Below are positions 1-64,000 of a DNA stretch of 64,000 bases, in pieces. A program made the position numbers and the translations under genes. A model generated the notes under the pieces. That model was not told the origin of the DNA, ran no database searches, and was given only the letters and a program-made list of their open reading frames with translations. This DNA is from Chelatococcus composti (GTDB taxonomy: Bacteria; Pseudomonadota; Alphaproteobacteria; Rhizobiales; Beijerinckiaceae): NCBI RefSeq assembly GCF_014201415.1, contig NZ_JACHEH010000002.1, forward strand, positions 248,001-312,000, read 5' to 3'. The stretch's first letter is position 1; each line of letters begins with the position of its first letter.

Positions 1-318
1 GTCGTCGTCGGACGTTTCGTCTTCTTCCAGGAAAGTGTCGTCGTCGTCAATATCGTCTTCGAGATCGACGTCGTCATCCACAACAACTTCCTTGGCCTTC
101 TCGCCGGCGGCAACCTCGTCGAGCGACACGATGTCCGCGCCGGTCTCAAGCTCGACGTCATCGCCCTCCTCGCTCCGGGCATCGGCACGGCCGCGCAGGG
201 CCTGCACGACGAAAACCGTGCTGCACTTCGGGCAGACGATCGGATCCTTGTTGAGGTCGTAGAACTTGGCGCCGCAGCTCAGGCATTGGCGCTTCGTGCC
301 GAGTTCCGGTTTCGCCAC
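1..318 (-). CDS. TIGR02300 (FYDLN acid domain) protein, 3' end cut off
   Basis: The frame encodes a small protein beginning AKPELGTKR after a GTG start at 318. It has two CxxC knuckles (CLSCGAKFYDLN near residue 13 and CPKC near residue 30), so a single zinc ribbon is likely, and then a tail dominated by Asp and Glu that runs past the window edge. This pairing of a zinc knuckle, an FYDLN motif and an acidic tail is the hallmark of TIGR02300, a family of unknown function found in Alphaproteobacteria. GTG is chosen because family members begin at this residue and a GAGAG stretch lies just upstream. It is transcribed divergently from aroA. Confidence 0.88.
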   Translation of the reverse strand, partial: MAKPELGTKRQCLSCGAKFYDLNKDPIVCPKCSTVFVVQALRGRADARSEEGDDVELETGADIVSLDEVAAGEKAKEVVVDDDVDLEDDIDDDDTFLEEDETSDDD

Positions 319-354
319 GGTGGTTCTCTCTCGCGGGGTTGAGGTTGAGCGCTC

Positions 355-383
355 CCGTTAGTCATGTGGCCGCCGCCTGTCAA
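355..383 (-). promoter_or_regulatory. candidate sigma-70 promoter for the FYDLN-acid gene
   Basis: On the minus strand TTGACA (378-383) is followed after 17 bases by TAACGG (355-360), about 40 bases upstream of the GTG start. The -35 is a perfect match; the -10 is weak. Confidence 0.4.
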
Positions 384-445
384 ACCCTAATCGCAGTTTT
401 TCATCGGCCAGGCTGGCGATTTCATCCGGCGGCGAAATGCGCTAG

Positions 446-1831
<1,386 letters not shown>

Positions 1832-1841
1832 CGGACGGGGA

Positions 1842-2486
1842 ATGGCCATGATCATCGCCATCGACGGTCCGGCGGCCTCCGGCAAGGGCACGCTCGGCCG
1901 CCGGCTCGCCGCCCACTTCGGCCTGCCGCATCTCGACACCGGTCTGCTCTATCGGGCCGTGGCGCACCACCTCATCAGCGCGGGCGAGGCGCTCGACGAC
2001 GTCGCGGCGGCGACGGCGGCAGCCCGCGCGCTCGACCTCCAGCGTCTCGACGACGCGGCCCTACGCGGACGCGCGATGGGAGAGGCGGCCTCCATCGTCG
2101 CCGCCATGCCGAGCGTGCGCGAGGCGCTCGTCGCCCTGCAGCGCGCCTTCGCCGGGCAGCCCGGCGGGGCAGTGCTCGACGGCCGTGACATCGGCACGGT
2201 GATCTGCCCCGGCGCCGACGTGAAGCTTTTCGTCACGGCCAGCGCCGAGGAGCGGGCGCGCCGCCGCTGGCGCGAACTCGTCGCGCGCGGCGAGCCGGCC
2301 GACCAGGCCGCGATCCTGGAGGACATCCGCCGGCGCGACCAGCGCGATGCCGAGCGGCCGACGGCACCGCTTGCCGTGGCTTCCGACGCTCACCGGCTCG
2401 ACACGACCCATCTCGACGCCGACGGCGCCTTTGCTGCGGCGCTCGGCATCATCTCCTCGGTGATGGCCTCACGCACGAAATCGTGA
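1842..2486 (+). CDS. cmk: cytidylate kinase
   Basis: The 214-residue protein opens with [13 protein letters not shown], the P-loop of CMP/dCMP kinases, and contains [12 protein letters not shown] near residue 115, the family's substrate-binding segment. It phosphorylates CMP and dCMP to diphosphates. The ATG at 1842 has a GGGG-rich stretch just upstream. The aroA-cmk pair is common in Alphaproteobacteria, but the gene that usually follows, rpsA for ribosomal protein S1, is not here. A DUF1194 gene follows instead. Confidence 0.95.
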
Positions 2487-2572
2487 CCAGGCGGAAACCG
2501 GCCGCTCCATCGTTTTGCCGGCAGTGGCACACTTGATGGTCCCCTCGCCTACCGGGACAGAGGAGACGCGAG

Positions 2573-3394
2573 ATGGCCCATCCGGCAAACGGGGCGCTGC
2601 TGTGGGGATCAGCCGTCCGGGCGGCGCTCGCCTTTCTCTTGATGCTGCCGGCGGCCGCTCTCGCGCAGGGAGGGCCGCAGGAGGTCGACGTCGCCCTCGT
2701 CATCGCGGTCGACATCTCCTATTCCATGGACGAGGACGAGCAGCGCCTGCAGCGCAAGGGCTACGTCGAGGCCCTGCGCTCCACGGCCGTGCTCGATGCC
2801 ATCGCGCGCGGCCCCATCGGCCGCATCGCCGCCACCTATGTCGAATGGGCCGGCTCCAACTCGCAGGACGTGGTCGTACCCTGGCAGGTGATCGAGGGCC
2901 CGGAGAGCGCCGATGCCTTCGCCGAGCGCATCGCGGCTGCACCCATCCGGCGCGCCTACCGCACCTCCATCTCCGGCGCCATCGACTTCTCGGCCAGCCT
3001 CTTCAGCAAGATCGGCGTCAAGGCCATGCGGCAGGTCATCGACATCTCCGGCGACGGGCCCAACAACCAGGGCCGGCCCGTGACCGCCGCCCGCGACGAC
3101 GCCGTGGCCCGCAACATCACGATCAACGGGCTGCCGCTGCTCTACAAGCGCTCGAGCTACATGGACATCGCCAATCTCGACGCCTACTACCGCGACTGCG
3201 TGATCGGCGGCTTCGGCGCCTTCATGGTTCCGGTGCGCGAGATCGAGCAGTTTCCCGACACCATCCGCAAGAAGCTTGTCATGGAGATCGCCGGCATCAG
3301 CGAGCCCGCGCCGCGCCTCGAACCGACAGCGGCGCAAGAGAAGACCTCATGCCTCGTCGGCGAATGGCGCTGGAATGAGCGGATGGGCAACTGA
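2573..3394 (+). CDS. secreted DUF1194 protein with a von Willebrand A-like fold
   Basis: The 273-residue protein starts with a classic signal peptide (charged start, hydrophobic core, ALA-Q cleavage near residue 32). The mature part begins with DVALVIAVDISYSMD, a metal-ion-dependent adhesion site (DxSxS) as in vWA domains. A second acidic loop, DISGDGPNN, lies near residue 160. DUF1194 proteins are widespread in Alphaproteobacteria and lack a known function; the signals here point to a periplasmic or exported metal-binding protein. AGGAG lies upstream of the chosen ATG. Nothing nearby suggests a partner. Confidence 0.87.
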   Translation: MAHPANGALLWGSAVRAALAFLLMLPAAALAQGGPQEVDVALVIAVDISYSMDEDEQRLQRKGYVEALRSTAVLDAIARGPIGRIAATYVEWAGSNSQDVVVPWQVIEGPESADAFAERIAAAPIRRAYRTSISGAIDFSASLFSKIGVKAMRQVIDISGDGPNNQGRPVTAARDDAVARNITINGLPLLYKRSSYMDIANLDAYYRDCVIGGFGAFMVPVREIEQFPDTIRKKLVMEIAGISEPAPRLEPTAAQEKTSCLVGEWRWNERMGN

Positions 3395-3515
3395 CGCGAT
3401 GACGCCGGCACCCATGCACGAGGCGGGACGCGGGGCCGGCCGGAGGCCGATTGCGCCAAGGCGGCGGCTTTTCTAAGACCGGGGAGCCTTCCTCCGGCCC
3501 CAAGCGAAAGCCGCC

Positions 3516-3920
3516 ATGACCGAGACGACCGAGACCCCCGCCGCCCCCCTCACCATCGCCCTCGTCGCCCACGACGCGAAGAAGGAGGAGATGGCCGCCT
3601 TCGCCGAGGCGCACCGCCATCAGCTCGCCGGCACGAAGCTCTACGCCACCGGCACCACCGGTGCGCGTGTGATGGAGCGGTGCCCGGAGCTCAGCGTGAC
3701 GCGGCTGAAGAGCGGGCCGCTGGGCGGCGACCAGCAGATCGGCGCCATGATCGCCGAAGGGCGCATCGACATGCTGATCTTCTTCGTCGATCCGCTGTCG
3801 CCGCATCCCCACGACGTCGACGTGAAGGCGCTGATGCGCCTTGCGCTCGTCTATGACATCCCCATGGCGCTCAACCCGGCCACGGCCGCCCTCCTGCTCC
3901 CCCTCAAGGTGCAGGGGTGA
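3516..3920 (+). CDS. mgsA: methylglyoxal synthase
   Basis: The 134-residue protein has the compact single-domain MGS fold: [13 protein letters not shown] at the N-terminus, [11 protein letters not shown] near residue 45, [12 protein letters not shown] near 70 and [14 protein letters not shown] near 95. These contain the phosphate-binding and catalytic Asp positions of the family. It converts dihydroxyacetone phosphate to methylglyoxal and phosphate, an overflow bypass of lower glycolysis. It ends 9 bases from the oppositely oriented hrpB stop. Confidence 0.95.
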
Positions 3921-3933
3921 AGGGACCCTTCAC
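3917..3933. terminator. short palindrome at the convergent mgsA/hrpB ends
   Basis: GTGAAGGGACCCTTCAC is an 8-1-8 perfect palindrome that contains the stop codons of both genes: mgsA TGA at 3918-3920 and hrpB TGA on the other strand at 3930-3932. No T tract follows on either side, so intrinsic terminator activity is uncertain. Confidence 0.4.
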
Positions 3934-6401
3934 GTGCCGCGCGGCTTGGCCCGCGTCGTCGGCTGGGCGCTGACAGGGTCTTCCGGCCAGGGGTGCTTGG
4001 GATAGCGGCCGCGCAGCTCGGCCCGCACCGCAGCCCACGAGCCGCGCCAGAAACCCGGCAGGTCGCGCGTGATCTGGATCGGCCGGTGCGCCGGCGACAG
4101 CAGCTCAAGGATGAGCGGCACGCGCCCACCGGCGAGCGTCGGGTGCCTGTCGAGCCCGAACAGCTCCTGCACCCGCACGGCAATGGAGGGCCCCTCCTCC
4201 CCGTCGTAGTTGACCGGGATGCGCGATCCCGTCGGCGCCTCGAAGTGGGTGGGCGCCTCGGCGTCGAGCCGGCGCATCAGCTCCCACGGCACCAGGCTGC
4301 GCAGTGCCGCGTCGAGATGGCCGGCATCAATGCCGGCGAGGCTCGTCACGCCCAGGATGTGCGGCGCCAGCCAATCCTCGACGGTCCGTGCCAAGGACTC
4401 GTCAGAAAGGTCCGGCCAGGGCTCGCCCTCGGCCCGGCGCAGAAAGGCGACGCGCCCGCGCAGCTGCTGCTGCGTCCTGGTCCAGGGCAGGCAGTCGATG
4501 CCCAGGGCTGCGATGCCACGCGCGAGGGTCGCCGCGGACGATCCGTCCGCCGGCACGGCGAGCGGCTGCTGCGAGAGGACGACAGCACCGAGACGACGCA
4601 GCCGGCGGGCGCGCAGGGCGCGTGCGGCCCGGTCGAACGTCACCTCCACGACCGTCTCGATGCGATGGCCCGCGACGGCCTCGATGGCCTCCGGGGTGAT
4701 CGGTGCCGCGAGCACGATGCGCGCGCTCGCCCCGCCGCCGGCGATCTCGGCCACGGCGAGGAAGGGCTCCCGCGCCAGCCGGTCGGCGGGATCGACGAAG
4801 GCGCCGCGTCCGTTGGCGAGCAGAAACTCGCCCGCCTTGCCCCGCGCGCGGGCGATACGGTCCGGATAGGCGAGCGCGACGAGGGCGCCCGGGTCGTCGT
4901 CCGCCACCTCGGCGGGCAGGCCCGCCGCCGCAGCCTGCCGGGCCCAGCCGGCAGCCGTGCGACGCATGTCGGCCGCCCGGCGCGAGCCATCGGTGCGGAA
5001 ACGCTCCAGCCGCTCGACGAGGTCCGTCCCGTTACCGCCGAGGCCGCGCTCGACAAGGACAGCGGCGATCTCGGCCGCCGTGCCGGCCGCAGCACCCGCG
5101 GCAAGAACCATGCGCGCAAGGCGCGGCGGCAGCGGCAGGTCGTGCAGGTGCCGCCCCGTCGGCGTCAGCCGGCCGTCGCCGTCCAGCGCGTCGATCTCCA
5201 CGAGGAGGCGCCGCGCCTCGGCGAGGGCGGGCGCCGGCGGCGGATCGAGAAAGCGCAGCCGCGTCGGGTCGGCGAGCCCCCAGGCCGCACAGTCGAGCAT
5301 AAGGGGCGCGAGGTCGGCACTCAGGATCTCCGGCCGCGCGAAGGGCTCAAGCGCGCCGTTGCCCGCCTCCTCCCACAGCCGGTAGCAGACCCCCGGCTCC
5401 GTCCTGCCGGCGCGGCCGCGCCGCTGGTCGGCGGACGCGCGCGAGACGCGTACGGTCTCGAGTCGCGTCAGGCCGAGATCGGGCTCGTAGCGCGGCACGC
5501 GTGCCAGCCCCGAATCGATGACCACGCGCACACCTTCGATGGTGAGCGAAGTCTCGGCGATGGAGGTGGCGAGCACCACCTTGCGCCGGCCAGGCGGCGC
5601 GGGCACGATGGCCCGGTCCTGCTCGGCGCGCTCCAGCGCGCCGTAGAGGGGCGCGACATCGACGGCCGGGTCCCGGATGCGCTCGGCCAGCAGCTCCGCG
5701 ACACGGCGGATCTCGCGCCCACCGGGAAGGAAGACGAGGATCGAGCCCTGCTCGGCGCCGAGCGCGGTGAGCACCGCGTCAGCCACGTCCTCCTCGATGC
5801 GCCGCTCGGGCCTGCGGCCGAGATAGCGCGTCTCGACCGCGAAGGCGCGGCCCTTGCTCTCGATCACCGGCGCATCGCCGAGCAGCGCGGCGACGCGCGC
5901 GCCGTCGAGCGTCGCCGCCATCACGAGCAGCCGCAGGTCCTCCCGCAGGCCTTCCTGCGCATCGATGGCGAGGGCGAGGCCGAGATCGGCATCAAGCGAA
6001 CGCTCGTGAAACTCGTCGAACAGGACCGCCGACACACCCTCAAGCGACGGATCGTCGAGGATCATGCGCGTAAACACGCCCTCGGTGACCACCTCGATGC
6101 GGGTCCGGCGCGACACCCTCGTCTCGAGCCTGACGCGCAGGCCGACCGTCTCGCCGACCGCCTCCCCGAGCATGGCGGCCATGCGGGCGGCCGCCGCGCG
6201 CGCCGCGAGGCGCCGCGGCTCGAGCAGGATGATTCGCCCCCCGCACCAGGCCTCCTCGCGCAGCACGAGCGGCACGCGCGTCGTCTTGCCCGCGCCGGGC
6301 GGCGCCACGAGAACGGCAGCGTTGCGCTGCGCGAGCGCAGCCCGCAGGGCGGGCAGGGCCTCATCGACAGGCAGGGGCGATGCAGAGGGCAGATGCGTCA
6401 T
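3930..6401 (-). CDS. hrpB: ATP-dependent helicase HrpB
   Basis: This is an 823-residue DEAH/RHA-type helicase. Walker A GAGKT lies at residues 36-40 and the DEFH box (VLFDEFHERSLD) near residue 130. The helicase C domain contains TSIAETSLTIEGV and RRGRAGR near residues 280-335. The C-terminal region matches HrpB proteins. The RNA or DNA substrate of HrpB is not firmly established. The frame stays open upstream, but the ATG at 6401 gives the usual N-terminus (short leader then the P-loop) and is preceded by AAGGGCGG. It is divergent from the chemoreceptor gene. Confidence 0.92.
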   Translation of the reverse strand: MTHLPSASPLPVDEALPALRAALAQRNAAVLVAPPGAGKTTRVPLVLREEAWCGGRIILLEPRRLAARAAAARMAAMLGEAVGETVGLRVRLETRVSRRTRIEVVTEGVFTRMILDDPSLEGVSAVLFDEFHERSLDADLGLALAIDAQEGLREDLRLLVMAATLDGARVAALLGDAPVIESKGRAFAVETRYLGRRPERRIEEDVADAVLTALGAEQGSILVFLPGGREIRRVAELLAERIRDPAVDVAPLYGALERAEQDRAIVPAPPGRRKVVLATSIAETSLTIEGVRVVIDSGLARVPRYEPDLGLTRLETVRVSRASADQRRGRAGRTEPGVCYRLWEEAGNGALEPFARPEILSADLAPLMLDCAAWGLADPTRLRFLDPPPAPALAEARRLLVEIDALDGDGRLTPTGRHLHDLPLPPRLARMVLAAGAAAGTAAEIAAVLVERGLGGNGTDLVERLERFRTDGSRRAADMRRTAAGWARQAAAAGLPAEVADDDPGALVALAYPDRIARARGKAGEFLLANGRGAFVDPADRLAREPFLAVAEIAGGGASARIVLAAPITPEAIEAVAGHRIETVVEVTFDRAARALRARRLRRLGAVVLSQQPLAVPADGSSAATLARGIAALGIDCLPWTRTQQQLRGRVAFLRRAEGEPWPDLSDESLARTVEDWLAPHILGVTSLAGIDAGHLDAALRSLVPWELMRRLDAEAPTHFEAPTGSRIPVNYDGEEGPSIAVRVQELFGLDRHPTLAGGRVPLILELLSPAHRPIQITRDLPGFWRGSWAAVRAELRGRYPKHPWPEDPVSAQPTTRAKPRGT

Positions 6402-6573
6402 GCCGCCCTTGATGGCGAAGAAGAATGCCGCCGGCAAGCGAGAGGTCGTGCATCCGCCGGCGACGATCTTCACGGAAGATGACGAAGAGACACGCAAACC
6501 GGCGCTCGGCAGGGCTTTGTTTACACCCGCGGCGTAGTCTTCCTTCTCAGCCGCCATCGGAACGACGATTGGA

Positions 6574-8436
6574 ATGCCTTCCTTCAACTACTTCCTTCCG
6601 TTCGTCGAGAGCGCATCGTTTCTCGTGCTGTCGTCCGTGCTGCTCGCGGTTCTCGCGAAGCCGCTGGCACGCCGGCCGCTCGCCTGGCAGATCACAGTGG
6701 GCGTCGTCTTCGGCCTCGTTGCCCTGGTGAGCATGCATCGTCCGGCTGTTCCCCATCCGGGCATGCTGTTCGATGCGCGCAACGTGCTGGTAACGCTCGC
6801 CGCGCCCGTCGGCGGCATCCTGAGCGCCACGATCACCGCCTGCATGGTGCTGGTGATGCGCTTTAATGCGGGCGGCACCGGCGTTACGGCCGGGCTCATC
6901 GCCATCGTCATGTGCGCACTGGCCGGATCGGCCTACCACCTCTACCTGCGGCACACGCGCCGCGAGCTGAGCTGTCGGGACCTCCATGTCCTCGGCGCCG
7001 TGGCGGGCATCCTGCCCCTGTTTGCGCTCGTCGCGCTGCCAAGCTGGGAGGCGACAGTCGAAACACTGCGGACGATCGCGGCCCCGCATATCATCGTGAA
7101 CTGGCTCGGTGTCGAGATCACGGGCATGCTCGTCCTGTGGGACAGGGAGCGGCGCGCGGCCGTGCAGGCGCTCCGTGAGACCGAGCTGCTGCGGCGCGGC
7201 ATCGTCGACAATGCGCCGGGCGTGCTCTTCCAGCGCGTGCTGCATCCGGACGGCCGCATCTCCTTCCCCTTCGTCTCCAAGGGCGCCATCGACATCTTCG
7301 GCGTCGAGGCGTCCGAGATCATGCGAAATGCCGAGAACGTCCACCGCCTCGTGCACCCGGAGGACTTTGCCACCTATCGCGAGGCGCTCGACGTCTCCGC
7401 CCGCGACGGCGCGCCGTGCAACGTGCAGGTCCGCATCATCCGCCCCGAGGACGGCCGCACTGTCTGGATACGCACCCAGGCCTCGCCGCGCGCGGGCCGC
7501 AACGGCGAGATCATCTGGGACGGCTTCGTCATCGACGTGACCGACCGCATCGTCGCCGACGAGCTGCGGGCCGAGAACGAGCGCTCCCGGCAGCGCACGC
7601 TGCACCAGCTCGCCGACCGCTTCGAGCAGGGGGTCGGGCAGGCGCTGCGCCAGCTCTCGCGAGCGGCCGACGACATGCGGGCAGCGGCCGGCAACCTGGC
7701 CACCACCGCGCAGGGCACCAGCCGCAAGGCAACCGAGGTGGCTGCCGACGCAGAGGCGACCTCCGCCCATGTGCGCACGGTGGCCGGCGCGGCCGAGCAG
7801 ATCCACGCCTCCATCGACGAGCTCACCCGCCAGTCCATGGTGACGGTGGACAAGGCGCGCGAGACCTCCGAGCATGTCGCAATGACCCGGGCCGACGTCG
7901 ACGGCCTCGTCGAGGCAGTGCAGAAGATCGGCACCATCGTCGAGTTCATCGAGGACATCGCCAACCAGACCAATCTCCTGGCGCTCAACGCCACGATCGA
8001 GGCCGCGCGCGCCGGCGCCGCCGGCCGCGGCTTTGCAGTGGTGGCGGGCGAGGTCAAGAGCCTCGCCGTGCAGACGAGCCGCGCAACCGCCGAGATCGCC
8101 GCCAATATCGAGACCATCCGCAACGCCTCCGTCGCGGCGGTGCGGGCCGTGGCCTCCATGGACGGAACGGTGGCCGAGATCGGCCAGGCCGCGTCGATCG
8201 TCGCCGACGTCGCCAAGGCCCAGTCGCGCGCCGCCGAGGAGATCGCCGCCAGCGCCCGCCAGGCGGCAACGAGCACCCAGGCAGTGTCGAGCAACATCGG
8301 CGACGTGCGGCTCGACGCCCAGAGCGCCGGCGTCGCCGCCGAGCAAGTGCTGCAGGCGGCGACGGAGCTCGACGAGCAGGCCCTCGCCCTCAACGAGGCC
8401 GTCGACGCCTTCGTACGCCAGGTCCGCTCCGCCTAA
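6574..8436 (+). CDS. methyl-accepting chemotaxis protein with a LytS-type 5TM sensor and PAS domain
   Basis: The 620-residue protein has three parts. Residues 1 to about 190 hold five or six hydrophobic segments with [18 protein letters not shown], which resembles the 5TM-5TMR_LYT sensor of LytS-type kinases. Residues about 205-320 form a PAS/PAC fold. Residues about 340-615 are a cytoplasmic chemoreceptor signalling domain, with the hairpin tip [21 protein letters not shown] near 460-480. There is no periplasmic ligand pocket of the usual kind and no obvious HAMP domain. It is expected to signal to CheA/CheW; no che genes lie in this window. The ligand is unknown. Confidence 0.9.
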
Positions 8437-8443
8437 CAGATAG

Positions 8444-8456
8444 TTGACTCAGTCAA
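8444..8456. promoter_or_regulatory. palindromic operator in front of the MarR-GNAT gene
   Basis: TTGACTCAGTCAA is a perfect 6-1-6 palindrome 40 bases upstream of the MarR-acetyltransferase start. It could also serve as a -35 element (TTGACT). MarR-family proteins usually autoregulate through such short inverted repeats, so this is the probable self-operator. Confidence 0.6.
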
Positions 8457-8495
8457 ACAATCACAGGATGCTGCCGCGATGGGAGGGTTCTACCC

Positions 8496-9464
8496 ATGGT
8501 GACGGCAACACTTCGCCATGCCGGGACAGGCATGGCCACGGGCAGCACGCTCGACGATCGCATCGCGGCCGTGCGCCGCTTCAACCGCTTCTACACGCGC
8601 GAGATCGGCTTCCTTCACGAGCACCTGCACGACAGCGGCTTCGTGCTAAGCGAGGCACGCGTGCTCTACGAGCTCGCCCAGTGCGGGGAGACGACCGCGA
8701 CCGAGCTTCGCCGCCGGACGGGGATCGACGCCGGCTATCTCAGCCGCCTGTTGCGCCGCTTCGAGGAGAGGGGGCTGGTCGCTCGCCGCGCCTCGCCGGA
8801 CGACGGGCGCCGCTCTCTCCTGTCCCTCACCGAACAGGGCCGGGAGACCTTCGCCGGTCTCGACGCGGCAGCCCGCCGTGAGGCCGGGGCGCTCATCGCG
8901 CCCCTGACGGAGGACGCGCAGGAGCAGCTGGTCACGGCCATGGCCGCGCTGGAGAATGCGCTTGGCGCCGGCCGGCTCGATCCGGCCCGGATCGTCCTGA
9001 GGGATCCCCGTCCAGGCGACTTCGGCTGGATCGTCGCCCGCCACGGTGCGCTCTACGCCGAAGAATATGGCTGGGATGCGACCTTCGAGGGACTCGTGGC
9101 ACAGGTGATCAGCGACATTGTGCAGAATTTTGACCCCGCACGCGAGCGCGTCTGGATCGCCGACCACGACGGCATCAGGCTGGGCTCCATCTGCCTCGTG
9201 CGACAGTCCGACGAGGTGGCGAAGCTGCGCCTGCTGTTCGTCGAGCCTGCGGCACGGGGGCTCGGCCTCGGCCGGCGGCTGGTGGCCGAATGCATCGCCT
9301 TCGCCCGCGCCGCGGGCTATGCCCGCATCACGCTGTGGACCAACGACGTCCTGACCACGGCCCGCGTCATCTATGCCAAGGCCGGGTTCCGCCTCGTCGC
9401 CGCCGAACCCCGCAGGAACTTCGGCAAGGATCTCGTCAGCGAGACCTGGGAGCTCGACCTCTAG
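8496..9464 (+). CDS. bifunctional MarR-family regulator / GNAT acetyltransferase
   Basis: The 322-residue protein joins two domains. Residues about 35-145 form a MarR winged helix, with the wing segment PDDGRRSLLSLTEQG. Residues about 165-320 form a GNAT acetyltransferase with the acetyl-CoA loop GLGLGRRL and the typical ending YAKAGFRLV. This fusion is a known family; the acetylation substrate is generally unknown. GGGAGGG lies just before the ATG; a later ATG at residue 13 is possible. It stands alone, 59 bases after the chemoreceptor gene, and ends 10 bases from the convergent malic enzyme gene. Confidence 0.9.
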   Translation: MVTATLRHAGTGMATGSTLDDRIAAVRRFNRFYTREIGFLHEHLHDSGFVLSEARVLYELAQCGETTATELRRRTGIDAGYLSRLLRRFEERGLVARRASPDDGRRSLLSLTEQGRETFAGLDAAARREAGALIAPLTEDAQEQLVTAMAALENALGAGRLDPARIVLRDPRPGDFGWIVARHGALYAEEYGWDATFEGLVAQVISDIVQNFDPARERVWIADHDGIRLGSICLVRQSDEVAKLRLLFVEPAARGLGLGRRLVAECIAFARAAGYARITLWTNDVLTTARVIYAKAGFRLVAAEPRRNFGKDLVSETWELDL

Positions 9465-9474
9465 CGGCCCCGCC

Positions 9475-11757
9475 TCACCCTCCCACGTTGAAGGCCGCGA
9501 GCGCCGCCATGTTGACGATGTCCGTGTCCTTGGCGCCGAGCGACACGATCTGCACCGGCTTGTCGAGGCCGACGATGAGCGGGCCGATGACGGTGGAGCC
9601 ACCGAGCTCCTGCAGCATCTTCGTCGCGATCGAAGCCGAGTGGAAGGCCGGCATGACAAGCACGTTCGCCGGCCCGGTCAGGCGGCAGAACGGATAGACG
9701 CTCATCAGGTCCCGGTTGAGCGCGACATCCGCAGCCATCTCGCCGTCGTACTCGAAGTCGCAGCGCCGACTGTCGAGGATGCGCACCGCCTCCTGTACGC
9801 GCTCCGAACGTTCGCCCGTCGGGTGGCCAAAGGTGGAGAAGGCGAGCATGGCAACACGCGGCTCATAGCCGAGCCGGCGGGCGACGCCCGCCGCTTCCAC
9901 CGCGATCTCCGCCAGATCCTGTGCACTCGGCATCTCGGTGATGGCCGTGTCCGCGACCAGGACGGTGCGACCACGCGCCAGGACGATGGACACGCCGATG
10001 ACGCGGTGGCCCGGCTTCTCGTCGATGACGCGGCGCACGTCCTCGAGTGCGATTGAATAGTTGCGCGTCGTGCCCGTCACCATCGCATCGGCGTCGCCGA
10101 GCGCCACCATCGCGGCGGCGAAGTGGTTGCGGTCCTGGTTGATGAGGCGCTGGCAGTCGCGGAACAGATAGCCCTTGCGCTGCAGCCGCTCGTAGAGGAA
10201 CTGCGCGTAGGCGGCGTTGCGATGCGACAGGCGGGCATTGTGCACCTCGATGCCTTCCTTGGCCTCGAGGTCAATGCCGGCGAGCCGCGCCGTCTCGTAG
10301 ACGCGCTCCTCGCGCCCGACCAGAATGGCCGTGCCCAGCCCCTGGTTGACGAAGGAAACGGCGGCGCGGATGACCTGCTCCTCCTCGCCCTCGGCGAAGA
10401 CGACGCGCTTCGGGAAGCGCCGGACGCGCTCGAAGACGCGGTTGAGCGTGCCCGCCACCGGGTCGCGCCGGGCCGAGAGCTGCGCCTTGTAGCCGCGCAT
10501 GTCGACGATGGGCCGGCGCGCCACGCCCGTCTCCATCGCCGCCTTGGCGACAGCGACCGGCACCACGTGGATGAGGCGCGGGTCGAACGGCACGGGAATG
10601 ATGTAGTCGCGCCCGAAGCGCGGACGCGCGCCCTGATAGGCGGCCGCCACCTCGTCCGGCACATCCTCGCGCGCGAGCTCGGCGAGCGCCCGCGCGGCGG
10701 CGATCTTCATCTCCATGTTGATCGTCGTCGCCTGCACATCGAGCGCGCCGCGGAAGATGTAGGGGAACCCGAGGACGTTGTTGACCTGGTTCGGATAGTC
10801 CGAACGGCCCGTCGCCATGATGGCGTCGTCACGGATGGCTGCAACCTCCTCCGGCAGGATCTCCGGGTCCGGGTTGGCCATGGCGAAGATGATGGGGTTC
10901 GGCGCCATGGAGGCGATCATCTCCGGCGTGAGCGCACCCTTGGCGGACAGGCCAAAGACGACGTCGGCCCCGTCAAGCGCCTCGGCCAAGGTGCGGGCCT
11001 TCGTCTCGACGGCATGGGCCGACTTCCACTGGTTCATCCCCTCCTCGCGCCCCTTGTAGACGACGCCCTTGGTGTCGCAGAGGATGACGTTGTTGGGCGC
11101 GAAGCCCATCGCCTTGATAAGCTCGGCGCAGGCGATGCCGGCCGAGCCGGCGCCGTTGATCACGAGCCGGGTCGTCTTAACGTCGCGGCCGGTCAGGTGC
11201 AGCGCGTTGATGAGCCCCGCGGCGGCGATGATGGCCGTGCCGTGCTGGTCGTCGTGGAAGACGGGAATGTCCATCAGCTCGCGCAGGCGCTCCTCGATGA
11301 TGAAGCAGTCCGGCGCCTTGATGTCCTCGAGGTTGATGCCGCCGAAGGACGGCCCGAGATAGCGCACCGCGTTGATGAAGGCTTCCGGGTCCTCGGTGTC
11401 GACCTCGAGGTCGATCGAATCGACATCGGCGAAGCGCTTGAAGAGGACGGACTTGCCCTCCATCACCGGCTTCGAGGCGAGCGCGCCAAGGTTGCCGAGG
11501 CCGAGGATGGCCGTGCCGTTGGAGATGACGGCGACGAGGTTGCCCTTGGTCGTGTAGTCGTAGGCGACGCTCGGGTCCTCGTGAATCGCCTTCACAGGCA
11601 CGGCGACGCCGGGTGAATAGGCGAGCGAGAGGTCGCGCTGGGTCGCCATGGGCTTGGTGGGCACCACCTCCAGCTTGCCGGGCCGCCCCTGGGCATGAAA
11701 TTGCAGGGCTTCCTGGTCAGTGAAGGTAGGGCGGGAGCGGCGCTTGGCAGTGTCCAT
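9475..11757 (-). CDS. maeB: NADP-type malic enzyme with C-terminal phosphotransacetylase-like domain
   Basis: The 760-residue protein has an N-terminal malic domain ([18 protein letters not shown] near residue 168), a Rossmann domain with INGAGSAG near residue 200, and a PTA-like domain from about residue 430. Such MaeB enzymes oxidatively decarboxylate malate to pyruvate. In rhizobia the PTA-like part does not make acetyl phosphate but helps assembly and acetyl-CoA inhibition. Whether this one uses NAD or NADP cannot be told here. The start is ATG at 11757, facing mutS, an arrangement conserved in rhizobia. Confidence 0.93.
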
Positions 11758-11905
11758 TGTCTTCTTGATCTCGGGCGTTTCCGGGTCGGCCGCGACCTTA
11801 CGGCAGCAGCACGATTCCGCTCAAGCGAAGTTCTCCACGATTTCCGCAGATCAACCATGCAACGGAGGATGAAACGCCGGGTTGGCTCTGCTAGCGTCCC
11901 GGCCC

Positions 11906-14677
11906 ATGAGCCGTGAAGTTAGCGCCGCAAGGGACGATCAGGAGCGGACGGGCAGCGTTGCCGTGCCTGCGGATGCGGGCGCCGAGGCCGTGCGGGCCGA
12001 GCTCCAGCGCATGACCCCGATGATGGCGCAGTACATGGAGATCAAGGCCGCGCACGCGGACTGTCTCCTCTTCTACCGCATGGGCGACTTCTACGAGCTG
12101 TTCTTCGAGGACGCCGAGATTGCCTCGCGCACCCTCGGCATCGTCCTGACGAAGCGCGGCAAGCACCTCGGCGAGGATATCCCCATGTGCGGCGTGCCTG
12201 TGGAGCGCGCCGAGGACTATCTCCAGCGCCTCATCGCGGCCGGCCACCGCGTCGCCGTCTGCGAGCAGATGGAGGACCCCGCCGAGGCGAAGAAGCGCGG
12301 CGGCAAGTCCGTGGTCCAGCGCGGTGTCGTGCGCCTCGTCACGCCCGGCACCATCACCGAGGACAGCCTGCTCGACCCGGCGCGGGCCAACCTTCTCGTC
12401 GCCATCGCCCGTCGCCGCACCGGCGAGGACAGCTACGCCTACGGCCTGGCCGCCATCGACATCTCCACCGGCCGCTTCACGGTGACGGAAACGCCGGCCT
12501 CCGGACTCTCGGCCGAGATCGCGCGGCTCGACCCGCGCGAGATCGTGGTGCCTGACACCATCTACGACGAGCCTTCGCTGCGCGACCTGTGGCGCGAGCA
12601 GCGCGCCGCCGTCACGCCCATGGCGCGCGACGGGCTCGACTCGGCCTCCGCCGAACGGCGGCTGAAGGACTTCTTCGGCGTGGCGAGCCTCGACGCCTTC
12701 GGCGCCTTCTCGCGCGCCGAGATCGCGGCGGCCGCAGCTGCACTCGCCTATGTGGAGCGCACACAGCTCTCTGCCCGGCCGCCCCTGTCGCCGCCGTTGC
12801 GCGAGGACCTGTCCGGCACGCTCTCCATCGACGCGGCGACGCGCGCCAATCTCGAGCTGATGCGCACCCTGTCGGGCGAGCGCAGCGGCAGCCTTATTGC
12901 GACCATCGACCGCACGGTGACGCCCGGCGGCGGACGCCTCCTCGCCGAGCGGCTGGCGAGCCCGCTCACCAACGTGGCCACCATTCGCGCCCGCCACGAT
13001 GCCGTGGCCTTCCTCGTCGCGGAACGGCCGCTGCGCGAACGCCTGCGCCAGGCCCTCGCCGCGGTGCCTGACATCGCCCGTGCCCTGTCGCGCCTGACAC
13101 TCGGCCGCGGCGGCCCGCGCGATCTTGCGGCGGTGCGCGACGGGCTCCGGGCGGCGGAGGCCATCGCGAACCTGCTCGCGGACGCTGCCCCGCCGGCGGA
13201 GCTCGCGGCCGCCGCCGGGTCAATGCGGGGCATCGCGCCCGGCCTCGCCGAGGACCTGTCCGCTGCGCTCGCCGACGAACTGCCGCTGCTCAGGCGCGAC
13301 GGCGGCTTTGTGCGCGAGGGCTACGACGCGGCACTCGACGAGGCGCGCGTGCTGCAAGTCGATTCGCGCCGCTTCATCGCCGCCCTGCAGGCCCGATATG
13401 TCGACGAGACCGGCTGCCGGACGCTCAAGGTCAAGCACAACAACCTCATCGGCTATTTCGTCGAGGTGCCCGCCGCCGTCGGCGAGGATCTCCTCAAGCC
13501 GCCCCACAACGCCACCTTCGTCCACCGCCAGACGATGGCGGGGGCCATGCGCTTCTCCACGGTGGAGCTCGGCGAACTCGAGGCACGTATCGCCTCGGCG
13601 GCCGACAGGGCACTCGGCATCGAGCTCGCCATCTTCGACCGCCTCAGCAATGCCGTCGTCGCGGCGGGAGAAGCCATCAAGCGCGCCGCCGAGGCACTCG
13701 CCGTCGTCGACGTCACGGCGGCGCTTGCGCTGCTGGCCGACGACCTCGGCTGGACCCGCCCCATCGTCGACGACAGTCTCGCCTTCTCCATTTCCGCCGG
13801 GCGTCACCCGGTGGTCGAGGCCGCGCTCAAGCGCGCCGGCCAGACCTTCGTCGCCAACGACTGCGCGCTCTCTCCGCCAGAGGGCGAGCAAGCTGGCCGC
13901 ATCACCCTTGTCACCGGCCCCAACATGGCCGGCAAGTCCACCTTCCTGCGCCAGAATGCGCTCATCGTCGTGCTTGCCCAGATGGGCGCCTTCGTGCCGG
14001 CGGCAAGGGCCCACATCGGCATCGTGGACAAGCTGTTCTCGCGCGTCGGCGCCGCCGACGACCTCGCCCGCGGACGCTCGACCTTCATGGTCGAGATGAT
14101 CGAGACGGCGGCCATCCTCAACCAGGCGGGCGAGCGCTCCCTCGTCATTCTCGACGAGATCGGCCGCGGCACGGCCACCTTCGACGGCCTGTCCATCGCC
14201 TGGGCGGCCATCGAGCACCTGCACGAGGTCAACCGCTGCCGCTCGCTCTTCGCGACCCACTATCACGAGCTCACCGCGCTCTCCGAGCGCCTGGCGCGTG
14301 TCGAGAACGCGACGGTGCGCGTGAGCGAGTGGAAGGGCGACGTCGTGTTCCTCCACGAGGTCATTCCCGGCGCGGCCGACCGCTCCTACGGCATCCAGGT
14401 CGCCAAGCTCGCCGGCCTGCCGCCGCCGGTCATCGCGCGCGCCCGCGCCATCCTCGACGAACTGGAAAAGACCGAGCGGGAGAAGCCGGTCGCCGCGCTC
14501 GTCGACGACCTGCCACTGTTCGCCGCCGTGTCGCAGCGCCCCGCCGCCGCAACGCCGCAGAAAGACGTGCTCAGGGAGGCCCTCGACGGCCTCGACCCGG
14601 ACGAGATGACACCCCGCGAGGCACTGGAGACCCTCTATCGCCTCAAGGCGCTGCGGGCCGAGCAGAACCAGCGGTGA
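11906..14677 (+). CDS. mutS: DNA mismatch repair protein MutS
   Basis: The 923-residue protein carries the mismatch-binding motif [11 protein letters not shown] near residue 60 and the ATPase core [10 protein letters not shown] near residue 670. These are followed by the [12 protein letters not shown] Walker B segment and the FATHYHEL signature. It recognises mispairs and recruits MutL. The ATG at 11906 is preferred; an in-frame TTG at 11882 would add eight residues. No strong ribosome site is visible for either. It is divergent from maeB across about 150 bases that must hold both promoters. Confidence 0.96.
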
Positions 14678-15490
14678 TCAGGTGGCAGCCGCCACCCGGC
14701 GCATCCGCCGCAGCCGCAGCATGAAGAGCAGGCCGTTCCAGGCAACGGAGATGGCGAGGCCGATCAGGAGTGCCGCGGCCGCACCGAGGGGCACGGCGGC
14801 GAGATGCACCGCGGCCATCCCTGCAGCAAAACCGGCGAGGCCGTAGATGCTGCTCGCCGCCACCGCGGCAGCGGCCAGCCCCCCGACCGCACGGTGCGTC
14901 ACGACGACGACGCTCGGGATCACGACGGGGAAGAGCGCGAGGATGCCCGAGGCGAGCGGGCCGATGTGCCAGCTCACGACGCTGAGGACGCCGACGAGCG
15001 TCGCCACGGCAAGCGCGCGCAGTACGAGATCCACCGGGCGGGACGCATTGGCAGGAGGCATCGCCACTCGCGAGAAGCGCAGCGCCAGCGGCACGCCGAT
15101 GGCAAGTGCAACGGCGTTGAGCACGAGGCCCGCCCACAGCGGCGGCGTGAGGGCGCGGATGGCGACGGCGGCGAGCAGCCACGCGCCGATCGCGCCGGCA
15201 AGGCAGCCGGGGGCGCCCACCCCACGCCGGGCGAGCACCGCATAGGTCATGACGAAAAGCACCGTCACCGCATTGATGCTGACGCTGCCCACGGCGCTCT
15301 CGGCAATGAAGGCAGCGCCGTGGTCCAGGGCCAGCACGACATAGGCCGGGCCGGCCGAGATCGGCAGCGTCGCGATCAGCCCCCCGACGAAGGGCCCCGC
15401 CTTCTGCGCCGCGAGCGAGCCAGCGACGACGACGGCCGCCACGAGCAGCATCTTGACCGGCAGCGCCAGCAGCGCGGCATCCAACGCCAT
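14678..15490 (-). CDS. integral membrane protein of unknown function with an internal duplication
   Basis: The 270-residue protein is almost entirely hydrophobic, with about eight to ten membrane segments. Two halves look related: GPFVGGLIATLPI (residues 32-44) and GPLASGILALFPV (177-189) share spacing and the G-x-L/I-A-x-x-P pattern, and both are followed by a V-rich segment, a His near +17 and an Ala-rich helix. Such inverted or direct repeats are typical of transporters and channels, but I do not recognise the family. Its stop abuts the mutS stop, and it is divergent from yifB. The ATG at 15490 is the first plausible start before the hydrophobic stretch. Confidence 0.75.
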   Translation of the reverse strand: MALDAALLALPVKMLLVAAVVVAGSLAAQKAGPFVGGLIATLPISAGPAYVVLALDHGAAFIAESAVGSVSINAVTVLFVMTYAVLARRGVGAPGCLAGAIGAWLLAAVAIRALTPPLWAGLVLNAVALAIGVPLALRFSRVAMPPANASRPVDLVLRALAVATLVGVLSVVSWHIGPLASGILALFPVVIPSVVVVTHRAVGGLAAAAVAASSIYGLAGFAAGMAAVHLAAVPLGAAAALLIGLAISVAWNGLLFMLRLRRMRRVAAAT

Positions 15491-15648
15491 GTCTGCGAAC
15501 CTTCCTCCCCGGCGGCGCACGCGCTGCCGCTCAGGCAACGCATAGCGCGTTACAGCAACCAAGGCCCGCGCTGCCGGCGCAACCCTGCCCTGCCCCGGCC
15601 GAAGCGGTGGACCGCCACAATCGCGCCTGCTTTTGTTCTCTTCCTGTT

Positions 15649-15677
15649 CTTGAGCAGAAGGTCGATCGCCGCTAAGC
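15649..15677 (+). promoter_or_regulatory. candidate promoter for yifB
   Basis: CTTGAG (15649-15654), 17 bases, then CTAAGC (15672-15677), about 24 bases before the yifB ATG. The match is modest. Confidence 0.3.
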
Positions 15678-15700
15678 TGGCTGGGCCCGGGGGGAAGGAC

Positions 15701-17239
15701 ATGGTGACGAGGGTCGCGACGGTCGCGTTTGAAGGGATCGAGGCGCGGGCGGTGGACGTGCAGGTGCAGATCGCACCGGGCAACGTGGCTTTCACCATCG
15801 TCGGCCTGCCCGACAAGGCAGTGGCCGAGAGCCGCGAGCGCGTGCGCGCGGCCCTGATGGCCGCCGGGCTCACCCTGCCGGCCAAGCGCATCACCGTCAA
15901 TCTCGCGCCGGCCGACCTGCCCAAGGAAGGCTCGCACTACGACCTGCCCATCGCGCTTGCCGTCATGGCGGCCATCGGCGCCGTGCCGGCCGATGCCCTC
16001 GCCGGCTACACGGTGATCGGCGAGCTCGCGCTCGATGCCTCGATCGCGCCCGTTGCCGGCGTGCTGCCGGCCGCCATTGCCGCCAGTGCGCGCGGCCACG
16101 GGCTCATCTGCCCCGCTGCCTGCGGGCCCGAGGCGGCGTGGGCGAGCGGCGACCTCGACATTCTCGCGCCGCGCTCCCTCGTGCAGCTCGCCAACCACTT
16201 CAAGGGCACACAGGTCATGGCCCGGCCCCAGCCGGCGGTGGCGCCCCCGGGCTCCGACCTGCCCGACCTGAAGGACATCAAGGGCCAGGAGAGCGCCAAG
16301 AGGGCGCTTGAGATCGCCGCCGCCGGCGGCCACAACCTCCTGATGAACGGCCCGCCCGGCGCCGGCAAGTCGATGCTGGCGCAGCGCCTGCCGTCGATCC
16401 TGCCGCCGCTCGCCCCGGCCGAGCTGCTCGAAGTCTCCATGATCCACTCCGTCGCCGGCCTCCTTGCCGACGGGGCGCTTACCGATCGCCGGCCCTTCCG
16501 CGCGCCGCACCATTCCGCCTCCATGGCTGCGCTCGTCGGCGGTGGCCTCAGGGCGCAGCCAGGTGAGGTCTCGCTCGCGCACCACGGCGTGCTCTTTCTC
16601 GACGAGCTGCCCGAGTTCCAGCCTCAGGTGCTCGACAGCCTGCGCCAGCCGCTGGAGACCGGCGAGGTGCTGATCTCGCGCGCCAACCACCGTGTCAGCT
16701 ACCCGGCCCGTTTCCAGCTCGTCGCCGCCATGAACCCATGCCGCTGCGGCCGCGCCACCGAGCCGGGCTACGCCTGCCGGCGCGCGCCCAATGAGCGCTG
16801 CATGGCGCAGTACCAGGCCCGTCTGTCCGGCCCGCTCATCGACCGCATCGACCTCATCATCGAGGTGCCGGCCGTCACGGCCGCCGATCTCATCCTGCCG
16901 CCACCGGCCGAGGGCTCGGCGGAGGTGGCCGAGCGCGTCGCCCGCGCCCGCGCCGTGCAGGCCGCCCGCTACGCCTCGCTCGGCCTTTCCGGGGTGACCA
17001 CCAATGCCCGCTGCCCCGTGCCGGTGCTCGAGGAAGTGGCCCGGCCCGACGAGGCCGGCCTCGCCCTCATCCGCGGTGCGGCGGACGCCATGCGCCTCAC
17101 CGCCCGCGGCTACCACCGGGTGCTCAAGGTGGCGCGGACCCTGGCCGACCTCGACGGCGAGAAACGGGTGGGGCGCCTGCATCTCGCCGAGGCCCTGTCC
17201 TACCGCACGGCGCTCGAGCGGCTCGCCGTACCGGCCTGA
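15701..17239 (+). CDS. comM: YifB/ComM-type Mg chelatase-related AAA+ ATPase
   Basis: The 512-residue protein has an N-terminal Lon-protease-like (S5-fold) domain, a Walker A GPPGAGKS near residue 217, Walker B VLFLDELPEF, and a Cys cluster (PCRCG...YACRR...RC) before the C-terminal lid. In naturally transformable bacteria ComM is a branch-migration helicase that extends recombination tracts; in others its role is unclear. The ATG at 15701 has GGGGAAGGAC directly upstream. Confidence 0.92.
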   Translation: MVTRVATVAFEGIEARAVDVQVQIAPGNVAFTIVGLPDKAVAESRERVRAALMAAGLTLPAKRITVNLAPADLPKEGSHYDLPIALAVMAAIGAVPADALAGYTVIGELALDASIAPVAGVLPAAIAASARGHGLICPAACGPEAAWASGDLDILAPRSLVQLANHFKGTQVMARPQPAVAPPGSDLPDLKDIKGQESAKRALEIAAAGGHNLLMNGPPGAGKSMLAQRLPSILPPLAPAELLEVSMIHSVAGLLADGALTDRRPFRAPHHSASMAALVGGGLRAQPGEVSLAHHGVLFLDELPEFQPQVLDSLRQPLETGEVLISRANHRVSYPARFQLVAAMNPCRCGRATEPGYACRRAPNERCMAQYQARLSGPLIDRIDLIIEVPAVTAADLILPPPAEGSAEVAERVARARAVQAARYASLGLSGVTTNARCPVPVLEEVARPDEAGLALIRGAADAMRLTARGYHRVLKVARTLADLDGEKRVGRLHLAEALSYRTALERLAVPA

Positions 17240-17330
17240 GGCTTTAACGGGCGATTCAGCACGCCTGCCAACGCAATCTCAACGCCTCCATGGGAGGTTG
17301 CGCAGCAACGAAAGCTGAGCTGAACGCCCC

Positions 17331-19439
17331 ATGGACCTTCTGACCACATCTCATGATCTCGTGGCCGGCGCCGCCGCGCTGATCGTGGTCGCGACCGTGG
17401 TGTGGCTCATCCTCCGGCGCCGGCGGACGCTTCTCGACCAGATCGACCGTCTGGAGGCCGAGATCGAGGCGCTGCACGATTCGATCTGGGAACTGTCCGA
17501 AAGTCGCGAGCACTACCGCAGCATCGTCGAGGCGCAGGGCGACCTCATCGTGCGCCGCGCCCAGGACGGGCGGATCGTCTACTGCAACGACGCCTTCGCA
17601 CGCCTCGCCGGCCGGCCGCGCGAGGAGCTCATCGGCACCACCTGGCAGCCGGTCGTGCGTGAAGTCAGCGACGTGCGCCTGTCCACGACCGGCGCCCGCA
17701 TCTTCGACGAGGCCATCGAATACGGCGGCGGCATCGTCTGGATCTCGTGGATCGAGACCCTCGCCCTCGGCGACAGCGGCGCCGAACGCCAGCGCGTGGG
17801 CCGGGACGTGACGAGCCGCGTCGCCGCCGAGCACGACCTGCTCGATGCACGCCACCGCGCCGAGGCGGCGAGCGAGGCCAAGTCCCGCTTCCTCGCCACC
17901 GTCAGCCATGAGGTGCGCACGCCGCTCAACGGCATCCTCGGCATGGCCGACCTGCTGGCCGACACCCGCCTCGACCCCGAACAGGCCACCTATGTGCGTG
18001 CCGTGAAGACCTCGGGCGAGGTGCTGCTGTCGCTCATCGACGACATCCTGGACTTCTCCAAGATCGAGGCCGGCAAGATCGCCCTCGTGCAGGAGCCGTT
18101 CGACCTGCGCAGCCTCGTCGAGAACGTCGTCGAGCTGCTGGCCCCCCGCGCCCAGGGCAAGGGCATCGAGATCGCGAGCTCCGTCTCGCCCGACCTGCCG
18201 CCCCTCGTCCTGGGCGACCGCGACCGCCTGCGCCAGGTGCTGATGAACCTCGCCGGCAATGCGGTGAAGTTCACGGACCGCGGCGGTGTCGGCGTCTGCA
18301 TCGAGGTGCAGCCTGACGGGCTCGTGGCCTTCAGCGTCGCCGACACCGGCCCCGGCATCCCCAAGGATCGGCAGGACGCCGTCTTCCGCGAGTTCGAGCA
18401 GGTCGACGACACCGCGAGCCGGCGTCACGGTGGCACTGGCCTCGGCCTCGCCATCTGCCGGCACATCGTGGAACGCATGGGCGGGACCATCACCGTGGAG
18501 AGCGAGGAGGGCCGCGGCGCCACCTTCCGCTTCGCCATCGCCCTCGCCGCTGTCGGCGGAGACAGCCCCCCGGCCCTGCCGCCGCCGACGAAGGTGGACC
18601 TCTCGGGCAAGCGCGTGCTCATCATCGCCGATTCTCCCTTCGAGGCGCCGTTCATCGCGCGCCGGCTCGTGGCCGCCGGCGCCCAGGCCGAGATCCGCAC
18701 GAGCGAGGCGGCCGCCAGCGCCGCGATGACGACGGAGAAATACGACGTGGTCCTCACCGACTGCGCACTCGGCGAGGAGGCAGCCCGGCGCCTCGCCGCC
18801 CTCGCCCGGCGCTCGGGCGTGCGGCGCAGCCTCATCCTGCTCTCGCCCTTCGAGCGCCGCGAGTTCGGCCCCCCTGCCGCAGCCGGATTCGACGGCTATC
18901 TGGTGAAGCCGGTCCGCGCCCTGTCCCTGATGCAGCAGATCGCGCTCGAGCCCGTCACGCCGCCGCCCCAGCAGCCCCCCGCGACAGAGGCGCAGGCCCA
19001 GCCCAGGGCTACCGAACGGTCCCAGCGCAAGCGGCGCGTCCTTCTCGCCGAGGACAACGAGATCAACGCCCTGCTCGCGCTCAAGCTGCTCGAGGGCGCG
19101 GGGGCGGAGACCGTCTGGGTGCGGGACGGCACCAAGGCCGTCGCCGAGATGCGGCGGGTGCTCGCCGGCCACGAAGAGCCGTTCGATCTCATTCTCATGG
19201 ACGCACGCATGCCCGAGATGGACGGGCTCGAGGCCGTGCGCCGCATCCGCGCCATGGAGGCTGCCCACCCCCGTCCGACGCACGTGCGAATCGTGATGCT
19301 GACCGCCAACGCCTTCGCCGAGGACCGCGCGGCAGCCATGGCCGCCGGGGCCGACGGCTTCCTCGCCAAACCGTTTGAACGCCAGAAAATTCAGGAACTT
19401 GTCGAAGGTTCGGGAACGCCCGGCGCGGCACAGGCGTGA
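17331..19439 (+). CDS. membrane hybrid sensor histidine kinase with PAS and two receiver domains
   Basis: The 702-residue protein runs: one membrane helix (residues about 10-28), short coiled coil, PAS (about 60-165), HisKA with phosphoacceptor His193 in SHEVRTPLNG, HATPase with DTGPGIP and GGTGLGLAI, then two receiver domains. Receiver 1 keeps Asp477 and the KP lysine but has a reduced acidic pocket (single Asp in IIADS). Receiver 2 is canonical, with Asp624 in LMDARMPEMDG. A Pro/Gln-rich linker separates them. No output partner is adjacent, so an Hpt protein elsewhere is expected. The next gene downstream is an OlsB-like acyltransferase. The input signal is unknown. Confidence 0.92.
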   Translation: MDLLTTSHDLVAGAAALIVVATVVWLILRRRRTLLDQIDRLEAEIEALHDSIWELSESREHYRSIVEAQGDLIVRRAQDGRIVYCNDAFARLAGRPREELIGTTWQPVVREVSDVRLSTTGARIFDEAIEYGGGIVWISWIETLALGDSGAERQRVGRDVTSRVAAEHDLLDARHRAEAASEAKSRFLATVSHEVRTPLNGILGMADLLADTRLDPEQATYVRAVKTSGEVLLSLIDDILDFSKIEAGKIALVQEPFDLRSLVENVVELLAPRAQGKGIEIASSVSPDLPPLVLGDRDRLRQVLMNLAGNAVKFTDRGGVGVCIEVQPDGLVAFSVADTGPGIPKDRQDAVFREFEQVDDTASRRHGGTGLGLAICRHIVERMGGTITVESEEGRGATFRFAIALAAVGGDSPPALPPPTKVDLSGKRVLIIADSPFEAPFIARRLVAAGAQAEIRTSEAAASAAMTTEKYDVVLTDCALGEEAARRLAALARRSGVRRSLILLSPFERREFGPPAAAGFDGYLVKPVRALSLMQQIALEPVTPPPQQPPATEAQAQPRATERSQRKRRVLLAEDNEINALLALKLLEGAGAETVWVRDGTKAVAEMRRVLAGHEEPFDLILMDARMPEMDGLEAVRRIRAMEAAHPRPTHVRIVMLTANAFAEDRAAAMAAGADGFLAKPFERQKIQELVEGSGTPGAAQA

Positions 19440-19579
19440 GATGCCCGCCCCATCTCCTCGTTGTCACAAAACGTTCCGAGGCTTATGGTTCCGTTAACAT
19501 ATGCGGTGGAAATGGCTGCGTCGGCAAACCGGCGCGCTGGGCTGACGCCGCCGCTTACGGGGCAGACGGTCTGGGGCTC

Positions 19580-20566
19580 ATGGTTTACGATCCGACACAG
19601 GTGAAGACCTCGCGAGGGGCCGCGCAACCCGATGTCATCCGGCTCGTACCCCGCGGCCTGACAAACATGCTGCGCCCGAGCAACTGGGGCGCAGCCACGG
19701 CAAGCGCACTCCTGCCGTTCCGCGCGCCGGCGCCGGCCGATGCCGGCGGCCTGCCCACGGTCCTCGGGCGGCTCGGCTCGCTCGAGGTGCGCCTCGCGCG
19801 CACGCGCAAGGAGATCAAGCAGGCGCAGAGGCTGCGCTACCAGGTGTTCTACGAGGAGATGTCGGCACTGCCGAACGCGACCTCCATGCTGTCGCGGCGC
19901 GATGTCGACGAGTACGACGCCATCTGCGACCACCTGCTCGTGCTCGACTACGACGTGCCCAAGAAAGCCTTCCGCAATCCCAAGCCGCAGGTGGTCGGCA
20001 CCTACCGCCTGCTGCGGCAGGAGGTGGCCGACCGGCACTGGGGCTTCTACACGGCCGGCGAGTTCGACATCCAGCCGCTGATCGACGCTAATCCGGACAA
20101 GCGTTTCCTGGAGCTCGGCCGCTCCTGCGTGCTGAAGCCCTACCGCAACAAGCGTACCGTCGAGCTGCTGTGGCACGGTATCTGGGCCTATGTGCTGCAC
20201 CACCGCATCGACGTGATGCTGGGCTGCGCCAGCCTTGAGGGCACCAACCCGGACAAGATGGCGCTGCAGCTGAGCTTCCTGCACCATTACGCCCGCGCAC
20301 CGGAGAGATGGCGGGCCAATGCGCTCGCCGGCCGCGGCGTCGCCATGGACCGGCTGCCGAAGGAGGCGGTCGACCCCAAGGCCGCGCTGCATGCGCTGCC
20401 GCCGCTGGTCAAGGGCTATCTGCGCCTCGGCGCCTCGATCGGCGACGGGGCCGTGATCGACCATCAGTTCGGCACGACGGACGTGCTGGTGGTCCTGCCT
20501 GTCGAGGCCATCAACCCCCGCTACATCGACCATTTCGGCCCGGCAGCAAACCGCCACGCGGCCTAA
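19580..20566 (+). CDS. OlsB-like GNAT N-acyltransferase (ornithine-lipid type)
   Basis: The 328-residue protein matches the acyl-ACP-using GNAT family that includes OlsB. Typical segments are KQAQRLRYQVFYEEM near residue 90, a DEYDAICDHLLVLD motif near 112, VGTYRLLR, FLELGRSCV and the late LGCASLEGTNP. OlsB makes lyso-ornithine lipid, but the family also holds hemolysin-like relatives and no olsA neighbour is seen, so the substrate is an inference. An in-frame GTG or ATG further upstream would add up to 48 residues without family resemblance. The 140-base leader suggests its own promoter. Confidence 0.78.
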   Translation: MVYDPTQVKTSRGAAQPDVIRLVPRGLTNMLRPSNWGAATASALLPFRAPAPADAGGLPTVLGRLGSLEVRLARTRKEIKQAQRLRYQVFYEEMSALPNATSMLSRRDVDEYDAICDHLLVLDYDVPKKAFRNPKPQVVGTYRLLRQEVADRHWGFYTAGEFDIQPLIDANPDKRFLELGRSCVLKPYRNKRTVELLWHGIWAYVLHHRIDVMLGCASLEGTNPDKMALQLSFLHHYARAPERWRANALAGRGVAMDRLPKEAVDPKAALHALPPLVKGYLRLGASIGDGAVIDHQFGTTDVLVVLPVEAINPRYIDHFGPAANRHAA

Positions 20567-20575
20567 CGGGCGGGC

Positions 20576-21463
20576 TCAGTTCCGCCCGGCGAGCTCTGTC
20601 CGTGCCAGTGCCGCGATCCCCTCGCGGTAGGTGGGATAGGCGAGCGTCACGCCCAGCTCCTCGCGCAGGCGGCGGTTCGAGACCCGACGGTTGTCCGCAT
20701 AGAAGCTGCGTGCCATGGGCGGCAGGTCGGCCTCCTCGAAGGGAACCTCCGGCGGCAGCGCAACACCGGCCAGCTCGGCGGCATAGGCCACGACGTCCTG
20801 CGGCGGCGCCGGCTCGTCGTCGCTGACGTTGTAGATCGCCCCGGGCGACGGGCGCGCGAGCGACGCCGCCAGCGCCGCGGCGATGTCTTCCACGTGGATG
20901 CGGTTGAACACCTGGCCGGGCTTGACGATGCGCTGTGCTTCGCCGCGCAGGAGCTTGCCGAGCGGGCTGCGCCCGCCCGGCCCGTAAATGCCCGCGAGCC
21001 GGAAGATCTGGACCGCCTTGCCGGTCTCGCGGCCGAGCGCCAGCCACGCCTCCTCCGCGACGACGCGCTGGCGCGTGCGCCCCTGGGAGGGGTTGAGCGG
21101 CGCGTTCTCGTCCACCCAGGCGCCGCCATGGTCGCCGTAGACGCCGACCGTGGACAGATATGCGATCCACCCGAGTCGCGGCGCCCCGGCGACGGCCTCG
21201 CGCGCCGCCGCGAGGACCACGTCCCCTTGCGGCCCCGGCGGAATGCTGACGATGAGCGCATCGGCCTGCGCGAGGGCCTCGGCGGCCGCCTCCTGCAGCT
21301 TCTCTCCCGTGAAGACGAAGGCCTCGACGCCGCCCGGCGCAGCATTGACGGCAGCCGCATTCTCCGGCGTGCGCACCGTTGCCCACACGCGCTCGAAGCG
21401 GTCGCGATGGCGGGCGACGAAATGGCTGGCGCTATAGCCCAGCCCGAAGACGAACAAGTTCAA
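20576..21463 (-). CDS. atypical SDR-family NAD(P)-dependent epimerase/reductase
   Basis: The 295-residue protein begins [14 protein letters not shown], a Rossmann GxGxxA-type nucleotide site. It has [11 protein letters not shown] near residue 110, [12 protein letters not shown] near 158 and a VSDDEP segment near 210, as in atypical extended SDRs related to YeeZ. The substrate is unknown. No ATG lies at the expected N-terminus. A TTG at 21463 has GGAGG six bases upstream and overlaps the queG stop as TTGA, so translational coupling is likely. It is the last gene of the gst-queG-SDR operon. Confidence 0.8.
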
Positions 21464-22608
21464 GCCAGTCCTCCCCCCACACTCTCCTGAAGCGCCTGTT
21501 GCCACTCTTCACGCACGGCCGCGTCCTCCTCCCCGTCAATGCGGCGCGCGGCGAGGGCCGTGAACTCCCCTCTCGGCAGCAGCCGCGACAGGGCCCACAC
21601 CGCCGCGCCCCGCACCAGGGCGGAGGGGTCGTCGAGAAGGGGAAGGGCCGCTTGCGCCAGCGAGGGCAAGCCCGAATTGCCGATGGCCACGAGCACGTTG
21701 CGAATGAAGCGCTCTCGCCCCGTGCGCTTGACGGGCGAGCCGGCGAAAAACTGGCGGAAGGCAGCATCGTCGAGCCGCGCCAGCGCGGCGAGCGACGGCG
21801 CCGTCAGGTCCGGCCGGGCGGCGAGGCGCACCTCCCGCGCCTGCTGCGCAAACTTGTTCCAGGGGCAGACGGCGAGGCAGTCGTCGCAGCCGAAGACCCG
21901 GTTGCCCATCAGCGGCCGCAGGTCGCGCGGGATAGGCCCCTTGTGCTCGATGGTGAGATACGAGATGCAGCGCCGCGCATCGAGCACGTAGGGCTCCGGG
22001 AAGGCTGCCGTCGGGCAGATGTCGAGGCAACGCCGGCATGAGCCGCAACGGTCCCGCTCCGGCGCGTCCGCCGGCAGGTCCGCCGTTGTGAAAATGGCGC
22101 CGAGGAAGAGCCAGCTCCCGAAGGCGCGGGAGACAAGCACCGTATGCTTGCCCTGCCAGCCGAGGCCGGCCGCCGCGGCAAGCGGCTTCTCCATCACCGG
22201 CGCCGTGTCGACGAAGACCTTGACGTCCGCGCCGCCGGCGGAGGCGAGCAGCGACGCCACCTGCTTAAGCTTGCCCTTGATGATGTCGTGGTAGTCGCGG
22301 TTGCGGGCATAGACCGAAATGGTCGCGCGCTCGGGCCGCGCCAGGCTGGCCAGCGGATCCTGCGCCGGGCCGTAGTTCATGCCGAGGAGGAGAATGGAGC
22401 GCACCTGCGGCCACAACCGCACGGGATCAGCCCGCTCGTCGGCCCTGTCGGCCATCCAAGCCATGTCGCCATGGTGGCCCTCCGCCAGCCAGGCGCGGAG
22501 CCTTTCCGGCAGTTGCGGTGCGGCGCCCGGATGCGTGACCCTGAGGACGTCGAAGCCCTCGGCCGCCGCCCGGGCGGCAACCGCACGCCTCAGAGCCTCG
22601 CCCGTCAG
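21460..22608 (-). CDS. queG: epoxyqueuosine reductase
   Basis: The protein reduces epoxyqueuosine to queuosine in tRNA. Two ferredoxin-type clusters are visible, [12 protein letters not shown] and CDDCLAVCP, with the cobalamin/active-site segment [12 protein letters not shown] before them. No ATG, GTG or TTG occurs near the expected start. A CTG at 22608 overlaps the gst stop as CTGA and gives 382 residues, very close to the usual length (about 380), with the normal spacing to GFDVLRV. The nearest conventional start, GTG at 22707, would add 33 residues that match nothing in the family. Confidence 0.9.
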
Positions 22609-23300
22609 AAATCGAGATCCGCGTAATGGGCGGCCGGCGCCATGCCCGGCACCCTGTCGTTCAGCAGCGTCCGGAAGGACGGCCGCGATTTTATCCGTGC
22701 GTACCACGCCTTCGCCGTTTCGTCCTCGTCCCAAGGCACGTCGCCCAGGTAGTCGGCACAGGACAGGTGCGCTGCCGCCGCAAGGTCGGCGTAGGTGAGC
22801 TGCGCGCCCGCCAGCCAATTCCGCTTGGCGGCCAGGAAACCGATGTATTTCAGATGATAGCGGACATTGTTGCGCGCCGCACGGATGGCGCTCATGTCCG
22901 GCGGGCCGCCACCGGCATCGGCCCCCATGAAGCGCTTGTAGATCTTCTCGGTGACGAGATAGCCCGACACCTCCTCAAAGAACTTCTGGTGGAACCACTC
23001 CATCAGCCGCCGCACCTCGACGCGATCGGCCACCGTCTGCGGCATGAGGCGGCGCATGGCGTCGAGCCCGCCGGCGCGCGCCTCGTCGAGATATTCGGCG
23101 ATGACGGTGGCGCCGGGTACCACGAGCCCGTGCTCGTCCACCAGCACGGGCACGAGGCCGGCCGGGTTGAGCATCAGGAACTCGGTGCGCCGCTCCCACG
23201 GCTTTTCCTCGACCATGGACAGCTCGACGCCGAGCTCGCCGAAGATGAGCCGGACAAAACGGGAGTGCGGGCAGAAGGGATAGTGATGAAGCGTCGCCAT
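22605..23300 (-). CDS. glutathione S-transferase family protein
   Basis: The 231-residue protein has an N-terminal thioredoxin-like domain ([18 protein letters not shown], then NPAGLVPVL and the [11 protein letters not shown] glutathione-binding turn) and an all-helical C-terminal domain. The Cys in CPHS could be the catalytic residue of a Cys-type GST. The physiological substrate cannot be told. It is the first gene of the operon with queG and the SDR. It starts about 210 bases from uppP, which runs the other way. Confidence 0.88.
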
Positions 23301-23514
23301 GATACGCGCGGACTATGCTGACAGGCGGGCGGCAATAAGGCGGGAGCGGTCACCTGCCGGCATATCCGCGCGCCGCAGACCGGCTGGCACGATGGCCTTT
23401 CCCCGTATAGAACCGCTGCCGGGCCGACACAACTCGATTCGCTTCGCGAGGACAGCCGTCCCCGCGCCTTCCCGGAACTCTTCACAGCTCGCACACAGGC
23501 CGCAGGATCGCCCC

Positions 23515-24318
23515 ATGACTTTCACGGACGCCCTCGAAGCACTCGTGCTCGGCCTCGTCGAAGGCCTGACGGAGTTCCTCCCCGTGTCGTCCACCGGCCA
23601 CCTGCTGCTCCTCGGCCATTTCATCGGCTTCGAGTCGAACGGCAAGACGTTCGAGGTCCTCATCCAGCTCGGTGCCATCCTCGCCATCCTTTCGGTCTAC
23701 TGCGGCAAGCTCCTCACCATCGCCCGCGGCCTGCCAACGGACCCCGGCATGCGTCGCTTTGTCCTCGGCGTCCTCCTTGCCTTCCTGCCGGCCGCGATCG
23801 TGGGCGCGCTCCTGCACGGCTTCATCAAGGAAGTGCTGTTCGACCCGAAGATCGTCTGCATCTCGCTGCTTGTCGGCGGTGTGGTGCTGCTCGCCGTCGA
23901 CGGGCTGAAGCTGCGGGTCGAGTACCGGGACGCCATGCACTACCCGCTGTCGATGTATCTCAAGATCGGCATCTGCCAGTGCCTCGCCATGATTCCCGGC
24001 GTGTCGCGCTCGGGCGCCACCATCGTGAGCGCCATGCTGATGGGCGCCGACAAGCGCTCGGCAGCGGAGTTCTCCTTCTTCCTCGCCATGCCGACCATGG
24101 CCGGGGCCTTTGCCTACGACCTCCTGAAGAACTACAAGAACCTCACCTTCCACGATGGTGCGCTGATCGTCATCGGCTTCGTCTCGGCCTTCCTTGCCGG
24201 GCTCTTCGTGGTGCGCTCCCTGCTCGACTTCGTCTCGCGGCACGGCTTCGCCGTCTTCGGCTGGTGGCGCATCGTCGTCGGCGCGGCCGGCCTCGCCGGA
24301 CTCCTCGTCTACGGCTGA
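23515..24318 (+). CDS. uppP: undecaprenyl-diphosphate phosphatase
   Basis: The 267-residue membrane enzyme recycles the undecaprenyl lipid carrier for cell-wall synthesis. Both signature motifs are present: [13 protein letters not shown] near residues 18-30, with the catalytic Glu, and PGVSRSGAT near 160, with the catalytic Arg. Seven or eight membrane segments fit the family. The ATG at 23515 is used; the frame is open upstream but hydrophilic and unlike the family. Confidence 0.96.
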
Positions 24319-24337
24319 GCCGTCGCGCCAGCGCGCC

Positions 24338-25090
24338 TCATATCGTCTTGGCCTCGTAGCGGCACAGGTCGTTGATGATGCAGCGGCCGCAATCGGGCTT
24401 GCGCGCCTTGCAGACGTAGCGCCCGTGCAGGATGAGCCAATGGTGCGCGTGGCGCCTGTAGGGCTCGGGCACGATCTTCTCAAGGCCAAGCTCCACCGCC
24501 AGCGGCGTCTTGCCGGGGGCCAGCGGAATGCGGTTGGCGACCCGGAAGAGATGGGTGTCGACGGCGATGGTCGGCGCGCCGAAGGCGATGTTGAGGACCA
24601 CGTTCGCCGTCTTGCGGCCGACGCCTGGCAGGGACTCGAGCTCCTCGCGCGTGCGTGGCACCTCGCCGCCGAACCGCTCGATGAGCTGCTGCGACAGGGC
24701 GATGACGTTCTTCGCCTTGTTGCGGTAGAGGCCGATGGTCTTGATGGCGTCGCGCAACCGCTCCTCGCCGAAGGCGAGCATCTTCTGCGGCGTGTCCACG
24801 ACGGCGAAGAGCGGACGCGTGGCCTTGTTGACGCCGGCATCCGTCGCCTGGGCCGAGAGCACGACCGCGACAAGCAGCGTGTAGGGATTGACGTATTCGA
24901 GCTCGCCCTTCGGCTCCGGATTGGCCGCGTGGAAGCGCCGGAAGATCTCGGCCACCGTCGCCGCGTCCGGCACGACCGGCCCCTTCCTCGCCCTGCGGGT
25001 CCGCATCGGGGCCGGCTTCGGCGCCTTCGGCTCTTGCGGTTCGGAGGCCGCCACGTCGACGGCGGGAGAAGAAGGGTGCTTCGCGCGCAT
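24338..25090 (-). CDS. nth: endonuclease III
   Basis: The 250-residue base-excision repair enzyme removes oxidised pyrimidines. It shows the helix-hairpin-helix LPGVGRKTANVV with the catalytic Lys, the catalytic Asp in VDTHLFRV, and a C-x6-C-x2-C-x5-C iron-sulfur loop at the C-terminus. The first 45 or so residues are a Lys/Pro/Ala-rich extension not seen in E. coli. The ATG at 25090 lies only 22 bases from the DUF2244 start on the other strand, so their promoters overlap the two coding starts. Confidence 0.95.
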   Translation of the reverse strand: MRAKHPSSPAVDVAASEPQEPKAPKPAPMRTRRARKGPVVPDAATVAEIFRRFHAANPEPKGELEYVNPYTLLVAVVLSAQATDAGVNKATRPLFAVVDTPQKMLAFGEERLRDAIKTIGLYRNKAKNVIALSQQLIERFGGEVPRTREELESLPGVGRKTANVVLNIAFGAPTIAVDTHLFRVANRIPLAPGKTPLAVELGLEKIVPEPYRRHAHHWLILHGRYVCKARKPDCGRCIINDLCRYEAKTI

Positions 25091-25112
25091 GCCGGACCTA
25101 TAATGGACGGCC

Positions 25113-25631
25113 ATGACGAGCGACAAGCACTCTCTCCCGCCAGAACCGGCCCCGCCCGATCCTGCGACCGAACCGCTGTTCTGCGCGCTCATCACACCGC
25201 ACCGCTCGCTGGGGCAGAATGCCTTCCGGCTGGTGATGACGCTCATGTGCGTCGCAACCCTCGTCTCCAGCCTGCCCTTCATGCTCGCCGGGGCCTGGCC
25301 GGTGGCGGGCTTCTTCGGGCTTGACCTTCTCGCCCTCTATCTCGCCTTCCGCATCAACTTCAGCCGCGCCCGCAGCTTCGAGGAAGTGTTCCTCACGCGG
25401 ATCGAGCTGCTCCTGCGCAAGGTCAGCCACCGCGGCGACCGGCGCGAGTGGCGCTTCAACCCGGCCTGGACGCGGCTCGAGCGCGTCACCGACGAGGACT
25501 TTGGCCTCGTCGCGCTCGCGCTCGTCTCCCGCGGCGAGCGGGTGCCGGTGGCCGGGGCGCTCTCCGCCGCCGAGCGCGCCGACTTTGCCGACGCTTTCGG
25601 AGCCGCCCTCCTCGTCGCCAAGAAGGGCTGA
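25113..25631 (+). CDS. DUF2244 integral membrane protein
   Basis: The 172-residue protein has a hydrophilic N-terminus, two closely spaced membrane helices at about residues 38-85, and a soluble C-terminal half with WRFNPAWTRLE, typical of DUF2244. The function is unknown. The position divergent from nth is common in Alphaproteobacteria. Confidence 0.88.
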   Translation: MTSDKHSLPPEPAPPDPATEPLFCALITPHRSLGQNAFRLVMTLMCVATLVSSLPFMLAGAWPVAGFFGLDLLALYLAFRINFSRARSFEEVFLTRIELLLRKVSHRGDRREWRFNPAWTRLERVTDEDFGLVALALVSRGERVPVAGALSAAERADFADAFGAALLVAKKG

Positions 25632-25723
25632 CGCGAGGCGCCGGGCTGCGGGCGACGCCGCGCAGCTTTCGGGTGGCAGGGACCGGATCAGCGCCTATGC
25701 TCGCGTCGGAGGATCCCCGCACC

Positions 25724-26629
25724 ATGCTCGACACCACGACCGAGACCCTGCCCGCCTTCGACGAGCTGCCCGCGGCCGACGGCGCCGCGGCGAGTGCGGG
25801 CGACTACGAGCGCGTGCGCCGCATCATTGCCTTCATCTCCGAGCGCTGGCGCAGCCAGCCGTCGCTTGACGACATCGCCACCCACGTCGGGCTGACGACG
25901 ACGCAGGTACACCATCTCTTCCGGCGCTGGTGCGGCCTTTCGCCCAAGGCCTTCCTGCAGGCGATCACCCTGGACCGGGCGCGCGCCCTGCTCAGGGCCT
26001 CCGCCAGCGTGCTCGAGACGGCCTACGAGGTCGGCCTGTCCGGCCCCGGCCGCCTGCACGACCTCTTCGTCACGCATGAGGCGATGACACCTGGCGCCTA
26101 CAAGGCCGGCGGCGCCGGGCTCGTCATGTCCTACGGCTTCCATCCCTCGCCCTTCGGCGAGGCCATCCTCGTCGCCACGGACCGCGGCCTCGCCGGCCTC
26201 GGCTTCGTCGACGGCGGCGACCGCGCGGCGGCCCTCGCCGACATGCGCCGGCGCTGGCCGCGGGCGCACTATGTGGAGGACACGGCCGTGACGGCGCCGC
26301 TCGCCCGCCGCATCTTCGACCCGGCAATGTGGCGGCCGGACCAGCCGCTGAAGGTTGTGCTCATCGGTACGGATTTCGAGATCCGCGTGTGGAGCACCCT
26401 GCTCAAGGTGCCGATGGGATGCGCCACCACCTATGCGCAGGTTGCGGAGCACATAGGCAAGCGGGGCGCGGCCCGGGCCGTCGGCGCCGCCGTCGGCAGG
26501 AACCCGATTTCCTTCGTCGTGCCTTGCCACCGCGTGCTCGGCAGCTCTGGTGCCCTCACGGGCTATCACTGGGGACTCACGCGCAAGCAGGCCATCCTCG
26601 GCTGGGAGGCCGGCCGGACCAGCCGCTGA
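25724..26629 (+). CDS. AraC-type HTH / methylated-DNA-[protein]-cysteine methyltransferase (Ada-like)
   Basis: The 301-residue protein joins an AraC-type helix-turn-helix (about residues 25-115) to an O6-alkylguanine methyltransferase with acceptor Cys268 in PCHRVLG and the RNPISFVV segment. Compared with E. coli Ada it lacks the N-terminal zinc-Cys4 phosphotriester domain, so it cannot be switched on by methyl transfer there. Family knowledge predicts DNA repair; a regulatory role is an inference. The ATG at 25724 is chosen for the GGAGG upstream; an ATG at 25697 would add nine residues. Confidence 0.9.
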   Translation: MLDTTTETLPAFDELPAADGAAASAGDYERVRRIIAFISERWRSQPSLDDIATHVGLTTTQVHHLFRRWCGLSPKAFLQAITLDRARALLRASASVLETAYEVGLSGPGRLHDLFVTHEAMTPGAYKAGGAGLVMSYGFHPSPFGEAILVATDRGLAGLGFVDGGDRAAALADMRRRWPRAHYVEDTAVTAPLARRIFDPAMWRPDQPLKVVLIGTDFEIRVWSTLLKVPMGCATTYAQVAEHIGKRGAARAVGAAVGRNPISFVVPCHRVLGSSGALTGYHWGLTRKQAILGWEAGRTSR

Positions 26630-26746
26630 CGCCACCATCCATTCCGGCAGCGCAGTGCGCCCATTACGACCGCGAGCCTTGCGAAGCGCTGCCGCCACAT
26701 CCATCTCATGGCTGGAGACAACGCCGCCGGCGCGTGAGACAGTTGC

Positions 26747-26778
26747 CTTGCTTGCCGCTGGGCCTGTCCTTATATACG
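26747..26778 (+). promoter_or_regulatory. sigma-32 (RpoH) heat-shock promoter of dnaK
   Basis: CTTG (26747-26750), 18 bases, then CTTATATACG (26769-26778). This matches the alphaproteobacterial RpoH pattern CTTG ... CYTATNTNNG at every defined position. It lies about 140 bases upstream of the dnaK ATG. No CIRCE element is visible. Confidence 0.75.
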
Positions 26779-26919
26779 CGCCCGACGTGCGGATTGTCGG
26801 TCAGGAGCTCAACGCGACAGCCAACCGCGATGCGCCCGAGTTTGGTCAGAGTCAAGCCATGGGCCGGATCGCTTCGGGATCCGGCACGGCGGTCTGCTTG
26901 AAAGTGAGGGATCACATCC

Positions 26920-28830
<1,911 letters not shown>

Positions 28831-28842
28831 CGAGACATGTCC

Positions 28843-28874
28843 GGCGGGACCCGGCGCTTGCGCCGGGTCCCGCC
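28843..28874 (+). terminator. strong hairpin between dnaK and dnaJ
   Basis: GGCGGGACCCGGCGC and its exact complement are separated by two bases, giving a 15-bp perfect arm starting 13 bases after the dnaK stop. There is no T run after it, so it is more likely a partial terminator or an mRNA-stabilising 3' end than a full stop. It may set the dnaK:dnaJ ratio. Confidence 0.6.
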
Positions 28875-28973
28875 ACCATTACATGTTGAGTTCAGCTCCC
28901 GCGCACCGGAATCTTGCCCGCGCGGGAATGGCCCAAGAGATCGGCCCGGTTCGATCTTCGAGGACGAGGTCGC

Positions 28974-30140
28974 ATGGCCAAGGCGGACTATTACGAAATC
29001 CTCGGCGTTGAGCGTGGCGCTTCCGACAGCGAGCTCAAGAGCGCCTTTCGCAAGCTCGCCATGCGCTATCATCCCGACCGCAACCCCGGCGACAAGACCG
29101 CCGAGGCGCGGTTCAAGGAGATCAACGAGGCCTACGAGACGCTGAAGGATCCGCAGAAGCGCGCGGCCTACGACCGCTACGGCCACGCCGCCTTCGAGCC
29201 CGGCGGTGGCATGAATGGCGCGCACGGCTTCGGCGCCGACTTCGCGTCCTCGATGGCCGACATCTTCGACGACCTGTTCGGCGACTTCATGGGCCGCGCC
29301 GGCCGCGGCCGTGGCGCCACCGGCGGCGGGCGCGAGCGGGGCGCCGACATGCGCTACAACCTCGAGATCACCCTCGAGGATGCCTACAAGGGCAAGACCG
29401 CGACCATCACGCTCCCGACCTCCATCGTCTGCGACGCCTGCGACGGCTCCGGCGCCAGGCCGGGCTCGCGCCCGCGCCAGTGCCCCACCTGCGCCGGCTA
29501 CGGGCGCGTGCGTGCCTCGCAGGGCTTCTTCGCCATCGAGCGGACCTGCCCGGCCTGCCACGGCCGCGGCGAAGTCATCGACGACCCGTGCCCGGCCTGC
29601 TCGGGCTCCGGGCGCGTCACGCGCGAGCGCACGCTGTCCGTCAACATCCCGCCGGGGGTGGAGGACGGCACGCGCATCCGCCTGGCGGGCGAGGGCGAGG
29701 CCGGCCTGCGCGGCGGCCCCAGCGGCGACCTCTACATCTTCCTGTCGATCAAGCCCCACCCCATCTACCAGCGCGACGGGGCGGACCTGTTTTGCCGCGT
29801 GCCCATCTCGATGGTCACGGCCGCACTCGGCGGCGAGTTCGACGTGCCGACAGTCGACGGTGGCGAGGCGCGGGTGAAGGTGCCCGAGGGCACCCAGACC
29901 GGTAAGCAGTTCCGCCTCAAGGGCAAGGGCATGCCGGTGCTGCGCTCGCGCGAGTACGGTGATCTCTACATCCAGGTGGTGGTCGAGACGCCGCAGAAGC
30001 TCACCAAGCGCCAGCGCGAGCTTCTCATGGAGTTCGAGGAGGAATGCTCGCGCGAGACTCACCCGGAGAGCACGGGCTTCTTCTCGCGCGTCAAGGATTT
30101 CTTCGAAGGCTTCGGTGGCGGCGTCAGCGGCAATGCCTGA
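28974..30140 (+). CDS. dnaJ: chaperone protein DnaJ
   Basis: The 388-residue co-chaperone has the J domain with HPD (YHPDRNPGD near residue 33), a Gly/Phe region, and four zinc-binding repeats [24 protein letters not shown] and CPACSGSG near residues 152-210. The C-terminal substrate domains follow. GAGGACGAGG lies upstream of ATG 28974. It probably shares the dnaK promoter. Confidence 0.98.
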
Positions 30141-30215
30141 TCACTGGGCACTTGACCATGCCAGCGGGCTGTTCCAGCTATTGTGCGTTCTATAAAGACC
30201 GGAAAGTGCTGATCC

Positions 30216-30815
30216 GTGGTTGAGCTGCGCCGTCGCGAGGACAAGCCCCCGCTTGAAGACGAGGCCCGCTTCCTGAAATCGTGGGTCGAGCGCCCGTTCG
30301 TCACCGGTGCCGTCAGCCCCTCTGGACGACTGCTCGCCCGCACGATGGCAAGCTACGTCGACCCTGCTTTCGACGGCCCCGTCATCGAGCTCGGCCCGGG
30401 GACGGGGCCTGTTACCGACGCACTCATCCGACGCGGCGTGGCGCCCGAGCGCCTCGTCCTCGTCGAGTTCAACCCCGATTTCTGCAAGCTCCTGCGGCGC
30501 CGCTTTCCGGCGGCCACCATCGTGGAGGGCGACGCCTACCGGCTGGCGGACACCCTCGGCGACATCGCCTCGCAGCCCGCCGCTGCGGTTGTCTCGAGCC
30601 TGCCGCTCTTCACCAAGCCGCTGCACGTGCGCGTGGCACTGCTGAACGACGCCTTCAGCCTCATGCATCCCTCGGCGCCGTTCGTCCAGTTCACCTATGC
30701 GGTCGTGCCGCCCATCCCCAAGGACGCGACCCATTATACGGCGACCGCCTCCAACCGCGTGTGGTGGAACCTGCCGCCGGCCCGCGTCTGGGTCTACCGC
30801 GCGCGCCAGGCATAG
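30216..30815 (+). CDS. pmtA: phosphatidylethanolamine N-methyltransferase (PmtA type)
   Basis: The 199-residue protein matches rhizobial PmtA, which methylates phosphatidylethanolamine three times to make phosphatidylcholine. The SAM site is [15 protein letters not shown] near residue 57, with LVEFNPDF as the second motif. A late VSSLPLF segment corresponds to the catalytic loop. It starts with GTG 75 bases after dnaJ and is followed by pyrF, an order known from rhizobia. Confidence 0.87.
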
Positions 30816-30982
30816 CGCGTGTCTGCCGCTGCCCGTCCCGCCCGGGTGCGCCGCCCTGCGCGCCGAGCGCGAGGATTCTCCCGGACGCGCCGCCCCCGTC
30901 TTCCCGACAATCTCCTTCGACAGCGGAGCGCGGGAAGTGCTACACGGCCCAACCCCTTCGACCAGCCGTAAAGGATACGTCC

Positions 30983-31690
30983 ATGCAGACGAACGCCCGC
31001 GATCGCCTGATCACCGCGCTCGACGTGCCGAGCGCCGACGAGGCCCTGGCGCTGGTCGAACGGCTGGGCGATGCCGTCAGCTTCTACAAGATCGGCATGG
31101 AGCTGGTGTACGGCGGCGGCGGCCTCGCCGTCGCGGAGCGGCTGGTGACGGCCGGTAAGAAGGTCTTCCTCGACCTCAAGCTGCATGACATTCCCAACAC
31201 CGTCGAGCGCGCGACGGCGCAGGTAGCGCAGCTCGGCGTCCACCTGCTCACCGTCCACGGCTACCCCCAGACGATGCGCGCCGCCCATGCCGGCAGGGCC
31301 GGCTCGGGGCTGAAGCTTCTCGCCGTCACCGTGATGACCTCCTACGACGATGCGGACCTCGCCGCCGCCGGCTATGCCGAAGGCGTCGCAGAGACCGTGC
31401 GCCGCCGTGCCGGCCAGGCCAGGGACATCGGCATCGACGGCCTTATCCTCTCACCGCACGAGGCGGCCGCCATGCGCGCCGCGCTCGGCCCCTCGATGCT
31501 ACTCGTCACGCCCGGCGTCCGCCCGGCCGGCAGCGCCGTGGGCGACCAGAAGCGCGTGATGACGCCGGGCGAGGCGATCCGCGCCGGGGCAGATCATCTC
31601 GTCGTCGGCCGCCCCGTCACCGCCGCGAGCGACCCGCGTGCCGCAGCCGAGGCGATTGTGGCCGAGATCTCCGCAAACCTGACCGCATGA
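30983..31690 (+). CDS. pyrF: orotidine 5'-phosphate decarboxylase
   Basis: The 235-residue enzyme makes UMP in pyrimidine synthesis. It begins [13 protein letters not shown] and carries the catalytic [11 protein letters not shown] motif (DxKxxD) near residue 64, then VTPGVRPAG and [11 protein letters not shown] at the phosphate site. AAGGAT lies before ATG 30983. The next gene begins 11 bases after the stop. Confidence 0.96.
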
Positions 31691-31701
31691 GGGAGGAAGG
31701 A

Positions 31702-32013
31702 ATGGCAAAAGCCTACTGGATCGTCCGCGTCGACGTCGAGAACCCGGAAGCCTACAAGGCCTATGTCGCCGCCAATGGCGAGGCCTTCCGCAAGTACGGG
31801 GCACGCTTCCTCGTGCGCGGCGGCCCCTTCGAGACGGTGGAGGGCAGCGCCCGCGAGCGCAACGTCGTCATCGAGTTCCCGGACAAGGAGGCCGCGCTCG
31901 CCTGCTGGCACTCGCCCGAGTACCAGGCCGCCAAGGCCAAGCGCGACGGACACGCTGTCGCCGACGTCATCATCATCGAGGGCTATGAGGGACCGCAGCC
32001 GTCCGACGGATGA
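31702..32013 (+). CDS. DUF1330 family protein
   Basis: The 103-residue protein has the small ferredoxin-like DUF1330 fold: AYWIVRVDVENPEAYKAY at the start, ARFLVRGG in the middle, and VVIEFPD and YQAAKAKR near the end. The function is unknown. It has a strong ribosome site (GGGAGGAAGGA) and lies directly after pyrF, so it is probably co-transcribed. Confidence 0.88.
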   Translation: MAKAYWIVRVDVENPEAYKAYVAANGEAFRKYGARFLVRGGPFETVEGSARERNVVIEFPDKEAALACWHSPEYQAAKAKRDGHAVADVIIIEGYEGPQPSDG

Positions 32014-32536
32014 ACCGGGCGCGCCGGCACCCTACCGGATCAGACCGACGCAGGCCGCTGACCTCTGCCACCTGCCGGACGTGGAACGCTCCGCCGGCGA
32101 ACGCTTCCGCGCGAGCGATCTTGCCTGGATCGCCGATCAGCCGCGCTTGCCCGTCGAGAGCCACGCTCGGTATCTCGGCTGGCATTGGGTCGCGACCGAT
32201 GCGGACGATCGACCCGTCGGCTTCATCCTCGCCCGGCCGAGCGGCAACATGATTCATATCGGAGAGGTCTCGGTCGCCCAGCCGCACCAGGGGCGCGGCC
32301 TCGGCCGCGCCCTCATCGCCGCCGTTCGTGCGAAGGCTTGCCGCCAGGGCTAGGGCGGGCTGACGCTGACCACCTATCGCGACATCGCGTGGAACGGTCC
32401 CTACTACGCTTCACTCGGCTTTCGCGAGATGATGTGGGACGAGCTGCCGTCCTTCCTGCGTGAGCAGTTGGCCGAAGAGGCCCGACACGGCCACGATCTC
32501 GCCCGCCGCGTGGCTATGGTGCTGGCGCTCGCCTGA
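31985..32536 (+). pseudogene. GNAT acetyltransferase interrupted by an in-frame amber stop
   Basis: From ATG 31985, overlapping the DUF1330 end, the frame encodes PYRIRPTQAADL and a typical acetyl-CoA loop VAQPHQGRGLGRALIAAVRAKA. It then hits TAG at 32351-32353. Without any frame change it continues GGLTLTTYRDIAWNGPYYASLGF, the normal second half of this GNAT family, and ends at TGA 32534-32536. One base substitution therefore seems to have split a 183-residue gene. The first piece keeps the cofactor loop but lacks the last strands and helix, so it is probably inactive. A sequencing error or read-through are the alternatives. Confidence 0.82.
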
Positions 32537-32586
32537 TCCGGAGCAGAAGTGACGCTAGGCACCGTTACCATGGGCGCAAAGCCCCG

Positions 32587-32628
32587 GTCTTGGCGCCCCC
32601 GTCTTGGCGCCCCGGTCTTGGCGCGGGC
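32587..32628 (+). repeat. three 14-base tandem repeats ahead of dapB
   Basis: GTCTTGGCGCCCCC, GTCTTGGCGCCCCG and GTCTTGGCGCGGGC follow each other without gaps. Each holds CTTGGC, a plausible -35 element. The third unit overlaps the promoter assigned to dapB. Confidence 0.75.
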
Positions 32629-32645
32629 TGCCCGCGCCGCTATAC
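32617..32645 (+). promoter_or_regulatory. candidate sigma-70 promoter of dapB
   Basis: CTTGGC (32617-32622), 17 bases, then CTATAC (32640-32645). It lies about 50 bases upstream of the dapB ATG. Confidence 0.5.
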
Positions 32646-32693
32646 CACCGGCCACGACCGGGCGCAGGGCGCCGGCAGCACGGGAGAAAGACC

Positions 32694-33509
32694 ATGGGCG
32701 ACATGCGACTCGTCGTCGTCGGAGCAGCCGGACGCATGGGGCGCTTGCTCGTCAAGGCCGTGCACGAGACACCGGGGACTGTGCTGGCGGCCGCCGTCGA
32801 GCGCGAGGGTTCGCCCTTCCTCGGCAGGGATGCGGGCGACCTCGCCGGTACGGGCGCCCTCGGCGTCCCCGTGACGAGCAATGTGGATGAAGCCTTCGCG
32901 GATGCGGACGGCGTCATCGACTTCACCGCCCCGGCGGCTACCGTCGCCTTCGCCCGCGCCGCAGCGGAAGCCGGCATCGTCCACGTGGTCGGTACGACCG
33001 GCCTGTCGGAGGCGGACCTGGCCGCGCTCGCCGAGGCAGCGCGCAGGATACCGCTCGTCCAGTCCGGCAACATGAGCCTCGGCGTCAACCTGCTGACGGC
33101 GCTGGTGCGCCGCGTGGCGGCGACGCTCGGGCCGGAATTCGACATCGAGGTGCTGGAGATGCACCACCGCATGAAGGTGGACGCGCCCTCCGGCACGGCC
33201 CTGATGCTCGGCGCCGCTGCCGCCGAGGGGCGTGCGGTGAGCCTCAAGGATACCGCCGTGCGCGTGCGCGACGGCCACACGGGCGCACGCCGGGCCGGCG
33301 ACATCGGCTTCGCCACCTTGCGCGGCGGCTCCGTCATCGGCGAGCACACCGTCATCTTCGCCGGCGACGGCGAGCGCATCGAACTCACCCACAAGGCCGA
33401 CGACCGGGCGCTCTTCGCCCGCGGCGCCGTGCGCGCGGCGCTGTGGGCGCGCGAGCGGCCGCCCGGCCTCTACGCCATGACCGACGTGCTCGGCATCTCA
33501 GCGCTGTAA
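32694..33509 (+). CDS. dapB: 4-hydroxy-tetrahydrodipicolinate reductase
   Basis: The 271-residue enzyme of lysine and diaminopimelate synthesis opens with the nucleotide site [11 protein letters not shown]. It continues with VGTTG near residue 103 and the substrate loop [13 protein letters not shown] near 160, including the catalytic His and Lys. GGAGA lies upstream of ATG 32694. gpmA follows after 24 bases. Confidence 0.96.
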
Positions 33510-33533
33510 GCCCACCCCGATCCGGAGATCCCC

Positions 33534-34154
33534 ATGGAGCGCCTTCTCGTCCTCGTCCGCCACGGCCAGAGCGACTGGAACCTGAAAAATCTCTTCACCG
33601 GCTGGAAGGACCCGGACCTCACCGAGCAGGGCGTGGCCGAGGCCAGGGCTGCCGGCCAGCGCCTCAAGGCGCTCGGCCTGTCCTTCGATGTGGCCTTCAC
33701 CTCAGCGCTCACCCGCGCCCAGCACACCTGCCGCCTGATCCTCGAGGAGCTCGGCCAGCAGAACCTCACGACCATCCGCGACCAGGCGCTCAACGAGCGC
33801 GACTATGGCGAGCTCTCCGGCCTCAACAAGGATGATGCGCGCAAGCGCTGGGGCGAGGAGCAGGTGCACATCTGGCGCCGCTCCTACGACGTGCCCCCGC
33901 CCGGCGGCGAGAGCCTGAAGGACACTGCCGCCCGCGTGCTGCCCTATTACATCGGCGAGATCCTGCCGCGCGTGATGCGCGGCGAGAAAGTGCTCGTCGC
34001 CGCCCACGGCAACAGCCTGCGCGCCCTGGTGATGGTGCTCGACCGGCTGACGCCCGAGACCATCCCGACGCTGGAGCTCGCCACGGGCGAGCCGCTCGTC
34101 TATCGCCTGCGGGCTGACACGACGGTAGAATCGAAGGACGTGCTCAAGGGCTGA
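33534..34154 (+). CDS. gpmA: 2,3-bisphosphoglycerate-dependent phosphoglycerate mutase
   Basis: The 206-residue protein has the RHG catalytic motif near residue 9 ([10 protein letters not shown]), the [13 protein letters not shown] loop, [12 protein letters not shown] with the general acid, and [10 protein letters not shown] near residue 155. It interconverts 3- and 2-phosphoglycerate. At about 206 residues it is the shorter form typical of Alphaproteobacteria rather than the 250-residue enterobacterial form. It may be co-transcribed with dapB. Confidence 0.93.
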
Positions 34155-34172
34155 GACCCGATTGCGAGGGGG

Positions 34173-34793
34173 ATGACACAGGCGCTGGAACTGCGGCCGG
34201 GCGTGATGCACTGGCCCGGCTACCTCGACCGACCGGCGCAGGAGGCCCTCGTCACCGCCCTGCGCGAGGTGGTGCGCGAGGCTCCATTCTACACGCCCTG
34301 CATGCCGCGCACCGGCAAGCCCTTCTCGGTGCGCATGACGAACTGCGGCAGCCTCGGCTGGGTGTCGGACAAGGCCGGCTACCGCTATCAGCGGACCCAC
34401 CCGGAGACCGGCCGGCCGTGGCCCCCCATGCCCGCCGTCCTCGTCGAGACATGGCAGGCGCTATCCGGCTATCCGCACCCGCCGGAAGCGTGCCTCGTCA
34501 ATTTCTACGGCCCCGGCACGCGCATGGGCCTGCATCAGGACAGGGACGAGGAGGACTTCGACGCCCCGGTCCTGTCTCTGTCGCTGGGCGACACCGCGCT
34601 GTTTCGCATCGGCGGCACCAGCCGGCGCGACGCCACAGTCTCGCTGCGCCTTTCCTCCGGCGACGCGCTGCTCTTCGGCGGACCGGCGCGGCTGGCCTTC
34701 CACGGCATCGACCGGATCATGCCCGGCACTTCGACCTTGCTCCGGGAACCGGGGCGGATCAATCTGACCCTGCGCCGTGTCACGCGGCCCTGA
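34173..34793 (+). CDS. alkB: alpha-ketoglutarate-dependent DNA repair dioxygenase AlkB
   Basis: The 206-residue enzyme reverses 1-methyladenine and 3-methylcytosine damage. The iron ligands are in HQDRDE near residue 116 and the later FHGIDR, and the 2-oxoglutarate Arg is in RINLTLR. NFYGPGTRMG and the early PCMPRTGKPFSVRM segment match the family. It begins 18 bases after gpmA. Confidence 0.95.
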   Translation: MTQALELRPGVMHWPGYLDRPAQEALVTALREVVREAPFYTPCMPRTGKPFSVRMTNCGSLGWVSDKAGYRYQRTHPETGRPWPPMPAVLVETWQALSGYPHPPEACLVNFYGPGTRMGLHQDRDEEDFDAPVLSLSLGDTALFRIGGTSRRDATVSLRLSSGDALLFGGPARLAFHGIDRIMPGTSTLLREPGRINLTLRRVTRP

Positions 34794-34855
34794 CCGAACG
34801 CGCCATGGAACAGCAGCGCCGACCTGCTGCCTGCCCGTGTGAGGAGAATGAGCGT

Positions 34856-35818
34856 ATGGCATCCCTGTTGCCGCGTCTTGTCATGATGGCCCTGGTGGTG
34901 CTCGCGGGACTGACGGCCGCGCCGCCGGCGCGCGCCGCCGAGCCGCCCTTCCTGCCGGGCCTCAGCATCGGTTTCGAGCCGCCGCCGTCGATGAAGCCGG
35001 CTACCCAGTTCTCGGGCTATGTCGACGAAAACGCCGGCGCCAGCATCGTCATCGTCGAGATGCCTGCGGAAGCCTATGCCGATATCGAGAAAGGCTTTGA
35101 TGCCGAGGCGCTCAGCAGCCAGGGCGTCACCGTGCGCAAGCGCGCCCCCTTCCCCCTCGGCAAGGACATCAAGGCCTTTCTCGTCGAAGGCGCCCAGAAG
35201 CAGGGCACAGCCGTCTTCGACAAGTGGATCCTGGTGGCGACCAACGGCAAGACCACCGCGCTCGTGACGGTGCAGGCACCGGCGACGACCGCCGGCTATG
35301 ACAGCGCGACCATCGAGAAGAGCCTCAAGACGGTCGCGTTCCGCCCGCCGCCCGGCGTCGAGGAGCAGCTCGCCTCGCTGCCGTTCCGCCTGGGCGATCT
35401 CGCCGGCTTCCGTGTCGTGCGCGTCGCCACCGGCAACAGCGTGCTCATGACGCAGGGCCCCAAGGACGTGGTGCGCGAGGCCGAGCAGCCGCTCATCATC
35501 ATCTCCTCGGGGGAGGCGGCCATTCCCGGCACGCTAGAGCAGGACCGCTTCGCCAAGCAAGCCTTCGCCACCCTGCCCGGGATCAACAACGTCGCCATCC
35601 AGCGCATCGAGGGGCGGGACGAGAACGGCGTGCCGATGCACGAGATCGTCGCCACCGCCGACGACATACGCACCAGGCACCGCCTGTTCCTGATGCAGAT
35701 CGTGCGCTTCGAGCGCTCCCACTACCTGCGCCTCGTCGTCATGGCGCGGGAGAAGCAGCGCGGCGACCTGGAGAAACGCGCACGCGCCATCGCGGCCGGC
35801 CTGTCGATGGGCTCGTGA
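34856..35818 (+). CDS. secreted protein of unknown function
   Basis: The 320-residue protein has a clear signal peptide (hydrophobic core MMALVVLAGLTAA, cleavage near ARAAEPP). The mature part, about 290 residues, appears to hold two similar alpha/beta units, each with a V-rich strand, a small-residue turn and an acidic helix. I see no catalytic motif and do not recognise the family. GAGGAG lies nine bases before ATG 34856; upstream starts would spoil the signal peptide. It is probably periplasmic. Confidence 0.75.
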   Translation: MASLLPRLVMMALVVLAGLTAAPPARAAEPPFLPGLSIGFEPPPSMKPATQFSGYVDENAGASIVIVEMPAEAYADIEKGFDAEALSSQGVTVRKRAPFPLGKDIKAFLVEGAQKQGTAVFDKWILVATNGKTTALVTVQAPATTAGYDSATIEKSLKTVAFRPPPGVEEQLASLPFRLGDLAGFRVVRVATGNSVLMTQGPKDVVREAEQPLIIISSGEAAIPGTLEQDRFAKQAFATLPGINNVAIQRIEGRDENGVPMHEIVATADDIRTRHRLFLMQIVRFERSHYLRLVVMAREKQRGDLEKRARAIAAGLSMGS

Positions 35819-35861
35819 GGCTGGCCGCGGAATGACTCGCCCGGCGGATGCCGGACGATCC

Positions 35862-36485
35862 TCAGTTGGGCTTGGGTTCGTCGGCCGGCGCTGCGGGACC
35901 GCTCTCGGCACTGCCCGGCTTCGGGCCGCCCTTGGAGACGCCAACGAGAGCCGGCCGCAGCACACGCTCGCCGATCACGAAGCCGGCCTGCACCACCTGG
36001 ACGACGGTGCCGTTGGGCACGCTCGTGTCCGGCACCTCGAACATGGCCTGATGCAGGTTGGGATCGAAGCGCTCGCCCTGGGGCACCAGCTTTCTCACGC
36101 CGTGGCGCTCGAGCGTCTTGAGAAAGTCGCGCTCGGTCAGCTCCACGCCCTCGACGAAGGGCTTGATGGCCTCATTGTCGCGCAGCTCCGCCGGCAAGCT
36201 CTCCAGCGCACGCTGGATGTTGTCGGCGACCGTCAGCATGTCGCGGGCGAAGCCGGCGATGCCGTAGGCACGCGCATCCGCCACCTCGCGCTCGGTACGC
36301 CGACGCAGGTTCTCCATCTCCGCAAGCGCGCGCAGCAGCTTGTCCTTGAGGTCGTCGCGCTCGTTGACAAGGTCTTCGAGCGTCTCGCCCTCGGCTTGCT
36401 CTTGCTCCGGCGCCGCATTCTCAGGAGCATCGGCCGCGTCAAGGGTCTCGTCGACCACCTCGGGTCGGGTCGGCTTCTGGGTCAT
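35862..36485 (-). CDS. grpE: nucleotide exchange factor GrpE
   Basis: The 207-residue DnaK partner has an acidic N-terminal tail, a long helix ([25 protein letters not shown]), and the C-terminal beta domain with [14 protein letters not shown] and [24 protein letters not shown] short Pro-rich tail follows. In many relatives grpE follows hrcA. Here it follows glnD (60-base gap) and no hrcA is in the window. Confidence 0.95.
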
Positions 36486-36521
36486 GCTGTTCCGTTGCTG
36501 GCTTGAATGCTATTGAGCGGG

Positions 36522-36550
36522 ATATCAGGCCTTGCAGTGCAAAAATCAAG
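36522..36550 (-). promoter_or_regulatory. possible grpE promoter overlapping the glnD stop
   Basis: On the minus strand CTTG (36547-36550) overlaps the glnD stop codon; 17 bases later comes CCTGATAT (36522-36529). It resembles an RpoH promoter with an imperfect -10. Confidence 0.28.
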
Positions 36551-39350
36551 GACTTGGCCTTGCACGCGCCGCTTCGCCGCGCCCTGCTCCCTGGCCGTCG
36601 TCCTCGTTGCGGAGCACTTCCATCAGCGTGCGCCGGATGGCTGCCTGACGGCTGCCGCTGACGATTTTCGCCCCCGTGAGATCCGTCACGTAGAACACGT
36701 CCACCGCCTTCTCGCCGAAGGTGGCGATGTGGGCGGAACCGATGTTGAGGTTGAGCTTGCCGAGCGCCGTCGTGAGATCGTAGAGCAGCCCCGGCCGGTC
36801 GAGGCAGGAGACCTCGATGACCGTGTGGCGCTGTGAGAGCCTGTTGTCGAGGGCCACCTCCGGCGGCACGTGAAAGGCGCGCATGCGCTCGCGCGCCGAC
36901 GACGGCCGCCTGGAATCGACCAGGTCGGCGATGCGCACCTCGCCCTTCAGCGCCCGCTCGATGGCGAGCGCGATGCGCTCGCCCCGGCGCAGTTCGTCCT
37001 CGTCCTCGACGAAGGCGCGCGAGACGAAGATGGTGTCGAGCGCCAGTCCGTCGGTGGTCGTGAAGATCTGCGCATCGACGATATTGCCGCCGGCAGAAGC
37101 GCAGGCACCAGTGATGATGGCGAGAAGGCGCGGATGGTCCGGGACGAGCACGGTCAGCTCCGTCACGCCGCGGAAGCGGTCCGTCTCCACCGCCGTGGCC
37201 GTCGTGTCGCCGCGCGCCTCGGCCGCCGCGAGGAAGCGGGCGTGCTTCACGCGGCGCGGCAGCTCCACCTTGAGCCAGTAGGCGGGGTAGTGGCGCCCCG
37301 CATAGGCCTCGAAGGCCTTGTCCGTCCAGTCGGGCAGGGCCTCGCGCAGGGCGGCCTGGGCACGGCGCACGCGCTCTGCCTGGCCGACGCCCGAGTGGCC
37401 TCCGGACAGCACCAGCTCCGTCTCGTAATAGAGCTGGCGCAGCAGCTCGCCCTTCCACCCGTTCCACACACCAGGCCCCACGGCCTTGATGTCGGCGACG
37501 GTGAGGATAAGCAGCAGCTTGAGCCGCTCCATCGTCTGCACGAGCGAGGCGAAGTCGGCAATGGTGCGCGGATCCGCCAGGTCGCGGCTCTGGGCGACGG
37601 TGGACATGACGAGGTGGTTTTCCACAAGCCAGGCGAGCGTGTCGATCTCGCCCTCGTCGAGACCGAAGCGCCTGCCGAGCCGGCGGGCGACGCGCGCCCC
37701 GGCGATGGAATGGTCCTCGTCGCGGCCCTTGGCGATGTCGTGCAGGAACACCGCCACATAGAGCACCCGCCGGTGGCGGATGCTGCCGATGATGCTGTTG
37801 GCGAGCGGATGCTCGGCCTCGAGCCGCCCCGCCTCGATCTCGGCGAGGACGCCGACGGCGCGCAGCAGGTGCTCGTCCACCGTGTAGTGGTGGTACATGT
37901 TGAACTGCATCATCGCGACGATGCGGCCGAAGTCCGGCACGAGGCGGCCGAGCACGCCGACCTCGTTCATGCGCCTCAGCACAACCTCCGGCGCGTTGCG
38001 CGAGGTGAGGATGTCGAGAAAGAGGCGGTTTGCCTCCGGATCCTCGCGCACAGAGCGGTCGATGAGCTTGAGCGAGCGGGTGGCGAGGCGGCTCGCGTCG
38101 GGATGAATGGCGAGGTTGTGCCTGTCAGCCAGCCAGAACAGGCGGATGAGGTTGACCGGGTCACGGCGGAAGACTTCCTCGTCCACCACCGTGATGCGAT
38201 TGTTCTCGATGGCGAAGCCCGGCACCCCGAGCGTCTGGCGCCGCTGCCCGCGCAGGCGGCGCACGAAGCGGTCGAGCATGGCGCGCGGCTTCTCCTGCCG
38301 CGCCTCCAACGCCGCGCAGACGATGGCCGTCAGGTCGCCCACGTCCTTGGCGACGAGGAAGTAGCGCTTCATGAAGCGCTCGACGGCGGAGAGCCCGCCA
38401 TGGGCACCATAGCCGATGCGCTGCGCGATAACGCGCTGCAGGTCGAAGGACAGGCGCTCCTCCGCCCGTCCGGTGGCGAAATGCATGTGACAGCGTACCC
38501 GCCAGAGAAACTCCTCGCAGCGGTGGAAGAGCTTGTACTCGGCCTGGGTGAACAGGCCCGCCTTGACGAGCTGGCGCTGGTCGCGCACGCGGTAGACGTA
38601 CTTGGCGATCCAGAACAGCGTGTTGAGGTCGCGCAGGCCGCCCTTGCCCTCCTTGACGTTGGGCTCGACGAGATAGCGCGAGGCGCCGCGCTGCGAGATG
38701 CGTGCATCCCGCTCGGCGAGCTTTGCCTCGACGAAGGCCTGCGCGGTGCCCTCGATGACCTCGGCGTCGAACCGCTTCAGGAAATCCTCGTAGAGCGGCT
38801 TCTCACCGATGAGGTAGCGCGTCTCCAGCAGTGCCGTGCGGATCGTCATGTCCGCCCGTGCCTCGCGCAGGCAATCGTCCACCGAGCGCGTGGCGTGGCC
38901 GACCTTGAGCCTCAGATCCCACAGGATGTAGAGCATCGCCTCCACGACGCTCTCGCTCCAGGCCGTCTGCTTGTAGGGCAGGAGGAAGAGCAGGTCGACG
39001 TCCGAGCCCGGCGCCATCGTGCCGCGGCCGTAGCCGCCGGTCGCGACGACGGCGAGGCGCTCGCCCGTCGAGGGGTTGTCCGCCCGGTAGAAGTGGCGCA
39101 CCACGACGCCATACACCGCCTTGACCACGGCATCCATGAGGGCGCACAGCCGCCGGGCGCAGGCGAGCCCGTCCTGCTCGGCGAGAAGCCTCTCCTCCGC
39201 CGCTGCGCGGCCCTTGGCAAGCCCGGCGGAGAGGCAGGCGATGAGCTCCTTCCGCAGGCGGTCGCGGTCGTGGCCGTGCTGCGCCTCCAGCGCCGCGACC
39301 TCGGCCGCGATGTCCTCCGGACCGTAGGTGGGTCCCGTTCTGTGATCCAT
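36546..39350 (-). CDS. glnD: bifunctional PII uridylyltransferase/uridylyl-removing enzyme
   Basis: The 934-residue nitrogen sensor modifies PII proteins according to glutamine. It has the nucleotidyltransferase site GGYGRGTMAPGSDVDLLFLLP near residue 107, an HD phosphohydrolase domain (AVFLHDIAKGRDEDHS near 535), and two C-terminal ACT domains (LTVLVPDHPRLL and IEVSCLDRPGLLYDL). ATG 39350 is chosen with AGGAG 12 bases upstream. In several rhizobia glnD sits next to mutS; here they are about 22 kb apart. Confidence 0.96.
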   Translation of the reverse strand: MDHRTGPTYGPEDIAAEVAALEAQHGHDRDRLRKELIACLSAGLAKGRAAAEERLLAEQDGLACARRLCALMDAVVKAVYGVVVRHFYRADNPSTGERLAVVATGGYGRGTMAPGSDVDLLFLLPYKQTAWSESVVEAMLYILWDLRLKVGHATRSVDDCLREARADMTIRTALLETRYLIGEKPLYEDFLKRFDAEVIEGTAQAFVEAKLAERDARISQRGASRYLVEPNVKEGKGGLRDLNTLFWIAKYVYRVRDQRQLVKAGLFTQAEYKLFHRCEEFLWRVRCHMHFATGRAEERLSFDLQRVIAQRIGYGAHGGLSAVERFMKRYFLVAKDVGDLTAIVCAALEARQEKPRAMLDRFVRRLRGQRRQTLGVPGFAIENNRITVVDEEVFRRDPVNLIRLFWLADRHNLAIHPDASRLATRSLKLIDRSVREDPEANRLFLDILTSRNAPEVVLRRMNEVGVLGRLVPDFGRIVAMMQFNMYHHYTVDEHLLRAVGVLAEIEAGRLEAEHPLANSIIGSIRHRRVLYVAVFLHDIAKGRDEDHSIAGARVARRLGRRFGLDEGEIDTLAWLVENHLVMSTVAQSRDLADPRTIADFASLVQTMERLKLLLILTVADIKAVGPGVWNGWKGELLRQLYYETELVLSGGHSGVGQAERVRRAQAALREALPDWTDKAFEAYAGRHYPAYWLKVELPRRVKHARFLAAAEARGDTTATAVETDRFRGVTELTVLVPDHPRLLAIITGACASAGGNIVDAQIFTTTDGLALDTIFVSRAFVEDEDELRRGERIALAIERALKGEVRIADLVDSRRPSSARERMRAFHVPPEVALDNRLSQRHTVIEVSCLDRPGLLYDLTTALGKLNLNIGSAHIATFGEKAVDVFYVTDLTGAKIVSGSRQAAIRRTLMEVLRNEDDGQGAGRGEAARARPSP

Positions 39351-39511
39351 GCCCGATGGCTCTCCTGCCTCGTCGCCCGCGCACATAGCACACGGCTGGC
39401 CGATGGGCACGGCCTGCAAGCCTTCTTGACGTCCGCATCCGCCCGGCGCACACGAGGGCACCCCGCGCAGGCCGGCTCGCCGGCGGCACCCACAGACGAC
39501 GAGGAAGCCCC

Positions 39512-40021
39512 ATGGACGCCCAGTCGCTTCGCGCCCTCCAGGCGCCGCTCAAGAACACCTACCGCGAGAATCCCGCCGCCGCACTCGTCACACTCAAGGC
39601 GCGCGGCACCCTGGACGACACGAACATCGCCTGCAAGGTCGAGACCGGCCGCGCCCTGGCCGTGGCGGGCCTCCATCCGGCGACGGGCGGCAGCGGCCTC
39701 GAGCTGTGCTCGGGAGACATGCTGCTGGAGGCCCTCGTGGCCTGCGCCGGCGTCACCCTCAAGGCCGTCGCGACGGCGCTCGAGATCCCGCTGCGCTCCG
39801 GCACGGTGGAGGCCGAGGGGGACCTCGACTTCCGCGGCACGCTCGGCGTCGACAAGGAGGCGCCGGTCGGCTTCAAGGCCATCCGCCTGCGCTTTTCAGT
39901 CGACACGGACGCGCCGCAGGAAAAGCTCGACCAGCTGCTGAAGCTCACCGAACGCTATTGCGTCGTCTACCAGACGCTGGCGCGCGGCCCCGCCCTGGAA
40001 ACCCGCCTCGCACGCGCCTGA
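39512..40021 (+). CDS. OsmC family protein
   Basis: The 169-residue protein has the OsmC fold: ATGGSGLELCSGDMLLEALVACAGVTL contains the two Cys residues typical of the peroxidase group, followed by AEGDLDFRGTLG and a C-terminal ERYCVVYQTL. Members reduce organic hydroperoxides, but the spacing of the Cys pair differs among subgroups, so activity is not certain. GAGGAAG lies before the start. It is divergent from glnD. Confidence 0.85.
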   Translation: MDAQSLRALQAPLKNTYRENPAAALVTLKARGTLDDTNIACKVETGRALAVAGLHPATGGSGLELCSGDMLLEALVACAGVTLKAVATALEIPLRSGTVEAEGDLDFRGTLGVDKEAPVGFKAIRLRFSVDTDAPQEKLDQLLKLTERYCVVYQTLARGPALETRLARA

Positions 40022-40042
40022 ACGGCCGGCGCAGGGCTCCCC

Positions 40043-40062
40043 GCGGCGCGGTCAGGCGCCGC
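40043..40062. terminator. GC-rich hairpin at the convergent osmC-like/gshB ends
   Basis: GCGGCGC (40043-40049) and GCGCCGC (40056-40062) form a 7-bp stem around a 6-base loop that includes the gshB stop codon. There is no T run. Confidence 0.35.
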
Positions 40063-40996
40063 GCCGCCGCTCGATCGCGTCCCACACCGTCACTGCGAGA
40101 TCCGGCCCGCCGAGGCGCTTGATGGCGCGGATGCCCGTGGGCGAGGTGACGTTGATCTCGGTGAGCAACCCGTCGATCACGTCGATACCGACGAGCACCA
40201 GGCCCCGCTCCCGCAGCGCCGGACCGATGGTCTCGCAGATTTCGCGCTCACGCTCCGTCAGGTCTGTCGGCTTGGCCGCGCCGCCGCGCACCATGTTGGA
40301 GCGGATGTCGTTCTCCGCCGGCACGCGGTTGACGGCGCCGGCCGCCTCGCCGTCGACGAGGATGATGCGCTTGTCGCCCTCCTTCACCTGCGGAAGAAAG
40401 CGCTGGACGACCCAGGGCTCCCGGAAGGTGGCGGCGAAGAGGTCGTAGAGCGAGCCGAAGTTCGGGTCGTCTCGCGTCACGCGCAGCACGGCCGCGCCAC
40501 CGTGGCCGTAGAGCGGCTTCATGACGATCTCACCCATCTCGCGGCGGAAGGCCTCGATCTCCTCCCTGTCGCGTGTGATGAGCGTCGGCGGCATCAGGTG
40601 CGGAAACTCGGTGACGAAGAGTTTTTCGGGCGCATTGCGCACATGGGCGGGGTCGTTGACCACGAGCGTCTTCGGATGCAGGCGCTCCAGCATGTGCGTC
40701 GTCGAGATGTAGGCAAGGTCGAAGGGCGGGTCCTGGCGCAAGAGGATCACGTCGACCCGCGACAGGTCGAGCCGCTCCGGCTCGCCGAGGCTGGCATGCT
40801 CCCCGACGATGTCGCGCACACGCACCGGAAAGGCCCTGGCCGTGACCATCCCGTCACGCATCGAGAGCGTGTCGGGCGTGTAGTAGAGCAGGTCGTGCCC
40901 GCGCGCCTGTGCCTCGAGCATCAGGGCAAAGGTGGTGTCGCCGGCGATGTTGATGCGCTCGATGGGATCCATCTGCACGGCAACGGTGAGGCCCAT
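40052..40996 (-). CDS. gshB: glutathione synthetase
   Basis: The 314-residue ATP-grasp enzyme joins gamma-glutamylcysteine and glycine. N-terminal [19 protein letters not shown] and the [17 protein letters not shown] segment are characteristic. The ATP-grasp part has [12 protein letters not shown] near 160 and the metal site [17 protein letters not shown] near 275. AAAGGA lies before ATG 40996. It follows yraN and rsmI in the same direction, which is the usual alphaproteobacterial order. Confidence 0.96.
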
Positions 40997-41082
40997 GGTC
41001 CGTGTCCTTTCTCCAAGCCAGCCCTATATGGCGTGGCCCCGATCCATGCGCGAGGGCGCGCACGAAGGCAAGCACCCCGTCT

Positions 41083-41463
41083 TCAATCAATGGCGAGGGA
41101 AAGGACGGCCGGCACGTGCCGCGGCAGGCGCCGCGGAGCAAGAAAGACGGCGTCGCAGCGCAGCGTCAGCCCCGCCGCCCACGGGTTGCGCGCCAGCCAG
41201 TGGCGCACGCAGCGCGCCATGCGCGCCGCCTTCTGCTGCGAGATGGCGGCATGGGCATCCTCCAGCTGGGCGCGCGCCTTGACCTCGACGAAAGCCACCG
41301 TGTCGCCGCGGCGGGCGATGAGGTCTATCTCGCCGCCGGCAGCGGCATATCGGCGGGCGACAATGCGGTAGCCCTTGAGAACGAGGACGAGCGCGGCCAG
41401 CGCCTCGGCGCGCAGCCCCGTCCGCTGCGCCTTGGCCTGCCGGCTTGTCGGCGCCCTGTTCAT
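41083..41463 (-). CDS. YraN family (UPF0102) endonuclease-like protein
   Basis: The 126-residue protein has the nuclease-like core [24 protein letters not shown] near residues 41-65, with the restriction-endonuclease-type Asp and ExK residues. Its cellular role is unknown. Its ATG overlaps the rsmI stop (ATGA), so translation is coupled. A gap of 86 bases separates it from gshB. Confidence 0.93.
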
Positions 41464-42410
41464 GTGTCGGCCTCGCCGAGCTTCAGCGCGCGCTGGTAGA
41501 CCTCGCGCCTGGGCAGGCCCGTGGCACCGGCAACGAGCGCCACCGCGTCCTTCAGCGAATGGCCGGCGAGTGCCTCCCTGAGCATCTTGTCGAGATCCGC
41601 CTCGCTGTGGCGCTCCGCAGCGACAGGCTGGCCGATGAGCACCACGATCTCGCCCTTGGGCGGCGGCTCGGCCCCGAACTCGGCCGCAAGCGCGGGGAGC
41701 GAGCCGCGCCGCACGGTCTCGTAGAGCTTGGTCAGTTCCCGCGCCACCGCCGCCGGCCGGTCCCCGAGCACGGCCGCCGCATCCGCCAGCATCTCGGCGA
41801 GACGGCGGGGTGATTCGAAGAACACGAGCGTGCCCGGAATGCCGCCGATCTCGGCGAGGCGCGCGCGCCGCGCGGCGCTCTTCGCCGGCAGGAAGCCCTC
41901 GAAGAAGAAGCGATCCGTCGGCAGGCCGGAGACGACGAGGGCCGTCAGCACGGCCGAGGGGCCAGGCACGGTGGTGACGGGGATGTTCTCCGCCAGCACG
42001 GCCTCGACGAGCTTGTAGCCGGGGTCAGAGACAAGCGGCGTGCCCGCGTCCGAGACGAGCGCCAGGGCCTCGCCGGCCTTGAGCCGGGCGAGGATGCGCG
42101 GGCGCATCTGCGCCGCGTTGTGTTCATGATAGGCGATGAGCGGCGTCGTGATGCCGTAGTGGGCGAGCAGGGTTTTCGTCACCCGCGTGTCCTCGGCGAG
42201 AATCGCGTCGGCCGCCGCCAGCGTGCCGAGCGCGCGGAAGGAGATGTCCTTCAGGTTGCCGATGGGCGTCGCGACGAGATGAAGCCCCGGCGCGAGCGGC
42301 TCCGCCTCGGCCGCGAGGCCGAAGGCCGTGAAGCGCGCGGCGGGCCGCTCGGCCGCCTCTGCCTGGTTGGCACCGTCCCGTCCCGCTCCGCTCCTGATTC
42401 TGCCCGTCAT
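41460..42410 (-). CDS. rsmI: 16S rRNA (cytidine-2'-O)-methyltransferase RsmI
   Basis: The 316-residue enzyme methylates C1402 of 16S rRNA. Family motifs are [18 protein letters not shown] near residue 45, [23 protein letters not shown] near 120 and the [12 protein letters not shown] segment. A poorly conserved 40-residue leader precedes the core. ATG 42410 has AGGGAC upstream; starts further up are possible but less likely. It is divergent from the lipoprotein gene. Confidence 0.95.
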
Positions 42411-42638
42411 GATGTCCCTGCCGCGGCGCTCCCTGCATTTCGTACAGCTGTGCACGACAATTTTGCCACGCGCCCTGCACCTTCCATAGCAGACGATGCC
42501 CCGCTCCGGGCAGGTCGGGCGTTCGGAGGCGGGAGCGAGCATTTACTTTTGGTTGCGATCCTGATGCGACTTTTGAACAATGCCGGCTCATCCGGCCCAC
42601 TGGCCGCTCACCAGCCGAGAGGTGCTCAGGAGTCTGCC

Positions 42639-43874
42639 GTGACGCGCTACCTTGCCCGCAACCCCGCTCGCCCCGACGCGGCGCCCTCGCTGTGGCGCCG
42701 CCTCAAGCAGGCCGCCCTCGTTCTCGCGACGGGCGTGCTCGTTGCCTCGTGCAGCGGCAGCCTATCGAACATGACGGGGGGCGAAGGCGTGGCGAGCGAG
42801 CCGGCGCCGAGCGTTCCGGGCACCACCATCGGCACCGGCAACGTCAAGGTGGCGCTCATCCTGCCGCTGTCGGCCGGCGGCCAGGCCGGCGCGGCGGCCG
42901 TCTCCCTGCGCAACGCCGCCGAGCTCGCCATGAGCGAGTTCAGCCAGCCGGACATCCAGCTTCTCGTAAAGGACGACCGCGGCACGCCCGAAGGAGCGCG
43001 CGCCGCCACGCAGGCGGCCATCTCCGAGGGGGCGGAGCTGATCCTCGGCCCGCTCTTTGCCGATGCCGTGCGCGCCGCCGGCCAGGTGGCCCGCGGCGCC
43101 GGCCGGCCGGTCATCGCCTTCTCCACCGATGCCGGCGTCGCCGCGCCGGGCGTCTATCTCCTGAGCTTCATGCCGGAATCGGAGGTGGAGCGCGTCGTCG
43201 CCTATGCCGCGCGCCAGGGGCTGCGGTCGTTCGCCGCGCTTATCCCCAATACGGCCTATGGCCGCGTTGCCCAGGCCGCCTTCCAGACGGCGGTCGCCCG
43301 CAACGGCGGGCGCATCGTCGCCATGGAGACCTATGACCGCGCCAGTGCCGCGGCCCAGGCGGCCAAGATCGCCGCCGTCGCGGGCGGCACCTCGCCACAG
43401 GTCAATGCCGTCTTCGTGCCGGACAGCGGTGATTCGCTCATCGCCGTCGCCCAGGCGCTGCACGGCGCCGGCGTCGATCCGCAGAAGGTGCGCATGCTCG
43501 GAACCGGTGTGTGGAACGAGGCGCGCATTTTCTCGCAGCCCGGCCTGCAAGGCGGGTGGTTCGCCGCCCCCGACGCGGCCGGCTTCAATGCCTTCGCGCA
43601 GCGCTACCGGGCCAAGTACGGCAGCGACCCGACGCGCATCGCCACGCTCGGCTACGATGCCGTCTCGCTTGCCGCGGCACTGGTGCGCACCCAGGGCGCG
43701 CAGCGCTTCAGCGAGCCGGTGCTGACCAATGCCTCGGGCTTCGCCGGGGCGGACGGCGTCTTCCGCTTCAACCCCAACGGCACCAACGAGCGCGGCCTCG
43801 CGGTGCTCGAAATCCGCAACGGGACGGCGGTTCCGGTCTCGCCGGCCCCCCGCCAGCTCGGCGCCGGCGGCTGA
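42639..43874 (+). CDS. penicillin-binding protein activator-like lipoprotein (LpoA-like)
   Basis: The 411-residue protein begins with a lipoprotein signal (hydrophobic core, lipobox LVASC near residue 37) and then a type I periplasmic-binding-protein fold: VKVALILPLSAGGQAG, LILGPLFADAVRAA and ALIPNTAYGR. In Alphaproteobacteria this family is annotated as penicillin-binding protein activator, by similarity to LpoA; amino-acid binding is the alternative. GTG 42639 is preferred because AGGAG lies seven bases upstream. It is convergent with hemW. Confidence 0.86.
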   Translation: MTRYLARNPARPDAAPSLWRRLKQAALVLATGVLVASCSGSLSNMTGGEGVASEPAPSVPGTTIGTGNVKVALILPLSAGGQAGAAAVSLRNAAELAMSEFSQPDIQLLVKDDRGTPEGARAATQAAISEGAELILGPLFADAVRAAGQVARGAGRPVIAFSTDAGVAAPGVYLLSFMPESEVERVVAYAARQGLRSFAALIPNTAYGRVAQAAFQTAVARNGGRIVAMETYDRASAAAQAAKIAAVAGGTSPQVNAVFVPDSGDSLIAVAQALHGAGVDPQKVRMLGTGVWNEARIFSQPGLQGGWFAAPDAAGFNAFAQRYRAKYGSDPTRIATLGYDAVSLAAALVRTQGAQRFSEPVLTNASGFAGADGVFRFNPNGTNERGLAVLEIRNGTAVPVSPAPRQLGAGG

Positions 43875-43877
43875 TCC

Positions 43878-45074
43878 TCAGGAGGAGAGGTCGGCCACCA
43901 GCGCGTCGAGGACGGGGAAGCCCGCCTCCGTGGCGCGCAGCCGGCCCGCCGCATCACGCGCGAGGAGCCCTTCGGCAATGAGGGCGTCGACCCGGCCGGC
44001 ATCGAGCGGGCGTCCGGCGAGCGCTGCAAAGCGCCCGGGATCGATGCCCTCGACGAGGCGCAGTCCCATCAGCAGGAATTCGTCCCCCTGCGCTTCCGGC
44101 GAGAGGATCTCGCTGCTCTCGATGCCGTGGCCGTCGCGCTCCACCGCCGACAGCCAGTCCTCCGGCCCGCGGACGGTCACTGTGGCGAGGCGCCCGCCGG
44201 CCGTAACCAGGCGGCCATGCGCCCCCGGCCCGATGCCGGCGTATTCGCCGTAGCGCCAGTAGAGCAGGTTGTGCCGGCACTCCGCGCCCGGGCGGGCGTG
44301 GTTGGAGATCTCGTAACCCGGCAGGCCATGCCGCGCGCAGACTTCCTGCGTCACGTCATAGAGCGCGCGCCCTGTCTCGCTGTCCGGCACGCTCAGCTTG
44401 CCGGCGGCCACCAGCCGCTCGAACCACGTGCCCGGCTCGATGGTGAGCTGGTAGAGCGACAGGTGTTCGACGGCATGGCCGATGGCCTCCTTGAGCTCCG
44501 CCGCCCAGGCGGCGGGCGTCTGATGAGGGCGCGCGTAGATCAGATCGAAGGAATAGCGCTCGAACGTGTCGGCGGCGATACGCACTGCAGCCAGCGCCTC
44601 CGCGGCCGTGTGCATGCGCCCGAGGCGGCGCAGGTCCGCATCGTTGAGCGCCTGCACGCCGAGGGACACCCGGTTGACACCGGCCGCGCGATAGCCCCGG
44701 AAGCGCTCCGCCTCGACGCTGGTGGGGTTGGCCTCCAGCGAGATCTCGGCGTCCGGTGCGATGGACCAGTGCCTCGCCACTGCATCGAGAATGGCCCCGA
44801 CGGTTGCCGGCCGCATCAGCGAGGGCGTGCCACCACCAAAGAAAATGCTCGTCACCTCGCGTGGGCCGGTGAGCGCGGCGTTGTGGGCGATCTCGCGCGC
44901 GAAGGCGGCGACGAAGCGCTCCTCGTCCACCCGCGTGTGCCGCACGTGGCTGTTGAAGTCGCAGTAGGGACACTTCGAGGCGCAGAACGGCCAGTGCAGG
45001 TAGACACCGAAGCCGGCGTCGGCAGTGGGATGTATCAAGGCTCGTCCTGCAGTTTCCGACAAGGCTTCAGTCAC
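43878..45074 (-). CDS. hemW: radical SAM heme chaperone HemW
   Basis: The 398-residue protein has the radical SAM motif CASKCPYCDF near residue 31, FGGGTPS near residue 78 and the HemW-specific CRHNLLYW near 270. The residue after the third Cys pair is Phe, whereas HemN has a fourth Cys, so it is HemW and not coproporphyrinogen dehydrogenase. It transfers heme to respiratory proteins. The start is GTG 45074, 38 bases after rdgB, in the conserved order rph-rdgB-hemW. Confidence 0.94.
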   Translation of the reverse strand: MTEALSETAGRALIHPTADAGFGVYLHWPFCASKCPYCDFNSHVRHTRVDEERFVAAFAREIAHNAALTGPREVTSIFFGGGTPSLMRPATVGAILDAVARHWSIAPDAEISLEANPTSVEAERFRGYRAAGVNRVSLGVQALNDADLRRLGRMHTAAEALAAVRIAADTFERYSFDLIYARPHQTPAAWAAELKEAIGHAVEHLSLYQLTIEPGTWFERLVAAGKLSVPDSETGRALYDVTQEVCARHGLPGYEISNHARPGAECRHNLLYWRYGEYAGIGPGAHGRLVTAGGRLATVTVRGPEDWLSAVERDGHGIESSEILSPEAQGDEFLLMGLRLVEGIDPGRFAALAGRPLDAGRVDALIAEGLLARDAAGRLRATEAGFPVLDALVADLSS

Positions 45075-45112
45075 GGGACAAGGTGGCCATCGGCAGCCCC
45101 TTCCCCGCCCGG

Positions 45113-45757
45113 CTATCGGGCCGCTGTGTCCTTTCGAAGGCAGGCGGCGGCAAGTTTCGAGAAGGCGCGGGCGCGGTGCGAAAGGCCTTCGCCCTGGCCC
45201 CAGCCGTGCTTCTCGTCGCCCGTCATCTCGCCGAAAGTTCGCGCGTGCCCGTCGGGCTGGAACATCGGGTCGTAGCCGAAGCCCCTGTCACCGCGCGGCG
45301 GCCACACAAGGGTGCCGAAGACACGGCCCTCGAACAGCTCCTCGTGCCCATCCGGCCAGGCGACAACGAGGGCAGAGACGAAATGCGCCCGCCGCGCCTC
45401 GGCCTCCGTCGCCCCGCGCCGGGCGAGCTCCTCCTCCACCCGCCGCATGGCATGGGCGAAGTCCTTGCCCGGCCCGGCCCAGCGGGCGGAGAAGATGCCC
45501 GGCGCCCCGTCGAGCGCGACGACGCACAGGCCCGAATCGTCGGCGAGTGCCGGCAGGCCGGCCGCCTTCGCCGCCGCATGGGCCTTGAGCGCCGCATTCT
45601 CGGCAAAGGTCATGCCGGTCTCGTCCGGCTCAGGCAGGCCGAGGTCGCCCGCCGAGACCGCCTCGACGCCGTAGGGCGCGAGCAGCTCCTGCATCTCACG
45701 GAGCTTGCCCCGGTTGTGCGTGGCGATGACGATCTTGCCCTCGAGCCTGCGCGCCAT
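45113..45757 (-). CDS. rdgB: dITP/XTP pyrophosphatase (RdgB/HAM1)
   Basis: The 214-residue house-cleaning enzyme removes inosine and xanthosine triphosphates from the nucleotide pool. [11 protein letters not shown] near residue 11, [16 protein letters not shown] near 72 and GFGYDPMF near 158 are the family motifs. ATG 45757 has GGGAG seven bases upstream. A GTG at 45775, overlapping the rph stop, would add six residues. Confidence 0.95.
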
Positions 45758-45771
45758 GGGACCGCTCCCGC

Positions 45772-46485
45772 TCACATCACGGCCATTTTCTGCAGGTCGA
45801 CGAGCTTGGCCGCGCCCACGCGCGCCAGCTCGAGGAGGGCCATCAGCTCCTCCACCGTGAAGGGCTTGCCCTCGGCCGTGCCCTGCACCTCGACAAGGCC
45901 ACCCGAGCCCGTGATGACGAAGTTGGCGTCGGTCTCCGCCACCGAATCCTCGGCATAGTCGAGGTCGAGCACAGGCGTTCCTTCATGGATGCCGCAGGAG
46001 ACGGCCGCCACGTGGTCCTTCAGGGCCTCGCCCTGCAGCATGGAGCGCGCCTTCATCCAGGCGATGCAGTCGTGCAGGGCCACCCAGGCACCCGTGATCG
46101 CCGCGGTGCGCGTGCCGCCGTCGGCCTGCAACACATCGCAATCGATGACGATCTGCCGTTCGCCGAGCGCGTTGAGGTCGACGACGGCGCGCAGGGAGCG
46201 GCCGATGAGCCGCTGGATCTCCTGTGTGCGGCCGGAGGGGCGGCCCGCCGTCACCTCGCGCCGCGTGCGCTCCATCGTCGCGCGCGGCAGCATCGAATAT
46301 TCGGCCGTCACCCAGCCGCGGCCCGTGCCGCGCAGCCACGGCGGCCCCCGCTCCTCGAGGGAGGCGGTGCACAGCACGTGGGTATCGCCGAACTTCACGA
46401 GACAGGAGCCCTCGGCATAGCGCGCCACCGCCCGCTCCAGGGAAACCTTGCGCATTTCGTCCGGCGCACGCCTGGATGGCCTCAT
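45772..46485 (-). CDS. rph: ribonuclease PH
   Basis: The 237-residue phosphorolytic exonuclease trims tRNA 3' ends. [17 protein letters not shown] is the usual start, with [16 protein letters not shown] near residue 60, [10 protein letters not shown] near 95 and [13 protein letters not shown] near 115. GGAGGAGA lies before ATG 46485. The divergent partner is normally hrcA in Rhizobiales; here it is a GYD-domain gene. Confidence 0.96.
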
Positions 46486-46770
46486 CGCTTCTCTCCTCCG
46501 GCACTCGGCCGCTCGACTATGGGTCGGCATGCTTCTAAGCGGCTTTGGCGGGCGTGGGAACAGGCTTTCGCGCTGCGGGGGCGCCGGCGCCACCCGCCCG
46601 TGACTTCTGCCTTCCGCTGCAATGCCTTGCCGGACCCTGAGGCGCGGTCCACACTCAAGGGCTCCACCCCGCGTCCCGCGCCCCTTCAGCGGCGCTTGGC
46701 GGGGCATGATCCGGCACGGGGCGGTTCCGGAACGAGCGCCGCGGCGGCCGAAGCCGCCGGGAGGAGCGCC

Positions 46771-47064
46771 ATGACGACCTACATCCTGCTCGCCAACTGG
46801 ACGGATCAGGGCATCCGCAACATCGGGGAATCGCCGGCCCGGCTCGACGCGGCCAAGAAGGCGCTCGCCGACATGTCCGGCGCCCTGCGCGCCTTTTACC
46901 TGTGCATGGGCGATTGCGACATGGTGCTCATCATCGAGGCGCCAGACGACGCGGTGGCGGCGCGCTTCACGCTGCAGCTGGGCCGGCTCGGCAACGTCCG
47001 CACCCGCACACTGAAGGCCTTCCCCGAGGCAGCCTATCGCGAGATCATCGCCTCGCTCGCCTGA
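46771..47064 (+). CDS. GYD domain protein
   Basis: The 97-residue protein begins [17 protein letters not shown] and has [18 protein letters not shown] near residue 45, the GYD signature in modified form (GDCD). The function is unknown; the fold is ferredoxin-like. GGGAGGAG lies upstream. It may form a unit with the isomerase-like gene 53 bases downstream. Confidence 0.87.
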
Positions 47065-47117
47065 GAGGCGGCACGCGCCCCGCCTGCGGGCGGGGTCACG
47101 CCCCGGAGGGAGGACGC

Positions 47118-47789
47118 ATGCGCCGATCGGACATCAACGCCTTGCTGCGCGAAGCCGCGGCTTTTTTCGCAGCCCATCAGTTTGCCCTGCCGCCGTGGGC
47201 CGCCTGGTCCCCGGAGGAGTGGGCTGCACATCCAGCCGTCGCACGCTACTGCGCCGCGCGGCAGATGGGTTGGGACGTCACCGATTTCGGCTCCGGCGAC
47301 TTCCCGCGGCGCGGGCTCGTCCTCTTCTGCCTGCGCAACGGGATCGCCGGCGTGCCGGGCGAGGCGCCCTATGCCGAAAAACTGATGATGGTGCGCGAGG
47401 GACAGGAGACGCCCTGGCACTGGCACAGGGTGAAGATGGAGGACATCATCGTGCGCGGCGGGGGCAGCCTCGCCGTCGAGGTCTTTTCCCGCACCGCAGA
47501 CGGCAGGCGCGGCGAGGGGCCGGTCATCGTCCACTGCGACGGCATGGCCCGCGAGGTGGCCCCGGGCGAGCCGATCCTGCTCGCACCGGGCCAGAGCATC
47601 ACCATCCCGCGCGGACTCGCGCACCGCTTCTACGGCGCGCCGAGCACCGGCACGGTGCTCGTCGGCGAGGTCTCGCAGGTCAACGACGACCACGCCGACA
47701 ATGTGTTTCTGGAAGAGTTGCCACGCTTCGCCGCCATTGAGGAGGACGAGCCCCCACTCCACCCGCTGTGGAACGAGGTCGCGGCCTGA
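47118..47789 (+). CDS. D-lyxose/D-mannose isomerase-like cupin
   Basis: The 223-residue protein matches D-lyxose isomerases of the cupin type. Metal-binding residues are in [10 protein letters not shown] near residue 100 and LAHRFYG near 167, and the [12 protein letters not shown] strand precedes them. Family members interconvert D-lyxose and D-xylulose or D-mannose and D-fructose. No sugar transporter or kinase is nearby, so the physiological substrate is open. A strong GGAGGGAGG site lies upstream. Confidence 0.83.
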
Positions 47790-48539
47790 TCAGCGCCCGC
47801 CCGTCACGCGCACGAAGGCCCCCGTGATGTAGGAGGCCGCGTCGGACAGCAGGAAGAGAATGGTGCGCGCCACCTCCTCGGCTGTCCCGGTGCGGCCCAT
47901 GGGGATGAGCGGCGTCAACCGTGCCAGCCTCTCGGGCGCGTGGGAGCTTCTGGCGTGGATGTCGGTCTCGATGAGACCGGGCTGCACGGCATTGACGCGG
48001 ATGTTCTCGCCGGCGAGCTCCTTCGACAGGCCGATGGTGAGCGCATCGATGGCGCCCTTGGACGCCGCGTACCAGACATATTCGCCTGGCCCGCCGAGCT
48101 GCGAGGCGGCCGAGGAAATGTTGACGATCGCCCCACCGTGGCCCCCGTGCTTCGGCGACAGGCGGCGGATTGCCTCCTGCGCTGCCAGGATGGCGCCGGT
48201 CACGTTGACGTCGATGCAGGCGCGGATCGTGGCGCTGGAGGCGGCATCGAGCCGGCTGACGGGACCCGTGATGCCGGCGTTGTTGACGAAATGGGTGAGC
48301 CGCCCGAGCCTCTCGTCGACCTCGGCGAAGAGACGGCGGATCTCTTCCTCCTTGCCCATATCGGCCTTGAAGGCCTCGGCCCGCACGCCTCTGGCACGGC
48401 AGTCAGCGACGATCGCCTCGGCGGCGGCGGCATCACTGACGTAGTTGACGGCGACGTGATAGCCCTCGGCGGCGGCGAGGCGGCAGGTCGCCGCGCCGAT
48501 GCCGCGGCTGCCGCCGGTGACGAGAAGAATCCGCTCCAT
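47790..48539 (-). CDS. SDR family oxidoreductase
   Basis: The 249-residue protein is a classical short-chain dehydrogenase with [17 protein letters not shown] near residue 87, catalytic Ser in NISSAAS near 145 and YAASK near 160. The substrate cannot be inferred; Glu or Ser at the position after the second strand (NYVSD) hints at NADP. It is convergent with the isomerase gene, whose stop abuts its own, and divergent from mutM. GGAGGGAAG precedes ATG 48539. Confidence 0.9.
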
Positions 48540-48689
48540 GGCTTCCCTCCGGATGGTGTGTGTCGGCCCCTGCCGGCCATGGGAGCGCGGCCCAGCCGCG
48601 CCCGTCAATGGCCGCGGCCCATGGACAGGAACGGGCGGACGCGGCACAACGGCCCGCCGTGGGAAGCCCGCCCGGAGGAGCACGACACG

Positions 48690-49574
48690 ATGCCCGAACT
48701 GCCCGAGGTCGAGACGGTGAGGCGGGGCCTCGAGCCCGCCATGGTCGGCGCCGGCATCGCGGCCGTCGACCAGCGCCGGCCGGACCTGCGCTTCCCCTTT
48801 CCGGAACGCTTCGCCGAGCGGCTCCGGGGCCGGACCGTCATCTCACTCGGGCGGCGCGCCAAGTACCTGATGGCGGACCTGTCGGGCGGCGACATCCTCG
48901 TCATGCATCTCGGCATGACGGGCCGCTTCATCGTGGAGGAGCCGGGCGGGGCGCTGCGCGAGCCCGGCGACTTCTACCAGGAAGCCGGCCGCAACGCCGC
49001 CCACGACCATGTCGTGTTCCTGCTCTCCAACGGCGTCCGCATCACCTACAACGACGCCCGCCGCTTCGGCTTCATGACACTCGTGGCCCGCGACGAGCTC
49101 GACCGGCACCCGCTCTTCCGCCACCTCGGCGTCGAGCCGCTGGGCAACGCACTCGACGGCGCGCTCATCGCCCGCCTGTTCGCCGGCCGCAAGGCGCCGC
49201 TCAAGGCCGCGCTGATGGACCAGCGCCTCATTGCGGGACTCGGCAACATCTATGTGTGTGAGGCGCTGCACCGGGCCGGCCTGTCGCCCCTGCGCCCCGC
49301 CGGCACGCTGGCGACGAAGACGGGGCGGGCGACCGCGGCCGCCGAGCGGCTGGCGACGGCGATCCGCGACGTGCTGAACGAGGCCGTCGCCGCCGGCGGC
49401 TCCACCCTGCGCGACTACGTGAAGACGGACGGCTCACTCGGCTATTTCCAGCATGCCTTCCGCGTCTACGACCGCGAGCATGCGCCCTGCCCGACGCCGG
49501 GCTGCCGCGGCACTGTGGCGCGGCTCGTCCAGTCCGGCCGCTCCACCTTCTGGTGCAGCCAGTGCCAGCGCTGA
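48690..49574 (+). CDS. mutM: formamidopyrimidine-DNA glycosylase
   Basis: The 294-residue enzyme removes 8-oxoguanine. It starts with the catalytic [13 protein letters not shown], has LGRRAKYLM near residue 53 with the essential Lys, and a C-terminal zinc finger (CPTPGC and CSQC) near residues 264-292. It is slightly longer than E. coli MutM. GGAGGAG lies 10 bases before ATG 48690. Confidence 0.96.
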
Positions 49575-49671
49575 GGCATCGGAAAGCCGTGGCAGCTTTG
49601 CGCGAATGCGTATGGACGCGGCCGTCCACCTTCGGGTAGCCCTTCCGCCAGCACATCGCAGGAGTTCTCCC

Positions 49672-50445
49672 ATGGCCTATGAAACCATCCTCGTGGAGAC
49701 GCGCGGCAAGGTCGGCCTCGTCACGCTCAATCGCCCGCAGGCCCTTAACGCCCTCAACTCGCAGCTCATCGGCGAGCTCAACCAGGCGCTCGACGCCTTC
49801 GAGAAGGATCCGGGCATTGGCGCCATCGTCATCACCGGGTCGGAGAAGGCCTTCGCGGCCGGCGCCGACATCAAGGAGATGCAAAGCCTCACCTATCCCG
49901 AGACCTATCTCGAGGACTTCATCACGAGCTGGGACCGCGTGGCGAGCCGCCGCAAGCCGCTCATCGCCGCGGTCGCCGGCTTTGCACTCGGCGGCGGCTG
50001 CGAACTGGCCATGATGTGTGACATCATCATCGCCGCCGACACGGCGAAGTTCGGCCAGCCGGAGATCAAGCTGGGCGTCATGCCCGGCGCCGGGGGCACC
50101 CAGCGCCTGACGCGCATCATCGGCAAGGCGAAGGCCATGGAACTCTGCCTCACCGGCCGCCTGATGGGTGCCGAGGAGGCGGAGCGCGCCGGCCTCGTGG
50201 CCCGCGTCGTGCCGGCGGCCGAGCTGCTCGAAGATGCGCTGAAGACGGCGGCGACCATCGCCGACATGTCGCTGCCCATCGTCATGATGGCCAAGGAGAG
50301 CATCAACCGCGCCTACGAGACGACACTGGCCGAGGGTATCCGCTTCGAGCGCCGCCTGTTCCACGCCATGTTCGCCACCGCCGACCAGAAGGAGGGCATG
50401 GCGGCCTTCGTGGACAAGCGCAAGGCGGACTTCAAGAACCGCTGA
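49672..50445 (+). CDS. enoyl-CoA hydratase
   Basis: The 257-residue crotonase-type enzyme keeps both catalytic Glu positions: [14 protein letters not shown] near residue 110 and [19 protein letters not shown] near 130. The oxyanion-hole segment [10 protein letters not shown] lies near residue 63. It hydrates trans-2-enoyl-CoA in beta-oxidation. Rhizobial genomes commonly carry this gene beside mutM and rpsT-dnaA. CAGGAG lies upstream. Confidence 0.93.
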
Positions 50446-50499
50446 CCGGCGTCTATAGAGGGAGCGCATGCCCGATCCGGCGGGGGAGGCCGGTCACCC

Positions 50500-51294
50500 A
50501 TGGCCGGTCTCGAACTCGACATCGTCGCCCTGCTTGCGCTCGTGGCGGTGGGAGCCGGATTCGTCGATGCCATCGCCGGCGGCGGCGGCATGATCACGGT
50601 GCCGGCGCTGATGCTGGCCGGTCTCGACCCCGTCTCCGCCGTCGCCACCAACAAGCTGCAGGGCACCTTCGGCGTCGCCGTTGCCACCCACCGCTTCGCC
50701 CGCGCCGGCATGATCGACTGGCGCGACGCAGCGCCGCTGGCATGCGTGGCCAGCGTCGCCGCCATCGCCGGGGCGCTCGCCGTCAGGGTGCTGCCGGTGA
50801 CGCTGGTCGCGGCCGCGATGCCTGTTCTCCTCATCGCCGTCGCCGTCTATTTCGCGCTCTCGCGCAAGGTGCGCGACGAAGACGCGCGAGCCCGCATCAG
50901 CCGCCTAGCCTTCATCCTCGCCGTCGTGGTGCCCGTCGGCTTCTACGACGGGCTGCTCGGGCCGGGCGCCGGCTCCTTCTACATGCTCGGGTTCGTCACG
51001 CTCCTCGGCTTCGGCGTGGTCCGCGCGACGGCCCACACCAAACTGCTCAACTTCGCGAGCAATCTCGGCGGCCTCGCCCTCTTCGCGGCGACAGGGGCCG
51101 TGCTGTGGCCGCTCGGCCTCGCCATGGCGGCCGGCCAGCTCGTCGGCGCCCGCCTCGGCGCCTCCCTCGCCCTGCGCCACGGCGCCCGGCTCATCCGCCC
51201 GCTCATCGTCGTCGTCTGCTGCCTGATGGCGCTGCGCCTCCTGCTCGACAGCGCCAACCCGCTCGGGCAATGGCTGCTGAGCCTCCTGCCCTGA
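50500..51294 (+). CDS. TauE/SafE family permease
   Basis: The 264-residue membrane protein has about eight helices and the family motif GFVDAIAGGGGMITVPAL near residue 20, repeated as GFYDGLLGPGAGSFYMLGFV near 148. It probably exports small organic sulfonates or related anions; substrate unknown. GGGGGAGG precedes the ATG. Confidence 0.9.
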   Translation: MAGLELDIVALLALVAVGAGFVDAIAGGGGMITVPALMLAGLDPVSAVATNKLQGTFGVAVATHRFARAGMIDWRDAAPLACVASVAAIAGALAVRVLPVTLVAAAMPVLLIAVAVYFALSRKVRDEDARARISRLAFILAVVVPVGFYDGLLGPGAGSFYMLGFVTLLGFGVVRATAHTKLLNFASNLGGLALFAATGAVLWPLGLAMAAGQLVGARLGASLALRHGARLIRPLIVVVCCLMALRLLLDSANPLGQWLLSLLP

Positions 51295-51334
51295 CCTCCG
51301 CCGCCGATTCCCGTCGCGCCGATGCGACAGGCCG

Positions 51335-51363
51335 TTGACGCTCGGGCAACGAGCGACTATAAG
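51335..51363 (+). promoter_or_regulatory. sigma-70 promoter of rpsT
   Basis: TTGACG (51335-51340), 17 bases, TATAAG (51358-51363), about 113 bases before the rpsT start. This is one of the best sigma-70 matches in the window. Confidence 0.7.
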
Positions 51364-51476
51364 CCCGCGCTCATGGACGGCGGCTTGACCGCTGTCATTT
51401 TGTTCAACCGCCACCACCGATCCCGATCGCCCGGCCCTTCGCCGCGCGGCCAGATCGGGACGATACGAGGATCACC

Positions 51477-51743
51477 ATGGCGAACACCCCGTCGGCCAAG
51501 AAGGCGACGCGCAAGATCGCCCGCCGCACCGCCGTGAACAAGGCGCGCCGCAGCCGCGTGCGCACTTTCATCCGCAAGGTCGAGGAAGCCATCGCGACGG
51601 GCGACCAGCAGGCTGCGCTTGAGGCCCTGCGGAATGCCCAGCCCGAGCTGATGCGTGCAGCCCAGAAGGGCGTGCTGCACAAGAACACCGCCTCGCGCAA
51701 GGTGTCGCGCCTCGCGCACCGCATCAAGGCGCTGCAGGCCTGA
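51477..51743 (+). CDS. rpsT: 30S ribosomal protein S20
   Basis: The 88-residue basic protein begins [38 protein letters not shown] and ends with [19 protein letters not shown], the full S20 sequence. It stands between its own promoter and an intrinsic terminator, and lies upstream of dnaA as in most Alphaproteobacteria. Confidence 0.97.
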
Positions 51744-51793
51744 GGCCGCGCTGACGGCGCGTGCGCCGCCGCTTTGCGCGCACGGATCCGAAG

Positions 51794-51824
51794 GAGCCTG
51801 GCCTTCGCCGGGCTCTTTCCTTTT
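51794..51824 (+). terminator. intrinsic terminator after rpsT
   Basis: GAGCCTGGC (51794-51802), loop CTTC, GCCGGGCTC (51807-51815), then TTTCCTTTT. A 9-bp stem with one G-T pair and a T-rich tail is a convincing rho-independent terminator, 50 bases after the rpsT stop. Confidence 0.75.
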
Positions 51825-52673
51825 GCGCGCGAGCCGCCGGCGCGGGTTCCCAGGACGCCGGGGCGGCCGTTCGTCAGCCGGCGGCAACGGCGCTGCCGCG
51901 GCCGCATTTTTCGGCATCGGATACCTTGACAACGCGACATTTTGCCGACTTGCCCTTGCGGCTTGCCGCCGCGGGAACCGCGCAGACAAAATGTCGTGCT
52001 GACAAAACTTTAGGGGGCAAAGGGCCCGGCCGGACCCGAATCTCCCCTGCCGGAGCCCCCGACTCGGAGACTTCCGGCCGCCAAAAATGCCGCCGCGACG
52101 CGACTTCTCAGTTTCTGATCACGACTTCAAAGTCGCTTGATCCACAAAGAGTTGCACGCAGGAGCCACGAACCGACGAGAGGCCGCCCATCGGTTTGCGC
52201 GTTGAGCGGCGAGAATGCAACCCATAGTCGTGTTGCGTCAGGCCGGCCCTTGGCGTAGGGTCATCCTACCTCGCCGCCAGGGCAGAGGTTCTCAACAGAA
52301 GTTCGACGTATTCAGCCTCATTTCGGGGGAGGGGTTCGTGTTGTCTCTAAGACAAGGCGTCGCACCGCAAAGTTGCCACAGCTCGAACCCATTGACTCTT
52401 TCTCCCGGATTGCGGAAAAGCCTGCCCACGCAGGCGATGGATCAGCTGAGCGGCATAAGAACGAACGAATAAGAACTTATCCGCCGTAGCTGGTCCGGAT
52501 TCGATTGCAGAGAGAGTTCCAGAGCGTCGCCATCACAGGATGGCGACAGCAGACGGGCGCTTTTTGCGAAACTCAATCGTCGGTAGCGGGACGCGTTCAG
52601 TGGCGTTGCGGGGTCACCTGCATCGCGCGGGGCGTTGTCGGCACCAAACAAGAAGAACGAAGGAGCTGGGGCG
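51825..52673 (+). promoter_or_regulatory. long dnaA upstream region with several palindromes
   Basis: These 850 bases carry no gene I can support and are richer in A+T than their surroundings. They hold a split repeat CGACATTTTG (51935-51944) / CAAAATGTCG (51987-51996), a palindrome CGACTTCAAAGTCG (52122-52135), and TTGTCT-cta-AGACAA (52341-52355). A DnaA-box-like TGATCCACA lies at 52138-52146, one mismatch from TTATCCACA. dnaA promoters must lie here, but I cannot place one securely. Confidence 0.55.
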
Positions 52674-54209
52674 ATGTACAAAGGCGAAGAGAGCGTGATC
52701 GAGGCCAAGGGCATGGCCGTCCCGCGTGGACCCGCGCCTGATGCCGATGACGCCCGCACCGCCGCCAGCAACGAGGACCTGACGGAAGCCTGGGGGCGCG
52801 TGCGCCGCCGGCTGCGTGCCGAGCTGGGCGAGGACGTGTTCTCGAGCTGGTTCGGCCGGCTCGAGTGCGACGGCCTTGTGGCCGGTACCGCCCGCCTGTC
52901 CGTGCCGACCCGCTTCCTGAAAAGCTGGATCGAGTCGCACTACGCCGATCGTGTCCTGGCCATCTTCAAGGCCGAGCATCCGGCCGTCAGCCGCGTCGCC
53001 TTCTTCGTCCGCGGCGCGGTGGCGCGCGAGGTGCCGACCGTCACCCGCGTGAGCGAGCCGGCGCAGGCCCCCGTACGCTCCGCCGCACCCGCCGCGGCCC
53101 GCCCGCGGGCCGAGGAGGCGCGCGAGACCACCACTGAGAAGCCCGCGGCCTCCGATCTCACGGACGACAGCGCCGCCAACGCGCTCGACCCGCGGCTCAC
53201 CTTCTCGACCTTTATCGTCGGCCGCTCGAATGCCCTCGCCCATGCCGCCGCCGACCGCATCGCCCGCCACGAGGGCGGCGCGCCGCTCTACAACCCGCTC
53301 TACATCCATGCCGGCGTCGGCCTCGGCAAAACCCACCTGATGCAGGCCATCGCCCACGAGGCGCAGGAGCGCGGCAAGCGCGTCATCTACCTCACGGCGG
53401 ACCGCTTCATGTACGGCTTCGTCGCCTCGCTGAAGGCCCAGACCGCCCTCGCCTTCAAGGAGCGCCTGCGCGGCATCGACATGCTCGTCATCGACGACGT
53501 GCAGTTCCTCCAGGGCAAGTCGATCCAGCAGGAATTTGGCCACACCATCAATGCGCTGCTCGACGCCGGCCGACAGATCGTCGTCGCCGCGGACCGTCCG
53601 CCGTCCGACCTCGAGGCCCTCGACGAGCGCGTGCGCTCGCGTCTGGCCGGCGGCCTCGTCGTCGAGATGAGCCCGCTCGATGAGGAGCTGCGCACCCGCA
53701 TCCTGTCGACGCGCATCGCCGCCGTGCAGGCCCTGCATCCCACCTTCCAGGTGCCCGAGGCTGTCATCGCCTATGTGGCGCGCGTCATCGCCACCAACGG
53801 GCGCGACCTCGACGGGGCGGTCAACCGCCTGCTCGCCCATGCGACGCTGACCGGCGCGCCGCTGACCATCGAGACCGCCGAGGCGGCCGTGCGCGACCTG
53901 GTGCGCACCCGCGACCCCAAGCGTGTCAAGATCGAGGACATCCAGAAGCTCGTCGCCGGGCGCTACAACGTCTCGCGCGCCGATCTCCTGTCCGAGCGGC
54001 GCACGGCGGCGGTCGTGAAGCCGCGCCAGATCGCCATGTACCTGTCGAAGGTGCTGACCCTGCGCTCCCTGCCGGAGATCGGCCGGCGCTTCGGCGGACG
54101 CGACCACACCACCGTGCTGCACGCCGTGCGCAAGATCGAGAAAGCCGTGGGAGAGGATCCTGCGCTCAACGAGGAGGTCGAACTCCTCAAGCGCATGCTG
54201 CAGGAATGA
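52674..54209 (+). CDS. dnaA: chromosomal replication initiator DnaA
   Basis: The 511-residue initiator has domain I ([21 protein letters not shown] near residue 40), a Pro/Ala-rich linker, AAA+ domain III with [12 protein letters not shown] near residue 212 and [12 protein letters not shown] near 270, and DNA-binding domain IV with [14 protein letters not shown] near residue 473. The N-terminus carries about 35 extra residues before domain I. ATG 52674 is chosen because AAGGAG lies upstream. Confidence 0.97.
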
Positions 54210-54372
54210 GCAGCCCCGCGGAGCCTGCCACCCCGCCTTTGTTGACACCCCCGTTGCCACCCTTGCACAAGGGCCGACAAGACGGCATTGTGCGTGCCCC
54301 GGCGGGCAAGCCTGTCCGCCGGGCAGCAGCGTCTCAGGCGCTTCGCGGAACGCCAAAGGGAAACAGGCGGTC

Positions 54373-55491
54373 ATGAAGGTCACGGTCGAGCGGGCGGCAC
54401 TTCTCAAGTCGCTCGGGCATGTGCATCGCGTCGTCGAGCGGCGCAACACCATTCCGATCCTGTCGAACGTGCTGCTGCGCGCCGAGAGCGGCATGCTGCA
54501 CCTGAAGGCGACGGACCTCGATCTCGAAGTCACCGAGGCGCTCGCCGCCGACGTCGAGATGGGGGGCGCGACCACCGTGCCCGCACACGTGCTCTACGAC
54601 ATCGTGCGCAAGCTGCCCGACGGCTCCCAGGTCTCGCTCGAGACCGGCGGCGATACGAGCCAGATGCTGATCCGGTCAGGCCGCTCGCGCTTTTCGCTGC
54701 AGGCGCTGCCCGAGAGCGACTTTCCGGACATCGCCGCCGGCGAGATGCCGCACCGCTTCTCCCTGCCGGCAGGCGAGCTGAAACGTCTCATCGACAAGAC
54801 GCAGTTCGCGATCTCCACCGAGGAGACGCGCTACTACCTCAACGGCATCTATCTCCACACCATCGAGAGCAACGGCATGCCGGTGCTGCGCGCCGTCGCC
54901 ACCGACGGCCACCGCCTCGCCCGTGTCGAGACCGCCGCGCCCGAGGGCTCGGCCGGCATGCCGGGCGTCATCGTGCCCCGCAAGGCCGTGGCCGAGGTGC
55001 AGAAGCTGCTGGAGGATGCCGACGCGCAGGTCAGCGTCGAGCTGTCCCCGAGCAAGATCCGCCTCTCCATCGGCTCCGTCGTCCTGACATCCAAGCTCAT
55101 CGACGGCACCTTCCCGGACTATCAGCGGGTGATCCCGACCGGCAACGACAAGCACCTCGTCGTCGAGCGGGCGAGCTTCGCCGCGGCCGTGGACCGTGTC
55201 TCTACCATCTCCTCCGAACGAGGCCGGGCGGTGAAGCTCGCCCTCGCCGACGGGCGGCTGACGCTTTCGGTCACCAATCCCGATTCGGGCAGCGCGACGG
55301 AAGAGCTCGAGGTCGACTACGAGGCCGAGCCGCTCGATATCGGTTTCAATGCCCGCTATCTCCTCGACATCACGGCCCAGCTCGACGGCGACACGGCACT
55401 GTTCAAGCTCGCCGACCCTGGCTCGCCGACGCTGATCCAGGACCGCGAGGGCGCGAGTGCGCTCTATGTCCTCATGCCGATGCGCGTGTGA
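54373..55491 (+). CDS. dnaN: DNA polymerase III beta subunit (sliding clamp)
   Basis: The 372-residue clamp has the three repeated domains. MKVTVERAALLKSLGHVHRVVERRNTIPILSN is the N-terminus and the C-terminus ends YVLMPMRV, the usual clamp ending. It follows dnaA by 163 bases and its stop overlaps a GTG that may start recF. Confidence 0.97.
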   Translation: MKVTVERAALLKSLGHVHRVVERRNTIPILSNVLLRAESGMLHLKATDLDLEVTEALAADVEMGGATTVPAHVLYDIVRKLPDGSQVSLETGGDTSQMLIRSGRSRFSLQALPESDFPDIAAGEMPHRFSLPAGELKRLIDKTQFAISTEETRYYLNGIYLHTIESNGMPVLRAVATDGHRLARVETAAPEGSAGMPGVIVPRKAVAEVQKLLEDADAQVSVELSPSKIRLSIGSVVLTSKLIDGTFPDYQRVIPTGNDKHLVVERASFAAAVDRVSTISSERGRAVKLALADGRLTLSVTNPDSGSATEELEVDYEAEPLDIGFNARYLLDITAQLDGDTALFKLADPGSPTLIQDREGASALYVLMPMRV

Positions 55492-55571
55492 ACGTCACGA
55501 CGAGAACACCTGCGCCTCGGCAACCGTGGATCGGGGCGGTGGCGCCCGCCGCGCCACTGCATGACGAGGCG

Positions 55572-56759
55572 ATGACCGAGCAGACGCCACCCGTTTCCCT
55601 GCCCCCTGCCGGCGCAGCCAGCCGCTGCCGCGTGACGCGCCTCGGCCTGCGCGACTTCCGCAGCTACCGCAGCCTCGACATCGACATCGACGCGCCGCTC
55701 GTTGCCCTCGTGGGCGAGAACGGTGCCGGCAAGACCAACCTGCTGGAGGCCCTCTCGCTTTTCACGGCAGGCCGCGGCCTGCGGCGGGCGGACCTCGCCG
55801 CCATGGCGGCGCACGATGGCCCTGGCACCTTCTCCGTCTCCCTTTCGCTCGACACGCGCTGGGGCGACGTCCGGCTCGGGACAGGGACCGAGCGCACACC
55901 GGACGGCGGCCTCACACGCCGTTGCCGCATCGACGGCGAGACTGCGAGCTCGCCGGCCGCCTTCGCTGAATACGTGCGCGTCGTGTGGCTGACACCCGCG
56001 CTCGACGGGCTTTTCACCGGAGCGCCCGGCGACCGGCGGCGCTTCCTCGACCGGCTCGTGCTCGCCGTTGACCCCGCCCATGGCACACGCGTCAACGCCT
56101 TCGAGCGCGCGCTGCGCAGCCGCAACCGCGTGCTGGAGGAACATCCGCGCAACACCGCCTGGCTCGACGCCATCGAGACCGAGCTCGCCGAGCTCGCCGT
56201 CGCCGTCGCCGCCGCCCGACGCGAAACGGTGACGCGGCTCGCAGCGCTCATCCTCGCTGCGCGCGATGACGCCTCGCCCTTCCCCTGGGGCGATCTCTCC
56301 ATCGGCGGCGAGTTCGAGGACATGGCCGCGGGCCGGCCCGCGGTCGAGGTGGAGGACCTTTACCGCGCGCGCCTCGCCGAAGGCCGCATGCGCGACAGGG
56401 CTGCGGGGCGCACGCTCACCGGGCCGCAGGCGAGCGACCTCACCGTGCGCCACGGGCCGAAGGACATGCCGGCGGCCGAATGTTCCACCGGCGAGCAGAA
56501 GGCGCTCCTCATCGGCCTCGTGCTCGCCCATGCCCGCCTCGTCGCCGCCATGAGCGGCATGGCGCCGCTCGTGCTCATGGATGAGATCGCCGCCCATCTC
56601 GACCCGCGCCGGCGGGCCGCGCTCTACGCCACGCTCGCCGACCTCGGCAGCCAGGTCTGGATGACCGGTGCCGATCCCACCCTTTTTGCCGACCTGCCGG
56701 CGGGCGCCGCGCGCTTCTCCGTGACGCCGGGCCGGCTCGTGCCGATGCGCGCCGGATGA
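55572..56759 (+). CDS. recF: DNA replication and repair protein RecF
   Basis: The 395-residue SMC-like ATPase loads RecA at gaps with RecO and RecR. VTRLGLRDFRSYRSLD precedes Walker A GENGAGKTNLLEAL. The signature STGEQKALLIGLVLAHA near residue 305 and Walker B PLVLMDEIAAHLD near 333 follow. ATG 55572 is taken as start. A GTG at 55488 overlapping the dnaN stop (GTGA) would add 28 residues and cannot be excluded. Confidence 0.94.
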   Translation: MTEQTPPVSLPPAGAASRCRVTRLGLRDFRSYRSLDIDIDAPLVALVGENGAGKTNLLEALSLFTAGRGLRRADLAAMAAHDGPGTFSVSLSLDTRWGDVRLGTGTERTPDGGLTRRCRIDGETASSPAAFAEYVRVVWLTPALDGLFTGAPGDRRRFLDRLVLAVDPAHGTRVNAFERALRSRNRVLEEHPRNTAWLDAIETELAELAVAVAAARRETVTRLAALILAARDDASPFPWGDLSIGGEFEDMAAGRPAVEVEDLYRARLAEGRMRDRAAGRTLTGPQASDLTVRHGPKDMPAAECSTGEQKALLIGLVLAHARLVAAMSGMAPLVLMDEIAAHLDPRRRAALYATLADLGSQVWMTGADPTLFADLPAGAARFSVTPGRLVPMRAG

Positions 56760-56899
56760 CCGCCCGCGCCCGCTGATGCGGCAAATGCCGCACTCCTGCA
56801 GGGGCCGCCGGACTTCGCGGATGCCGGCATTTCTGATAAGAACGGGCAGCGCCTCAGCGGGGAGCCCCGATCCCCGCGACACAAGGAAGTGATGTTTTC

Positions 56900-57523
56900 A
56901 TGTCCGGTCTCGACCTCACGGGCCTTCTCGTCTTCGCTGGCGCGCTCACCGTGGCCGCCGCCTCGCCCGGCCCCGGCATCGCTGCGATCGTCGCGCGCGT
57001 ACTCGGCCGCGGGACGCAGGGGGCGGCAGCCTTCACGGCGGGCATCGCCCTCGGCGATGTCGTGTGGCTGACCTTCGCCGTGACCGGTCTTGCCGTGCTG
57101 GCCCAGACCTTCCACGGCGTCTTCCTCGTCGTGAAATACGCGGGGGCAGCCTATCTGCTCTATCTCGCCTGGAAGCTGTGGAGCGCCCCGGCGGACGCCC
57201 GCGAGATCGAGGCGGACAGTCGGCGCGAAAACCCGGTGAAGCTGTTCCTGGCCGGGCTCGCCCTCACCCTCGGCAACCCCAAGGTCATCGTCTTCTACCT
57301 CGCGCTCGTGCCGAACATCGTCGACATGGCTCACCTCGATGCGGTGGGCTATGTCGAGCTCGTCGCCGTGACGCTGTCGGTGCTCGCCGCGGTGTTCTCG
57401 GCCTACATCGTCCTTGCGGCCCGCGCGCGTCGTCTCTTCACGAGCGCGCAGGCGGTGCGCCTCGTCAACCGGGCGACCGGAACGATCATGGCCGGCGCGG
57501 CCTTGGCGGTGGCAAGCCGTTGA
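56900..57523 (+). CDS. LysE family translocator
   Basis: The 207-residue membrane protein has about six helices and the family segment TVAAASPGPGIAAIVAR near the start, ALGDVVWL and LTLGNPKVIVFYLALVP near residue 122. LysE/RhtB members export amino acids or derivatives; substrate unknown. It sits between recF and gyrB and has no obvious link to replication. Confidence 0.92.
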   Translation: MSGLDLTGLLVFAGALTVAAASPGPGIAAIVARVLGRGTQGAAAFTAGIALGDVVWLTFAVTGLAVLAQTFHGVFLVVKYAGAAYLLYLAWKLWSAPADAREIEADSRRENPVKLFLAGLALTLGNPKVIVFYLALVPNIVDMAHLDAVGYVELVAVTLSVLAAVFSAYIVLAARARRLFTSAQAVRLVNRATGTIMAGAALAVASR

Positions 57524-57626
57524 CGGGACACGCCGGAGCGAGGGTCCGTATGAGGCTGCGAAAGCGGCCGCGACACGTGCAATCGTCCGGTTGAGACACT
57601 AAATTTAATAGTCGAATCAAGCCTGT

Positions 57627-57643
57627 CGCACGCTGTGCGTGCG
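57627..57643 (+). promoter_or_regulatory. small hairpin in the gyrB leader
   Basis: CGCACGC, loop TGT, GCGTGCG forms a 7-bp stem 29 bases before the gyrB ATG. It follows an A+T-rich island (57598-57610). A role in gyrB control is possible but unproven. Confidence 0.35.
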
Positions 57644-57657
57644 CATGGGATCATTGA

Positions 57658-60099
<2,442 letters not shown>

Positions 60100-60347
60100 C
60101 GGCAGCGGAGTGCGGGCGGCAGGCGCCGCGATCCGGCCCTCCCGCCAGCAGGCGACCTCGATCAGCAGTCCGACGAAGGCCGAGGCGGGGCCGAGTCCTC
60201 GCAGTGAGCGGCCGGAAGCGTGACAGCGAGCGAAGGAGCCACCATATGCCCGTGGCCATGCCTTCATCCGCCGCCTGACCGGGCGGCGGACGGGCCACCT
60301 GCCGCTGCCGCGCGCGCCGCGGCTTCACCGTTCTCAGTCTGGACGCC

Positions 60348-62207
<1,860 letters not shown>

Positions 62208-62210
62208 ACA

Positions 62211-62780
62211 TCACCGCCGCGCGAAGAGCTCCGGCCGCTGCAGCCGCAGCGTCTGGACGAGCGCGAAGGTCTTGAGGTCGGTCAGCCGGCCCGCGTCGGC
62301 CATTTCCGCGAGGGTGGCGAGCGGCAGCTCGTGAACCGTGATGCGCTCTCCGTCCTCGTCGAGCCCGCCGCCGTCCTCGATCCGGTCCGCCTCGCGGTAC
62401 TCCGCGAGGAAGAGCGAGCAGCGCTCGGTGGAAAGGCCCGGCATCGTCCAGGCGCGCACGACATGGGTGAGGCCGGCGAGCCGCACGCCTGTCTCTTCCA
62501 GCACCTCGCGCCGGGCGCAAGCGACCGGATCCTCCCCCTCCTCGAGCCCGGCCGGCACCTCGAGCACGAGGTCGCCGCTCTCGCGCAGGACGGGTGCCCG
62601 GCACTGGCTCGTGAGCAGCGCCACACCGCGCTCGGAGTCGAAGGCGAGCACCGCCACCGCGGTGCCGTGGTTCTCCACCTCGCGGTGGATGATGAAGCCG
62701 TCCTCGAAACGGATCGTGGCGACCTCCACGGTCGCCCAGCCGTCGTAGACGATGTGCGTATCTTCGATGCGTGCCGTCAT
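62211..62780 (-). CDS. Nudix hydrolase, ADP-ribose-pyrophosphatase-like
   Basis: The 189-residue protein has the Nudix box ending CARREVLEETGV near residue 100, preceded by LVLEVPAGLEEGEDP. The lead-in is one residue shorter than the standard Gx5Ex7REUXEExGU spacing, though all charged catalytic residues remain. N-terminal FEDGFIIHREVENHGTAVAVLAF and the RAPVLRES segment match ADP-ribose/NDP-sugar hydrolases. ATG 62780 has AGGGAAGG just upstream. It ends three bases from the ABC exporter stop. Confidence 0.88.
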   Translation of the reverse strand: MTARIEDTHIVYDGWATVEVATIRFEDGFIIHREVENHGTAVAVLAFDSERGVALLTSQCRAPVLRESGDLVLEVPAGLEEGEDPVACARREVLEETGVRLAGLTHVVRAWTMPGLSTERCSLFLAEYREADRIEDGGGLDEDGERITVHELPLATLAEMADAGRLTDLKTFALVQTLRLQRPELFARR

Positions 62781-62933
62781 GTCGCCTTCCCTGAGCATCG
62801 CGCGACCGCCGCCCGGCCACGGTCGACCATGGTTGACCACGACTTTGACGCGAACGCGACGGGAATCGTCGCTCGATGCGGCACCGTGCGTCGTCCGGTG
62901 CCGCATCTGGCGGCCGCAAAGCCCGCTACCGGT

Positions 62934-62963
62934 CTTGGCGCGCCTCGTCTACGGCGGCTATTG
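62934..62963 (+). promoter_or_regulatory. candidate promoter for the HerA-like ATPase
   Basis: CTTGGC (62934-62939), 18 bases, CTATTG (62958-62963), about 88 bases before the start. The GGTCTTGGCGCG context resembles the dapB promoter. Confidence 0.35.
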
Positions 62964-63050
62964 AAGGGGCGCGCGCTCGCGAATGCGAATCATGCCGGCA
63001 CCGGCGGAGCCGGGAGCCGTCATGCGTCGGGAGCCAGGACGAGGAGCGGA

Positions 63051-64000
63051 ATGAAGGTCGGGATCGACATGGGGGTGACGCAGGCGGGCACACCCGCCCT
63101 GCTCGATCTCGAAGAGCTCCTCGCCACTCGCCTGCTCGTGCAGGGCAATTCTGGCTCCGGCAAGTCGCACCTGCTGCGCCGCCTGCTGGAACAGAGCGCC
63201 CAGTGGGTGCAGCAGGCCGTGGTCGATCCGGAAGGGGATTTCGTCACCCTGGCCGACCGCTTCGGCCACGTGGTCGTCGACGCGAGCCGCAGCGAGAACG
63301 ACCTCACCCGCATTGCCGCACGCGTGCGCCAGCACCGCGTCTCCGTCGTCCTCAACCTCGAGGGGCTTGATGCGGAGATGCAGATGCGCTGCGCCGCCGC
63401 CTTCCTCGGCGGCCTCTTCGATGCCGAGCGCGACTACTGGTATCCCATGCTCGTCGTCGTCGACGAGGCGCAGCTCTTCGCCCCGGCGGCCGCCGGCGAG
63501 GTGTCGGACGAGGCGCGCAAGGTCTCGCTCGGCGCCATGACCAACCTGATGTGCCGCGGCCGCAAGCGTGGCCTTGCCGGCGTTATCGCCACCCAGCGTC
63601 TCGCCAAGCTCGCCAAGAACGTCGCGGCGGAAGCCTCCAACTTCCTCATGGGCCGCACCTTCCTCGACATCGACATGGCGCGCGCCGCCGACCTCCTCGG
63701 CATGGAACGGCGGCAGGCCGAGATGTTCCGCGACCTCGACCGCGGCCGTTTCGTCGCGCTCGGCCCGGCCCTGTCGCGCCGCCCCCTGCCGGTGACCATC
63801 GGCCCGGTGGAGACGAGCGCCCGCAGCAGCAGCCCGCGCCTCGTGCCCCTGCCGGAGCAGCCGCCGCAGGATGCGCATGAGCTCATCTTCACGCCGGCAG
63901 AGCCGGAGCCCGTGCGCTCACCGCCGCGCAGGCCGGTCGCGCCGCCGCCACCTTCGACAAACGACATCCTCGCCCAGCTCGTGCGCGCACGGCCGGAACC
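63051..64000 (+). CDS. HerA/DUF87-like ATPase, 3' end cut off
   Basis: The visible 316 residues begin MKVGIDMGVTQAGTP, then Walker A QGNSGSGKSHLL near residue 33, VVDPEGDFVTLADR near 58, Walker B MLVVVDEAQLF near 135, and the sensor segment RGRKRGLAGVIATQRLAKLAKN near 165. It is a P-loop ATPase of the HerA/FtsK type, followed by a Pro-rich linker (RPVAPPPPS) that runs off the window. GAGGAGCGGA lies before ATG 63051. The role is unknown; no NurA-like nuclease is visible. Confidence 0.85.
   Translation, partial: MKVGIDMGVTQAGTPALLDLEELLATRLLVQGNSGSGKSHLLRRLLEQSAQWVQQAVVDPEGDFVTLADRFGHVVVDASRSENDLTRIAARVRQHRVSVVLNLEGLDAEMQMRCAAAFLGGLFDAERDYWYPMLVVVDEAQLFAPAAAGEVSDEARKVSLGAMTNLMCRGRKRGLAGVIATQRLAKLAKNVAAEASNFLMGRTFLDIDMARAADLLGMERRQAEMFRDLDRGRFVALGPALSRRPLPVTIGPVETSARSSSPRLVPLPEQPPQDAHELIFTPAEPEPVRSPPRRPVAPPPPSTNDILAQLVRARPE

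Follow-up and report, generated by a model that had tools for sequence, protein, structure and literature searches.

A palindrome conserved ahead of MarR-GNAT fusion genes is probably the operator of their own promoter

Introduction

What is the function of a perfect palindrome that stands just ahead of a gene in which a MarR DNA-binding domain is fused to a GNAT acetyltransferase domain? The question is raised by the window, a stretch of 64,000 nucleotides from Chelatococcus composti, in which TTGACTCAGTCAA occupies positions 8444-8456. A sequence-only reading had described a perfect 6-1-6 palindrome about 40 bases before the fusion gene; re-checking the sequence bears this out, and 39 bases separate position 8456 from the ATG at 8496. 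A chemoreceptor gene (6574-8436) precedes the palindrome, with 7 bases from its stop codon to the site.

MarR, MexR, OhrR and HucR repress their own genes from a palindromic operator that overlaps the promoter; a MarR protein that represses itself and a palindrome lying over a promoter are already known and nothing unusual. Comparison with homologous loci strongly supports the palindrome as a conserved operator ahead of the MarR-GNAT gene, by which the fusion protein very probably turns its own synthesis on and off. Such self-control is very probable because the site stands before this gene even in bacteria that are only distantly related. The features of the locus are the following:

8438..8462, no strand: extended operator, approximately ArwTAsTTGACTnAGTCAAcTAwnT in the homologue logo (logo of 108 sites and flank symmetry)
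8444..8456, no strand: operator core TTGACT-C-AGTCAA (perfect palindrome, conserved, PWM score 34.4)
8444..8449, plus strand: -35 element TTGACT, the left operator half-site (xAxxxT lies 17 nt downstream in homologous sites)
8467..8472, plus strand: -10-like GATGCT, with A at position 2 and T at position 6, after a 17-nt spacer (sequence and homologue spacing)
8481..8487, plus strand: Shine-Dalgarno-like GGGAGGG ahead of the ATG at 8496 (sequence)
8496..9464, plus strand: MarR-GNAT fusion gene, 322 amino acids (Pfam, both domains)
8646..8813, plus strand: MarR winged-helix domain, residues 51-106 (Pfam MarR_2, E 3.8e-14)
8730..8768, plus strand: recognition helix, residues 79-91, AGYLSRLLRRFEE (AlphaFold2 helix; class-specific residues 78-82)
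9114..9416, plus strand: GNAT acetyltransferase domain, about residues 207-307, with the acetyl-CoA loop RGLGLGRRL at 254-262 (Pfam, Foldseek)

Results

A MarR domain and an intact GNAT domain in one protein

The N-terminal domain scores 53 bits against PF12802 (curated cut-off 27), placing the protein in the MarR family, and the C-terminal domain exceeds the curated cut-offs of two GNAT families (PF13508, 51.8 bits; PF00583, 49.5 bits). Both domains were found in all 28 proteins scanned, the window's included, and R254, G257 and G259 are invariant among them, so that the R/Q-x-x-G-x-G/A cofactor loop is present. The AlphaFold2 model (mean pLDDT 83.8, pTM 0.53) has a helix at residues 79-91. 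Foldseek detects the GNAT fold of small-molecule enzymes, namely PA4794, PA4866 and phosphinothricin acetyltransferases, with TM-scores (normalised by target length) of 0.69-0.78; unlike the fold, their substrates are not transferable, since identity is only about 15-21%. Among the matches listed (the best 60 of 142, 8 of 8 and the best 50 of 836, E <=0.001), no full-length fusion occurs; the structure matches listed include no close relative with a known substrate, and the GNAT matches are generic. Assignment of a substrate from structure was dropped on these grounds.

The palindrome is conserved upstream of homologous fusion genes

The MarR-GNAT fusion family has at least 574 confirmed stretches in a scan of GTDB. 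We collected homologous loci from related genomes, the GTDB collection (the best 80 of at least 574 loci) and 397 genomes of the host's order, using titles of metagenome-assembled genomes as printed. The sample comprises the loci whose proteins match that of the window best (L001-L012, L015, L016 and L046-L153) and leans to the window's own type, class A, because it was chosen in this way; weaker or partial matches (L013, L014, L017-L030) were left out of the conservation count. This gives 122 loci including the window's own, 121 of them with at least 120 nt upstream (L102, with 31 nt, was dropped). Several of the 121 are close kin and two belong to class B.

Within 300 nt upstream of these 121 genes, the best match to TTGACTNAGTCAA has no mismatch at 31 loci, one at 36, two at 25, three at 19, four at 8 and five at 2; thus 67/121 loci have a site with at most one mismatch and 92/121 a site with at most two. 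Sites of the latter quality are found in 11/12, 57/79 (GTDB set) and 24/28 loci of the three sources. As controls, the 300 nt past the genes contain no match with three or fewer mismatches at any of the 121 loci, and the reversed pattern searched upstream gives none with at most one mismatch, 6 with two and 16 with three. The clean evidence is therefore the 67 loci with at most one mismatch, where the reversed control gives none. Isolates of Actinobacteria are among the carriers (Nocardia, L091, and Amycolatopsis, L117, one mismatch each). The sequence-only reading had held that absence of the motif upstream of orthologues would speak against it; the motif is instead present for most homologues, the two Actinobacteria isolates included, and comparison strongly supports the autoregulation it had predicted.

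A palindromic TTGC...GCAA variant replaces the usual motif at four loci (L005, L050, L104, L108), three others (L055, L056, L088) have degraded, half-decent sites, and no convincing site was found upstream of L092. At L008 the two-mismatch match at -220 is probably due to chance; a different long inverted repeat, TTAATATCAATT...AATTGATACTAA, lies just upstream of that gene. In three cases from genus g56 (L012, G413:C32:4391 and G311:C60:182932), about 230 nt separate the operator from the matched gene start, and at L012 a stretch resembling a dispersed palindromic repeat lies between the two. One genome has two adjoining MarR-GNAT-like matches on opposite strands (G029:C38:211730-213642, partly L007), which share 49% and 32% identity with the protein of the window.

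The left half-site coincides with a -35 element

A logo was built from sites with at most three mismatches to TTGACTNAGTCAA located no more than 130 nt from the anchor. The conservation of its core is partly by construction, because the sites were picked by similarity to TTGACTNAGTCAA; the flanks and the -10 region are free of this bias, as neither the -10-like element nor the flank symmetry at 8-9 nt served as a criterion. Over 109 sites, the positions 8 and 9 nt away from the centre reach a symmetry of 0.66 and 0.86, while the control gives 0.22 and 0.28. The window copy of the extended operator is symmetric only in part in its outer portion.

An xAxxxT hexamer follows TTGACT at exactly 17 nt in 67/108 homologous sites, and at each spacing of 12-16 or 18-23 nt in just 0-5 of the 108. 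Sigma-70 promoters have a 17-nt spacing and these key hexamer positions. Because spacing and key positions match, TTGACT would serve both as half-site and as -35 box, and the overlap with a -35 proposed in the sequence-only reading is strongly backed by this comparison. The distance from operator to start codon varies among the 108 aligned sites. A generic promoter consensus scan of the window reported nothing at the operator, since the GATGCT hexamer is weak. Overall, the palindrome overlaps the promoter of its own gene and is conserved in orthologues, as is characteristic of MarR autorepressors. Judged by sequence, the bound protein may alternatively be an activator, acting over a weak -35, instead of a repressor.

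No dispersed regulon is visible

The site is singular in its surroundings. Shuffled sequences give a mean of 0.23 matches with at most two mismatches, and the window has a single such place, 8444-8456. With a PWM derived from 106 distinct homologous sites, the window's own copy left out, this site scores 34.4, compared with 2.9 for the runner-up in the window and a top score of 15.9 over 20 shuffled windows. In the whole genome (3,715,391 bases, 24 contigs), exact TTGACTNAGTCAA occurs once, as the window copy.

Genes nearby or far away are often under the control of MarR proteins, so the operator could be real and yet serve a small dispersed regulon, with the GNAT domain acting as a sensor (of acyl-CoA, for example) rather than as the output. 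In the 397 genomes of the order we found 41 exact sites in 38 genomes, 23 of them directly upstream of MarR-GNAT genes. Two lie ahead of MarR-only genes (a paralogue at L182 and the unrelated-looking gene at L185), and a third, at L190, precedes the likely true start of a porin-like gene, although it falls in a mechanical ORF; these three are what the dispersed reading can draw on. Against it, the exact sites that precede neither MarR-GNAT nor MarR-only genes, the one at L190 included, number 16, whereas the reversed control pattern has 26 hits (a total summed by eye), and 13 of the 16 are inside mechanical ORFs. The genome of the window has 19 places with at most two mismatches versus 12 for the reversed pattern; its sole one-mismatch site is within a 766-codon ORF, and the 14 of its 18 other near-sites that were scored with the PWM reach at most 13.8 against 34.4. 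No further operators before other genes were found in the same genome. As non-self sites are below the control and the near-sites of the own genome are weak, no dispersed regulon is visible in either data set and we rejected it as a candidate. The retained cofactor loop also argues against the GNAT domain being a mere sensor, and overall we regard this alternative as unlikely. The motif had also been put forward as a lead to further regulon members; this expectation does not hold, given a single site in the own genome and 16 non-self sites against 26 in the control.

Recognition helix and operator type vary together

More distant MarR-GNAT fusions (about 28-36% identity) have different palindromes in the equivalent place, which we group into classes B and C. 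The 20 loci of these two classes outside the conservation sample are a hand pick of the full-length weaker matches listed from the 397 genomes of the order. The class B palindrome TTGTATNATACAA occurs with at most one mismatch in 9/12 loci (missing L158, L160 and L162) and the class C palindrome CTGACTWAAGTCAG in 10/10, each consensus being derived from the very loci counted. Downstream controls contain neither motif at three or fewer mismatches (0/12 and 0/10), and the reversed patterns upstream give 0/12 for class B and, at three mismatches, 2/10 for class C. The classes are largely exclusive: the class A motif is absent upstream of all 22 class B and C loci at up to three mismatches, the class B motif appears in 6/119 class A loci at three mismatches, and the class C motif in none (best, four mismatches).

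Residues 78-82, at the start of the recognition helix, are mostly D-A/P-G-Y-L in class A, D-S-G-L/Y-M/V in class C and E-K-S-T/S-V/I in class B. D78 and G80 are found in 98% and 95% of 110 class A rows and in 10/10 class C rows, and the operators of these two classes have a TGACT core in common; the 12 class B rows have E78 (92%), K79 and S80. By sequence, the start of the recognition helix changes along with the operator type across the three fusion classes. Within class A, a TTGC half-site occurs in 31/110 loci, and residues 39, 87, 73 and others associate with TTGA or TTGC; a specificity code at this level was set aside, as single-residue associations are confounded by ancestry. The class C operator starts 17-20 nt ahead of the first in-frame start codon in 9/10 loci (L164-L173), and in 5/10 its second half is preceded by TTGAC at a distance of 17-18 nt. 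Because of these distances, this operator seems to lie over the -10 and the start and not over the -35, which suggests an operator over the -10 of a leaderless transcript.

These observations bear on whether the site is bound by a regulator other than the fusion protein. At L185 (G112:C258, 2925-2937), TTGACTTAGTCAA lies just ahead of a stand-alone MarR gene that BLAST does not match to the fusion; the operator may thus be shared by a further MarR subfamily. Conversely, L220 (G239), a MarR-only homologue (56% identity) that has a class A helix, has no site in 700 nt upstream (best, four mismatches). Both points would fit a different binder, which we nevertheless consider very improbable, given that the operator type tracks the recognition helix over three fusion classes and that the motif also stands ahead of the MarR half alone: the second exact site of G261 (L182, G261:C16, about 131351) precedes a MarR-only paralogue of 162 amino acids. 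The six stand-alone GNAT homologues have no site with at most two mismatches in 700 nt upstream (best, three mismatches).

A further alternative is auto-acetylation, in which the GNAT domain would modify lysines in the MarR domain to which it is fused, thus tuning DNA binding to acetyl-CoA. There is a precedent in the review PMC11254643: SlyA, a member of the MarR family, reportedly binds DNA less well when one of its lysines is acetylated. The window protein has lysines only at residues 243, 295 and 311; with the first at 243, its MarR domain is free of lysine. Among class A proteins, 9/110 rows are free of lysine throughout residues 20-150, and the share of lysine in any one column is at most 38/110. 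Auto-acetylation of MarR lysines is thus disfavoured by the sequences and has very little probability in our estimate, while a variant in which other groups or partner proteins are modified may be envisaged. Finally, it is most improbable that the palindrome is merely a symmetric -35 or the terminator of the chemoreceptor gene, as TTGACT being near the -35 consensus and the stop codon only 7 bases away might suggest, given that conservation extends to the right half GTCAA and to the outer flanks, two other fusion classes have other palindromes in place, and a scan found no terminator-like site.

An EamA transporter gene follows a subset of the fusion genes

EamA is a family of small-molecule transporters. 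A neighbour analysis in which GC3 decided between ORFs brought out an EamA gene. Of the 116 class A loci whose downstream sequence is 300 nt or longer, 23 have it directly after the fusion gene on the same strand (17/76 GTDB loci and 6/40 others). L005, L008, L050, L053, L063, L067, L079, L090, L112 and L140 are among these 23, L005 being from the window's own genus; 8 of the 23 are Microvirga and 4 come from one genus of the order. The match begins 28-105 nt past the gene end, except at L051 (340 nt); it is strong at L067 (PF00892, E 5.3e-38) and weak at L125 (E 1e-5). No EamA match occurs at any other position in any locus, nor downstream of the 22 class B and C loci; one of the six stand-alone GNAT genes (L218) is followed by EamA. 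The other recurring neighbours are mainly transporter genes shared among Microvirga (up to 13 loci). In the window itself there is no EamA gene, the next gene is oppositely oriented, and the best EamA match of the genome is distant (29%, L222). The EamA neighbour is a hint that a small molecule may undergo acetylation and then export. The sequence-only reading had suggested that the motif could lead to the substrate of the acetyltransferase; the hint came instead from this neighbour, which the window lacks.

Discussion

We consider it highly probable that the palindrome is the operator of MarR-GNAT on its own promoter, and favour a model in which dimer binding, self-repression and release by a ligand together form an inducible acetylation switch of one gene, or sometimes two. 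A dimer of the N-terminal MarR domain would bind TTGACTNAGTCAA and, once bound, would cover the -35 and exclude RNA polymerase, so that the gene represses itself; autorepression is favoured because the left half-site is the -35 of the gene's own promoter. A ligand would then free the repressor from the operator. Because there is hardly any other operator in the genome, the output of induction would be the protein itself and hence more GNAT activity, the enzyme being part of the repressor. At about a fifth of the loci, the co-directional EamA transporter would be induced alongside. The GNAT domain would modify the inducing compound or a close relative and so reset the switch, with export in some species. 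An acetylation switch of this kind is favoured because the cofactor loop is kept, the GNAT fold is that of small-molecule enzymes and an EamA neighbour recurs. In this scheme we infer direct binding by the window protein, repression over activation, ligand release, co-transcription of EamA and the substrate of the GNAT domain, which would be the inducer or a relative of it.

The system resembles MarR, MexR, OhrR and HucR in its winged-helix MarR domain, its short palindrome at the own promoter and a presumed dimer with ligand release. It differs from them in that the regulated gene is the regulator with its fused enzyme, with no dispersed targets detected. PutA, BirA and NadR are trigger enzymes, at once enzyme and regulator. 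As in these proteins, DNA binding and enzyme activity would reside in a single polypeptide (predicted here from the domains and the own operator), although the domains, MarR and GNAT, are unrelated to theirs and the target is mainly the own transcription unit. In type III protein acetyltransferases, as described in PMC11254643, a regulatory domain likewise stands N-terminal to a C-terminal GNAT domain. The ligands of their regulatory domain are effectors such as cAMP, NADP or amino acids, whereas the fusion has in this position a DNA-binding domain of the MarR family, for which an operator is present at the gene itself. Among the open-licence papers listed, and in PMC11254643, PMC8007912, PMC8070244 and PMC7641849, no description of the fusion family, its operator or its promoter was found; the motif strings occur in three unrelated papers.

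The fusion family thereby gains a defined operator, a promoter and a prediction. More tentatively, MarR-GNAT fusions might constitute a widespread self-contained switch, in which one gene is the sensor, its main target and the enzyme that clears the MarR-releasing compound by acetylation, with EamA export in some species. A compound that induces the promoter would be a candidate substrate of the fused enzyme, and a promoter-reporter would for this reason be a direct screen for the GNAT substrate, the EamA neighbour pointing first to small exported molecules. The three operator classes, with their matching recognition helices, would provide a natural data set for the rules of DNA specificity in MarR proteins.
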